Source of the DNA: Fragilariopsis cylindrus CCMP1102
Taxonomy: Eukaryota > Bacillariophyta > Bacillariophyceae > Bacillariales > Bacillariaceae
Direction of reading: 5' to 3'
Length of the DNA stretch: 64,000 nucleotides
Assembly (NCBI GenBank): GCA_900095095.1
Contig: FMBT01000350.1
Coordinates: forward strand, 124,001-188,000
Positions 1 through 64,000 of this stretch are shown here, in pieces. Below the pieces are notes generated by a model, which did not search any database, had not been told where the DNA came from, and saw only the letters and a list, made by a program, of their open reading frames with translations. The position numbers and the translations under genes were made by a program. Position 1 is the stretch's first letter; the number at the start of each line of letters is the position of its first letter.

Positions 1-59
1 TATTGCATTAACTATTAAGAAAAATTTAAAGAACGTAATAACTCACATCACCTTTGAAA

Positions 60-942
60 ATGGTTGTGGCCTTCGTAAAACATATTCAGGCTGCTCTCAA
101 ATATCGAGGAGGATGGAAAGGTCTCTTTGAGTTAGGGTACACGGTAAGTGCGGATTTTGTGATAATACGTTTTTCATATATTTATTCCTTTGTTCTTCTT
201 GCGGGTAACGAAGAGGAATGAATCTCACATAGTATCCAATGCTTTCTATTTCTAAAATCCAAAATAAATATCATAAAATACAACCGTAAAGAATGGTGAT
301 TTCCCTTTCAAAATGGGAACGTACAAGGGTTGTGATATCGCTGGAAATCGTTATTACGAAAATCTTTCAGATTATCCCGTCGGTCAACATCGATGGGTTG
401 AACCGGGTGACATTCATAACTTCGATTCATCTCAAGTCCAACCGGAATGGCAGGGTTGGTTAACGTCGATGCACGATGCAACACCGGAACAAGATGATGA
501 ATATATCAATGAAATGAAAAAGCGTATCCGTCCAAATGCACCATCAGATGCACCATACGATCACAATGTCGGGTATCAAAATCCGGTTTTTAACTTTAAT
601 CATATGCATGTCCAATCACAGATTCGTTCTCGTGGATACGGTATCGGTAATTCAATTGTTGGTTTGCCTGCACATGCACCGGATGCGTATTATACCCAAC
701 CTGGATCACCATACAATCCTGCCTTTATGAAAAAACTTGAATTTGAAGGTGATTTGGATGAAGCGACGGGTGGTGGTCGACCATACAAAAATGATAAGTG
801 GAAGGATCGTCTGATGACAGTAGCAGAAAAGAAGGCATTGGAACCAGTCAACGATGTTGAGTTCGTTGCCGCATCAGTAGCAAATCTCTCTCCGAGGGAA
901 GAGGCTATCCTTGCCCGTGGTGGTTCTCTTCCTGGAAAGTAA
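60..942 (+). CDS. NDUFA12: NADH:ubiquinone oxidoreductase accessory subunit NDUFA12 (B17.2)
   Basis: Accessory subunit of mitochondrial complex I, on the matrix side of the inner membrane. Two exons: 60-143 (28 codons starting MVVAFVKHIQAALKYRGG) and 292-942, separated by a GT-AG intron (gtaagt donor at 144, acceptor AG at 290-291). Both exons join in phase, giving about 244 residues. The family signature follows the join: GTYKGCDIAGNRYYEN, then HRWVE and PPEW-like QPEWQGWL. The ATG at 313 is internal (residue 36), because the first exon supplies the conserved N-terminal helix. The tail after about residue 110 is longer than in the roughly 145-residue animal protein and holds a diatom-type extension with no motif I recognise. 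The start at 60 is the only ATG in frame before the exon. Confidence 0.93.
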
Positions 943-1275
943 GAAAAAAGCAAATGTAATTTCTTTTTTGGGAAATATATCATCGCTTTGCTTTTATAAT
1001 CTGAATACCCATAAATGATGTATACACTTCGAAAATAATTGAACTATATACTTATACACACACTATTGAATACGACCTAGTTACTTTCTTGCTGTCGTAG
1101 TGCACTAATACTAAGTAGCTAGTATTATTCTACATCAAATTAATTCCCAGAATATTAAAGCTGTTCTATTAATTTGTTTTGTTTGTTTGACTATTTGAAT
1201 TCATAATATTTCTGGAAAAAGAGTAGCGCTTTTTACGTCTTACACATGTTTCTCTGTTCAGTTTCCGTCGTGGTT
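943..1275. other. Convergent intergenic spacer between NDUFA12 and AQR
   Basis: AT-rich sequence between two convergent genes. No ORF, RNA gene or clear repeat seen. It should hold both polyadenylation regions. Confidence 0.5.
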
Positions 1276-4200
1276 TTAGTTTCCTTGTACCATCAAATCC
1301 TCTTGCATGTTATGAACAAGCGTACCTAGTACAGAAACATCCTCAACTTTAAACACACTTTCTTTGTTCTCGATTTTGTTATTTGATTTTCGTTCAGATG
1401 GGTAAGTCTCACCTAAAATAAGATTCAATTTATTCGGTTTATTTTCAAATTGATGCATAGTATTTTTCAATTCGTGACATCGACCGAATACTTCTTGACG
1501 GCAAAAGACGTACAGGCCAAGTCTGCTCTTGAGACTGCAACTACAAGACGACGAACATCCCGCAAGTGTCCAACCGTTTTTGTCCTTACCAATGAAAGTA
1601 AAATGAAATCATTTTGTTGTCCTTGATATTGATCCACGGTTGAAATCGCCTTCGGTCTTACTCCTGCAAGAGGCGTACCCGGACCACATCGTTGCGAAAT
1701 GATATCTGTAATCAATCCACGTTGACCATTGTAGGTAGTAAGAATAGAGATCTTATCTGGTGGATATCCAATGAGTACCATAAATTGAAAGAGTGCGACA
1801 ACGTATTCTGCTTCTCCTAAATTCTGGTAATAGTATGGACTTGGCGTCGATTCTCCCTTCCCCTCAAAGTCAGGTACATTAATAATCTGAAAGTTATGTA
1901 AGAAGCCAGGATTGGCCCTTAGAAATTCTTTCGAATTCACTACATGACTTAGATTACCAAGATTTTTATATCGCCAGCTATTTATGAAGAAAACCAAACA
2001 AGAACAGAGGAAAAAAAAATAAGATTTTGAGTCAGTTTATCGAATTGAAAATCTGGTATATAATGCACTTTTACAAATGGTAACAAAGAAGAGTCTTTTG
2101 GAACGTACCCGTAGAGATCCTTAATTTCAGGTCGTGCTCTTCCTTGTTTATCAAGTTGAATATAAGGGACGCCCAGATGGATCAGGCGTGCGAACATACT
2201 CTGGTCCAGATTACTATATTTCGAAAAGGACGCGTTCTTAACCACTGGTGGCAGTTGGTTGTGATCTCCTAGCATGCACAATCTCTTTAGTCGGGACCGT
2301 CGAGAAACAGATTCGTCAGAACTTCCTTTTTGTAATAGCATAGGGACAAATGTTTCGATTTCTAGCATCTGTCCGGATTCTTCCATAACGATATTGTCGT
2401 ATTCAAAGCCTAATCTGATAAGGTTTGATCTGGCAATTGCGGCATGTGTACATGTCATGGCAACGACTCTTGCTTGCTTATTGATGAGGTAATCAGCTCG
2501 CTGGCGTTGGGAACGAAGTAGTTCGAATGGTCGATATTCGGCCAACTCAAAAAATATATTATCAATAGTATCAAAGTGCTCCCTTGCCTCCTTTAATGTC
2601 ACATGATCAATTTTAAAGTATTTCAAAAAAGGAAATGATTCAGAAACTACATCATCATCAAGTGATAAATCAGCCATTTTTGTCTCTGATTCAAATTTCG
2701 ACTTATTTCTTTCGATGTACAGTTTTCTAAAATAATCGGCCGTTTCGCACGAATAAGAAGATGAGCCATCAGCCCCACGTTGAGTCTTCCCACTGATCCC
2801 CAATGACTCCGACAGGCATTGTACCTGCTCCAAAAGGTCCCCACGTCGCTGAATGGAATAAGCTACACGCCCAATTTTCGTAAAGTCGTGAGTAGAGTCG
2901 GTTTCCAGGTCGCGCTCCCCTGCACCAAGTCGAACCAAGTAACGCTCGTCGATGTCTCCGCGTGCCATGACTTTGGTGAAAATATCGTTCAAGGCAGCAT
3001 TCGAATGCGTGATGATTACAGTTCTTTGCGTTGGATAAGAATGATATAGAGATGCAATAATTTGAACAGCTACATCTGTTTTACCTGTTCCGGGTGGCCC
3101 AACGACGAGCGTTAATCCCGGCGATAGACCAGATTTCACAGCTTCGACTTGCGATGGTGTAAAGCGGATCGGATTTCCCGCTACACCTTTTGGGAATGGT
3201 AATGATACAGCTTCAACCACATGCTTCTCAGAATCATTGCCGGAACCCTGTGAAAAACGAATCTTCAAGTTTGATCGTGTCTTCTTCTCCTTTGAAGTAC
3301 TATCCCCTGTCAACTTATTGCCGTCCAATATAACATCATTTCCATCAAATGAGTTGCGAAGATGAGTCTCGTCTAAGAATGTGTCCCCGAAATCTAAGTA
3401 ATCCGTTGGCTTGTTAACGCCAACTGTATGCAGTGCATAAGTTTTCATAGTATCAGACTCGTACGAGGCAGACTTTGGGTCAGCTGTTCCAAGTAACACC
3501 GATTGAAGCCATTTAGGGAGAACACGTTCAATGGATCCAGCACCTTCTGTCAGTCCACGAATGGTTTCAAGAATAGACTTAAAATTATTCTCCCTACCTT
3601 GTCGCCTAATAACGAGATTAAAACGTTTGTATAGCTCGCTAGCTCCTCCAAGTTTACTATCCGATGAATATTGAGCCGTATCCATAGCAACTCTAAATAT
3701 CTTCTTTGTCGACCCTTTTTGTCTGTCTGGAATCGGCAGTCCCGGCTCGCTCAGTATAGTTCCATGTTCATTTCTAACTTGCATTACCATGCAACCCCGA
3801 ACGACCATCACGCCAAATCTTTGAGGGAATGTACCGTCCTCTTCGTCGGGAACACGTCTTTCTTTGTTGTCCGTATCCCACATTTTATGAGCTCCGTGTT
3901 TTAAGTGATAGTCCTTCAACAAAGGTGCAGGAGCTCCACTCATCTGTGAGGCGTCCAGGGAAACCAGAAAAAGATTATCGAATTCTCCCACCTCTTCCCA
4001 CTCCTTTCGAATACCCGCACCGCATTTCTCCAGGTCCACCGTGAATTCTGCAGTCACTTGTGCACTAGTTGTTTCGCCTAACTTGGGTGGTCTCACTTCA
4101 ATAATTCGTAACGGCTCGGCCAATTCCATTGCCATTCGACTCCAGCCATTGAATTCTGTCTTCAGAGTAATAGTTTCGTCGTCCTCCAAACTAGATTGAC

Positions 4201-5773
4201 GCAAGACTGGACGCACGCGTTTAATCGCATCGACCAAATCTGATCGGATATCATATGCACTTTCAAGTCGGACAAGTTCAAAGTTACGGAGGAGGTAGTC
4301 CTGAAAAGATAAGTACTGTGCACTTAATTTCGGTAATGCTAAGACTTGGGTTGGACGCAATTGACTGTTCGAGGATGGAATAACACTGAGATCCCAAAGC
4401 ACTTCTTCCGTTGGGTACAACGGATAGAGCTTCAGTTGATCGGTAGGATAGGGTGTTATCGCAAGATAGTAGGACAAAACTTGAATCATGTACTTTCTAC
4501 TATGAGTCTCGTCCGTATCTGGAATCAATCTCATCCGGTAAAGTAGGTGTGTTAAGTTTGTATCTGAAAATCCAACAAATGAACGTTCCAAATACGGAAT
4601 ATTGGTCGAACTTTGACCACACAGTAGGCCAACCCCAGCATATATAACTTGTTGTAGGTCTTCAGGATAGTGCCGGTATGCCATCTTTTGTAGGGTAGTA
4701 GCTCGGGAATGATGCATTGATAACATATCGATCTTAGAAAGACTCTTATGGTTTGCATCCTGGATTGGAAATACTAAGAGGCTGTTGATTTTTGTAAGTA
4801 AAAATTGAACCAGACGCAAATTATCCGGAATCGCATATTCATTTCCAACAGCCAAACGACAACGAACACTGAAGCCGATAGAATCGAGATAAATGACAAG
4901 GAAGAATCTGGTGGATGCCAGCGATAAAAGGTCTATCATAAGTTCTAATGAACGATGGAGGAAAAGCCAAACTTCCGCGGGTACACTATCAGATTTTGGT
5001 GCCTCCATAGTTTCATCGGCTTTGAATTTAACGAGAGCACCAAATTCTGTATTCCCTTCTAATAGATCTAACATCATTTTTACATTGGTTACGATCCACA
5101 TCTTGTCCCTGGTCGAGCTAGCGAATTTTCGTCTAAGTCCTGCACTTTTTTTCAGTTCCAACTCCCGTAGACGATCTGGCATCCAATGCCATAAATTAAT
5201 TCCAGAAACGTGTGAAAGTATACCTTTCAGCAAAGGGTCTTCTCGATTTCCACTACGACACAATGCGACGTCCAAAAAATGCACAATACGTGTTTGTAAG
5301 TCAAAATCTGTTTGCTCCGTCTTATACAATAGAGTAGTTAGTATCTTGTTAATTGCAGCGACGTTGTCGTCCTCGTTCATATTTATATGGGTACCATCAA
5401 AGAAAGACGATCCTTCAGCAAATGCACCCTCTACGAAATGATGAGAAACAAATAGTACCATCAAATAACAGGCATGAAAGTACTCCTTCGAATCTAAATT
5501 ATGCTTTAAAAATGGCCAAACAATTTCTTCAATTGCCCCTTGCTCTTCCCATTTTTGAATATTCCATAGTCGTCGACTTTTATCATCGTCTAGGACACAA
5601 ATTTTGTACAGCTCGTGAATATCAATATTGTGTTTCTTATTTCTCGTCGTACTAGTAGTATTCTGAACGGCGTCGCTGTTACCATCATTCTTCTCGGGGA
5701 CAGCGAGTGCTGCTTTTTTCGACGCCCTTTCGTCTTTAGGATCTAGAGTCGATCTGCGCCTTTGTGCAGGCAT
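1276..5773 (-). CDS. AQR: Intron-binding protein Aquarius (spliceosomal RNA helicase), one apparent frameshift
   Basis: Aquarius is an SF1 Upf1-like helicase of the intron-binding complex of the spliceosome. Exon 1 is 5773-2109 (starts [15 protein letters not shown]). A 131-nt intron (donor GTACGT, acceptor TAG) spans 2108-1978. Exon 2 is 1977-1276. The splice rebuilds [12 protein letters not shown], which matches the family. Walker A GPPGTGKT is encoded at 3077-3100 (residue about 890) and the helicase II motif EESGQM near 2367-2384. The N-terminal ARM-like half precedes them. Exon 2 holds [11 protein letters not shown]-type and [10 protein letters not shown] helicase motifs. At about 1521-1526 the frame breaks directly after SRA: one added base would restore RLGLYVFC and join the frame ending at 1276 ([13 protein letters not shown]), which also matches the Aquarius C-terminus. 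Length about 1455 residues, normal for the family. The essential role argues for a sequence error rather than a pseudogene. Confidence 0.93.
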
Positions 5774-6462
5774 GTTGTTACAAGTATCAATGAAATATCA
5801 AATATTCAAGTTGAATGAATCAATCGATTGTTTCGGTAAGACAAAGCCAGTACGATTTCTACTCTGTAGATTGGTAGATGTGGAAGATTGATTGCCTACA
5901 GATAAAATAGAAAAGGTATGATGTATTTATTTTGATTTATGTGTTGTTACAGCATGCTACGGTATCGCTGGGAGCAGCGCCGCACCAAGAAAAAAATTGA
6001 TCGTAAGTCTGGCCGTCAACCTGAAACCAAACAAAAACAGTATTCAGGTTTTAGTATGTGATTATGTGTTTAGTTGCGCGAACAAGTATTTAACAGAAAA
6101 CGTTAAAAGAAATAAAAACGGTCAGGCCTAATCTATCTGTAGCACATTGTACTTTCGATTTTGAGAATTTGTTTCGCTCACAAATAATTTAAAAAAACAG
6201 ACAAAGCACTATTAATTTTTGAACTTTATTAAGTCACATATTATCTCGCATATCACATATCACATACAGTACACGTAATATTGGAACAAGTAACGTTACT
6301 TTTGACCTGTACTCGTATATTTTAACAACTGACTAATCATCAGGACGACAATACAAGTGTTTCGTTTCGTCCGAGGATAAAACAGATTTCCGTTCATTAC
6401 CTAAAACGCATTGTAATATCGTTGAATTCTTTCATTTCAGAAGCAAAAAGTAAACCAAAAAT
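5774..6462. other. Divergent promoter region between AQR and the MFS gene
   Basis: About 690 bp between divergently transcribed genes. No supported ORF. A short GC-rich patch at about 5952-5990 stands out from the AT-rich background but matches no RNA gene that I can recognise. Confidence 0.45.
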
Positions 6463-8472
6463 ATGACGTCGTCCACATTATCCAAACCAACAGAGTCAAT
6501 ACGAATGCTTTCACCGGCTATTGCATTCTTGATAGTGAGTTTCTCACTAGGTCAGCTAGGTGATGGACTGTAAGTACGTACCTGTTTATCCACTTTTGAT
6601 AATTCGATTCGATTCGATTCGATTCGATTCGCCGACTACCAACATGAAACAACATCATCTCTAATACTTTTCTTTTCTAATTTATTGTTTCCCGTACGAT
6701 ACGTTACTGCATCGATGCAGAAATATATTCCAGGGGATTTATTTAGTGACGATTGGTTGGAATGAGGGAGCTGTTGGGATAGCCCTATCTATGATGGGTT
6801 TTACCGCCTTGATAGTACAAACGTTTGCTGGTGATTGGGTACGTACACAATACATCATCCATTTTTTTTTTGATATAAGAAAGTAGTTGGGTTTTCGTAG
6901 CGAAAACTTAAGGCAATAGAATGCTTGTATCTATTATTCGCGAACGATCGAATTAAGTGTTGCCTAATCAATCCTCTCACCGTTTGCCCTATTATCCTCA
7001 TACTATTATTGATTATTATTATGTAGGTTGACAAGACGAATGTTGATAGACGAAAATTTTTATCGGCTGCAAGTATTATCACAGCACTTTCAGCAAGCAT
7101 GATTTTCTTTGTCCAAGGCAATTCTCAACATTACTTGATTTATACAAGCAAAGTTATTGAGGGGATTTCTTCTTCATTCATCATTCCGTGTTTATCAGCA
7201 TTGGTTTTAGCAACGTTCGGTCCAAATCATTTTGATGTTATAATGGCGAGCAATGCGTTTTGGGGACATATCGGTAGCGTCGTTGCAGCATTCCTAGCCG
7301 GATTAGTTGCCTTTGCCATGTACCCAAATATTAAATTGTGCTTTTTGGTCATTGCAGCTAGTGCTCTTTTGGCGGTTTTCTTTATTGGATTCTTACCGGA
7401 AGGTGATAAGTTAATGGGACGGGGCTTCATGGGGAAACAGGCATTGGACCAATACGGTCACGTTGAACGGCTATCGCCAGAGGAAACTGAAAATGGAAAC
7501 GAACAGGAACGTTTGGAAGACCTATCATGTAGTAAAATAAACGACAACGTACCACCGAAGGCCAGTAGCTACTGGGATGTAATATCTGACAGGCGATGTT
7601 TTGTTTTATGCTTGACCGGTTTCTTTTTCCAGTAAGTTATAAATATCCAAAATACTGATGAAGAACATTCATTGCATATTTAGGTGTCCAATGACTCATA
7701 CCTATTTTCTTTTTCCTTTCTCGAATTTCTATTCGTTCCAATCAATGTATGAGTAGCTTTGCGAATGCTAATGTACTGCTTGTACTGGGGGAGCTAATGG
7801 GTGGAGGTAACGGTGAAGATGGAGCACCAAGTAGGTCTGCAATTCCACTCATTGCCGGTGCAATTGTATTAGCCCAGGCGACAATGGTAAGATTTGGTCT
7901 ACATGTGTATCTCCGTTTTATCTTAGATCTTTGATTTGTGTATATCCTCATTTATCATGATACTTATGTCGATTTTCACAATATAGGCTGGTGCAACATG
8001 GGTTGGTGATCGACTCACGCAAATTGGCACTGGACGGAAACCAATATTTATGGCTGGTATAATAACATTGCCAATTCGATGCGCTCTGATAATTTACTGG
8101 AAAGATTCTGGTGATATATATTTATTATCAACACAGATCCTTGATGGGATAGGTGGTGGCTTTTTTTGTTTACTACATCCGTATTTGGTAGCAGATATGA
8201 CATTTGGAACAGGTCGATTCAATGTTGTGATGGGACTGACAGCATCATGTTTTGGGCTTGGAGCAACTCTTTCGAATCTGATTGGTCAACATATTGTCGA
8301 AATGTTTGGTCATGTGACCAGCTTAACAGGTTCACTAATTCTTTCAGTTGTTCCGATATTAATATTTGGCTTCTTCATGCCAGAGACTCTCGGCAATAGA
8401 GGTGGAACGAATTTATCAGAAAAGAAAGATAACACTTTGCAGGAAGTATCTTATGTTGAAATGACGAATTGA
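6463..8472 (+). CDS. Major facilitator superfamily transporter, 12 TM
   Basis: Five exons read from GT-AG sites: 6463-6569, 6721-6838, 7027-7631, 7754-7886, 7987-8472, all joining in phase to about 482 residues. The product is rich in membrane segments: helices near GIYLVTIGWNEGAVGIAL, LSASMIFFV, AGDWV followed by DKTNVDRRKFL (the MFS loop 2-3 type D-x-x-D-R-R motif), and a second half with AGTWVGDRLTQIGTGRKP, the repeat of the same loop. The cytosolic loop between halves (about residues 220-275) is acidic and polar. Substrate cannot be told from sequence. Intron 1 carries a GATTC pentamer repeat. No frame breaks, in contrast to several neighbours. Confidence 0.85.
6604..6632 (+). repeat. GATTC pentanucleotide microsatellite in MFS intron 1
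   Basis: About five to six consecutive copies of the five-base unit attcg, wholly intronic. Confidence 0.85.
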
Positions 8473-8604
8473 TTTCTCACGTTTCTAATATACTAATATT
8501 AGAATTTATTGCAAAATTATAATAAATTGAAAATTCTTTGTACTGTCATAGTGTGTAGTAGCAGTAAATTTCACAACTACTTATTTGTGCTGACAATGGT
8601 CGTA

Positions 8605-8646
8605 CATTGTTTGTGAAACGTATCATGGTACGTTTCACAAACAATG
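8605..8646. repeat. Perfect 18-bp inverted repeat with 6-nt loop
   Basis: Left arm 8605-8622 and right arm 8629-8646 are exact reverse complements (arm starts CATTGTTTGTGAAACG), with loop TCATGG. It lies 130 bp past the MFS stop, in a spacer that then runs into transposon debris. It could form a cruciform or an RNA hairpin. It may be the tip of a foldback element or part of 3' processing of the MFS transcript. Confidence 0.9.
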
Positions 8647-8930
8647 GGTGGAATAGATGCTATTAATCTTGTTATTAATATAGTAAGGATTGCTACTCAC
8701 TTCCCTAGATAGACTGCTGCGGTTGTTCTACCAGCCTACTCCTCCTTTTGAATATAGACCTAATCTTCCGATCGGTGCTATTTGTATGTAGACATATCTA
8801 TTGATACTGCTAATGCAATATCTCAATCAGTATAAACGCAAAAGGTTGTCACTAAAATATAATCGTTACTAGTGACTACAAGAATCAATTGATAAGAGCC
8901 TACACAGAACCGAGGTATATATAACAGTTA

Positions 8931-9265
8931 CAAAACAAGTTCAGTTGGTCTGATACTATTATTGGGACCATAGCATGGAAATGCTTGTCGTTGGCAGCAA
9001 GAAGGCTAAACAGTAGTGTATTACTGACAAAAGTGTGCAATGACTTACTACCTACTGCAGAAACATTGAAGAAATACAGTTACCAAGATAGTGATAAATG
9101 TGTCTTATGTGACAGCACTGAGACAAGAGATCACATGATTCAATGCAAGGCAGAGAGTCAATGCAAATGGAGAGTGTCTTTATCAACAGCACTAAGAAAG
9201 AAGATGAAAACTCTCACAGCAAAATTCGATGTTGTCAACATAATGACTTGGATTCATACATAGTA
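8931..9265 (+). mobile_element. Reverse-transcriptase C-terminal (zf-RVT-like) fragment
   Basis: An open frame without a natural ATG (reads KFSWSDTIIGTIAWKC then CLSLAARRLNSS) carries LLPTAETLKKY followed by a CCHC cluster, CVLCDSTETRDHMIQC (C-x2-C-x7-H-x3-C). I recognise this as the tail found after reverse transcriptases and in orphan retroelement ORFs of algae. No RT core is present upstream, so it is a fragment. Its 3' end runs into the opposite-strand copia relic at about 9200, suggesting nested or abutting insertions. Confidence 0.6.
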
Positions 9266-10101
9266 CGCCGTCAGAATCTCTTTGAAATTCACAACCAAGA
9301 TGGAAGTTTACTTCTCCTGAACCTTTCAGTTTGAAGTTGTACAATGCTGACAACAGCTGCTCTAGGTACTTTTCTGAGTCTTCCATGATAATGCATAGGT
9401 CATCGACGTATGTAGCAACATATTCATATACATCTCTTGTAGGACATTTTCTCATGAAAATACTTGACACTCAGCCTTCGATGGACAAAATTCCAAATCA
9501 CGTAGACTATCAGATAACAACTGGTTGAATGCTTTTCCACTAAGTCTTGGTCTGTAAAGAGCCTTATTAATGATAGGAAGGTTTCCTTGTAGCTCCCCAA
9601 ATTCTGGCCCTGCTTTGATACACACTTTTTCCGTGGTCTTTGCTTCAAGATAAGCATTTCCAATGTCAGTAGCCCATGGGGTCATATTGTTTAGTTCTCC
9701 TAAGAATATGCATCTACGTAGTCCTCGGAATGAAACAACACCTGAGTAAACAGATTCAAGAGGCGTATCCATTAGGTTACCGTTAGCTACAACTTGAGCT
9801 TTGTGCCTGCCATCGTGTTTCACATCAAAGATAGTATGTACTTTGATCTTGCGGTACCCTTCTGGTATCTTTCCTTCATGAAATTCTCCTCTATTCTTGA
9901 ATACTTTGTAGCCGGATAGCTGTCCATGTTCCAGTACATTTGCATCTTGCCATTTGGTGTTTCCATTCCTTTTGTCAAATTCAAGAGCTTCCTTATAGTT
10001 GCATGGTATAGAGTATCCATACTTGTACTTTGGTAAAACACGGAAGGATTGTAGCTTGGCTTGTTGAACAAGTTGTTGAAGATGCAGATCTCAGTGAGCA
10101 A
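9192..10101 (-). mobile_element. Decayed Ty1/copia (CoDi-type) retrotransposon, RT region
   Basis: Three antisense frames together give a copia reverse transcriptase. 10101-9820 holds GYRKIKVHT-type sequence in shifted frames. 9823-9452 holds KHDGRHKAQVVANG, TPLESVYSGVVS and WATDIGNAYLEA. 9470-9192 holds YVDDL (catalytic YVDD) and LKGSGEVNFHLGC. Frame breaks and the absence of gag, protease, integrase and RNase H show a dead fragment. LTRs were not found on either side. The direct repeat at 10173-10321 is a possible LTR remnant but is not proven. Confidence 0.88.
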
Positions 10102-10172
10102 GGGCCGCTCTACGGCCCCTAGTTAATTAAGGGATAGGTAGATGAGGCTGGTAGTGCTTCAACAATGCATCT

Positions 10173-10321
10173 CCATGGTCACTTTTTCCTTGATCGGAGG
10201 CAAGAATGAAAATACTTTACCTGGTACAACTAACATGTATAGTGTTTATTTGCTGATCCCCATGGTCACTTTTTCCTTGATCGGAGGCAAGAATGAAAAT
10301 ACTATACCTGGTACAACTAAC
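10173..10321 (+). repeat. 62-bp direct repeat, period 87
   Basis: Copies at 10173-10234 and 10260-10321 differ at one base (cttta versus ctata). Each starts CCATGGTCACTTTTTCC and ends GGTACAACTAAC. A 25-bp spacer separates them. Near-identity points to a recent duplication, right beside the copia fragment. Confidence 0.9.
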
Positions 10322-10749
10322 AACACATAGTATGACACGAGTTTTCCCCCTGGCTCATTTCATTATAAATCGTGACTGAGTTTTCTTTTACGTATTGTAT
10401 GTACTGTGTATGTGTATCGTTTATAAACAATTATGGTTTGGCTTTAATCTAACGAAATTAACATGTGTATCGATCGTTTTGTTTAATAACGAAAGGTAAA
10501 TGAAGTGTTCTTCGTGTTGGATTTTTTGAAAAATTCATAGGTAGTATTTCAATCACATTTCAACAAAGCATGTCATTTTTGATCTTACCGAAGATACACA
10601 TAATTGAAAATGGTATGGGAGAGAAAAAATAGAAAAAATGTTATCTTCATTTTGTACCGCTTAAGTTAAAAATGGTTCAAGAAAGCTATTTGCTCTCCAC
10701 AAAATTAGAAAATTCTACTTCTCGAAAAGCTACAGTAGAAAGATAAATA
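10322..10749. other. Upstream region of the CBM/fasciclin gene
   Basis: AT-rich spacer with no ORF. Presumed promoter and 5' UTR of the gene starting at 10750. No recognised regulatory motif. Confidence 0.4.
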
Positions 10750-13700
10750 ATGTTACTACGCAGCACCACCACCTGCCTTCGAATCGTCCTAGTATTAGGA
10801 TCGATTCTCGGACGTTGCTATTATGATGCCGTTGAAGCTTCACATCACGATAAAACCTTACTCAAAACCAATGCTCTTGGGTATACAAAGAGCAATCAGA
10901 AAGTTTCGTATGCTGAAAATTTCAAGGTAGAAAAGAAGACGGAGGGTGTCTGTGTCAATGGCCCTCCACCTGATTCTAAAACTGCCCCAAATTCCCAAAC
11001 AACCACGGAAGATACAACATGCCAAACTTCTGGGGCGTGTCATGTCGGGTTCACAAAGAAGGGAGATTGGGTCGCATATGATTTTCATTTCGATGAAGAA
11101 GATCTAGATAATTATGCAGACAGCAGTGGTAAGCTACCAATCGAGGTTGTCATTCGTTCTGCTGCGAATAATAACAAGGATCGTGAAGTTGAAATGAAGA
11201 TTTATACTGACTACGATTCCCTCGTGGCACAGAAAACAGTCGTTGTGCCAGGAAAGGGATATCAGTATTTTAATGACGTAGTCTGGAATGAGATCAAATT
11301 AGATCCCAAAGAGAAAAGTCTTCGGTTGTACATTTTCTTTGTTGCTGGGAATACAAATTTGTGTTCGATTGGCATTCACATCAAGGGAAAGGGTGATGAT
11401 GTTGGTCATGTTGACGACGACGATGACGACGACGATGATCGTTATCACGATAACGAACGTTTTGTCCCTTTTGCTATCAATGCGTTGTTATATGATGACG
11501 CCAAAGAACGGGATAATGCAATCTATGGAAGCTGTGCCGTTGGTCAACCTCCAATTGATGAACCGGATGCACAAAATAACGACGATCATACCTGTCGTAA
11601 ACTGGGTCCGTGCCATATCAGCTTTACGGAAGAAGACGAATCTGTGACATACAAATTCAAGACGAAAGGTTCAGAAGAGGAAACATACGTAGATATAACA
11701 GTCCGTGTTTCCAGTAATAGACGCAAATATTTCACGATTGAGCTCTTAAATGGGAGCAAGGTAGAAGAAATTGAATACTTCCAAACAAAAGGAGGTGGCT
11801 ATGACGAATTCTCAGACCTAACCTGGCGGAGGGTTCCTATTGATACATCTTACGATGATTACAAGATCTTGATAACATTCACCGAAGGAAACATTAATAT
11901 GTGCAGTGTACGTATTGATTGGAGCGACGAACGGCCTACACAACATCCTCAAGTTCGACCTTCGCCTGCTCCACCTACAACATATCCAACTCTTTGGTCT
12001 CCAGCTCAGGCCCCTTTTCACGAAGGACCCAAAGCTACACCTCCTGTTACATGGTCTGCTTTTGAATACGAGTACTCCTTCGAAACATCTCCAGGTAGTT
12101 ATGAAGGAAATTGTCATAATTACGACCGTGATGATGGAGTCGATGGAGCATATACAAATGATAAAGTTTGTAACGAGCGAGATGATAGTGTGTGCTTTAT
12201 TGGATGGACGCGTCCAGAAGGTAAGAGAAAATGAACGGAAAAACTTTAGCCTTTTGCAAAAAGCAACAAATCTCTTCTCACTGATAACTGATTACCCTGC
12301 ATCTTAATTTTTACTATAAAAAGAATGGCTTCTCTATAAATTCTCCGCAGGAAAGGCAGGACGTTACGATATACGTGTACGAGTAGCAGCAAATTCGTAT
12401 GGGCAAGAGATTAAGTTAGTTCTTACTCCAGACATGAAGGGTCCATTTGGAAAGGTGATCGAAGTACCTGATGATGGATGGAAAGGCTTCAACGACGTAA
12501 TTTGGAAAAATGTTTATTTGGAGAAAGACCATTATGAATTGCAAGTTTACTTCGTGACGGGTAGGGTGAATCTTTGTTCGACAGCTGTATACTTTTCAAA
12601 CGAAAATGATCCGACACGCCATCCCACGCGAAGACCAACACGTTCACCGCATCATCACCACCAGTGCTATGATGAGGAAGATTTCCATTATGAGGGAGAC
12701 AATTGGAAGGTAAGTTTATAGCAGAGTAATACAGTACTTGGTGGATCTAGTTACTCCTTTGCCTCTCACACTTAGTTGTCCTCCCATATTATTTTCAGGA
12801 TTGCTTCTGGGTCGCAGAAAATAATCGTTGCAACAAGAGTGACAATGGATGGCATATTGGTAGAGATTACTGCCCAAAATCATGTGGCTATTGCAAAGAG
12901 AGCAGAAACCCCACAAGGAAGCCCAGTCACAAGCCAACAGTAAGCAAACCACTGGCAAAATATGATCACCGATAGTGTTGTCTCGCATTGTTGTTATTTT
13001 GTGTTTCAGTTGCTAACTCTTTCTCTTTCTCCTGTTATCTTTCACTATCATAATATTATTTTGTTTGTTTGTTTGTTCGTTCGTTCGTTCGTTCGTTCGT
13101 TCGTTCTTTCGTTCAGCGCAAACCAAGTCGCAAACCTACTGTGAGTAATGTAAATGAAATGAACGGTGTGTTACCTCGTTTTGTTGTTATCTTTTTTGTT
13201 TCGATTACTAACTCTCTCCCCATCTTTCTCTATCGTGTTATTCCTTTCAATTCTTTTTATATACAGCGCAAACCCAGTAGAACGCCTACTAGACATCCCT
13301 CTCCGAAGCCAACGAGAAAGCCTACGACATCCCCTAGTCTTCGACCTACACCGGCCCCCATCACACCAGAAGAACCGCCCTCGCCCGACCCAACTCCTGG
13401 TCCAACTCCCGGCCCAACTCCCGGCCCAACGCCCGACCCAACTCCTGGTACAACTCCATCAGCACCAACAATTGAAGATATTATTTGTAATGCAGATGAT
13501 GATTTTTTAGTTTTATGTGCTACATTACGGGACAATAATTTATTAGAATCACTAGAACAGCAAGTCAATATTACATTATTTGCACCTAACGATGAGGCAT
13601 TCTTTTCATTCTTTGATGTTAGAAGTATGGCAGAACTTGTTGGTAGTGGTGCATTCATGGAGGATGATTCTGGACTTATCATTGCGTCCGGTCCTGCTAA

Positions 13701-14073
13701 TGATGCTATAGCATCCGCTGCCACTGCTGCCATCAGCAACACTGACATTTATGATGGTGATGGTGATTTTACTATGAGAGATATTTTACTGGTACATGTA
13801 ACAAATGAGGGTGTATTTGATACAAATGATTTAATTTGTGGTGAACAAATTACAACATTCTTAACTGGACAAAATACAACAACAGTATGTACTACATCAT
13901 TTACTGGTAAAGCACAAGTTGGTGCTGGTCAAACACCAAATCGTACACCTGAAATTATAAGACCAAGTATAAATGTATCCAATGGTATTATTCAAGTTAT
14001 TAATAATGTTATTATTCCTGCAGAAGTAACTGATACACCAACTAAATCTCCCATTGATGATACTAGGTCCTAA
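10750..14073 (+). CDS. Secreted multidomain protein: three CBM-like repeats, ShKT-like module, RKPS/T stalk, fasciclin domain
   Basis: Exons 10750-12220, 12351-12709, 12799-12939, 13117-13140 and 13267-14073 join in phase to about 933 residues. An N-terminal signal peptide (MLLRSTTTCLRIVLVLGSIL) is followed by three diverged copies of a roughly 150-residue beta-type module with two Cys pairs (for example GPCHISFTEEDESVTYKF, then NINMCSVRIDW). This resembles family 6/35 carbohydrate-binding modules. A Cys cluster with CPKSCGYC resembles a ShKT module. A Lys/Arg-Pro-Ser/Thr stalk, then a Pro-Gly-Thr stretch, lead to a FAS1 domain (NITLFAPNDEAFFSFF to NGIIQVINNVIIPA). I infer an extracellular cell-wall or adhesion protein. 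Exon 4 is only 24 nt and encodes exactly RKPSRKPT. Asp-rich tract at about residue 223. Confidence 0.85.
13058..13116 (+). repeat. TTTG/TTCG tetranucleotide tract in intron 3
   Basis: Runs of gttt and then gttc units end at the acceptor of the 24-nt exon. It forms a long pyrimidine-rich stretch before the AG. Confidence 0.85.
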
Positions 14074-14087
14074 TAGTCCAACAGACT

Positions 14088-14308
14088 CTACCTAGTAGCT
14101 CATCACCTTCTATTGAACCATCATTGTCATCTGCAACACCTACCGGATAGAGAGGGATCTAAAACAACTCGTGATGGTGATGACACTTATCGGTGATATT
14201 TCTAATATAGGCGAATGGCCAGAAATCAGTGATGAAAATATTGAAGCTTGCAATGGGATTATTCATGGAATATCAAATGTTATTCTTCCTGCATCAAAAA
14301 TTCTATAG
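14088..14308 (+). pseudogene. Relic of a second Ser/Pro stalk and fasciclin C-terminus
   Basis: Past the stop at 14073 a Ser/Pro/Thr frame (SSSPSIEPSLSSATPTG) and then EACNGIIHGISNVILPA are readable. The latter closely parallels the end of the upstream FAS1 domain (NGIIQVINNVIIPA). The frames are interrupted by stops, so this is a decayed duplicate or the lost continuation of a once longer protein. Confidence 0.65.
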
Positions 14309-14451
14309 TCAAACAAAAACAAGAATACAAAACTTTGAAGAAGACGAACGAGGTTATACATACATACATTTTTTGCATATATCTACGCCATACCTTTCCT
14401 GCGCACAGTTGTCGAAGAAAGATGGTGCTAATAATATTACTGTATTGTTCA

Positions 14452-14537
14452 TACGAATACGAATACGAATACGAATACGAATACGAATACGAATACGAAT
14501 ACATATACGAATACATATACGAATACATATACATATA
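14452..14537 (+). repeat. GAATAC hexamer microsatellite
   Basis: About seven tandem gaatac units followed by gaatacatatac variants. Apparent ORFs over it on both strands are repeat artefacts. Confidence 0.9.
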
Positions 14538-15058
14538 ATTAAACAATTCTTTACATAAAATAATAGGCGAATTCATTATTTATTTACCATCACTATATCG
14601 TTCTACGTATTTTTTTGCGAACTTATGTCGTTTTGTGGTCGCTAATTTTATGATCATACCAATTAAATTTTATTATCATCATTGCTCGAGCGTGTGATCA
14701 AATTGTGTGAGATTTATTCTTTCGTGAAATTATGTGATGGGCCGTAGTAGCTCGTCACAATAAGAAAAATAATTGCCCCTGTGCAATCTGTGACTGCAAT
14801 TTACTACTAGTTAAGTTTAGGACTAAATAATGCTTGTTAAAGCGAAGCCTGATTATTTGAATCAATGATGATGATTCATTCGTTTGATTGATTCATTCGA
14901 TTCATTCGTTTGATCTTCGATTCTTGATTTTTCATCATTCTTCGATCCATGATCGATGATCTCTATCGTAAAAATAATCCATTGCATCGCTCCATCGTAT
15001 ATACTTCGTATATATTGTCTTTATTATCGCAACTCGATATCTTTGTTGTTACCCCCCG

Positions 15059-15121
15059 CCCCTACCCTACCCTACCCTACCCTACCCCAATATCTTACTT
15101 TATATATATATATATATATAT
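15059..15121 (+). repeat. CCCTA pentamer array followed by a TA tract
   Basis: Five exact CCCTA units at about 15061-15086, a short linker, then about 20 nt of alternating TA, ending 30 bp before the ADH start codon. Pentameric, so not the usual hexameric TTAGGG telomere repeat. It could act as a promoter element or be an interstitial telomere-like relic. Confidence 0.85.
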
Positions 15122-15150
15122 CAACCACATTTTCTTAGCCTACTACCAAC

Positions 15151-17394
<2,244 letters not shown>

Positions 17395-17974
17395 AAAATA
17401 ATATCTTACAGCCATGGATCCTGCAACTACTTCTACTTCCACTACTGCTATCGACAAAAAAATGCAGATTTCCGAAAAAACATGTTTGCAGCACAATGAC
17501 GAAGAAATGATACTTGAAGAACTATTTATGTGTGAGAAAGAAGAAAGGTTGTTGGTGGTTTTAGCTTCTCACCCTTTTAGAAAATAAAAATACCTCTACA
17601 TGAGGCCTACTAGTGCACGATTTATAGTTCAAGTAAACGTGCAAGTTCGACGTATAGGACCAGTACACTTGTAGCAGAGTATCCACTGGTGTGTTAACCA
17701 TTACCTGTATCTCCTACTTTCTGTTCGTTTTGAGAGTTTTACAAAAAAATCTATATTATTATCCACGACTCGACTATTCACACACGACACGTAAAAATTC
17801 GCCATAGCCATCAAAAATCAGGACAACGACAAATCAACACATCAACACATCAAGCAATCTCTGAAATCATTCTCAACAAACATTGAACACTGAAATCAAA
17901 AAAATACCAACTTCAAAACTTACTTGTACAACATTGTCGATCATTACTGACATTTCTATCTAGATTATGATAAG
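17395..17974. other. Spacer between ADH5 and the Hsp70-like gene
   Basis: No ORF or RNA gene seen. A-rich sequence precedes the Hsp70-like start, including a short tandem of acacatca units at about 17833-17853. Confidence 0.45.
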
Positions 17975-19958
17975 ATGGTGTTTCAAAAACTGCAGTTTTT
18001 CGGGATTGCGACGGTGCTTTCTGCTTCCTTAACTTATGGTTTTCTCAACGATGTTTCTACGATAAAATATTTAGCTATCAAGGAACAATCATCATCACAT
18101 ACCATTCATTGCCGTCGTTACAAAAGTTCACGTAAAACATTCCAATACGATCATCTTTGGCTGCCGAAATAGGTGTCGGAATTGATCTTGGAACGACTAA
18201 TTCTGCTATAGCCTTTCTGAACGAAAATAACGAGCCCCGAATAATAGAAATCCCTAACAACGGAAGAACGATGAAATCTGTTGTTGCATTTGACAGCAAA
18301 TACAACGACAACGGCAACGATGACAGTATCAACTTTTCTATGCACTTGTTGGTGATGAAGCCATCGAATGGGAACAACAACACGAAGAGAATGTATATCG
18401 GCATGTCAAGCGAGTTATTGGAACCAGTATCAATCACATTACAAAAGAAACGAAAGCAGTCGTTCCTCATTTGGTACTTGCTGATGACACCGATGATGAC
18501 TATGATTATGATAGTAATAGCAAAAATAAGGGCAAAAAGACTCGCTACAGTCAAAAGAAGAAGAAAAAGAAGGCTTCCTTGGAGAAAATATTAAAAGATG
18601 CCGATGCTTTTCCTACCAGGCTGTATTCTTTAAACGAAAGCAGTCCAGACAAAAATGAACCATCGTATATTTCACCTGAGTATATCTCTTCATGTATTCT
18701 ACAAAGACTCCTGATGGTTGCATCCGAGCATACCGGTAATACCATCACTAGAGCAGTAATTGGTGTTCCTGCTTACTTTAACGATGCACAGAGAGATGCG
18801 ACTGTACGTGCTGCCAATGCCTGTGGTATTGAAAAGGTCAAATTGTTACGTGAACCTGAGGCCGCTGCCTTGGCCTACGGTGTTGATAAGGATTCGGATG
18901 AGGAAGAAGAATTAGTTCTAGTTTTTGATCTAGGAGGTGGTACATATGATGTTAGCGTATTAATGGTAGAGAAGGGACTGACAGAAATTGTGTGCACTTC
19001 AGGAAATTCACAACTAGGAGGAACGAATTTTGATGCCAAAATTGCTCAACATGTATCGAAACTAGTAGACGGATGTTGCAAAACAGAAGAATCAACCGGA
19101 ATGATACTAAGAGCTGCTGAATTGATACGGATCTATCTTAGCAATAATCGTATAGCGCATCTTGCATTGCCCTTAACAGAGGAGGGTTGGCTAGAACTTC
19201 AAGAGGTGAGAGACGTGATTGTAACACCACCAGCTACAGCTGAAGATGATACGACGACAGGTAGTAGCAACTCGACACATATTTTCCATGAAATTAGTCG
19301 TAAGGATATGGAACGAATTTGTGCCAAAGAATTTCAGGATCTTATTCGACCGATTCGTGAAGTTGCAATCATGGCGGGAGCTTTACTACCAGGAGATACA
19401 AGACCGAGTATCGCTGAATCTGCAATCAAAATGGATTTAGATGCAAAGCAATTTTATGATGATGATGACGACGACGATAACGATGACGACAAGGCTAATG
19501 ATGACGAGAGTGTCGTTGTTGACATTCGATCAGCAAAAAAGATGCAGCAAAATGGACGAAAGAAAGCAAGACAAGTAGCTAAGCAAGAAAGAAAATATCG
19601 AGAAGAATCTCGTAAGGTGCAAGATAGACTACCAGATGAAAAAGTTCGAGCTGATGGTATATCAGGTCGTCCAATATCTCGGATTGTTTTGGTTGGTGGT
19701 GCGACTCGGATGCCAACAATAGGTCGAATCATATCATCACTCACGGGAGTTGTTCCGCAAAGGACTGTTGATCCCGATGAGGCTGTTGCTTTAGGTTGCG
19801 CTGTACACGTAGGTGTACTGGACGGAGATGAAGAAGCTGGTGTTGTTTTGAACCCAATGAAAGCCGCTCTACTTCGAGCTGTGATTGATAAGGAAAGAAG
19901 AGAAGGTGGACTATCTGAATTGTTCGACGAGGAAGAAGAATTTAATAGATCATTGTAG
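17975..19958 (+). CDS. Hsp70-family ATPase lacking the substrate-binding domain, two apparent frameshifts
   Basis: Reads in three successive frames, each step equal to one missing base: 17975 to about 18150 (hydrophobic leader [18 protein letters not shown]), about 18157-18340 ([16 protein letters not shown], phosphate-1 motif), and about 18342-19958 ([26 protein letters not shown] phosphate-2, [11 protein letters not shown] adenosine motif). The protein ends about 70 residues after the adenosine motif, so no peptide-binding domain follows, as in HSPA13/STCH-type proteins. Lys-rich (about 18553) and Asp-rich (about 19456-19507) inserts interrupt the ATPase fold. The leader suggests entry into the secretory or plastid route. 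Whether the breaks are real is unknown; the conserved residues on both sides argue for sequence errors. Confidence 0.8.
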
Positions 19959-20314
19959 ATGCTCTCAAATATTATTCTTAGTCTAAATTGTTACCGCTTA
20001 AATTTTATAAACAATCGTCATTATCTTGTTATTGTGTGTTCCTAGCAATTGAAGGTTCTTAGTGACAATAAAATTGTTATTCATTCTCTCTCTCTCTCTA
20101 GTAAATAGCTACCATTAGAGTTAGTATGAATACCTTCTTCGCCATGACTAGTCCGTGATCAAATCAAATCCAGTCCCGCATTCTATTCTTTCGTTCAATC
20201 CTCAAATCTGAAATCCAGCAACAAAGGAAGAATTGAAGAAGGAGAGCAAGTACAAAGTGGGTGTATAAACGAAACGTTATTGAAGTCCAGCAGGGTCAAC
20301 TTCTCATTATCGCC

Positions 20315-22141
20315 ATGGTAGAAATCTCCTGTGCAAAGAAAAGACGAGGGACAGCTAGTTTGAAGGGAAGAACTAACGGAGGCCCGCCCAAGGCATACTG
20401 GCCCGGGCTTGAGATTGACGAATACGACAAGAAAAATACGAACAACAACAACAACATCAATATCGGGAGCTATAATAATAACAATAGCAGTAGCAATGAC
20501 AATAGCAACAGTATAATGCAACGAACCAATGGAATTCTCCATACAAAAAATAAGAGAACGGGAGATGGAAAATCCCTTTCTTCTCCCAGGCAGATGGATG
20601 TAGTAGTAAATTCTAATGCACCTATTCCTTCCACTACTACAAAAGAGAACAATACTAATGGAACATCTTCCTTTCGTCCAAAGAGACGCAAACGTAAACG
20701 CTGTGTTCCTCCAACTGATAAAAAGGTTGAGGCTCAGCAACAACAGCAAAATCAAAAGCAACATCATCAAATGATCGTCGATGAAGAAGAAAAGGAAGAG
20801 GACGACTACGTCAACAACGGCAGTAGAAGTAGTAGAAATGATCATTCAAGTAAAACTATGACGGAAAAGAAGAAGAAGAAGACGACGGCGACGAAAATAA
20901 TATTGACACTAGGAAATGAAAATAGCGATAACGTCGAGATAACTTCAACAATAAAACCGACGAAGGAAAACCTATTATCTTGCATGGGAAACAACGCAGA
21001 TGAAAATAATCACACAAGCAAAAATAATACCATCTACGAAGAAGCGGAAGGCAATAATGTCTCATGTTTACCCCCCAATACGAATAATAGCAAGGAGTTG
21101 GAGAGGACGATTAGTACTACTACAAGTGCTAGCAATGCTAGTAGTATTAATAGTAGTAGTAGTAATACAAGTGTTTGTACAGCAACAATTGCTAATGATG
21201 GAAATAAATGCACAAATACCTCTCCTTTATTCGGCAAAAACGACGAGCCACAAACGGAAACTATCCGTGCGACAACAGTTGGAAGAAGAATAATGACGTT
21301 GAAGGATACCACAATGGCGACTATGACGAGCGACGCAGCAATAACAGTCACTGCAAATCCCCTCACTGCCAATGCCACTGCCACGACGACAGCAAAAACG
21401 GACATGGTATACCATGATGATACTGATGCGAAAATGGAGATGAAAACTCCAACGGCACTCGCTGGTTTCTTGCTACGTAAGAAACTTCCTGTCATAGATG
21501 AAACCCTGTCGAATATTCGTGATGTTCTTCTTGGAATGGTATCTCCATCCTTACAAAATCGAATTACAACAACATCGGGAGGAACTATGTCGCACAGTTG
21601 CAGCAACAGCAACAGCAGCAAAAATAATCTCAATGTCAATGTAAATTCAACAAAGCAATCGCATAATCAACACGAAGAAGAGGAAAAAGGTGAAGTTGTG
21701 GTTACTTCCAAATTTCATGATGTTTGCGAACAACAGGAGAAGTTCTTGGAAAGAATGGAGAGAATAGAATTGGCTGCTGCAAAACGAGAAGAGGAATTTC
21801 TAAAAAGGACCACCGAGGAAGCACAAAATCGACGAGAAGAAAACTTAGTAACGGAACTCAAACGTCATATTCAGGATAAATCGAAGTATCAATCTGAAAT
21901 AAAGGAAAAAAATCGTGTCATTAAAGATTTGAAGGAATCAAAACGTTCAACTCAACGATTATTCCAATCTCGTCTCGATGAACAGTTCCGGGAATTATCG
22001 AAACGAGAAACTGAAAACGAAAAGTTGCGAAAGCGTATTGCAATTCTAGAACAAAGCAGCAAAAAGTCGAATATTCTACTGTTTCAACGACGACAAATCA
22101 CGTTAGTGATCTATTGCAGCTTGTCAGGGTGGTGGTTCTGA
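20315..22141 (+). CDS. Low-complexity protein with C-terminal coiled coil, function unknown
   Basis: Starts at the ATG at 20315 (MVEISCAKKRRGTASLKGR); the frame extends upstream only through a GTG. About 608 residues. The first 480 are dominated by Asn, Ser, Thr and Lys tracts with basic patches such as RPKRRKRKR, suggesting nuclear targeting. A short conserved-looking block AGFLLRKKLPVIDETLSN lies at about residue 388. Residues about 475-600 are a charged helical coiled coil (KREEEFLKRTTEEAQNRREE onward). One missing base at about 22075-22080 would change the end to STTTNHVSDLLQLVRVVV, which looks more natural than the current hydrophobic tail. No family recognised. Confidence 0.6.
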   Translation: MVEISCAKKRRGTASLKGRTNGGPPKAYWPGLEIDEYDKKNTNNNNNINIGSYNNNNSSSNDNSNSIMQRTNGILHTKNKRTGDGKSLSSPRQMDVVVNSNAPIPSTTTKENNTNGTSSFRPKRRKRKRCVPPTDKKVEAQQQQQNQKQHHQMIVDEEEKEEDDYVNNGSRSSRNDHSSKTMTEKKKKKTTATKIILTLGNENSDNVEITSTIKPTKENLLSCMGNNADENNHTSKNNTIYEEAEGNNVSCLPPNTNNSKELERTISTTTSASNASSINSSSSNTSVCTATIANDGNKCTNTSPLFGKNDEPQTETIRATTVGRRIMTLKDTTMATMTSDAAITVTANPLTANATATTTAKTDMVYHDDTDAKMEMKTPTALAGFLLRKKLPVIDETLSNIRDVLLGMVSPSLQNRITTTSGGTMSHSCSNSNSSKNNLNVNVNSTKQSHNQHEEEEKGEVVVTSKFHDVCEQQEKFLERMERIELAAAKREEEFLKRTTEEAQNRREENLVTELKRHIQDKSKYQSEIKEKNRVIKDLKESKRSTQRLFQSRLDEQFRELSKRETENEKLRKRIAILEQSSKKSNILLFQRRQITLVIYCSLSGWWF

Positions 22142-22267
22142 CAGATGACTAACTTGTGGTAATAATAGTACTGTAAAATAGGCTGATTGTTTGATTGTGT
22201 TGCTATCTTTTCAGTCTTGGGTTTGATGTTATTTAAATCAGCTATGGTAATTTTATTCATCGCTCTA

Positions 22268-24705
22268 CTAGTAAATCGATTCGACGTCGAAACCAATTCT
22301 TGTATCTTCGTGAGGCACTTCATAGTGTGACCCTGTTTCTTTGACGATTCGTTTTTTGTTTCTGTCCGTGAGTCCTGGTTGTTGAACACTACAACCACAT
22401 CTTGTATTATCCGGTTCAGCTTCTATAGTCGAAAAGTCACGAAATCGAACGAATAGCTCACCATAAAAGTCTAGCCATTCCTTGTGTAATTTCTCGCCCG
22501 CGAGAACGCTAAAATTTGTAACGACTTCAACAGCTGCGGCCGCAGAAGTTGAATGATAAACAGCTAGCGCAGTATTGTCTGTCTCGTCGACTTGAGATTG
22601 GAACTTCGCGTGGATTTCATCGATTCTGATCGAACTATTGGATATGCATCATCCCATCGAGAGTACGCCAGGTTGGAAACCATATTTTGGACCCAAAATG
22701 CCTTCGACATATCTAATTTCATCAACTTTCCGGCCACACCTTGCTGAGTACCTTTTCCTTCGTAAGGTAGTGCTATCGTGGTGCTTGAGGCATACACCGG
22801 AACTCGAGGTGCAGTGGACGAATCATCTACTGCAAACCAAATCAATGTAGCCAATTCACGAGGCAAGTTAGGTCGAATTTGAGCAACGAAGTTCCATCCT
22901 GTTCGTTCCGTTGCTATCGTTCTTTCGTTGAAGTACATCTTTCCTTTATAGTCCCACTGTAACGGACGAGGTCGATGCACATCTGCAAATAATCCACTTC
23001 CAACATCCATCGTAGCATCAAGTTCGGTTCCTTCGTAATGTGAATTCATCAAATCCATAACATCGGAGACACTCAGTTTTTTGTACGGTTGAATGAAAAG
23101 TGGCATTCGTTTATTCAAATTTCTACCAGCCGCATAATCTTGATATTCCATCTGAAATGACCCGTCTGTATCAGCAATTTGTGAAAACATAGACCAAACT
23201 CGTGCTTCACTAAATCGAGCACCAGAAAATGCTATAGGATTATATACATCTGAAAAGCTAAAATCTGATACGTTAGAATGTTCTGGATACAGTCCGTAAT
23301 GAACTGCAACGTCCACTACATCTTCGCTATACAAACAATTTTTTGGATCGTCCCGGGGAAAGGTGGTAATTCGAGCTTGATTGGCATGGGCCTTTGTGTC
23401 ATGTCGCATATTGAAAGTCAATCGTGTTTAAGAAAATCGTGAGCTTGATCTCATTCTCATAAGATTATCTTAATAATTTCCATTCTATTCCGTTTCTATC
23501 TGTCAAAGACTTACCGTTATCATTCCATCAGGTACCCGTCGAGCAACCCACCTGTATTGTATGAAAGGGTGATCAGACTGAACGTAAGTGACTTCGAGCT
23601 GTTTTCATTAAGATCATGAATATGAAAGAAAAAACTTACACGGCACCAGTTTGGTGTATGTAGGACCTCGCCCTATTACTTCCATGATCCATACTTCTCC
23701 TATGGCATCAGCGATAGATATTGATTCTCCCTCAGAAGCATATCCGTAAGTGTCTAAACAAAAAAAATGAGAAAATAAAAACACATCGATGAATAATCGA
23801 CGTTATATAATATACATATATATCCAAAAGTGAAACATACGCATATGCAAGTATAGTAGAAGCTGTTGAATATAAAATATAAACGAACATTATAATCGAT
23901 CTGTACCTACTCACCCATAAGTTCTACCATTGTTTTGATCGCCGTTCTTGCTGTCTTGGCTCTTTGTAAGGTTAAATATATTAATGATCCGTAATCGATG
24001 ATGGCACCAGGTTGTGCTGCTAACTCTTCAACACCACCAAACGTCGATTCTCCAATAACTAGGCCATATTCGTTACTATTATTGTATGGTAAAAAAGAAA
24101 GGTTATATACTATATTGTGTGAGGTGACAATTCTTTAGAATTGCAAAAATAGGTTGCTGCAGGCTCATAATAGTTATGGAGATGACACACTCACCCGTTC
24201 CCAACAACATTGAACGTTTCATTCACTTGCGGAATTTCACCCAAATATTTCTTGTGTCATAAAAAAAATAATATAAATTACAATCATATTTTGACGCGAT
24301 ATTTATTGTTTGTTCCGTAGTATATTATTAATCAAAGATGCGAGAAAGATGGAAATAGAGAACAAAAAAGTGAGATCGTGGCAATTGTAAGGAAGAAAAA
24401 AAGAGCTATCTATCGACCCATCGTAAACTCAACTCAACTCACACCTGTATCCCAGTCGTACACATCCACTTATCATCCTCATTGTTATTTGTTGTGGGGG
24501 GATAATGATATAGAACTCCGTATAAAGCGGGATCGTCGGCATTGTATCCTATCATTGCATCCCCCTTCGACGAAGCACCCGGCGTCACTAAAACATCACT
24601 GCACGCTTCGACTACGGCAACAAAACTGTTTTCTTTCGACGAAGAAAACAGCGATAATGCCAGGGAAAATAGAAGTAGCAATTTTGATAGAGAAATCAAG
24701 GACAT
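22268..24705 (-). CDS. Secreted peptidase family C69 (secernin/PepD-type dipeptidase), two apparent frameshifts
   Basis: Ntn-hydrolase dipeptidase family. Exons on the minus strand: 24705-24443, 24250-24195, 24075-23915, 23753-23642, 23551-23515, 23391-22268; phases agree. A signal peptide (MSLISLSKLLLLFSLAL) runs to a region ending VEACSDVLVTPGAS, where Cys would become the N-terminal nucleophile. Family landmarks in order: YNADDPALYGVLYHYPP, DWDTGKYLGEIPQV, EYGLVIGESTFGG, WIMEVIGRGP, WVARRVPDG, AHANQARITTFPRDDP, FSFSDVYNPIAFSGARFSE, RPRPLQWDYKGK, KAFWVQNMVSNLAYSRW. Frame breaks: about 24468 (needed for DVYDWDTG) and about 22620 (after PIVRS, where RIDEIHAKFQSQVDET continues to the stop at 22268-22270). 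Each equals one missing base. About 560 residues. An upstream ATG at 24747 is also in frame. Confidence 0.87.
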
Positions 24706-24747
24706 TGTATCGAACGATAATGACGACGACGATGGTGTATCCTTCAT

Positions 24748-25162
24748 GGTAATGCACTTGAAATTTATAAAAGAAGAAAAGAGGTTGTCTCGAAATCAAA
24801 AAACAAGGATCTTTTTGAATTTTTCAAAATAATATCCTTTTCAGTCACGCGAGAGTGAGTCGAGTCGCGTCAATTTGCTCGCGTGAATATAAAAATTGAG
24901 CAAATAACGTAGATTTGCCTTACCCCCGATAGATTTTTCTCTTTTCACATCTAGCATCATGCTTTACCCTTTCTTTGTTGTTCCCATTGCAATTCAAATT
25001 GGATCCAACTGCCTCTGTCTTTGACCAAAGCTGTCAACCATATCAGCATAGGTATAGCATAGGTCCTCATAGATAAAATTAATTATCTACTGATAGTAGT
25101 AGAAGGTTCCTGTTCCTCTTTACAAGTTGTAGATTTACTTATTGAACTCATCAACAATCATA
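24748..25162. other. Divergent spacer between the C69 peptidase and the gene at 25163
   Basis: Candidate bidirectional promoter. About 24842-24895 has a GC-richer stretch with a repeated ctcgcg/gagtcgcg motif. No ORF supported. Confidence 0.4.
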
Positions 25163-26677
25163 ATGAATTCGTCGTCCGTGAATAATAATAACAACGATAA
25201 CGGCCCTGGTCGTGTTGATGCTGATGCTGATGTTGATGCTGATGCTGATGTTGATGATGACAACAATCCTCAAAAATCCGTGAATATATTGGAAGAAGAA
25301 GACGACAACAATAGTATCGAAAGCGACGATAACATAGAAATTCCTGAGAATCACAATTATGCAAAACTACACCCAGTTAGTACGAATGGTAGTACTGATA
25401 TTGACGCGTCGTCATCCTCTACAAAAGCACAACAAGTACTAGGAGTTCAATCCTACAAGTCGGTAGAGGCAACAACATCAACAGCAACAAAAACAAAAAC
25501 GTCCTCCTGTACTACAACAGTAACGTCGTGTGATCTTCCTTCTGGATACGAGACTGAATGGGAAAGTATCCTATTCGTATCGCTCCAACAAATCCTTCAT
25601 CGTCATCATCGTTGTCATCCTCGTCTTCAAATTAGGCTGTGTTATCACTAGGGATAATTTTCACGCTACGTGTAATAATAATAGTGATAATGCTGATACT
25701 AGTACTGACATTAATCAAGTAAAAAGAAGAAGTTACCACATTGTCGTGTCAGAAATTTGGTGGAAGATGGACTGGGGATTCAATGTGGGTTGAAGGTAGA
25801 TGATTGGTTCTTGTGTCCAATGACTGCAGCGATGCGATGGCAACGGCAACGGCAACGATGGTCAATGGCGATGACAAGAATAGAAATATCGAACAATACG
25901 AAAAGTATAATGGACCCTTGAAATTGTCAAACTATAAAGAAATTCAAATTTGGTCGAAAGATATTCCCTACCATCCTATTCGTGTACTACGACGACGACA
26001 GCAACAGGTGCAACAGGAGCAACATCAACAGCAACAACAACAACCAACAACAACAACAACAAAATGGCAGCCGCTTCCGGAACGATGGCGATAGCCACGA
26101 CGACGATAAATCATCCGCTGCAAGTACTTCAGAAGTCACAACAGCGATTACAAAGAAGATAAAGAACGTCGACGGCAATAATGACGACAACGACGACGTC
26201 GACGGGGGTTCGTCATCATCATCATCATCATCATCGTCTGAAGAGGGGTCATCTGATGACGATTCTGATGATGAATCTGATTCTAATTCTGACGATGAAG
26301 ATGGTAATAACCATTCTAAGACGACTTCTCGACCCGATGATGGTCTATCTAACTACGAACGTCTTCGTTTGGAACGTATTAAACGGAATCAAGAACGACT
26401 CCAACAGCTTGGCCTACATAAATTTAATATTGTACCACTGAAGAAGAAAAAGGAGGTGAAGAAGAAGAAGAAGAAACAACCGTCTATCGGAAGTCTTCAG
26501 CAGGACGCTCCTTTCACTAGGTCTCAACCGAAACGATCCGCCAGGAAGAACCCTAGTAAGACCAAGAGGGACAACGGCACCAATAGTGAAAATAACAATG
26601 ATGATAATAATAATAATAATAATAGAGCGAAAGGACCAACGAGAGTGGTGATGATGACGACGGCAACAACAACGACC
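25163..26677 (+). CDS. Indel-broken nuclear-type protein with Asp/Asn tracts and a Y-x-x-x-R-x-x-R-I-x-x-N motif
   Basis: Coding potential passes through all three frames. 25163-25568 starts MNSSSVNNNN and holds a DADADVDADADVDD tract. It then steps to SIPIRIAPTNPSSSSS, to DNFHATCNNNSDN and KRRSYHIVVSEIWWKMDW, to CGLKVDDWFLCP, to NDCSDAMATATATM and WSKDIPYHPIRVLRR. From 25982 a Ser/Asp-rich block leads to NYERLRLERIKRNQERLQQL and QPKRSARKNP. That last pair (Tyr-x3-Arg helix, then a basic Ser-Arg tail) is a pattern I associate with chromatin-linked algal proteins, not a firm domain. Five or more steps each equal one missing base. A gtaagt donor at 26678 and an acceptor at 26808-26809 suggest it continues into the next feature. 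Confidence 0.55.
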
Positions 26678-26809
26678 GTAAGTAATTAACTTCCAGCTGT
26701 GTATATTGAATACTATTTATTCTGTCTTTCCGATTCTTTTCATTAATGATATCGCTCACAAATGCTGTTCCCGTTTCTTTTCTTCGAACTTCCGCCCATT
26801 ATTTTTAAG

Positions 26810-29611
26810 GTCGACACAACAACCTAGCTACTACGACGATGGCCGCACGCACTACGAACAGAAGTCATAGTAACAACAGCAATGACGACGATAATCCCTT
26901 CTGTTTATTATGCAGTCACAACAATACCTCTGTTAGAATTCACCATCCATGGTGCTCTAAGAATCCGCAACGTGATACGGGAAAGGTAGACGAGCTCTTG
27001 AACCGTATCAAACACGGTGTAAAGAAGTTACAGTGTAATGCCTGTCAAACGGAATATCAAACGGGGAAGCAGGTTATCACAAATAATACAAGTAAAAAAA
27101 TAAACAACAACGCCAATGACGGTACTACTATGGTGAGACACAATCAAGCATGTTTGATATACCAGAAACAACTCCGCAATGTACGACGGCAACGAGAAAA
27201 AGAGGAGGAGGAGAGGGTGAGGAGTTAGAAGAAGAACCCAAAAAAGCTCGAACGATGAAGAAGAAGAGACGCGTTTCTACCACAGCAACAGTTACGTCAT
27301 CACAAAGTCGTAAAAGTAACGAAGAAGAAGATGACGACGACGACGACGAAGATGACAGATCAGTGTTCGAACCGGCTACGAAGAAAACCCGTCGAATGCA
27401 AGCTTTGACTTTTTCCAGAAAATCTTACAACAAGCAGACAGTAGCAGCAGCGACTGCAAATGATAATGATAGCAGTAATGATAATCATGATTCTCGAGTC
27501 AAACCAAGATGGGTTCCTCTTTCGGATGACGAACAAGACCCTGGGGTGAAGAAGGCTGGCAAATAGAAGACAGTTTATTGTATGGACCTCAACGTGGTAC
27601 CGGGCATTTAGTATCAAATAATCGGTACGCAATGAATCCATTCGAGATCGGCTCGAACTATCATCGTACACATGGTACGCCAGAAAAAGGACTAAGTATC
27701 CTCGGTCTTACCAGAGATCCTCTTGGGAAATTCCCATGGGGTTTCGTAGTGACTCGTCACGAGCTCGGTTGGGCATGTATCGTTGAAACCGTCCATCAGA
27801 ACACTCCTGCATCAGCAGCAACGTTCGTGGGAGTACCATCGAACGATAAAGATTTCTCCTCGAGTGCATCATTGAATATCAATGATATGATAATGATGAT
27901 CAATGGGAAAATCGTTGGAGGTATGAGCGAAGTGGAATTCAATTTGGAACTTGAAATGAATTCCCCCAACCTGATCTTAGGTATATCGAAATACAAGCAT
28001 GCTCAAACAGTGGAACGAAATTTTACAATTCTCGAACAGCAACTCTTACACCATCAAGACTCTGTCGCCCGTGATAACCGTATGATTGGATGGCAAGAAA
28101 TAGGCACTGGATCTGTTCCAACAGCACCAGTCAGGACACCGTTGTTGGCAGAACGTAGGATCGAAGATGTTTCTCTCACGACTCAGGATGAATTTGGTTC
28201 GGATGATGCTGTTGACAATGATGATGAAGCTATAGCCACTAATACTGATCCTGATGATGAAGTTGCTGATATGACCTCTCAACAACAATCCAAGGCTAGC
28301 TGTACGTTATCATCTAATGTTGCTGTGGACGATGAAGCTGCTGATATTAGTAGTGACAATGATAGTGACGAATCTGTAGCTACTGCAACAAGTCCCGATT
28401 TTGTGCCACCTCAATCATCAAAACAAGTTGCTCAAAAATCGAAACGTTCCAGAGCCATCTCAGCACTTGCTCCACATTGCGGCGAAGGTAAACATTGGGC
28501 CGTACTGCGCGATGATAACAATCACGATGATGGCGATAACCATGATTGCACCATACGAAAACGGAGTAAGAGATTACGTAGCGGCAAAGTTGCTTTTTCA
28601 TCAAAACAAGTTGCTCAAGAATCGAAACGCTCCAGAGCCATCTCAGCACTTGCTTCATATTGCGGCGAAAGTAAACATTGGGCCGTACTGCGCGATGATA
28701 ACAATCACGATGATGGCGATAACCATGATTGCACCATACGAAAACGGAGTAAGAGATTACGTAGCGGCAAAGTTGCTTTTTACTGTTACTGTGGGAGAAA
28801 TGTTGCAAATGAATACGGACTTAAAATTGATCAAGCGAATAATAGGTGTACGACTTTGGCATCAGCATCGGCAGCTGCTGGTAAGGTCAAGGCCAAGAAT
28901 GGAAGTGAGGATGACGACAACAACAACGACATCAGTAGCAACACACGAGTTTTTAATTGTACCTGCGGAAGAACTTTTGATGACGAATTAGGCCTTAAGA
29001 TTGAGCAATTTTTTTCATCAGCATCGGCAGCTGCTTATAAGGTCAAGGCCAGTAATGAATGCGAGAATGACGACAACAGTATCAGTAGCAATAGATTTGT
29101 TTTTGACTGTGTATGTGGAAGAACTTTTGATAATGAAAAAGGCTTTAAGATTCATCAGACAAGAATGAGGTGTACGACTTTGGTATCATCAAAATTGGTA
29201 CCAACAATATATACAGCTGCTCGTAAGGTCAAGGCCAACAATAAAGGTGAGAATGACGACAACAGCATCAGTAGCAACAGATGTGTTTTTGACTGTGTAT
29301 GTGGAAGAACTTTCGATAATGGAAAAGGCTTTAAGATTCATCAGACAAGAATGAGGTGTACGACTTTGGCATCATCAAAATCGGCACCAACAATAAATAA
29401 TGAAAGCGATGACAATGGCAACAGTCACAGCAAAAAGCAAGCTGCATCATCAAAAAAGAAAGCAAAGAACTCAAGGAAGAAGAAGAATACAAACAACCCC
29501 GATGACGCTTTCAAATCTGAAGAGTACAGTTTTTTTTACTGTCCAACGTTGATACTTGTATCCGGGGGAAGGACCTATAAACAAGTCCTAGGGTCATATG
29601 CATTGGAGTGA
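26810..29611 (+). CDS. PDZ-domain protein with repeated CxC-H-C zinc-finger-like units
   Basis: Probably the downstream part of the 25163 gene. From 26839, two Cys/His clusters occur (FCLLCSHNN...HHPWC; LQCNACQTEY...RHNQACLIYQ). One missing base in the GAG run near 27210 leads to GEELEEEPKKARTM, and another near 27541 leads to PWGEEGWQIEDSLLYGPQ. A PDZ fold follows at about 27700-28010 (WGFVVTRHELGWACIVETV, then INDMIMMINGKIVGG). After an acidic linker come a duplicated 61-codon block and four C-x-C-G-R-x-F-x4-G-(L/F)-K-I units, the last two complete with His and Cys (FDCVCGRTFDNEKGFKIHQT). Such GLKIHQ fingers occur in retroelement and DNA-binding ORFs. Basic C-terminus. The 27578 frame starts with TTG, so it is not a separate gene. 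Confidence 0.6.
28415..28780 (+). repeat. 183-bp in-frame tandem duplication
   Basis: 28415-28597 and 28598-28780 are nearly identical, with only a handful of substitutions (61 codons each, SSKQVAQ(K/E)SKRSRAISAL onward). It lies inside the PDZ/zinc-finger ORF and keeps the frame, so the duplication is young. Confidence 0.93.
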
Positions 29612-30340
29612 AAAAGGAATAATCTTTAGAGTCAAACGAGACAGCCAAAGAAGAACCGAAGCAGGAGGATAACAACTCGGTGGTATTCGAAGCAGAAAAG
29701 GAAAAGAAAAATGGCAGAATACATCATCAATCATGGTTTAACTAGACTTTATAGTAGTAATAGTATCTCCCGCTTTGAATAATGTTTGCCTTATTTTATT
29801 AGCTAAGGTTATCACACAGAACAACTTTTCAAAAAAATTCGATATTTATCAACAAGCAACTTTGATAGTAACTATTTCCTTGGTCTTTGGATTATTGTTC
29901 ATTGTAATGTCCAAGCGTTCTACTAAGGTAGGGTTCTATATGTGGATTATGTAGTAGGACCTACATAGTTGTTAACCATCACTGACCTTGTCTATAGAAA
30001 TAGAAGAAGATTAATTTAAAGTTAGACCTAAAGTAGTTTTAAAATAACGACAATAATTCTACTGTACGCAGTAATAATAATAATAAGAAAATGGGGATTA
30101 CTAGTAGTAAATAATTACGTTACTCTCCCCCGAATTTGTTCCTTGCCGCCCTCAAAATTTGTTAGAGTTGAAGTCAAATCTTTCAAATTTTCTTTACAGA
30201 ATATATGTAGTGTGTAAGGACATCAAGAAACGCGCCATCGTCGTAACCTACCATTAGTAAGTACATCTGAAGATTGGCAACGAAGTGAACAAAATTATTA
30301 CTACTTCTATTTAGACCACTACCAAAATATTGTATCAACC
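29612..30340. other. Spacer upstream of the FCP gene
   Basis: Possible shifted-frame tail of the preceding gene to about 29750 (KEEPKQEDNNSVVFEAEKEK is readable). The rest is AT-rich and should hold the light-responsive FCP promoter. No motif assigned. Confidence 0.4.
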
Positions 30341-31146
30341 ATGAAATCGTCTATTACATTCCTCGCCCTTGCGACCGTTTCATCCGTATCAGCTTTTGCT
30401 CCTACACAAAGCTCCGGAAAATCATCATCAACCAAAGTCAGTTTAACGAAAGAAGAAATTTTATCAAGTCCAAATAATCTTGAATTAGGTGAAATTTTTG
30501 ATCCATTAGGGTTATCAGAATTAGGTGGTGATGAAACACTTTCATGGTTTAGACATTCAGAAGTGAAACATGGACGGGTTGCTATGGCAGCCTTTGTTGG
30601 ATGGTGCGCCACTGCCGGTGCTGGACTACGTTTCCCTGGTGAACTTGCTCACGGACTTAAGTTCGCGGATGTTCCTGGCGGTGGTGTCGAGGCATGGGAT
30701 GCTACACCTGGATGGGGTAAGGCACAACTGTTATTATTTGCTGGATTAATTGAATTCCACGATGAAATCTTTTACAGTCGACGAGCAACTCATTACTTGA
30801 AAGGTGGTATTCCTGGAAAGGTAAGAAAAAAAAGGCTTTGAATTTGAAAATTTGAATTAAATTATGATTCTGGGATAAGGACCTTTACGTATTTATATAT
30901 CTTGATTGATTCTAACCGTGTGTATTGTTCTCTTTGTTTCGTTTTATGAAATACTGCGAATCATCTCTAATATAGAATATGGTTCCTGGACTATATGATC
31001 CATTTAACTTATCAGCTGGAAAGACCGAAGAAACATTAGCACGTGGACGGGATGTTGAAATCAAGAACGGACGTTTAGCTATGATCGGTATTGCTGGATT
31101 ATATTTCGCTTCTGTCATCCCTGGATCTGTTCCTTTCCAACCATAA
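30341..31146 (+). CDS. Fucoxanthin-chlorophyll a/c-binding light-harvesting protein
   Basis: Thylakoid antenna protein. Exons 30341-30820 and 30976-31146 join in phase 0 to 216 residues, usual for FCPs. The N-terminus MKSSITFLALATVSSVSAFAP is a bipartite plastid presequence with the ASAFAP-type cleavage motif (SAFAP). Helix 1 has RHSEVKHGRVAMAAFVGW and helix 3 has RDVEIKNGRLAMIGIAGLY, the two chlorophyll-ligating Glu/Arg helices. The middle helix is QLLLFAGLIEFHDEIF. The insert GELAHGLKFADVPGGGVEAW between helices 1 and 2 may help assign the subfamily by alignment. The plus-strand stop is at 31144-31146. Confidence 0.93.
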
Positions 31147-31999
31147 ATAAACATACATGCTAGTATATATATATATATTTATATATATCGGGTTTACATC
31201 CTATAATAATGATAAAATACTATAGAATTTCTTTATTTTCCCACACACATAAATGCATACATACACGCACACTCTCTACCCCCACCCGTGGAGGAAGTTT
31301 ATTCATCATATAATTTTCTTCGTCGTTTGGTTGCACGTACTTAACACACTCTAAATTGCAAACAAACATACATGAGTGCATTTTTTTTACATTGGTAGAG
31401 TTTCTACTACTACTACTACTGCATGCACTACAACTACTCTAATTAAGTGATTAGTACTATTAACAGTCTCTTGTATTTGTATTTGTAATTATTTTAATTC
31501 TATTGCTGCATACCTGGTTGTATGGACAAAATTATCATTAATACCTAATATTGGACCTAGATATAAGAAATATCATCTCTTGGCTGTTCTTGTGATTTGG
31601 GCTACTGTATTGGAAGTAAGTGTACTTCATTCAGTAGATGAAAGATGGTCGAATCAATTTGTTCTAGTTCTGTTGTATTAATTCGTTAGAAAGGGTGTCG
31701 AGTACACGTCCAATACAACACAAGTGCGACAGTCAAGCATGCATTAGTATCATTCCTTTGGTTTTAGCTAGCTAGCTAGCTAGTTAGTTAGAACTAAAGT
31801 ATGGTAGGACTAACTTATTGTACTAAAAAGATGTTGGTTATCGTTTGTTTGCCTGCTTGTTCGTTTGTACCTCTCCATTCACCCATTCATCCATCCATCC
31901 ATTCATTCATGCCAAGAGCATCCCTCAAAATTTCGTTCAATCAATGTTCGAATGATTTGTTTCATATTATATTTGAATATACACCGTACAAGTACTGTA
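31147..31999. other. Spacer between FCP and the minus-strand gene at 32000
   Basis: Contains a TA tract (31161-31186), a TAC trinucleotide run at about 31409-31423, a GCTA run at about 31768-31786, and an orphan open frame at 31451-31681 reported separately. Confidence 0.5.
31451..31681 (+). other. Orphan open frame with membrane-type sequence, possible exon
   Basis: Frame open between stops, no ATG. Reads FNSIAAYLVVWTKLSL, then PRYKKYHLLAVLVIWATVLE, followed by a good gtaagt donor at about 31614. Acceptor candidate taacag at about 31471-31476. It looks like an internal exon of a membrane protein but no partner exons were found. Confidence 0.25.
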
Positions 32000-32866
32000 T
32001 TAGAATAGTGGACTATCAACGATACCAATTTGTAAAAAATCAAAATGAATTAATAATCGTGTAACAACAGTAGCAATTTTCCATTCCATTGATTTTGGAA
32101 TTTGATTTTCATTAATTTTAACAGATTCTCTTCCATGTATTTCAAGTAATGTATCCCATGCTGATTTAAAATCATCTTCATTTTCTATTGGATCAGGTAA
32201 TAATTTTTCAAGTTGTTCCAGTAGTACTATTGTGCTGTTATCATCAATTGAAGAACCAACAATTGGTATCGTTCCTTCTGTTGAATACTCAGATAAAAGT
32301 TGTTTTATATTTTCTTTCACTTCGATCAACATCTCTACCACTTCTTGTTGTACTACAACTTCTGTTATTACACCGTTATTATTATTTGTACTAACACTAT
32401 TAGTATCTTCTGATCGACCCGTTGGACGTGGATATTTCAATGCACCATCTAATACTCTATAAAGAATTATATTAACAACATCAGAGGATGCATCACCATC
32501 AAGGAAGTCTTGAAGAAATTTCCAACGATCGAATCGATCTTCTTTACCATCAAATGGGATTTCAATTTCAGTTTTAATTTCAGTTTCAACCTTTTCTGAA
32601 CTATCACTACTGACCATATCGAGACTACTTGTACTACTAATAGTAGTACCCCAAGGAAAGAATCCCGGTCGTTGGACAATAGAACGAATCAACATCGACA
32701 CTTCCAAGGAAGACGATGACGTCGTCGTCTCGTCATAAGAATGCCGATGTTGATTATTATTGACAACAACGGGCACGAAGGAATTTGACCATCGCGGTAA
32801 TGAATGCAGCACATTTACTAGTAGTAATACATGTAGCAACATGCTTCTTCTAAGGAGTATTTGCAT
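32000..32866 (-). CDS. Secreted or plastid-targeted protein of unknown function
   Basis: 288 residues, one exon. N-terminal hydrophobic leader MQILLRRSMLLHVLLLVNVL, then a low-complexity Ser/Thr linker (NQHRHSYDETTTSSSS). The body is acidic and predicted helical: DRWKFLQDFLDGD, VNIILYRVLDGALKYPRP, EVVEMLIEVKENIKQLLSEY, LEQLEKLLPDPIENEDDF. The ending SMEWKIATVVTRLLIHFDF is conserved-looking. The motif RVLDGALKYPRP suggests a small organelle protein family but I cannot name it. Confidence 0.7.
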   Translation of the reverse strand: MQILLRRSMLLHVLLLVNVLHSLPRWSNSFVPVVVNNNQHRHSYDETTTSSSSLEVSMLIRSIVQRPGFFPWGTTISSTSSLDMVSSDSSEKVETEIKTEIEIPFDGKEDRFDRWKFLQDFLDGDASSDVVNIILYRVLDGALKYPRPTGRSEDTNSVSTNNNNGVITEVVVQQEVVEMLIEVKENIKQLLSEYSTEGTIPIVGSSIDDNSTIVLLEQLEKLLPDPIENEDDFKSAWDTLLEIHGRESVKINENQIPKSMEWKIATVVTRLLIHFDFLQIGIVDSPLF

Positions 32867-33460
32867 TGTGTATGCAATGTCGTGGTCTGATTGTATTATG
32901 TGTTCCTGTATTCGTTTTCAACTTCGAATAGCATCTGCGGTAGTCGTAAGTTATTATGCATACCTACAATTACTTGAAGTACAGTAACTTTCCTACAGTG
33001 GTACATGCTCATATTCTTTTTTCTTTCATCCTTAGACAAACACTCATCAAGAATCCATCACTAAAAATCGCCGACAGAGAGTTTCATTGAGTCCCGGAAG
33101 ACTGCCATCGTAGTTTCAATCGTGCACGTCACACGCTGTGTGCGCGTCGTCGTCATCTATGACTCATAGATTTCAATATGATGTGTTCAAAGCTGATGTG
33201 ATTTTTGCACGGAGTTTCAAAGTACGTGAGAGGAATTATGTTCTCTCGAAATCGCAAACAAACATTCACGAAAAACACGTCTTTGTTTGTTCATCTGCTG
33301 CTGATCCAATACCGATGCTGCTACTCTGGAAGAGCTGACAATGTTGCAAAGGTGAATGCTCCGTTACAGCGACGTAATTAAAAAACTAGATAACACCTTA
33401 CATCTCACAATAAAATCAGAATATACTTTATTTGAAAAAGAAATTTAACAAAACGAAATA
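32867..33460. other. Divergent spacer
   Basis: Between the minus-strand gene at 32000 and the plus-strand gene at 33461. Short open frames lack coding character. A GC-rich stretch at about 33121-33150 contains repeated cgtc/gcgtc units. Confidence 0.4.
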
Positions 33461-34320
33461 ATGAAGTCATTCTTTGTCACAACCACCGCCCTTGTTCTTG
33501 CTGTATCACAAGTTACTGCATTCTCGACAACATCGTCATTTTCTGGATCCCAAGTAACACGGGCATCAGTTCAAAATAATAATGGTCTTACCATGGAATA
33601 CATTCCATCAGGAATTTCGAAAGCTCAATGGGCAAAAATGAAAGAAGATGAAAAGAACAAGAAAAATGGAAAGAATCTTGGACAAAGTGGTATCACCACA
33701 TTCAAATCAAGATCATTTTCCGATTGGCAAAAAGCTGGAGGAGTGAATCTTTTTCCTGGTAAGCATTCAAACCACCAACACATTACCCGCTATATTGCAA
33801 ACTTATATATATATCCGGTATTTTGTTTAGATTCCCCCCGTGTCGAACGAATCGATCGATTCGGCAACCAATTTCGGTTATCGTTCCAAACGACCACATT
33901 CTATCGTCGCAAACAATATTTATATATTTCTCTAACAAGAATCCATGTTCTCTCTATCTATCTTTTCTACATTCGTTACTTTCATTTTCTAAATTTCATT
34001 TACCAGTAAACCCTAAAGGACTGGACCCAAAAGATATTCCATACATGCAAAGACCTGGAGGTATGGCTGATAATTCTGATCTTATTGGCAAGAAGAAGAC
34101 GGGTGGTGCATTTTCTTTCGGTGGAAAGAAAAAGGCACCTGCAGCAGCACCAGTAGCTCCCCCTATGAAGGCGGGTTCATTTTCTTTCGGTGGAAAGAAG
34201 GCACCTGCACCAGTACCAGTAGCTGCTAAGAAGGCGGGTAAATTTTCTTTTGGTGGAAAGAAAAAGGCACCTGAACCAGAACCAGAAGCCCCAAAGAAGA
34301 AGAATTTCTTTGGACTTTAA
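33461..34320 (+). CDS. Plastid-targeted small basic protein with FSFGGKK repeats
   Basis: Exons 33461-33758 and 34007-34320 join in phase (V-N-P-K-G-L-D) to about 203 residues. The leader MKSFFVTTTALVLAVSQVTAF, then ST, fits a signal peptide plus transit peptide with Phe at the cleavage site. Mid-region: SGISKAQWAKMKEDEKNKK, then SFSDWQKAGGVNLFPV and LDPKDIPYMQRPGG. The C-terminus has three copies of a (A/S/K)FSFGGKK(K)AP unit separated by Ala/Pro/Glu linkers, ending KKKNFFGL. The Trp-containing middle block looks like a conserved photosynthesis-lineage protein. I cannot assign a function. Confidence 0.8.
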
Positions 34321-34569
34321 GGGACAAAAATTAACTTCATCGACGATCCCAATTTACTATGAATATAATTAATACGAATAGTGTCTGATTCTTTTGTGGA
34401 CCCTCCCCTTATTTCCCTTTTTTTTTGAGTGGGGGATACATAAAAATCGCGATATAAACACAATTTAAAGTACATTAGTTAGAATACGCTCTTATCATTG
34501 TTACATCATTCTATATTATAGTATTAATTGAAAAGTCGTACACTATTTTTCGGAGCATTGTGTGGTTTA

Positions 34570-36075
34570 CTACGCGTTTCCCATAACTGAAACATATCCA
34601 GGATCTGTCTTAGATGGTCTCAAGACAAGTAGATTTAATTTTAATTTTGAATCCACAAGTTGCCTAGCATCATCAATAGTTTTAAGCTGCTTAGGACGTA
34701 GCTTTCCATTAATGGAAAGAATCTGATCACCACGGTCCAAAGCTTCGGGGATCTGGTATACTTAATACGCGGAAAAGATAAGATAATATAGATTGTACAG
34801 TATATACGACTCAAGATAACACCGAGAACAAAAGTTATTAACAACCAGCTTTAAAAATATATATAGACCTACCTGTTTCGTAGGAAGGACCACGGTCAAT
34901 AGCATTAACGCAGATTTCACTACTTCGTTTACGTTTGAATTCATGAGATCATAGCCCGGCTCCATCATATTATATATGGTTTTTTTGGTTTTTTCCTACC
35001 ACAAACTAGCTATTATCACTGCTACTGTCGCCACCGACGATATCGTTATCGTTATTGTGCTCATGTTTTTCACCACTGATATCACCGTCGTTATCATTGT
35101 TATCATCCTCGTCTCCTTCACCAATGAAAGAATGATCGTTATTTTCAACTTCGTGAGCATTACTAGAACTATCCCAATCCTCCTCATCACCATTATCGTT
35201 TTCAAGATTATTTTTGGAAGTGCTAGGTTTCTCATTGGCATTGGAAAAAACTCTTGTAAAGCCCTGGATTTTGTAGATAATTTTTGTATCAGTAGCATTC
35301 CCCTGCAAGTAAATTCATAGATATATCAATGGAATGATGCTCGGTTAGATATTACTATGATATGGTTTTCTAGTTGTTTAGAATAATGAGCTCATGCTCA
35401 TGGGATAAATGATATATTTCATCGATACTGAATAATATCAACTAACTCACAGTTCTTGATCGATCTCGATCTCGATCAATTTCCTCGTATTACTCTGATT
35501 CATCATCATCATCATTATCATCTATCGGGATTCTGAAAAAAGGATAGAAAAATTCCGGGAAAGCGCTGTGAATAAAAGTAATTGATTGGTTATTTTTTGT
35601 TGATACAATTTGGTCTATCCATTGCTGTTATAACATCAACTTGATTTCTCGGCTATTTTTTATATATATATACAGTATACATGTACAACACAGTGTGGCA
35701 TTTCTTACACTTCGAGCCGAAAGCTATCGAGGAGTGAATTATCATTCTTTTGATTCTTAAGGTTTGAATATATTTTGCCTCATTGATTTCTAAGACACGA
35801 TCATCTACTCCAATTATTTGATCCAGTAGCACAATTTTTTGTAACCTTTTAATGTAAATAATCCATCAGATCGTTCCTCTCTACTTCAAACCTATCAATT
35901 TTTTCTTCCTTCGTTTTTCTTTTGATTGTGATGTCTAAAATGCTAAAATGGCATCGACGTCGTCATTATCTTTGTTGTTAATATTGAGAAATGAAGCCTT
36001 TATTCCGGATCGTTGCACACTTACTTCTGCTTTGCAACCAGTAGCGTGATAGTTACTGTAACTTCTACTTCTACT
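34570..36075 (-). CDS. Multi-PDZ protein locus, short exons and indel-broken
   Basis: Not visible as a long ORF, but coding pieces line up on the minus strand. About 36075-35950 reads GCKAEVSVQRSGIKASFLNI. One missing base then gives DITIKRKTKEEKIDRFEVER. About 35840-35700 reads LLDQIIGVDDRVLEINEAKY, a PDZ core. About 35570-35455 reads FPEFFYPFF and EEIDRDRDRSRT. 35304-35006 reads NATDTKIIYKIQGFTRVF then acidic repeats. About 34960-34873 reads FKRKRSSEICVNAIDRG. Exon 34760-34570 reads YQIPEALDRGDQILSING, then RPKQLKTIDDARQLV, a second PDZ core with its stop at 34572-34570. Several frame steps and one in-frame stop near 35505 are present. Real gene with consensus errors, or a pseudogene. The N-terminus was not found. 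Confidence 0.5.
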
Positions 36076-36620
36076 ATTACTTCTACTTTATTTCTTTACC
36101 GGCGTGCCGTCTCGTCATTATTATTTGTGTGAATGAAGTGTGAAGTGTGAAGTGTGAAGTGTGACGGTGTCCGATCATAGTTCGACACATATATTATATA
36201 CAGTACCGCGGTAATAGTAGCGAGTTTTATTTATTTGTGTATCCTCGATACATACCTACCAATAGTACGACTACGACGTAATCCGAATAGAAGATTCGTG
36301 GTAGATTCGACGACACGACAAAGAACAACAAATCGTGCCACGACCCCAAATCGTGAGAGGTCGCATACTACGACCTCGAAACTCCTAAGTAGCAGAAGGA
36401 CTTTCTGCCTTTTATCGAATACAGTATGCATTGGTAGATGCATGGTTCTCGTTTTACTAGATCTGCTTGTACATCAATTTAGCTGCTTCCGTAACCACAA
36501 AAAAAAGCATTCAACGTAAATGTTGTTCATTTTTACGGCCTTTCTTTTTTTGCAATTACAAATTTAGAATACCTGTACATATAAGACAAATATAAGTTAT
36601 AGTAAACAACAGAACTCACG
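36076..36620. other. Divergent spacer
   Basis: Includes about four tandem copies of the heptamer gaagtgt at about 36134-36163. ORFs here look non-coding. Confidence 0.4.
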
Positions 36621-37478
36621 ATGAATTCTACTACTACTGTTACGACTATGAATATATCAAGTCTTCTAATTCTATTAGTCGTAGCATTCGCTACGACTAC
36701 GGTTACATCATTTACAACAACTGTTACACCGATGACGACGTCGAGACCTTGTAATACAAAAATAATTTCTTCGCCATTTTTACCATCATCGACAACCAAA
36801 TATAATCATCATCATGCTAGTCATCTTCGTACTACTACAACAAATGCAGCTGCTGTTAGTGACGGTGAAAATAAAGTAACAGAAAAGATTATTGCACAAT
36901 TGGAAAGAGAGGAAGCAAAGATGAATAAGAAGGCAGAAATTGCAAGAGAACGATTAAATAAAGTTGAACAGACATTGAATCAACTTCAAACGAAGAAATC
37001 AGAATATTTAATGGGATCAAAGTTAGCATCCACACCAGAGGGTGGTAATTTTTCAGAAACAACAGCCCGATCAGCTGTGAAGGCATTAATGTGGCGTGTC
37101 ATTGCTGGTAGTGTTACCTTCATTACATCGTTACGGTTTTCCGGATCAATGAAAACTGCATTGACAATTGTTGGATCAGACTTTCTTTCGAAGGCATTTA
37201 CTATGTTTATTGGTGAACGTTTAATGAACAAGTCAAATGCTGGACGTGAATCTGGTGCCGATGGTGCCGGTCGGTCATTGATGAAGGCGTTGGTATGGAG
37301 ATTGTTTGCAATCTGTAACACATTAACTATGGCAATTTTTATTGCCAAGGATATTACTATGGCATCTAAAATCGCTGGTTCCGATGCTATCTTCAAAACT
37401 GGTCTCATGTTTGTGTATGAACGTGTTTGGGCAAAGATTGAATGGGGAAAGGAATACCAGGTTGACTTCTTTATTTAA
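36621..37478 (+). CDS. DUF2061 membrane protein with two repeats, organelle-targeted
   Basis: Single exon, 285 residues. Leader MNSTTTVTTMNISSLLILLVVAFATT, then a Thr-rich region suggests plastid or secretory targeting. A coiled coil follows (EKIIAQLEREEAKMNKKAEI), then two DUF2061 units: ARSAVKALMWRVIAGSVTF to FTMFIGERLM, and GRSLMKALVWRLFAICNTL to LMFVYERVWAKI. Each unit has the (K-A-L-x-W-R) start and the (E-R-x-W/L-M) end of the family, with two membrane helices. DUF2061 is common in bacteria; the tandem duplication plus coiled coil is the algal form seen here. Biochemical role unknown. Confidence 0.88.
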   Translation: MNSTTTVTTMNISSLLILLVVAFATTTVTSFTTTVTPMTTSRPCNTKIISSPFLPSSTTKYNHHHASHLRTTTTNAAAVSDGENKVTEKIIAQLEREEAKMNKKAEIARERLNKVEQTLNQLQTKKSEYLMGSKLASTPEGGNFSETTARSAVKALMWRVIAGSVTFITSLRFSGSMKTALTIVGSDFLSKAFTMFIGERLMNKSNAGRESGADGAGRSLMKALVWRLFAICNTLTMAIFIAKDITMASKIAGSDAIFKTGLMFVYERVWAKIEWGKEYQVDFFI

Positions 37479-38541
37479 ATCTATTCGAATACATACATCT
37501 TATAAATTTATATAATATACATTATTATTTATTCAATTAAATTATAAGAAGAATCGATTTTTTTAGATGTCTTCTTTACTATTTAGTCTATTAACGCTAC
37601 CAATCGTTGTCTTAGTCATCAATCAAGTAATGTTTAAATAATTTCATAGTCCTCCTCTCTTATGCACCTCTTGTTGCGATTCGAAATTTGCCTTCCCATC
37701 TCTATGATACAAACTCACAGACTTTCCCCCAAATGACCATATTAAATAAACTGAAACTTTTCCTCCCTATTAACCGTACTGAGCACTAACATCTGACACC
37801 TTGTCTATAAAAATCTTACCTATATTGATAGAGTTTCGATTACATTCCCTATTGTCATGTCGATGATGGAAGGATTACATTCCCCATTGTTATGTCGATT
37901 GGAGGATTATTTTTATTAAAATAATTTTTCTGGTAGTAAGGTACGGTAGTTAGCGCGAGTAGCTTTTGTACTGAAAATTTTAAATAGCCTTCCGCCCTAA
38001 AAGTTCGCGCTTACCGTATCAATGGGAAACTCCGCGGACAAAGTTGTCTGTATTATTTTTCCGTTCTTTGTTCTTTCCTTTTTTTTAAGCGTTGTTCATT
38101 GACGTTGTGTGTTTCATAAGGGGGTTGCAATCATTTAAATATTTCGTAAAAATTTGTATTCACGTATGAACGGAAGAAGTAGTTAGTACTAAGTACGCTA
38201 TAAAATACTGTACCAAATAGCGCGCAATAACAAAGAAATTCGCGTCAAAGATATCGAAAATCGAAATGCTGTTGCCCAAATTCTTTTTTGGTACTTGACT
38301 CATCATTAAAACATACTAATCGATATTGAATATGCACTGGTGCAAGCTAGCAAGTGGTAGAGCGTATCACAGCATAAATTGTATCATAATCTTCGGCTTG
38401 AAATTGTTCTAGTATAATTTACAGCTGTATCAAGATTACCTAATTCCGACCAGAGTTTAGCTCCCAGCTACACTGTAGCTAGCTATTGCATCTTCTGAAC
38501 TCTTAACACAACATTAGTTCTTTGGGTTTATTGCCTCACTT
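37479..38541. other. Spacer with short repeat and a 24-residue hydrophobic ORF
   Basis: Holds a 24-codon ORF at 37567-37641 (MSSLLFSLLTLPIVVLVINQ) and an approximate 35-bp direct repeat (37838-37872 and from 37873, both starting GATTACATTCCC). Nothing else supported. Confidence 0.45.
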
Positions 38542-39489
38542 ATGATCCATATTCTGAAAAAGTCGTTGAAGGGTAGGAAGGAAAAAAGAGAATCATCCGC
38601 ATCGTCTACCACTGCAATGTTGATTCATAAATTGAACCTTCCATATTTTCCACAATTCGAACAATTTAACGAAGATATTCGAAAGTTAATTCTTTCTTTT
38701 GTAGCAGAAGCTCCACAGAAGATTGATGAATACCAACAGGGATCACTCGTTGCAACTTTACCTCTTGTGAATAAGGAATTCTCTAACTTTGCAACGCTGG
38801 ATTATTTTTGGGAACCAATATTAAGAAGACAACTTCTCAGTAAAGACCATGGAAATCTATGGAAAGAAGGCTTACGAAGGATCTTGCCTCATGACATAGA
38901 TATGAGTGGCATCAATGACGATACTGGTAACGACAATGACGACAACGAATCATCAAGGACATTAGAGAGGATTGTCCAAACAATTAGTGAACAGTTTGAA
39001 AATGGTCTGACTTATAGAGACATATACAGAAAAGTATTTACAACACATGTATACTTTGACGCACCAGTATTTATGATGCATTGTCATTTAAAAATCGGTG
39101 AAATTTATGGCCTGCATATGTTTGAGCAACGATACCGTATCATGATTCATGATTTGATGAATGAATGTGAGAATCCAATAGAGGCATCCAATGGTGGTAA
39201 GATTCGAATTGGACGAAAGGATGGTGTATTAAATCCACCAGTTTTGATACATGCATGTTCAGGTTCTCGATTGGTTCCGGGAGTAATGGCATGCTTGGTA
39301 CAAGTTGTTTGGGTGAATACCTACCAATTCGGTACAGCTGATGTTCGATTGTTACCAATTGCGTGGGTGCGACTTGATCGACTTTGGATACGACGGAATG
39401 CTAGTAATCTCTACTATGCAAAGGCCTATCGACTGCCCATTAAAAGCAACACTGCCACTACGACCAACACTACTACAACGGCGACGTAA
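38542..39489 (+). CDS. LON N-terminal-type (PUA-like) domain protein with F-box-like N-terminus
   Basis: Single exon, 315 residues. Residues about 38-90 (FNEDIRKLILSFVAEAP, LPLVNKEFSNFA, DYFWEPILRRQL) have the Leu/Trp pattern of an F-box. Residues about 170-300 start with PVFMMHCHLKIGEIYGLHMF and EQRYRIMIHDLM, the P-x-F-x(3)-x-x-P-G-x-x-x-x-L-x-I-F-E-x-R-Y-x-x-M pattern of the LON substrate-binding domain. No protease domain follows. By analogy with cereblon and LONRF-type proteins it could be a substrate adaptor for ubiquitin ligases; this is inference. A Thr-rich tail ends at 39489. Confidence 0.7.
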   Translation: MIHILKKSLKGRKEKRESSASSTTAMLIHKLNLPYFPQFEQFNEDIRKLILSFVAEAPQKIDEYQQGSLVATLPLVNKEFSNFATLDYFWEPILRRQLLSKDHGNLWKEGLRRILPHDIDMSGINDDTGNDNDDNESSRTLERIVQTISEQFENGLTYRDIYRKVFTTHVYFDAPVFMMHCHLKIGEIYGLHMFEQRYRIMIHDLMNECENPIEASNGGKIRIGRKDGVLNPPVLIHACSGSRLVPGVMACLVQVVWVNTYQFGTADVRLLPIAWVRLDRLWIRRNASNLYYAKAYRLPIKSNTATTTNTTTTAT

Positions 39490-40091
39490 AAATACGAACA
39501 TGGAAATTGAAACCCATCTCTATCTCTCTCTCACAGACACACACACTAATCCACTACACAATATATAAATCATATACCATGAGCACGGATATATACGGCA
39601 ATTACTATGTACGATAAAACAAAAAGAATTGTACCAGCAAAATGTTCTCCTATTTTCTATTTTTACTTAAAACAAGTATACTATTTGATTCTTCATCGTC
39701 GTACTCTAAGAAACAGTTCGTCAATGAGATCAATTGACGACTCAATTAAAGAAGGTGACTGTGAACATCGATTCTATTCCAGTAGTAAAATGCCGACCAT
39801 TTCAAATACCAGCGTAGCGTAGCTCCATGATAGAAGCAATGGATGAGCTTCTATCGTAGCTAATTATTGGATCTAATATTTAGTAGATCGATGACTCAAC
39901 CAGTCCCCTTTGTCCACGAAATTTATTTTTTCGTTTAATGGGGAAAGAAATGAAAAATTACTACTGTAGCCGTAACTAGCCTAGCAGTGTTGTCCCGTTG
40001 CTGATTGTCCATATTCAAGTATAGGAGAGCTGAAATAGATACCTGTTGGATTCGATGTCCGGTTTGATGTTATCTGATTCGACGGAACGAG
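39490..40091. other. Spacer between convergent genes
   Basis: A 71-codon ORF at 39607-39822 has no recognisable features and I do not call it. Otherwise AT-rich. Confidence 0.4.
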
Positions 40092-41123
40092 TTACCGTTT
40101 GATTCTATCGGTATCGGACAACGTATATGATGATGATGATGATGATGACGATGGTAACAAGCTATCGAACCATCTACCGAGTGCAATAGCATCCATCGCC
40201 ACAGCGAAGTAGCATGGTCCTGTGATAGTCGATATTGCCAAATCATGATAATTACTAGTTCCGAATATAATCTGAGGTAGTTGTTCTGGTAGTTGTTGTA
40301 GGATATTGTTGATATTGATATTTTGTAGTGGGAAATAATTAGCAGCTTCATCTAAATAAGTCCAAACACCATGACCAACAAATGGTAATTCAGAAATAGG
40401 ACCACCAATTGCCGTAAGCGTAGCTACCAGTAACGCAATGATCGATCCATCTAACACAGCCCATTGGATGGTCGCTGCCATTAACATAACCAACAACGAA
40501 GCTTCCGAATGAGTATGTATATTCAAATATGATAACAACATACTAGTAGTAGCAGTAGTAGTATCATTATCCACAAATAATATATCATGATGCGTTTCAA
40601 GATATTCAGATAGCTTTATTATTATTGCCGTTGTGGTTACAGCAAGAATCGCCCGAGTTTGAAGTTGCTTTTGTTTCTGCTGTTGCCAAGTGGAAGAATA
40701 TGATGGTGATGACGATGACGATGTATCGATTGTATCGATTGTGTCGTCTGGAGTAGTGGCCCTCGATTTTGAATTTCTTTGCTCGTTTTTGAGTTTTACT
40801 TGCAGTAAAATCGATTCTACTATTCGTGGTAATACTCCACCGAGAATTAAATACGCAATGCCTAGAAGTGGAGGCACGGTCCAACTTGAACAAAAAAAGA
40901 AGGGGTAATAATGATAATCAATAATGCTGGGGTTGTTGTCAACACCAAATGATAATAATGGCGCCACCGGTGATGCTGGTCCTGTTATTGTTGGCCATTG
41001 TACGGAGATTGGTAGGATATCATACCGGAGTAAACATTGGTTATGAAGTGAATCCACAATTGGTCCAACAATAAAGCCTGTCGAGAACAATTTAGTTGCC
41101 GTCGATGTGCTCAGTGTTCTCAT
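40092..41123 (-). CDS. Multi-pass membrane protein, possibly INSIG-like
   Basis: Single exon, 343 residues. Hydrophobic segments: STATKLFSTGFIVGPIVDSL, WTVPPLLGIAYLILGGVL, AILAVTTTAIIIKLSEYL, ASLLVMLMAATIQWAVLDGS and IIALLVATLTAIGGPISELP. Near the end is TITGPCYFAVAMDAIALGRW. The number and order of helices and a Trp-Asp/Arg-Ser-like pair after helix 4 recall INSIG proteins of the ER that regulate sterol synthesis, but key residues are not clear enough for a firm call. Ser/Thr-rich insert (about residues 130-150) and a Ser run near the C-terminus. Confidence 0.5.
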   Translation of the reverse strand: MRTLSTSTATKLFSTGFIVGPIVDSLHNQCLLRYDILPISVQWPTITGPASPVAPLLSFGVDNNPSIIDYHYYPFFFCSSWTVPPLLGIAYLILGGVLPRIVESILLQVKLKNEQRNSKSRATTPDDTIDTIDTSSSSSPSYSSTWQQQKQKQLQTRAILAVTTTAIIIKLSEYLETHHDILFVDNDTTTATTSMLLSYLNIHTHSEASLLVMLMAATIQWAVLDGSIIALLVATLTAIGGPISELPFVGHGVWTYLDEAANYFPLQNININNILQQLPEQLPQIIFGTSNYHDLAISTITGPCYFAVAMDAIALGRWFDSLLPSSSSSSSSYTLSDTDRIKR

Positions 41124-41466
41124 TGTGGTTTTTACTCTCTAAACTTGTACTTGCAGTTGTACTTGTACGGTAACTTCTCCAATCGAATCTCAACCCACAA
41201 GTAGAATTAGAGGGGGCAATTTTTGACGGAATAGTTTTCAACAGTTGTAGATTGCAGATGAGTCAAACTGACTGTTTGGCTTTAAAGTGATGATTTTGAA
41301 CAAGGAATAAAGCGACCAGTACTAGCACTTAATATATATTATAATCGATCGGGAGTTCCTCGTACTTCGTCTAATCGATTCCGACTTAAACCCCTTGAAG
41401 AGATTCTGTTGGTCTGTTTTTAAAAAGATTTCCACGACTGATAATCGTTCGGTTGAAGGACGCACA
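41124..41466. other. Divergent spacer
   Basis: No supported gene. The frame of the next gene extends upstream to 41395 through a TTG but no ATG. Confidence 0.4.
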
Positions 41467-42210
41467 ATGTGTGCCTGTCAAAGAATAATAACACACAGCA
41501 AGTTTCGAAAATATAACGAATATTCATGTTGTGGTCCTACTATGTACAATCTCCGCCCTGATGTTACTCTTATTCATTCAAAACATAACAGCAGGCGAAA
41601 TAAACGCCCAAACCGAACGTTCCGATCAGCCATCATGCACAGCGCAGGCGGTTGCAAGGCCAAGGGCGCAACACGCAGACGAGCTCTCGAGGCATCTGTC
41701 AAAGTCAAGATCTGCGACATTCTGTTCACCCAAGACACAGGATTTAGTACGTTCACCGACAAACGCTGGCTCGCCCAGACAATGTACGAGATTGCCAAAA
41801 CGAAGCTCAATCCACAAGACTTACCCCTTCTCCGTGTATGCCGTTCCGAAGACGGTCGCCTCTGGTCGCTCGACAATCGTCGCCTCTACGTGTTGCGTGA
41901 ATGCAAGGTTCGTTCCATTCTTGTCGAACTAATCGACCACACAAACGAGTGTTTGGAATACACATGCAAGCGGTTCGGCATGATCAATGGGTCAACGAGT
42001 GAGGGAAAAGTGCTCGTTATTAAACAAGGAACGCAGTGTGGAGGTAAGCAAGGGAAAATGAGTGTCAGCGCCCTCATGCCGTGCCTAGATTGTGGTCAAA
42101 CTGCGTTCGTGCGCTTCCAACGGTTACAATTCGTGAAATATAACAAAAAGGCAGTTCTAGACGATTGTGCGACATGCGAGCAGCTTGTGGGCTGGTGCAA
42201 GAAGCTGTGA
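41467..42210 (+). CDS. ParB/sulfiredoxin-fold-like protein with C-terminal Cys pairs, GC-rich
   Basis: Starts at ATG 41467 (MCACQRIITHSKFRKYNEYS); another ATG at 41541 is also possible. About 247 residues. Core: ILFTQDTGFSTF, then DKRWLAQTMYEI, LPLLRVCRSEDGRLWSLDNR and RLYVLRECK. The pattern F-S/T-Q-D-x, then P-x-(I/L)-R-V, then S/T-L-D-N-R-R-L is one I recognise from ParB-like nuclease-fold proteins that occur in bacterial polymorphic toxins and scattered eukaryotic lineages. The C-terminal CLDCGQ...CATCEQLVGWC adds possible zinc-binding Cys pairs. Base composition is visibly richer in G+C than its neighbours and the codons differ, which fits recent acquisition or a mobile origin. Function is not known. 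Confidence 0.55.
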   Translation: MCACQRIITHSKFRKYNEYSCCGPTMYNLRPDVTLIHSKHNSRRNKRPNRTFRSAIMHSAGGCKAKGATRRRALEASVKVKICDILFTQDTGFSTFTDKRWLAQTMYEIAKTKLNPQDLPLLRVCRSEDGRLWSLDNRRLYVLRECKVRSILVELIDHTNECLEYTCKRFGMINGSTSEGKVLVIKQGTQCGGKQGKMSVSALMPCLDCGQTAFVRFQRLQFVKYNKKAVLDDCATCEQLVGWCKKL

Positions 42211-43429
42211 AATGCAGTACCTTCATTTTTATTTGAGATTGTATTCTTACAAGATCAACAACTTCCAGAATAAAGAAAAGATTTTGGGTGACGAACGATG
42301 GCGTTCTACTTCTGGATTTTCGTCATGTCGAGACACTATGCCGTACAGTACTTATGCGATTTAAGTTTGTTCTGCCGTCTATATCATTCCCACCTTTGTG
42401 GCGCAATCTAGAAATGCGCATGATTCGCAGGACCTTAGTACCTATGCAAAAGTCTAAGGGTTTAAAAATATGGTCCGTCTATCTCGGTTGAACATGGTGT
42501 GAATGTAGGCAAAACCTTCTGCAAAGGTAACACCACTCACGAGCAATTCAGTAGTGCAACTAGAACAAAGAAACCCGGCGAAATGCCATTACCTTTCCCA
42601 CCTAGACTGCGCGTCTGTTACATATAGTTTTAATCCTTTCCTTCGCCGAGTCTAGCGTTCGATGTTGCTGTCAAATCGTCTCGATTTCATGACTGCTGCG
42701 CCAGGCCACGATCATCAAACTCGGGACGCACAAAAATGAACTTGTGCAGCTCACAAAGTAGGCGCCAGTTTTGACACAACCTGAAGATTTGCCCACCCTG
42801 GGTAATGTTAACTTACTTACTTACTTGATTGCTGTCGTAATATCAAATAATTAATTCTAAACCATTGAATTATTACTACCACCGTACTTAGTATATATCG
42901 ACGTAATAAGTTAGCTATTACAGTATTAACGTTATTATGATTTTTTATTTTTTTTCAAGCGCGTCATTTTTGTCCATCACTGAATTGATTGATTCATTCA
43001 TTCGACTTCATTTTTTGATAAATTCACATTACCGGTATTCTAAAACTGATTATCTAGGCTCCTAACTTTTTGGCTCGATTTTTATTTATCGACTATTGAT
43101 TCGTATTTCAAGGGAGTACCATAAGTAGAAGGCCCCATCACATTGAGATAAAAGGAATATTATATAATATTTATTGGAATGTTACTTACTTAAGTAGTGC
43201 GGACCAATTATATTAAGTAAATTTTTAGTGTCAAACACTGCACAGGACAGCAGTGGTTCATCGATTTCCGAATTTGAAATTGTTTTATTCTTTTTCTTGT
43301 GGCGGACACAGTAGTCCTAATACTACTTCGTTACTAATTAGATGCGCTGTTCTGATTGTATCCATACACTTTGTCGTTGAAGCATTGAAGCTAAAGCACA
43401 GTACAAGTACAAGTACAAGTACTGCAGCT
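42211..43429. other. Long spacer upstream of the P450 gene
   Basis: The first 550 bp keep the raised GC of the preceding gene (to about 42800), then the AT-rich background returns after a short CTTA run. No ORF with coding character. A GTACAA run lies just before the P450 ATG (about 43400-43421). Confidence 0.45.
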
Positions 43430-45387
43430 ATGAATGATCCAATATACTACTACGTATTTACAAGTATTGTTCTGTATTATGTCGTCAAGGTTTCACGCGC
43501 GTATATCAAATGGTGGTGTTCACCTTTATGGAGTTTGCCTGGGCCTCGCGATGGGTCGTGGTTAACAGGTAAGTTTAGTTGAGATAAGAGGAAAGGAGAC
43601 GAGGCGAGACGAGATATAAGATAAGATATGATAAAACATATAAATAATCTGTTTCCAAATTTTTTTCTTACAATATTTCTATCTTTCTTTGAATTGTTAA
43701 TGTTGCGCATCGTACAATCGTACATCGTTTAGGACAATTTATCCAGATATTAAAAGCGCCATTTCTGGAGCCACATAAACGATGGTGGAAGGAGGCTAGT
43801 GTTGATACACCATTAATACATTATTGTCTACCATTTGGGAAACATAGTATTATGGTATTAGATGCTGATATAGTAAAAGAAATTTTATTTGCACGGTATG
43901 GAAAAAATCCACAATATATTAAAAAATTGCACGGATTAATTCCATTGATTGGAAAAGGATTACTTACATTGGAGGGACAAGATTGGCAACGTCATCGTCG
44001 AATTATTCATCCATCCTTTCAACCGAATTTAATTCGTGAATCATTGGCGGAGGTTGTACCAAAACTTGTTACAAAATTTATCACCTATTGGAAAAAATGT
44101 GCAGATGGAAAACGAGAAATTGATGTTTGTTCTCATCTATCGAATCTTACATTGGATATCATAGGTGATGCAGCTTTTTCGCATGATTTTCACGCACTTG
44201 ATTCAATAAAAAAGTGGGCTAACGCTATTAAAAATACTGATATTAATTGTCATAATCATGATAGGACTAATGGTGGTGGTGAAAGTAAAACAAGTAGCAG
44301 CAACATCGACGACGACGAACTTGTTCCTGTTAGTGACAAAATTACTTTATCTATGCAATCTATCTTCAACAATTCGGTTAGACGGATTATTTTAATGATA
44401 TTAAATCTTTCTATACTTGATTATCGTACCAAGAATTCCGGTAGATTATTGGATGAAGCCGTAGATGAAGTTATAACAGAAGCACGAAGGAAACTTGAAA
44501 TAAACAGAATTGCAGCAAAGAACGAATCGCTGATCAATAGTAGTAATGGTACGTCATCGTCCACAAAATTATCAACAACACAAGCAACAAATCCACGTGA
44601 ATGTGGTCGACTTTCATTACTGCAAAGATTACTTGATGCTGAGGATTCTTCTCACGATAATAATAATAAATCTGCAAGGAAAAGTCTTGACGATCATGAA
44701 CTTCGTGATGAAGTAAAAACGTTTCTTACAGCGGGTCACGAAACAACGTCGACGTGGTGTTACTGGGCTATATTCGCACTGTGTAAATACCCAGATATTC
44801 AAGAAAAAGTATGTCAAGATATTATGGAACATTGTTGTCCTTCTTCTTCATCATCATCATCTTCTTCTACTTCTGAGGGCATTAACAACATTATTACAAT
44901 AGAAATGATTGAGAAAATGAAGTACTTTAATGCATTTATGAAAGAAGTTCTACGTTTATACCCACCTGCAGGGATGATTTTACGTTCTACAGTAAAAGAT
45001 GAAAAAATTAAGAAAAATGGTATGATTATTCCTGCAGAAACAAAAATATTGATTCCTATTCATCTTCTTCATAGACATCCACTTTATTGGAAAGATCCTG
45101 AATTGTTCAGTCCCGAACGTTGGCTCAGTGATAACGGTAACGGTACAAGTGAAGTTCATAATCCCTCCAATCATAAATATGCATATATGCCATTTTCAAA
45201 TGGTCCAAGAAATTGTATTGGATATTACTTTGCTGAAATGGAGGCAAAATTATTAATGGTGCCATTGATAAAACAATTTGTATTTCGTTTACCCCGTTCT
45301 CTTATTAATACTGAATTCACTTTTACAACATTTATTACAATGAAAGCTAAACCTGATTTCAAGATATGTATCCAATCTCGATCTTGA
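43430..45387 (+). CDS. Cytochrome P450 monooxygenase (CYP4-like)
   Basis: ER-anchored heme-thiolate monooxygenase. Exons 43430-43568 and 43733-45387 join in phase (G split) to about 597 residues. Start chosen at ATG 43430 because the frame upstream opens only with GTG; it is followed by an anchor helix (YVFTSIVLYYVVKV) and the Pro-rich hinge LWSLPGPRDG. Motifs: helix C WQRHRRIIHPSF, helix I AGHETTSTW (44731 on), ExxR in KEVLRLYPP, heme loop FSNGPRNCIG (45193-45222) with the Cys ligand. Low-complexity Ser and Asn inserts lie in the F-G and J-region loops. The substrate cannot be predicted; fatty acids or carotenoid-like lipids are typical of this clan. Confidence 0.93.
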
Positions 45388-45624
45388 ATTATAACATAGA
45401 TAAATAATAGATAATATCCTAATAAATAAATAAAGCAAGTAAACTAGCACTTTGTATTGAATAATGGATCTAGTTTTATTTTAGAAGTATATAATATTTT
45501 AGACAGCGATACCTATATTCAATCCCAATAAAAAAATAAGTAGACTTTATCTTTACGTTGCTACTAGTATTATTCAACTCCGACCTCTTCTTTTGAATAG
45601 CTCATCGGCACTCGTCGGTCGTTA

Positions 45625-46662
45625 CTAGCCGAACACCAGTAGCATCCACGCTGTCGTTGAAATGATACCAATACTACTACCCTGAGGAAGCGCATCGGCT
45701 GAAGAAGGAGCTGAAGAAGGAGCGTCAGAGCTCATAGTAGGAACTGCAGTTTCTTTTGGTTTGTTGGCCTCGGCCGTTACCATCGCTAAAGTGTTGGACA
45801 CGATACAATCCATGTAGGCGCCGACGACATTTTCTGGCTGCTCCAAAAGGTCCCGGGAGATTAGCTGGCGACACTCATCCACAAAGTCTGGATCCAGAGT
45901 CGACTCGATCTTTCGTCTGTTCTCTTCTTGTTTTAGAGCAGCTTCCCACAACAAATCTCTTTCATGACGCACATTGGACTTCTTGGCGGGGCAAGTAAAG
46001 GTGCACGCGTATCCCGATGCCCAATTGTAGAAACAGTCAAATATATTGACCATTTCCGCGTGGCAGACTGGACAGCAATTGATGGCGTCACAGGCCAAAT
46101 CGACGATTTCGATTTGAACAGCATCGCAAGTAGGAAAAATAGGAAAGAGACATGGGACTGGATCATTGAATAATTCGACAATAGTACAAGCATCTGGTTT
46201 CTCGAGAGGAGGAAAGACGACCTCCTCGGCTTCACTTTCTTCCTTGGCAAGGCATGATCCGTAACATTCGGGCGTCGCCATGCACTCGACAAAGGGATCC
46301 ACAACTGTGTCGAGGCATGGGGGGAGGCAGTTGTCAAAGCATTGAATGATGGGATTCACGCAATCGGTACAACCACAGGCTTCAAAGTCGACTTCTGCTT
46401 CGGTTCCGATACCACACGTTGTAAGATCGCATGCAGGCGTGTCGAATCCACACTGCACAGTCTTGGGTAGCTCTTTAGTTAGGCAATAGATGCAATCTTG
46501 TAACTACAAAGATGCAAAGAAAAAGAGGTGAGATCAGTATCTCTGTTCGCAAAGAACAGGAGGGGCGGTATCAAGATATCTTTCTTTACTTACGGTGTTT
46601 CCTTTCGCGGCATGGGGTAGAAGTAGAAGAAGGAGAGGCGGAGCCACAAGCCAAGAAAACAT
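45625..46662 (-). CDS. Secreted Cys-rich protein with probable GPI anchor
   Basis: Exons 46662-46594 (MFSWLVAPPLLLLLLPHAA, a signal peptide) and 46503-45625 join in phase 0 to 315 residues. The mature part is dense in cysteine with C-x2-C and C-x3-C spacings (CGCTDCVNPIIQC, CLPPCLD, CYGSC, CCPVCHAEM). The end is Ser/Pro/Ala-rich, then a short hydrophobic tail IGIISTTAWMLLVFG, like a GPI-anchor signal. An arginine/glutamate helix lies between (HERDLLWEAALKQEENRR). No family recognised. GC is higher than neighbours. Likely a cell-surface protein. Confidence 0.75.
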
Positions 46663-47627
46663 GATGATGGGAATTGTATTCAAAGTATTTGATTATATGG
46701 TCAGCTTGCGAACTGTTAGTTACAGTACCGGTAGGTTTGTTTGATTGATGCCCCTGAAAAATTCAAAAGATAATCTTACCACAATCTTACACAGCTTCCG
46801 AATGTGAATCGCGTGAAGCCTCGAGCAGCTCGCGGATCCGGATTTTCTCGGCCGGCGAAATGATGTGGTTGAACTTTTTGAGAAGAATTCAGATCAGAAA
46901 TAAAGTAGAATGGCCCTTTTCTTGACAACCCCTATTTTTTAGGATGATGTCAGACAACTATTTTACTTCAAGTATTCGTGGATACACCAATTGTAATCTC
47001 ACGATCTCCTTCAAAGTGTCAAACAAACGATTTTGGGAAAGCATAAGTAAGTTAGAGGCGTATGACCTGAAAATAAGGTTATGGTTAGTAAACTTACCTC
47101 CAATTGCAAAAAATAAGCGGGCCTGACATATATCCACCAGCCTGAAGGTCAGTATAAAGTTTCTCCTCCAAGAAATGGTTGCAAATGCTTCGCTCACTCC
47201 CCTCTTCGTCGAATTATGGTAATTACTAACTACAGAGGCTTCACAAAGACTCATAACCAATAGCAACTTGTAACTAACATGACAGCCTACTTGCTTACGC
47301 TGGTAGTCTACTTACTTACGTCGGAAACCCCAATAAATCTACAATTTGGCTATGTATAGTACTGTAGCCTACTCCGTAGTAGTATTCTATAAAAGGTATA
47401 ATATAGTAACTACCAGTGGCAAATCTGGCTCTAGTAGTAGTATTTATAATTGAATGCCTATGAGTAGTATTTAGCTAAACTAGCCAATTGTGAAAACAAA
47501 TTATTATCCAGAGACTCTAGTTAGAATGCATACTAGGCCCGTAGCTCGGCTATATCAAGGTGAGCGGCTATATGTGTTGGCTACCTCATCAAACATAGGC
47601 ATCACACATATAATGAAAACAACAGTC
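46663..47627. other. Long spacer
   Basis: No supported gene. ORFs at about 46944-47266 on both strands mirror each other and lack coding bias. Confidence 0.4.
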
Positions 47628-47981
47628 TAAAACACAAGAATAACAGCATCGTCTTTAGGACTTAGAATAGAGTTAAACACGCTCACAACCTCCACACTGC
47701 AATTAATCAAACCTGGCTGCGTTGGCAACGGAAGCTGTGACGTACGTTTTCTAGATCTTGGTATGTACGGTGATGGTCACGCAGAATGTAGTATCTGTCA
47801 GGAAGTGTTAGATTCAAAGGAGACCATGGAAGCAAAAAAGAATATCGATACTGGTGCAAAATCAAATGGTATGGTAAATTCACCGTGTCGGGTCGACGAG
47901 TATCTATCGTTAGATTATTGCGCCAAATGTTGGATTATGAAATTGGGCAACAATCGTAGTGCACATAGTGTTCATATGTAG
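47628..47981 (+). CDS. Small Cys-rich protein, possibly a partial gene
   Basis: The open frame starts after a stop near 47625. The first ATG is at 47763, giving 72 residues, but coding-like sequence precedes it (LIKPGCVGNGSCDVRFLDLG), so an upstream exon is likely. Contains CSICQEVLDSKE, then PCRVDEYLSLDYCAKCWIMK; the spaced C-x2-C pairs suggest a small zinc-binding module. No family recognised. Confidence 0.4.
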
Positions 47982-48119
47982 ACGGGAACTTCCTTCGTAA
48001 TAGGAAGAGCATAATATCATTCGAGACTTACATTTAATGTACAATATAATACTATATATATATATATATGATATATATATATACCAATAATATAGTAATA
48101 CTCGGCTGTATTATTATAA

Positions 48120-49382
48120 TTATGTAGACTTATTCTGATTCTGATGTTGTAAAACAAACTCATATGCGTCCTCTTTACCACGTTCGTACCAATCTCGCAA
48201 TACATCGTTGTTACCCTTTATTGTTGTTGCTGGTACCACACCAATGGCTGTGACCATTGCTCGTAGATTCTGAATCGATGGCCGTGCACGTACTGCTACT
48301 GTAGATCGATTTGGTTGTCTACTATCAATTATAATATTGGAGGAAGATGAAGAGCAACCAGATATTGTCAACGAAGCCAATAGTGATGGTAATGCCCAAG
48401 ACTCATCTCGTGGTGAGATAACTCGCAACTGCGATGGTGATGTTGATGATGATGATTGCTTATTATCTGTGCTTTTATTATATCGGTCATAATAATCTCC
48501 GGCAATTGGACTCACAACAATCCGTCCAGTGATAGAATCATCGAAGTCATAAGGAGTATTAGGAAACGGTGCCGCAATTCCACCATCAACATAAAATTGT
48601 CCATCGATTTCGATTCCATCTTCGTCTGGGTAATAATAATAATGCTGGTGACAATTTTTATTGTTGTTGTCGTTGTTGTTGTTGAAGGCACCCCCAATAG
48701 AAGAAGTTATTCGTTGCAACAGTAGATTATTTGGTGAAACGAACATATCGAATGGGTGGAATGATCGTGGGATCCTACATGATGCTTCTATCGCTTTTAA
48801 TAGACGTGCATATCGTTGTGGCTCTTCTCCTTCTTCTTGGTTTGGTTCTTTGAATGAATTGCACACGTCGTTGTGGCCATCACCACCAAACGAGAAAAGC
48901 TCTATACCTCCATCTGAACACCGTGTGGTACAAATCGATAACAAGGGCATTATTTCTTCATCTACTGTTTCTTCTTTTTTTGGTGCCGGATCTTCTTCTT
49001 CTTCAAGTAACATTTCACGAAGATTCTTAAAAGCATATCCACGATCCTGTAGAAATCGATCGGTATAGTCGTCTAATCGATGAGGTAAGATGGTGGATAC
49101 AGTCGCCGCGATTGCACCCGAACTCGAACCTACTATCGATTTGATCGGCAATCGGAACTGCTGTTTCTTTTGTTGTTGTCTTATTTTTTCTTTTTCGTTT
49201 TTATTTGTATCTTCATCTTTTTCGGATAAAAGAAGTGTATTTGCTACACCCAAATGATAAGGTAACAAATGACCTGCTCCGCTGAACGAAAGAGTCCAAT
49301 AGAACCGTGATTGTAATAGCTGCGATGACAACACCGATGAATTATTGGTGGTCCATCTGACTGCTGATTTTGTACAACCCAT
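48120..49382 (-). CDS. Patatin-like phospholipase/acylhydrolase
   Basis: Single exon, 420 residues. Oxyanion motif FSGAGHLLPYHLG (residue about 32), nucleophile elbow VGSSSGAIAAT (G-x-S-x-G, Ser at about residue 88), and the catalytic Asp in FYVDGGIAAPFPNTPY. The Ser-Asp dyad and the order match the patatin domain. Internal tracts of Asn and Tyr (about residue 245-260) and Ser (about 328) are loop insertions. No signal peptide, so probably cytosolic or lipid-droplet associated, acting on glycerolipids. The frame is intact. Confidence 0.88.
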   Translation of the reverse strand: MGCTKSAVRWTTNNSSVLSSQLLQSRFYWTLSFSGAGHLLPYHLGVANTLLLSEKDEDTNKNEKEKIRQQQKKQQFRLPIKSIVGSSSGAIAATVSTILPHRLDDYTDRFLQDRGYAFKNLREMLLEEEEDPAPKKEETVDEEIMPLLSICTTRCSDGGIELFSFGGDGHNDVCNSFKEPNQEEGEEPQRYARLLKAIEASCRIPRSFHPFDMFVSPNNLLLQRITSSIGGAFNNNNDNNNKNCHQHYYYYPDEDGIEIDGQFYVDGGIAAPFPNTPYDFDDSITGRIVVSPIAGDYYDRYNKSTDNKQSSSSTSPSQLRVISPRDESWALPSLLASLTISGCSSSSSNIIIDSRQPNRSTVAVRARPSIQNLRAMVTAIGVVPATTIKGNNDVLRDWYERGKEDAYEFVLQHQNQNKST

Positions 49383-50140
49383 TCCTTTGCTACTTTCAAT
49401 TAATTATGTTGACGTCTCTGCTTCAGCTTAGCTAACATGTTATAAATTGCTCTTTTGGTCGACCAACCAAGACGAATAATACGTTCAATTAATTGTTGTC
49501 GTCTCTTTCAGCTTAGATACATACACACGCAGTAATATGCATGTGAATGATGACAATAAGATCTAGATATAAAATTGTTATCATTGAACATTGAACGTAC
49601 TTCCTCCGTGCAAAGCATAATTCACACGCGCTTGCTATTACTATGAACTTTAACGCTATAAAAGGGTTGAGAGAGTACACGCTTTTCTTGTCTGAAAATT
49701 CCCAACCATAAGGGTACGACTTGTAGTGAGTGTGAATTATGCGTTAGACGGAGGAAGTAGCATAACAAAAGATCCCCTTGAATTTCAGCCGAATACTTAT
49801 TGAAGAAGAACAAGGTACTTGAAGTACTTAGTAACTTATAGTACTGTAGGTTGAAGTAAAAACTTCTACAGTACGAAAAATCAAGCGTACGCCACGATTG
49901 GATCTCTGATAGTATAAATATCAATTTGAATGCCTTCGCATTTTGCATCGCTGACCTTTTCTTAACTTTCGAACTTGGTACCATACTTCTTGGTTAACAC
50001 CCACTTCAGAATTAGTTTACGCTGTGATAAATAAGCAAGCAAAAATTGATTGAAGTGCTCAAAAAATCAGAAATCCGAACAAAACAGAACAGAACAGAAC
50101 CGAAAATATTCCGGAGATACGACGGTACAACGAAACTACC
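49383..50140. other. Divergent spacer with inverted-repeat element
   Basis: Contains the 30-bp-arm inverted repeat described separately and an AACAG pentamer run (about 50079-50100) close upstream of the next gene. Confidence 0.5.
49598..49759. mobile_element. MITE-like element with about 30-bp terminal inverted repeats
   Basis: Left arm 49598-49627 and right arm 49730-49759 are reverse complements with three mismatches (outer part TACTTCCTCCG exact, inner part GTGTGAATTATGC exact). The interior is about 100 bp and has no ORF. No clear target-site duplication, so the call is tentative. Confidence 0.5.
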
Positions 50141-51070
50141 ATGGTTTGGAACGCACAAGATGCTGAGGAGAAGCAGGAGAGTGAAGAAATCAGTAGGCAC
50201 GGTTTTTGTTACAACTTTAGTTGCGCTATTCTATCCGTACCAAGAATTTTTGTTGATATGTTTATATTTCCTGTTTTTATGTCTTTAGTGTGTATATTTA
50301 TACTCGTGTTACTCGGTCCCACCTTAGTTTTCGATTTTTTATTCTTTTGGAAGAGACAAGCCTTACGGAAGCAGTTGATTTCAACTTCGGTTCCTGTTGA
50401 ATTACATATCGTCCACCGGCGCCAAGACGACGATGGAAATTTCTTTGTCAGATTAGGATACCAGATGGACAATAACGTTTCTTATGTCGCCAAGAACGAA
50501 GAACAAGTTACGGAACAGATGTACAAGCTCACCAAAACCAAAAGCACTAGGAAGATCCGCATTGATTTTAATGCACCCGTAGAGGAGAGATCCCTTATTT
50601 GGAATAATGGTATATTTTTGGGAAATGTCTCCTCTAGTTACCCGTCATCCGGTCCTTGTCATCCAGAAAGCTTCTCCGTCGTGTGCGGATTATGCTTGTG
50701 TGGTCTTATTTTTGCTGCATTTGAGACCTTTATATTGGCTATGTTGACCTCTAGAATATTGGCCCCTGAATTAGACCCCGAACCCACAACCATTTGTTAT
50801 CTCGCAGTGGCGGGCGTTTTGTTTTTCATCGGTTTTCTAAGTTCGGCGTGTAAGTTTGCTTATACGACCCTGCACAGATACGAAGTTGTTGATGAATTAC
50901 GGTTTTTTTTTGACGACGACGACGACGACAACGACGACGATAAAAATAATGATGGCTTGGAAATGGGAATGCTTGCGGTCCAGGAGGACGATGATACCGA
51001 AACGCTTGCGTTCACTGAGGAATACATTAGTAGCGACGAGGAGGACGAGATGAAGAGCTGTAGATATTAG
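50141..51070 (+). CDS. Four-TM membrane protein with acidic tail, function unknown
   Basis: Single exon, 309 residues. Helices: SVPRIFVDMFIFPVFMSLVC continuing to LVFDFLFFW, then after a 110-residue soluble loop, CGLCLCGLIFAAFETFILAM and ICYLAVAGVLFFIGFLSSAC. The loop holds VPVELHIVHRRQDDDGNFFV, SYVAKNEEQVTEQMYKLTKT and RSLIWNNGIFLG, which could be a beta-rich domain. The C-terminus is Asp/Glu-rich. No family recognised. Confidence 0.7.
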   Translation: MVWNAQDAEEKQESEEISRHGFCYNFSCAILSVPRIFVDMFIFPVFMSLVCIFILVLLGPTLVFDFLFFWKRQALRKQLISTSVPVELHIVHRRQDDDGNFFVRLGYQMDNNVSYVAKNEEQVTEQMYKLTKTKSTRKIRIDFNAPVEERSLIWNNGIFLGNVSSSYPSSGPCHPESFSVVCGLCLCGLIFAAFETFILAMLTSRILAPELDPEPTTICYLAVAGVLFFIGFLSSACKFAYTTLHRYEVVDELRFFFDDDDDDNDDDKNNDGLEMGMLAVQEDDDTETLAFTEEYISSDEEDEMKSCRY

Positions 51071-51168
51071 AAACTGTACAATTGGAAAATTGTTTGTCAA
51101 GTAATACTTTAATGTTAGAACAATGATTAATTAGCAGATTCGTTTGTGTTTCATACACATATATTAGA

Positions 51169-53236
51169 TTAATATCGGGCAAAACTTGAATGATTTGTTT
51201 TTAAATTTAAATCCTTCTCATTTTTCAAGAATGTAAACTTTTGATCGTTGATGGATATTAACTGCCGGTTGGATTCCACCCAATCTTCCATTGATGCGAT
51301 GCTCCATTGTGACGATAGACTATGTTGAACGCACCAATTACAGCTGTAATCGGTATTTTCTTGCAGGCTTTCACCCATTACTGTCATTTTCCTATCTTCT
51401 TCTTCTGCTTTTGCATCTACGGTCGTTGTTATGTTAGTTGGTAGTTCAGTTTGAATTCTCCCGGCATATAGGATGCCAACCAAATACCCCAGTGGGCATG
51501 TTTGCCTTGTAACTTGCTAGGAAGTTTTGTTCGAGGATTCGAATCATATGGAAGGATCCATAGACCACCATGTCGTAAGGTGGAATCAATTTCTTCTATT
51601 GCCAAGGAACACACTTCTCTCGTACGAACGGCAAAGTTACCACCACCACCAACAGCGACAAGTTGATCCTCCAACAATTCTCTCAAATGTTCGACATCGA
51701 ACATTTCACCGTCTTGCGTGTAACCACGCACTTGAGCATCGACTAATAATGATAACGACGGAGCTGTTGATTCTTTATGTCGATTAGTATAGAGCACATC
51801 ATTTTTGGTGTTATTATATTTCGTGTTGTGAAAACTACTTCTCTGTTTGTCGTTATTGTTGTAAACGCCGTCATCAGCACAATATTGCTTTTCATCAATA
51901 TCACCATCACCAACAATATCTTTTTGTTGTTGTCGTTGAGATTGTTGTGACAGGTGATAAAAATCTCCTACCATCCGTATGGCAGTCAATCCGCACGATG
52001 GACCGATTTGTTGCTGCCATGGAACATGATTGTTCCACCGATAGGACCATTTCCAATCATTATTCTTATATATATCCATTACTTTGTCAGTTGTTGTTGT
52101 TGGTGGTAGTGTAGAAGTTGTGATGAATGGAACATTTTGATGACGATAATCCACAATGAATTTTTCCATTTGATCTATTCGATCTTGTTTCGAGATATTG
52201 ATAGATGATTCACAAAAATCGATGAGTCGTTTTCGTAACCAAACATCATCCTCGACGGGTTCGTCCTGCTGGAGTGACGAATTGTTTTCATTATTATGAG
52301 TCTTGTTCTTCCTATTATTATTATTATCATTATCTTTTGGGCGTGATGACAACAGCATCACAGTTTCTATTTTCTTTTTACCGTGATGATTATTATATCC
52401 TTTCATCGTAGACACATTATTACTAGTAGTAGTATTATTGCCGTTAGAAGCAATTTCGGTTTGTTTGTTCCGAACAGTATTATTACTTGCGTTGTTTGTC
52501 TCATCGACCGTACTATTGTCGGTAGTAGTAGTACCAATACGACGGCATCGTCGTTGAAGGATACCTTCAAGAGTTTGTACGCTAGTTGCGGTCAATTTCT
52601 TTAAACATGGTCGTTGTAAGCTTACTCTGTTCCGACTAAGTAGATAACCAATTCGTTCATAAAATGGTACAGTATTAATTTTACACCATAGATATATAAA
52701 ATGATATTGACACCCCAGTCGTTCCTTCGATGTTACTCACGTTCTAATAGACACATTATTAATTTCCCATATCCCTTTCCACGATATATTGGATCGATAA
52801 GTATGTACGTGGCAGCTGCGGCATTCCCTCCGGCTGTTTCGTAACATTCTGTAGTCTTCCATGACCCAAAACAAGTGCTGATTTTGTCGTATCATCATCC
52901 CTCATCCTCATCATCATCCTCATCATTATGTGACGACTGTGAAGATTGTCGTCCTTCGTCTATCAAAATGTAGCTACATGCTAGACTGTAGCGGGGATAT
53001 GATTGATTATCATGATGGACAATGAATTTTTGTAATAATCCGTACTATCTTCATCTTCATCTTCATCTTTATCCTCGTCGACATTCTTGACTTCATCCTC
53101 TTGTTGTCTAGGCCATTGTTCCTGGAGTAATTGAGCAGCTTTCTTGACCCAAGAAGATACAACTCTGTGAGATGACGATGACGATGACGATGTCGATGAC
53201 GATGACAATGACAATGACGAGGATCGTTCTGGTATT
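51169..53236 (-). CDS. Fusion of NAA80-type GNAT N-acetyltransferase and ACTMAP-type actin maturation protease
   Basis: N-terminal half (about 53236-52600) reads as a GNAT: VKKAAQLLQEQWPRQ (compare the start of NAA80), VLGHGRLQ, YILIDPIYRGKGYGKLIMCL (acetyl-CoA loop, about 52761-52810), KINTVPFYERIGY. The same frame continues without stop through an Asn/Thr linker into an ACTMAP-type protease: QQIGPSCGLTAIRM (catalytic Cys codon 51993-51995), ARGYTQDGEMFDVEHLREL-like block, GGLWILPYD, KHAHWGI (His codon 51492-51494), CVQHSLSSQWSIASMEDW, SNRQLISI. In animals ACTMAP trims the actin N-terminus and NAA80 acetylates the new one. About five one-base steps occur, at about 53015, 52890-52900, 52850, 52736 and 51482-51487. 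The start codon is not resolved; no intron is needed at the fusion joint. Confidence 0.78.
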
Positions 53237-54162
53237 ATCTTATGTTATCGTCGTCATCATTGCTTTCTTGTTGTTAATATAATTGGTTTTTGGAACATCA
53301 TCATCATCATCATCATGTACGTGACGATAGAAGACTCGAACTAGAGAAATATCGTCGATCTTTTGAACAACTTGCGAAGCCAACAGCAGCATTCTTCGTC
53401 ATTAACCGAGAACAAGAAAAGTCCAATCGGAAGTGACAGATACGGAAAGATCTTTGTGCAAGCTTTTCAAGTTACACTCTATTGTCATATTGAAATTATG
53501 AGCCTCACTACAATATTCATCGTTGCTTTATCATAGAGATAGCTAATACTACTAGATCTGATATTTAAAATTTAAATAGCTACTAGTATTCGCTCTGATG
53601 TTCAAAATGTACAGTACATAATGTAGTGTCGTATGTCATAGTCGTATTTTCCAAATTTTTTACCTCACGTCCGTCCGTCGCTCTAACTATTTTGAGAATT
53701 AAACAGAAATTGGTATTTTAATCAAGAATCATAAATAATAGCTATTCTAAGAAAGATGTGATAGATGAAGCTAATGATTTTGTCTACATTAATTATCCCG
53801 ACTGCTTAATATAGTAGGAACTAACTAACAAACTAGGATAAAAGATGCGAATACTAGAAATTCATTTATTTTTCGGATATAATACAAAATTAATAATTAT
53901 ACAAGTAAATAATTTAAACAACAAAAGAGCATCTGTGTGTATGTATATAATAGAGGAAACTACAAGTGCCCCGAGCTCCCTAACGTGACCGGTATTAGTT
54001 GGACGAATAACCCGGTAAATATGCATATAAGAAATAATATGAATATGAATCATACAGTCAACAAAACCCCCATCGAAACTGTAACACCAAGTACTAACTA
54101 ACACCCCCATTGGGTGGACATCATCATCATACGGTACGTGAATTCATCGTGTTTCCTTTTTT
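53237..54162. other. Spacer with TCA/ATC trinucleotide runs
   Basis: ATC runs at about 53298-53317 may belong to the N-terminus of the fusion gene. From about 53420 on, AT-rich sequence without coding character. Confidence 0.4.
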
Positions 54163-56079
54163 CTAGAGTGATCCCATACGATTTGGATCATTTACAGATG
54201 CCGTGAAATCTTGAAACATTGTGGTTATCTTTGGCTTGGATTTGGCGATCCTTTTATTATAATTTCCAGACACGTCTTGAATAATAGCTTTACTTCCAGT
54301 TTCTACGGTTTTGGTAATTTTTGGAATCGTCACAGCAACTTGGCGTGTGGTTTCCAAGAGTGCTGGTAGTGTTTTATCCATAATGTCTGCAGCACCATAT
54401 ACTTGCCCTTCAATCGCATAGGCAGCTCTTCCCCCTGCTCTATCCAGATCCACAGCAATGTCCCTTGTTGTTGATATGGCATCATTAACACTCCTGTCAA
54501 CGGTTTCATAAACGTGCCTTGTATCATCAACTATCAATGGCACTGTTCGAGCGACCGTGCGTCCTGTTGTTGCGATGCTATCGGATGTTTGATGTATCGC
54601 TGCTACTATTTCAGGATCGATTTTCCTACAGTACTGGCAACACTATAGCTTTGTTGTGCTACATCGGATACGGTTTTGTCAGCCTCGCAGCTTGCTCGTA
54701 ACCTAAAACATTACGTTCTATCTTGGCCAACTCTGGAACTAACTTGTTTCTATCTGCTTGACTATGGGCGACGCTATGTCAGAACCTTGTTTCATAGTAC
54801 TCGCTATTTGTTTTTCCGCATTTAGAACTTCAGGTAAGATGGTAGTGTATGCATGTTTTCCTGTATCCACAACTTCTGGGATTGTCTTAGTAATAATTGT
54901 TGTGATTTTTCGACTTGTATCGATTACTTCTGGTAATATCTTCTCATCAAGTGTCTTATATACTTGCTTCCCTGTAGAAATCACTTCTGGTGTTGTTTGG
55001 CAACCATTCTTCCACCCTCAACACCAAAAGAGATTACCTTCCCTACCACACCTGCAAACATTTTTCCACCTTTTGATACTGTGGATAGTGTCTTGTCCAA
55101 GACAGCAGAATTTTCTTTCCCTAATAGCTGCTGCTCCTTCTGAATGATCTTGGGTGTTACTCTCTTATCAACTAAGATACCAACTTCTGACCACCCGCAA
55201 CAACTTTAGGTTCCACTGCTGTGTAAACTTTTTTACCTGTTTCTATCCATCCAGGTATATGATCTTGCGTGTATTGAAATAAGGACGGTGATGATCCTTC
55301 ACGGTATTAGTTACTATTTTCGGGGCAGGTTTAGCAGCAGCAGCAACAACAACAACAGTTTTCTTGCTAACTACTGGAGGAGTGGGTGCAGCAACTGCAG
55401 TATTGGTTGCCGCCACAACAGGTTGAGATTGTGCAGCTGCTACTACTACTGGTGCAGTAGGAGCCGCTGTGTTGTGGTGGCTTGCTTACTACTTCCGCTC
55501 ACAACTACTGAAGAAGTAGTAGCATAACTACTTATTGCTGCAGCATCTTCAGCTGTTTTAATTTGTTTCTCCAAATATGGCAATGTCACCGCTGGTTGTT
55601 CGTTCAACAACGTCGATGAAGAAACTGACTTGACAGGCGTCATTGGAACAACTTGCTACTTGATGATTGAACTTCTGCGATTTCCTCCGCTCCGGCACTC
55701 ATACCAGCTGCACCGTTTACTGCTATTAATGTTCCTATGGCAGCACCAGAAATACAGCTCGTTTGGATGTTTCAAAGTATTTCTGTAGTTCAGGTCCTCC
55801 TCGGACAACCGCATCATCGATTTTGAATTCTTCTCCACCATCGTCGTCACACCATTGGTCTTCGTCGAAGTATTGAACAGCGAATAACGGCCTATAGTTT
55901 ACATTTATATTTATATTTTTATCGCAACTATTAGTACTGCTGCTTACACGTTGAAGGGATTGCAACGAAGTGAAACCAGCCGGCATCAAAAAGGCATGTC
56001 CACCTTTAATTATTCCAGGTAACAACGCTGCGGTCCCCGTCGCAATGACCGCTCTTCTACGACGAGAAGTCGGCGCCAT
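54163..56079 (-). CDS. Secreted or plastid-targeted helical repeat protein, indel-broken
   Basis: Starts MAPTSRRRRAVIATGTAAL at 56079 with a hydrophobic stretch and HAFLMPAG, a possible targeting site. It then runs DEDQWCDDDGGEEFKIDD, steps frame to ISGAAIGTLIAVNGAAGMSA, VSSSTLLNEQPAVTLPYLEK, an Ala/Val/Pro region, then a series of about 30-residue amphipathic units with the theme (L/I)PEV(I/V)DTGK.(V)Y: DEKILPEVIDTSRKI, KTIPEVVDTGKHAY, TILPEVLNAEKQI, and the terminal part VDDTRHVYETVDRSVNDAIS to DPNRMGSL. At least five frame steps. The repeats resemble apolipoprotein- or LEA-like helices that coat membranes or lipid bodies; that role is inference. Confidence 0.6.
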
Positions 56080-56643
56080 CTTGAATACGAATAGAAATGC
56101 TATTTTTTAGTTTGCTCTGTATGTCTATTTTGACTTCTCAAGGTATAATAAATAAGTATCACCGATATTTATTTGTACTACAAGCGTGCTAAGTGTCATC
56201 TAATCAATCTTAATCGTGTTGCCACCACAACATGATTTGGTTTCTGGCCAAGTATTCTTTTCTTTTCAACTCATTTCCACTACTGTATTCTAGACGGAAG
56301 CAGCAAATCGTCGCCGATTTTAATGGCGCGAACTCAACGCTAAAGAAGAATTACAGTGCCCTTAAGTATTTTGTCGAGTCAGAAAATGTCGTTATAATAG
56401 GGTGACGAGCACGAATTTTAGAATACGGGACTGGGAAGAAAAATGGAATCACGCATAGCGCGGCGCCATGACCAGAAGACGGCTAATAATCACATAAAAA
56501 ATTGGTTTTATCGATTTCAAAAATGAAACAATGAAGTGTGTACAATATGTAAAGCGTTACATCAATCATCCTGTTGCTGAAGTGAAAATAACAAGGAACT
56601 GACACGATCGAACTAAACAACAACAAATAATTAGACAGCAAAA
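56080..56643. other. Divergent spacer upstream of RPB6
   Basis: Promoter region for RPB6 and the helical repeat gene. No ORF supported. Confidence 0.45.
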
Positions 56644-57124
56644 ATGAGTGACGACGAAGAAGATCCAATTGGTAGTGCTGGAGGCCTTGAGAATAGTGGA
56701 GGTGTCTTTGGTGGGGATGATGACGGTGATGACAATAATGCTGACAAACCATTAGAGGAACGAGCAGAAGATGATTACGGGGATGGTGATGACGATGATG
56801 GATTAGACGTAACTGGAGACCGTGATGATGATATTGGTGGGAAGGGAATGATATGTTAGTATCAACAGGAACAGCTGCTGCTGAACGGGTCACTACCCGT
56901 TATTTAACTAAATATGAAAGAGCAGAGTACTCGGTACACGTGCATTACAAATTAGTATGAATGCACCCGTTATGGTCGATTTGGATGGAGAAACAGATCC
57001 ATTACGGATCGCAGAAAAGGAATTACGAGAAAGAAAAATTCCAATCATTGTTCGAAGATACCTTCCCGATGGTAGCCATGAAGATTGGGGCATCGATGAG
57101 TTAATTGTAGGCGTGGATTCATAA
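56644..57124 (+). CDS. RPB6: RNA polymerase subunit RPB6 (shared by Pol I, II and III), two apparent frameshifts
   Basis: Small essential polymerase subunit, homologue of bacterial omega. The acidic N-terminus ([14 protein letters not shown], Asp runs) is typical. After GGKG one missing base (about 56849-56855) leads to [20 protein letters not shown]. After YERA a second missing base (about 56925-56929) leads to [19 protein letters not shown], then [38 protein letters not shown] and the stop at 57122-57124. With both bases restored the length is about 160 residues and matches the family throughout. Such strong conservation on both sides makes a real pseudogene unlikely. Confidence 0.93.
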
Positions 57125-57325
57125 AATAAGTAATACTGTAAATAAAATAAACAAGAGAGATTTGCATTCTATTATTATTGTCATTATTACTATATTATAT
57201 TATACTGTATTATACAGTGTCAAAAATTGGATCGATAATATACTGCATACTATTGAATACATTGTATACGTATTTTTTTGATATTTGTATCTATCAAAAT
57301 TTTATGATGTCTATAATTTTGAAAG

Positions 57326-59385
57326 TTATGAATTTTTACGTCGTATTATAAGACGATCGAATGGTGAGACTTTTCCATAAAGAAATTCTTCTGCTTCTTG
57401 AATACAAATCGATGTCGTTGTGATCTCTCGATAATGCTGTGATGATGAATCGTTCTGCTGCGGTACTAAAAATATCCAATCTTCGACGTTCCTTGTTGTT
57501 GTTGTTGAATTCTTCTCCGTCGTCGTTGAGATGTAACGAAGGATTCGCTCGATTGGTTCACTCTTAGACATAAATATGTCTTCTGAAATTGCCATTGCAT
57601 AATCTTCCTCAGTATTTTCGAAGGTAATTATTACAACATTCAGAAATATTCGATCTTCAATTTTTATTTTCTTGTTACCTTTTGATTTCATCTGTCTTAA
57701 TTTTATAGCAACAGCCGACAATGGGTTTTTGGTTGTTGCCTTCTTTCCTTTGCGGTTCAGATCGTCCAATTTTGGATAATATTAGATATCTGCGTGTCTT
57801 CAAAAAAGCTGATGTATCGTTGATTGCTACACTTTTTGTTTCTTCATCAACTTGCATTGGAATCTTCGTTTCAGGCGTCGTTATCGTTGTCGCGTCAGTC
57901 ATTATTTGCTCGTCACTTAAGTAGAAGTAGTAGTCCCAATGTAGTTGTTGTTGCTTTCGTCTGTGTCAATCATTTCGTCATCATCGAATTTATTTTCGAT
58001 GATGGAAGGAGTTGCATTATCACGATTTCTGTACCATCGAATGATCAATGTGCCAATCTTCGTATCATTATCTGATAAGTATCCTTGAGAGATAGCCTCA
58101 TATATACGCATAGAAACTGGAAAACATCTATGCGTCAATATGATGATGCTTCATCCGCTACTAGTCTATCGCCCGCTGCTGGTTGTCGTCGACACAACAC
58201 CTCACTGAGATACCCGTTATGATTCGGAAAGGAGTTAGCGATCTTAGCGAATGTATCTTGTGGAGAAAAATATCTGTACTCTTTAGATAATATTGATTCT
58301 TTGTCGTCGAAGGAGCTGTATCAACGCCCCCTATGCTGTTATTATTGTTATTGTTATTAATGTTATTGTTATTAGTCATACTTGTTGTTCGTTGTCGTTG
58401 TCATTGTCATTGTCATTTTCGTTGTCATCGTCCAGGAATACTAAACACTGGAAGTATATACGATCTTGTTGTTTGAGACTCTTCTCTCCTGTTGCTCGTG
58501 ATTTTACCAACATACGTAGTACTTGATCAGACACTTTTTTGGTTTTCTTCTTTTTGCTACTGCTGCAGCTTTCAGAAGACGACGACGACGACGACTGTTC
58601 TTTAAAATTTCCATCTTCCTATCGAGTTTCGTAACTCTTTCTCGTTCTCTTCGTTTACGGTGTTGTAAATTTTTCGTCGAAGAGCAATGATATCTGATTC
58701 GCTCAATTTCTTTTTGAATTCTTCCTTATTCTCTGGTTGAAAACGATTAATTACGGATTCCATAACCTGCGAAGGGAGTGGTGGGTTATTTTTGTTGTTG
58801 TTGTCGTTATTGTTGCCGTTATTGCTACGAAGATTAGGATCCTGAAATTCAACCTTCATAGCTTTCTCACTACCGTCACTGCTACCAATTTTTATTATTA
58901 GTATTCACGTTATTGTATTGAATGTCAACGTAAGCATTATTATCCGATAGTAATTTGTTAGGCGTAAACCTTTTGGAACTACAATCCACGTCCCGATGGA
59001 AACATCCCCGCTGTATGGAGAGTCTTACTTTTCATACCTTGAAAATCAGGAAAATCATATTTCGGCCAAGATGTAATATCTTTCGGTGGATGATATGTAC
59101 AATCCCACAGGGTAAATAATTTTCTACTACTCCATCAGCATCATTTGCAATTATTTCTTTGGATGAATCAAAAAATATGTTTCGTAATATAAAATTTCCT
59201 TCCGTGATTTCTCTTATTGTTGTATCGGCGGCATACATATAAACGAATGATACTGACGTATCGTTTGATGAGGAAACATTATGGTCACCGTCGCCGCCAT
59301 CTTGGTCGGCTGCAGTTATTCTGCTTATTTCATCGGATAGGAGAAGACTCTTCGCGATTACGATTCGGATTCTACAGTCGCCCAT
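57326..59385 (-). CDS. Ubiquitin-like/UBX-type domain locus, indel-broken (one or two genes)
   Basis: First piece from 59385: MGDCRIRIVIAKSLLLSDEI, DTTIREITEGNFILRNIFFD, then a frame step to YHPPKDITSWPKYDFPDF and KSKTLHTAGMFPSGRGL. The final L-x-x-A-G-x-x-P-S-G pattern suits a UBX/ubiquitin-like fold. Second piece from 58859: MKVEFQDPNLRSNN, SQVMESVINRFQPENKEEFK, LSESDIIALRRKIYNTVNEE, then stepped frames KVSDQVLRMLVKSRATGEKS, YYLKSTDIFLHKIHSLRS, MRIYEAISQGYLSDNDTKIG, TSAFLKTRRYLILSKIGRSE, and the last frame RIFLNVVIITFENTEEDYAM to RLIIRRKNS. At least five steps equal to one missing base. Function uncertain; protein-quality control is a guess from the fold. Confidence 0.45.
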
Positions 59386-59769
59386 CTTTTATATTCGGAA
59401 GTTAAATTGTGGAAAATGGATTCTTATTATTTGTGTCATCGTCGAATTTCGTTACGATTTTATTTCTATTTTGTAATATTTTCGAATTTAAAATTGTGAT
59501 TATTTGTTACGCACTGTACAGCGTTTCATCAAATCATTCGACTCATTCGACTCAATCAAACCCATCCCCGACTGAATTTCTTAAAATCAGATAACCTTCG
59601 AAAATGATCTTTGTCCATCAAAAAATATACCGCAATAACAACAAACATAATAACAAACATAACAACATATTTTTTGTAGATTTACATAATACCTTGGCCC
59701 ATTATATCATACCGGAAAACAAAACCAAAGGCATCGCAGTCCTCAGCCTCAGCCTCACTCTCAATCAAA
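59386..59769. other. Divergent spacer between the ubiquitin-like locus and ECM29
   Basis: Candidate shared promoter. Contains ACATAAT/ACAAACAT short tandem units at about 59637-59668. No ORF supported. Confidence 0.45.
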
Positions 59770-60894
59770 ATGAACACGCCTGTCGCTAATGCCGATGTCG
59801 ATGTCGTCGTCGCTCCGCCGCCGTCGATAGAAGAAAGACGAAAAACTGCATCTTCGGACCTTGCTTCATTGAATCGGGTTTCGCATAAAATCGCTTTGGT
59901 CGATAATGCACAAAGGCTACAAACTGTACTTGATAAGCTCCTACCACGTTTGTTACAAAGAATTGGGGACAATAATCAAGCTCAAACAAGCGATAATGAT
60001 GATCCACAATTAAAGTCGATATTGTCAAAGACCCATATGAAACTTGTAGAAATGTTATCTCAATAATGAAACGAGTTCGTGATGATAATAATTGTCGATT
60101 AACAATCCTCGAGGAATACTGGACATACTTCTTACCACCCCCACTAATAATGATGATGATAGAATTATGATGATAGGACAGCAAAAGATTGTGATAGTTT
60201 CAGTCTCAATCTCAGTCTTACATTTTTAACACTGGCTATACCAAGATGTACATTATCAGAACTCGAAGATCTTTTACCTGGATTTTTGATTCTACATGCA
60301 TGCTACGAACAACGGGTACGTACAAGTACAAGTACTGCATCCTTCACGGGTGCGTCGTTGGAATCAATGAAAAAACAATGGCATCAAATTTCACATCTCT
60401 TCTCCGTACGTTGGATCGGATCGTTACTGAAGAAGAATCATCCATGAAATCAAAAGGATATCGCTTTGGATAGTAGTGTAGCAATAATACGAATAATAAC
60501 AAACGGATTAAATTAACAATGGTAACAGTAATACCAGTAATGGGGATGCCAGTAAAAGTCGAAAGGAGGAGGAGCCGTCATCGACATCGATTTCGGGACT
60601 CGAACAGGCACAAAGATTATTATCACAACAACATCACAGCAACCGCACGGTCAAATTACTATCGCAGATGCGACATATGGTCTATTTTTGGATGCTTTAT
60701 TGTACCGAACACAAGTGGGGAACGTCCTCCACCCGGTATGTCATCAACTGGTTGGGAACGTCTTAAGTCTGGTCATAGTCTAACAGAACGAGATTGGGCA
60801 GCGGAAATGGCACTTTCTGGACGATTGACATCCTTTAAAAATCGATTGATGGAATGGATTGCTCCAAATCGACGATGGTGTTTATTTTTAGGTG

Positions 60895-60936
<42 letters not shown>

Positions 60937-63900
60937 TTAACGATGGTGGCGGTGATAGTAACTACGACAGTGATGTTAACAATAACAAAAACAATAATAA
61001 TTCTTCGTCGTCATCACTTTTGCTACTTGGTCGATCCCGAACGGTTTCCCTAATGGTGACAGCATCAGGAGATTCCTCTATGGATGTTTCTGAAAATGCG
61101 AAGAAATATTTAAAACAATATTTTGATTCTCAAAGGGAGACAGGAGGTTTTGGCAATCCAACCGTCTTGACTAAAGAACTATTATGTCTGTGCGTAGGTG
61201 GGATCAACGCTAATCTCATCTTGTCGACATCGACATCCAATTCTATTTCTACTAGTGATAATACAAGTAATGTAGTAATAATAATAGGTACCACGACACT
61301 CTCAGTCTTCTACCGGGAGACTTGTCATTTCGGCGTCGGCAAGTATCGGATTCTCATTTTTCCGAATTGATCGGACTGCAACGAAGGCATTGGATGATAT
61401 TGACGATGAGGAGGTTTACGCAGTTGGAAAATTAGCCGTGTTGGCATCGGATAAAATGTTGTTTAAGCTAGGGAACGCCCTCGGACTGAGTTTATTGCGA
61501 GGCAAACCATATATTGCCGCTGCGGAATTATTGAACGGACTTATTGTTCGACTGGAGAAAAATAGAGACCAAGATGATACCCGGAGGTTCAATTTGGATG
61601 CTCGCGCATTGACTTTGGCTGTTACGATTCTAACTCCAATTGCCGGCTCAAAATGTCTTCATCCTCTGGTACACAAATAAGCCAGGCTAGTGTTGCCGTA
61701 AGAGATACCATTTATGGAACGGTATCTATACTTTGTCGATCAAATTTGCTCAGGATATGTTCCTGTGTCTAATGGCTGCTGGTAACACCGAAACAACTGT
61801 CCTATCTACCGATCTACTTCAGATACTTTTCCGTTGTGTTGGAAATGAAATAGACAAACTCCGAACACGAGCGACGGCAGCTCTAGGAGAGTTGCTGTTT
61901 GCATGTCGACGCGTCGTAGAACGAAGAGATGAATTAAAAAAGAGCAAGAAACTTTACCTGCGACTATAAACCCCTGGGAAATTTGGATAACTCTACAACT
62001 CAGAATGCACAGTTAGCTGAAATATCCCACATGCAAATCAACTCGGCAAGTCATTGCTGCAATTCTGTGGACTGCAAGCAATATTTCTCAACCTAGACAA
62101 TCTCGTGTAGCAACTGCTCGCTGGTCTAGTGATTTATTGATACATCTAGATGTTACTAATGCCACCCACATTCTATCATTTTTGGCTGGTGACACTGATG
62201 TAACTGCGTCTGCAATTGCGAAAGAAGGTTTAGGTCTTCAGGGGTCTAAAACCGTTTCCATTGGTGACTTTGATGAGTTGGTACAAACTTTAATATCGGA
62301 AGATGATGCGATGACGACTACGACTTCGCGACCCACTTTCTGGGATTTTTCTCCAAACGGGAAGGCAGTTGCAGTAAAATGTTTGCTGCGAAGCTACCTT
62401 GATGACTTTCATGGAGGAGAGGATGGATTGCGCTCATTGATGGTCGTCCTGACAAAATGTCTAACATTGAAAGGTATAGGTAAAAGTCTAGAAGAGTCTT
62501 GTTCGGAAGCTTTGTCTGTCTGTATCGGAACATCAGCTGTTGCACGTTCTATGATACAATCCTCATCTCTGCCACTGGGGTTGAGTGATCTTAGGGATAT
62601 GATCGTTACTTCTGGCTCTGCTAAAGCAAAACGCTTCCTCGCTGATGCATTTGGTAATTTTTTGATTGACACGTCTCTTCTTGGCTTCAGTGGATCGACG
62701 TTGTAACTGACGCCTTATCCATCTCCTCTAAAAGTTTGGGTATAGAGCCCCTGAAACCGTCGAACGATGTACACGGTGCAGCTCTTCTCGGTGGAACTTG
62801 TATAAGACTTGTCCGTCTACATCCTACTCTCATTACACCTAATAGTTACGTCATGGCTTCCAAACTTTTTGAAAGGTTTGGTGGTGCGCTCCCAAATTTG
62901 GACGATATGATTGGAAATGTTTTTTGTGATGCTTTATCTTTGTCCTGTTCGGGTGGTGATAATTCAAGTTAGAGCTACACGATAGGTAAGTTAGTTATGA
63001 CGTTCTTTCATATCATTTTTATATATCAGCGCGGTAACTCAAGTATGGTGTTATGTAATCTTGTAGTTTAAAAACAGGTCTTGCTTCGGTGTTAAAGAAC
63101 GAAGCATCTGCTCTGAACAGGTTTGGAGATGGAGACCGTGTTAATGCACCGCGAGTTTTAAAGTTGATCGAGCCCTCAGGACTATCCATTTCTATTGCAG
63201 CTGGTTCATCCGAACGCTCGAATTGTGTTGACGCTCTTTTCAAACTTCTCGGATCTGGGGCGTTCAGGAAGGATGAGGAAATAGGTCTAGCCGTTGGAGA
63301 AGCATTAGCTACATTCGCTGAAGCTGATTGTGATTTGTCAGCAAAAGTAGACGTAGGGGATTGGCCGTTGCATATGGATGAGATTTTGCGAGGAATTCAC
63401 CGCCGGCGGTACAGGTAAGTTCGATAAAGAGAAGGTTGACTACGAAAAAGAAAATATTTACTGACGATGTATTCTCTTTTTTTCCTTGACCATTTTGAGG
63501 TTGTCTTCACCTTGCTTCGAACAGCAAAATCTACCTCAAACAATCACAAACGGACCGCTTGTGGTCCAGCTTTGTTGGCAGTAGTTGCCAGAGCAACAAG
63601 ACTTGGAGCCAACGAAAACTTGCGTAATTGTTTGCAATCATTCCTCGCTGAGGTGCAAGACTGTTTTCTTTTCCTTCTTGTCGACTCAAAGAGCAGCCAA
63701 ATGTCCCGCGAGAGTTGTTGTCTGGGCCTCGCGGCCTGCGACAAGCTTGTAGTTGCTTCGGAGTCTGATGAATTGAAAGGCAGGTTATTGAGGAGCTTTG
63801 GAGGAACAACAAATCACGGGGGTAGTGCAATGCAGGAGACTACAGAGCAAGCAGAACATCGTAGAAGAGCTGATGGAGCTGATGGAGCTGATGGTGCAGA

Positions 63901-64000
63901 TGCTACTCCAAATTTTGAGGCAACAAGTACAGTCGACGTTGGAGGAGCTGCAGGGGTATCAGAAGCGAGCTTAGGTGCTTATCGTGAAATGGCATCGGCG
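59770..64000 (+). CDS. ECM29: Proteasome adaptor/scaffold ECM29, 5' part, indel-broken, truncated by window edge
   Basis: HEAT-repeat scaffold that binds the 26S proteasome. Starts MNTPVANADVDVVVAPPPS; the block SLNRVSHKIALVDNAQRLQT, then LLPRLLQRI opens the family alignment. Later blocks: LAIPRCTLSELEDLLPGFLI (about 60235), PPPGMSSTGWERLKSG (about 60730), RLMEWIAPNRRWCLFLGD (about 60846), SLMVTASGDSSMDVSENAKK, GNALGLSLLRGKPYIAA, TATALGELLFACRRVV-like, DVTASAIAKEGLGLQ, AALLGGTCIRLVRLHP, KLIEPSGLSISIAAG. An intron at 63415-63499 joins PPAVQ to VVFTLLRTAKS once a missing base near 63390 is allowed. Poly-Asn insert 60895-60936. Six or more frame steps. The gene runs past 64000. Confidence 0.82.
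60895..60936 (+). repeat. AAC trinucleotide tract (poly-Asn) inside ECM29
   Basis: About 13 consecutive aac units coding for asparagine, an insertion in a loop relative to family expectation. Confidence 0.9.

Follow-up and report, generated by a model that had tools for sequence, protein, structure and literature searches.

On the minus strand of the diatom DNA analysed here, a stretch of 64,000 nucleotides from Fragilariopsis cylindrus that we call the window, we find a gene in which a GNAT acetyltransferase resembling NAA80 is followed by a protease resembling ACTMAP. Judged from the sequences of its relatives, this joining, in diatoms, of two known enzymes from the same pathway is real and conserved, and the joined gene is widespread. 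We put at roughly three in four the probability that a single polypeptide of this kind, identified from sequence and structure modelling, unites an NAA80-type acetyltransferase with an ACTMAP-type protease and would finish actin by the route proposed below. The gene starts at an ATG at 53392, further upstream than the limit of 53236 given in a preliminary description of the locus, and its parts are as follows.

51169..53392, minus strand: fused gene in full, the NAA80-like GNAT preceding the ACTMAP-like protease, with eight frame changes in the assembly (frame-aware alignment to P0001)
53264..53392, minus strand: N-terminal piece MLLLASQVVQKIDDISLVRVFYRHVH (three-frame translation and alignment to P0001)
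52984..53244, minus strand: GNAT piece carrying helix 1 and, at 53107-53118, QWPR of the WPR motif (translation, profile alignment)
52898..53029, minus strand: GNAT piece with YSLACSYILIDEG at 52952-52990 (translation and alignment to P0001)
52762..52959, minus strand: open piece with the GNAT strand VLGHGR at 52855-52872 (translation and alignment to P0001)
52736..52891, minus strand: GNAT piece with the acetyl-CoA motif RGKGYG at 52766-52783 (translation, Pfam)
51432..52736, minus strand: longest open piece, 435 codons, holding the GNAT end, the beta6-beta7 loop, beta7 and the protease (PF21646)
52644-52670, minus strand: VPFYERIGY, GNAT end, in piece 51432..52736
52224-52250, minus strand: beta7, DDVWLRKRL, in piece 51432..52736
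51987-52004, minus strand: GPSCGL, protease, in piece 51432..52736
51699-51725, minus strand: GYTQDGEMF, protease, in piece 51432..52736
51543-51557, minus strand: ILPYD, protease, in piece 51432..52736
51486-51503, minus strand: KHAHWG, protease, in piece 51432..52736
51172..51516, minus strand: C-terminal protease piece with CVQHSLSSQW at 51304-51333 and SNRQL at 51259-51273 (translation)

Three-frame translation of the minus strand recovers every motif quoted in the preliminary description and distributes them over three frames. MLLLASQ and RGKGYGKL (52760-52783) share one frame; AAQLLQEQWPR and VLGHGR share a second, to which the C-terminal piece (51172-51516) returns; and VPFYERIGY through KHAHWG form an uninterrupted third (51432-52736). 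The claim that the acetyltransferase runs into the protease in one frame without a stop holds from VPFYERIGY onward and fails upstream of it, where RGKGYGKL lies in another frame, separated from VPFYERIGY by a frame change as well as a TAA. Taken alone, piece 52736..52891 matches PF13508 (E 0.003) and PF00583 (E 0.0085), both below cut-off, and the C-terminal piece 51172..51516 has no Pfam match. Elsewhere in the window, an open frame of 677 aa on the plus strand (27578-29611) contains near-identical internal repeats, KHWAVLRDDNNHDDGDN, together with several zinc-finger-like units of the form CxCGRxFDxExGxKIxQ.

The closest relative, P0001, is a predicted protein from a public contig and is known as protein sequence, not as DNA; a protein search matches it to the window's open piece with 913 bits and 93% identity, a similarity well outside what chance would give, as is the PF21646 match described below. 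Frame-aware alignment places the whole of P0001 on the window collinearly and without an intron-sized gap, through eight frame changes (seven net losses and one net gain), and 692 of 719 aligned residues are identical (96%), with the eight break positions and 21 gap columns uncounted. Because the alignment is collinear, we reject introns as an explanation for the frame changes. An intron beginning at the GTGAGT that follows LLER was also rejected by eye: the only AGs between it and VPFYERIGY come no more than about 20 bases later, too close to act as an acceptor.

With its eight frame breaks, the window copy in its sequenced form does not encode a whole enzyme. We consider the breaks to be probably indel errors of the assembly, and likelier errors than decay, because other genes show similar breaks. 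Two of these lie in the window, and we take the motifs at their breaks to be those of an AQR helicase and of HSP70. The gene of the AQR-type, intron-binding helicase (Pfam; minus strand, 1501-1544) changes frame close to its end, inside a conserved motif: VVAVSRA gives way to RLGLYVFC with one base of overlap, which suggests residual indel errors in the assembly. The HSP70-like gene (plus strand, 18316-18368) changes from SINF to ALVGDEAIE between 18336 and 18342, 5 bases apart. Neither break leaves room for an intron. Among near-identical actin copies elsewhere in the assembly, C223 and C366 differ by 9 gaps and 12 mismatches in 1080 coding bases, and C223 and C97 by 3 gaps and 6 mismatches in the 1080; the contig pair L001/L002 shows 27 gap openings against 22 mismatches, with many of the gaps outside the coding part. 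For these reasons we think it improbable that the window copy is a decayed pseudogene, the fusion being real in relatives and lost in this species or allele, although eight frame changes do crowd into about 2.2 kb and seven of the eight are net losses. Errors are also not uniform: the window holds long open frames (1263 codons of AQR, 511 codons of a P450), and over 3312 bases the contigs of the pair L003/L004 show just one gap opening between them. The copy further carries three substitutions where P0001, P0002 and P0003 agree (MVGDFYH for MVRDFYY, DAQVRG for DAQERG). Against decay stand the 692 residues still matching P0001 and the fact that the locus would be the sole ACTMAP copy found in the genome: it is the only ACTMAP match there and the only match to P0001. 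Neither a DNA-level search, whose other matches are short repeat stretches, nor the P0001 search found a second allele.

That the two halves belong to one protein is best seen in relatives. P0001, P0002 and P0003 are predicted, unbroken, as proteins of 732, 711 and 744 aa. We pooled 102 distinct relatives from three protein searches. The first used the window's open piece (protease and GNAT end) as query on candidates of 239 to 761 aa, and because of this query and size range stand-alone proteases could have appeared in it; the other two used fused-profile queries, which favour fusions, and in each of them scoring was limited to the candidates with the most words in common. In the first search, 48 of 56 relatives carry a GNAT Pfam domain and PF21646. 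Over the whole pool, 74 of 102 relatives hold at least 70% of both half-profiles, in keeping with the proposal that both enzymes form one protein. At least part of the GNAT profile is matched by 97 of the 102, and the remaining five begin without Met, as cut-off predictions do, so that half-by-half profile scoring of these 102 relatives yields no demonstrable stand-alone protease and the halves are nowhere demonstrably separate. One transcript translation labelled complete, P0100, holds 80% of the GNAT profile and only 16% of the protease profile. No animal protein is among the named matches, and the counts speak only for the neighbourhood reached. A transcript across the junction, as the fusion claim implied, exists for relatives, in the MMETSP translations P0014 (615 aa) and P0058 (536 aa), which are labelled complete, span the junction and hold both halves; the window's own frame is broken.

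The named sources are Pseudo-nitzschia multistriata, Cylindrotheca fusiformis and Epithemia clementina, all three of class Bacillariophyceae, with Nitzschia sp. Nitz4 and a Bacillariaceae MAG. In a midpoint-rooted tree of 94 of the 102 relatives we observed groups of 53, 24 and 9 rows, and the group of 53 contains both MMETSP rows and every named diatom. The EukProt translation P0087, which holds both halves, lies near the base of the tree, a position that depends on the midpoint root; its header style resembles, we presume, that of choanoflagellate transcriptomes. In P0089 and P0098 a PDZ domain interrupts the protease half at a point lying between its Cys and its His region, and P0102 is a very distant protein of 342 aa (31% identity) with the order GNAT, KRL strand, protease, which may be a non-diatom fusion. 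P0087, P0089, P0098 and P0102 keep the domain order, and the fusion may reach beyond diatoms. Distances of the GNAT and protease halves correlate across 80 proteins (r 0.81), as would be expected from joint inheritance, and two unfused genes inherited together could give the same value. Database labels each cover one half, P0020 being called 'Actin maturation protease' and other relatives 'GNAT superfamily N-acetyltransferase'.

For the GNAT half, the solved structures that come out on top, both by profile search and by fold comparison, are human and fly NAA80, which places it nearest to NAA80, as had been claimed, and not in an unrelated family; on sequence and model we regard it as NAA80-like. 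The GNAT fold is present with its acetyl-CoA motif, the last Gly of which is found in 90 of 90 relatives. PMC10318143 describes W105, R107 and R112 of human NAA80 as contacting the actin N-terminus, and the WPR motif aligns with the stretch that holds W105 and R107. The W105 equivalent is W in all 78 relatives with a residue there and the R107 equivalent is R in 57 of 78; the R112 position is R in one of 75 aligned relatives, or in four of 78 if counted without gaps. The fused protein might be intact and yet have a substrate other than actin, or only one half might act on actin, other N-termini being served instead. Fold and family leave the substrate unfixed, and the missing R112 equivalent and the variable R107 equivalent favour such a reading. 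We judge it rather unlikely, given that NAA80 comes first by sequence and fold, that the W105 equivalent is invariant, that the GNAT domain is joined to a protease of the actin-maturation family, and that the actin start of this genome, MSDDED, fits.

The protease half is ACTMAP-like by sequence, its link to animal ACTMAP running through PF21646 and not through direct sequence comparison. The open piece 51432..52736 matches this model with an E value of 3.6e-16 and 60.1 bits against a curated cut-off of 27, and all 39 members of set A1 match it at E up to 0.001. The structure model has a papain-like fold, relatives share an invariant Cys, His, Asp and Gln, and S, N and Q of the SNxQL motif are found in 90 of 90; together with the PF21646 match, these features uphold the assignment to the ACTMAP family. 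Conservation suggests which residues of this half are catalytic; in human ACTMAP, PMC13367750 gives C132 as the nucleophile. Searched by sequence against solved structures, the open piece has a single match, a ribosomal protein at E 2.6, and a profile search of solved structures (E up to 1) places the best-matching stretches, among the 60 rows listed, almost entirely in the GNAT part. Bacteria offer a precedent for the pairing, since papain-like DUF3335 members are described as often fused to GNAT domains (PMC10318531), and the diatom protein could in principle be an unrelated peptide-tailoring enzyme of that type acquired by diatoms. We find this very hard to credit: among 11 diverse members, every one matches PF21646 and none matches PF11814 even at E up to 1, and when bacterial and archaeal genomes were scanned with two peptide patterns, not one of the 50 candidates was confirmed. 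A pattern scan of viral contigs for relatives likewise gave 51 matches, none confirmed.

The last GNAT strand, beta7 (DVWLRKRL, model residues 233-240), aligns with the end of NAA80, and the first protease helix of the structure model begins about ten residues later. The whole NAA80 domain is therefore followed almost at once by the protease, with no long linker in between. This strand has D, K, R and L in 90 of 90 relatives. The beta6-beta7 loop has a median length of 59.5 residues (range 26 to 124), and none of the 90 fusions has a run of at least four prolines in it. According to PMC7864067, the polyproline of human NAA80 binds profilin 2, and the animals compared that have a long NAA80 loop all carry polyproline there; insects have none. 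Because polyproline is thus not a defining feature, we keep the fusion as NAA80-like despite its absence. Many diatoms are reported to be without profilin (PMC11420354, citing Aumeier 2015), so that the fusion opens to test whether maturation works without profilin. A PF00235 (profilin) search of the genome gave no match, and the control genomes were equally silent, so that nothing follows from it.

Animal class II actins begin with Met, one small residue and then acidic residues. Nine copies of the first actin exon are found in the genome, of which six read MSDDEDIAALVVDNGSG, with the start MSDDED, and three are frame-disturbed there; the start resembles that of animal class II actins, with Ser in place of Cys. 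The actin copies L029, L030, L031, L026, L027 and L028 (contigs C223, C366 and C97) are near-identical, with MSDDED in C97 and a frame-disturbed start in C223 and C366; for the copy on C366, the match to the Pfam actin model falls into several short pieces. N-termini of this kind undergo Met removal and Ser acetylation during translation. From the MSDDED start, we infer that the likely route is Met removal, Ser acetylation, Ac-Ser removal and Asp acetylation. Nascent actin would lose Met and be acetylated on Ser while still being translated. The protease half, acting like ACTMAP, would then take off Ac-Ser and expose Asp, and the GNAT half of that molecule, acting like NAA80, would acetylate this Asp. 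The fusion would make the two activities equally abundant at a single site of actin docking, and may replace profilin, which in many animals brings actin to NAA80. Actin as substrate, the order of steps, the hand-over and independence from profilin are all proposals, as is Ac-Ser cleavage, Ac-Ser being no demonstrated ACTMAP substrate. A further idea, that the fusion is a profilin-free actin maturation enzyme of possibly older arrangement and that animal ACTMAP and NAA80 are split halves of an early-eukaryote fusion, is possible, if doubtful.

Two-step actin finishing is presented as an animal speciality in PMC10318143 and PMC11465159, and the former agrees with the earlier statement that animals use separate ACTMAP and NAA80 enzymes. 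The diatom fusion suggests that two-step finishing is not confined to animals. The joining of the genes would be independent evidence that both enzymes serve one pathway, and it offers a single protein in which to study hand-over between the two steps. In the open literature searched, diatoms are a lineage without a described actin-finishing pathway; a description of an NAA80-ACTMAP fusion was not found there, most subscription journals lying outside the search.

Three known systems can be set beside the fusion. Bacterial GNAT-DUF3335 proteins, known to us from their description in PMC10318531, resemble it in having a GNAT beside a papain-like domain in one chain, and differ in that the fusion matches no DUF3335 model and has no confirmed bacterial or archaeal sequence relative. 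NAA80 (NatH, NAT6), which PMC7790372 treats as a NAT group of its own, in a main text where the words diatom and stramenopile do not occur, shares the GNAT fold, the best profile and structure match, the WPR of the alpha1-alpha2 loop, the acetyl-CoA motif and a long beta6-beta7 loop. The fused GNAT differs in its attached C-terminal protease, a loop without polyproline and the missing R112 equivalent, and in being found in diatoms, whereas NAA80 is described in animals in the literature covered. ACTMAP (C19orf54) shares the PF21646 match above cut-off, the papain-like fold and the invariant Cys, His, Asp and Gln; unlike ACTMAP, the fusion carries an NAA80-like domain ahead of the protease in the same chain and would likely cleave Ac-Ser rather than Ac-Met or Ac-Cys.
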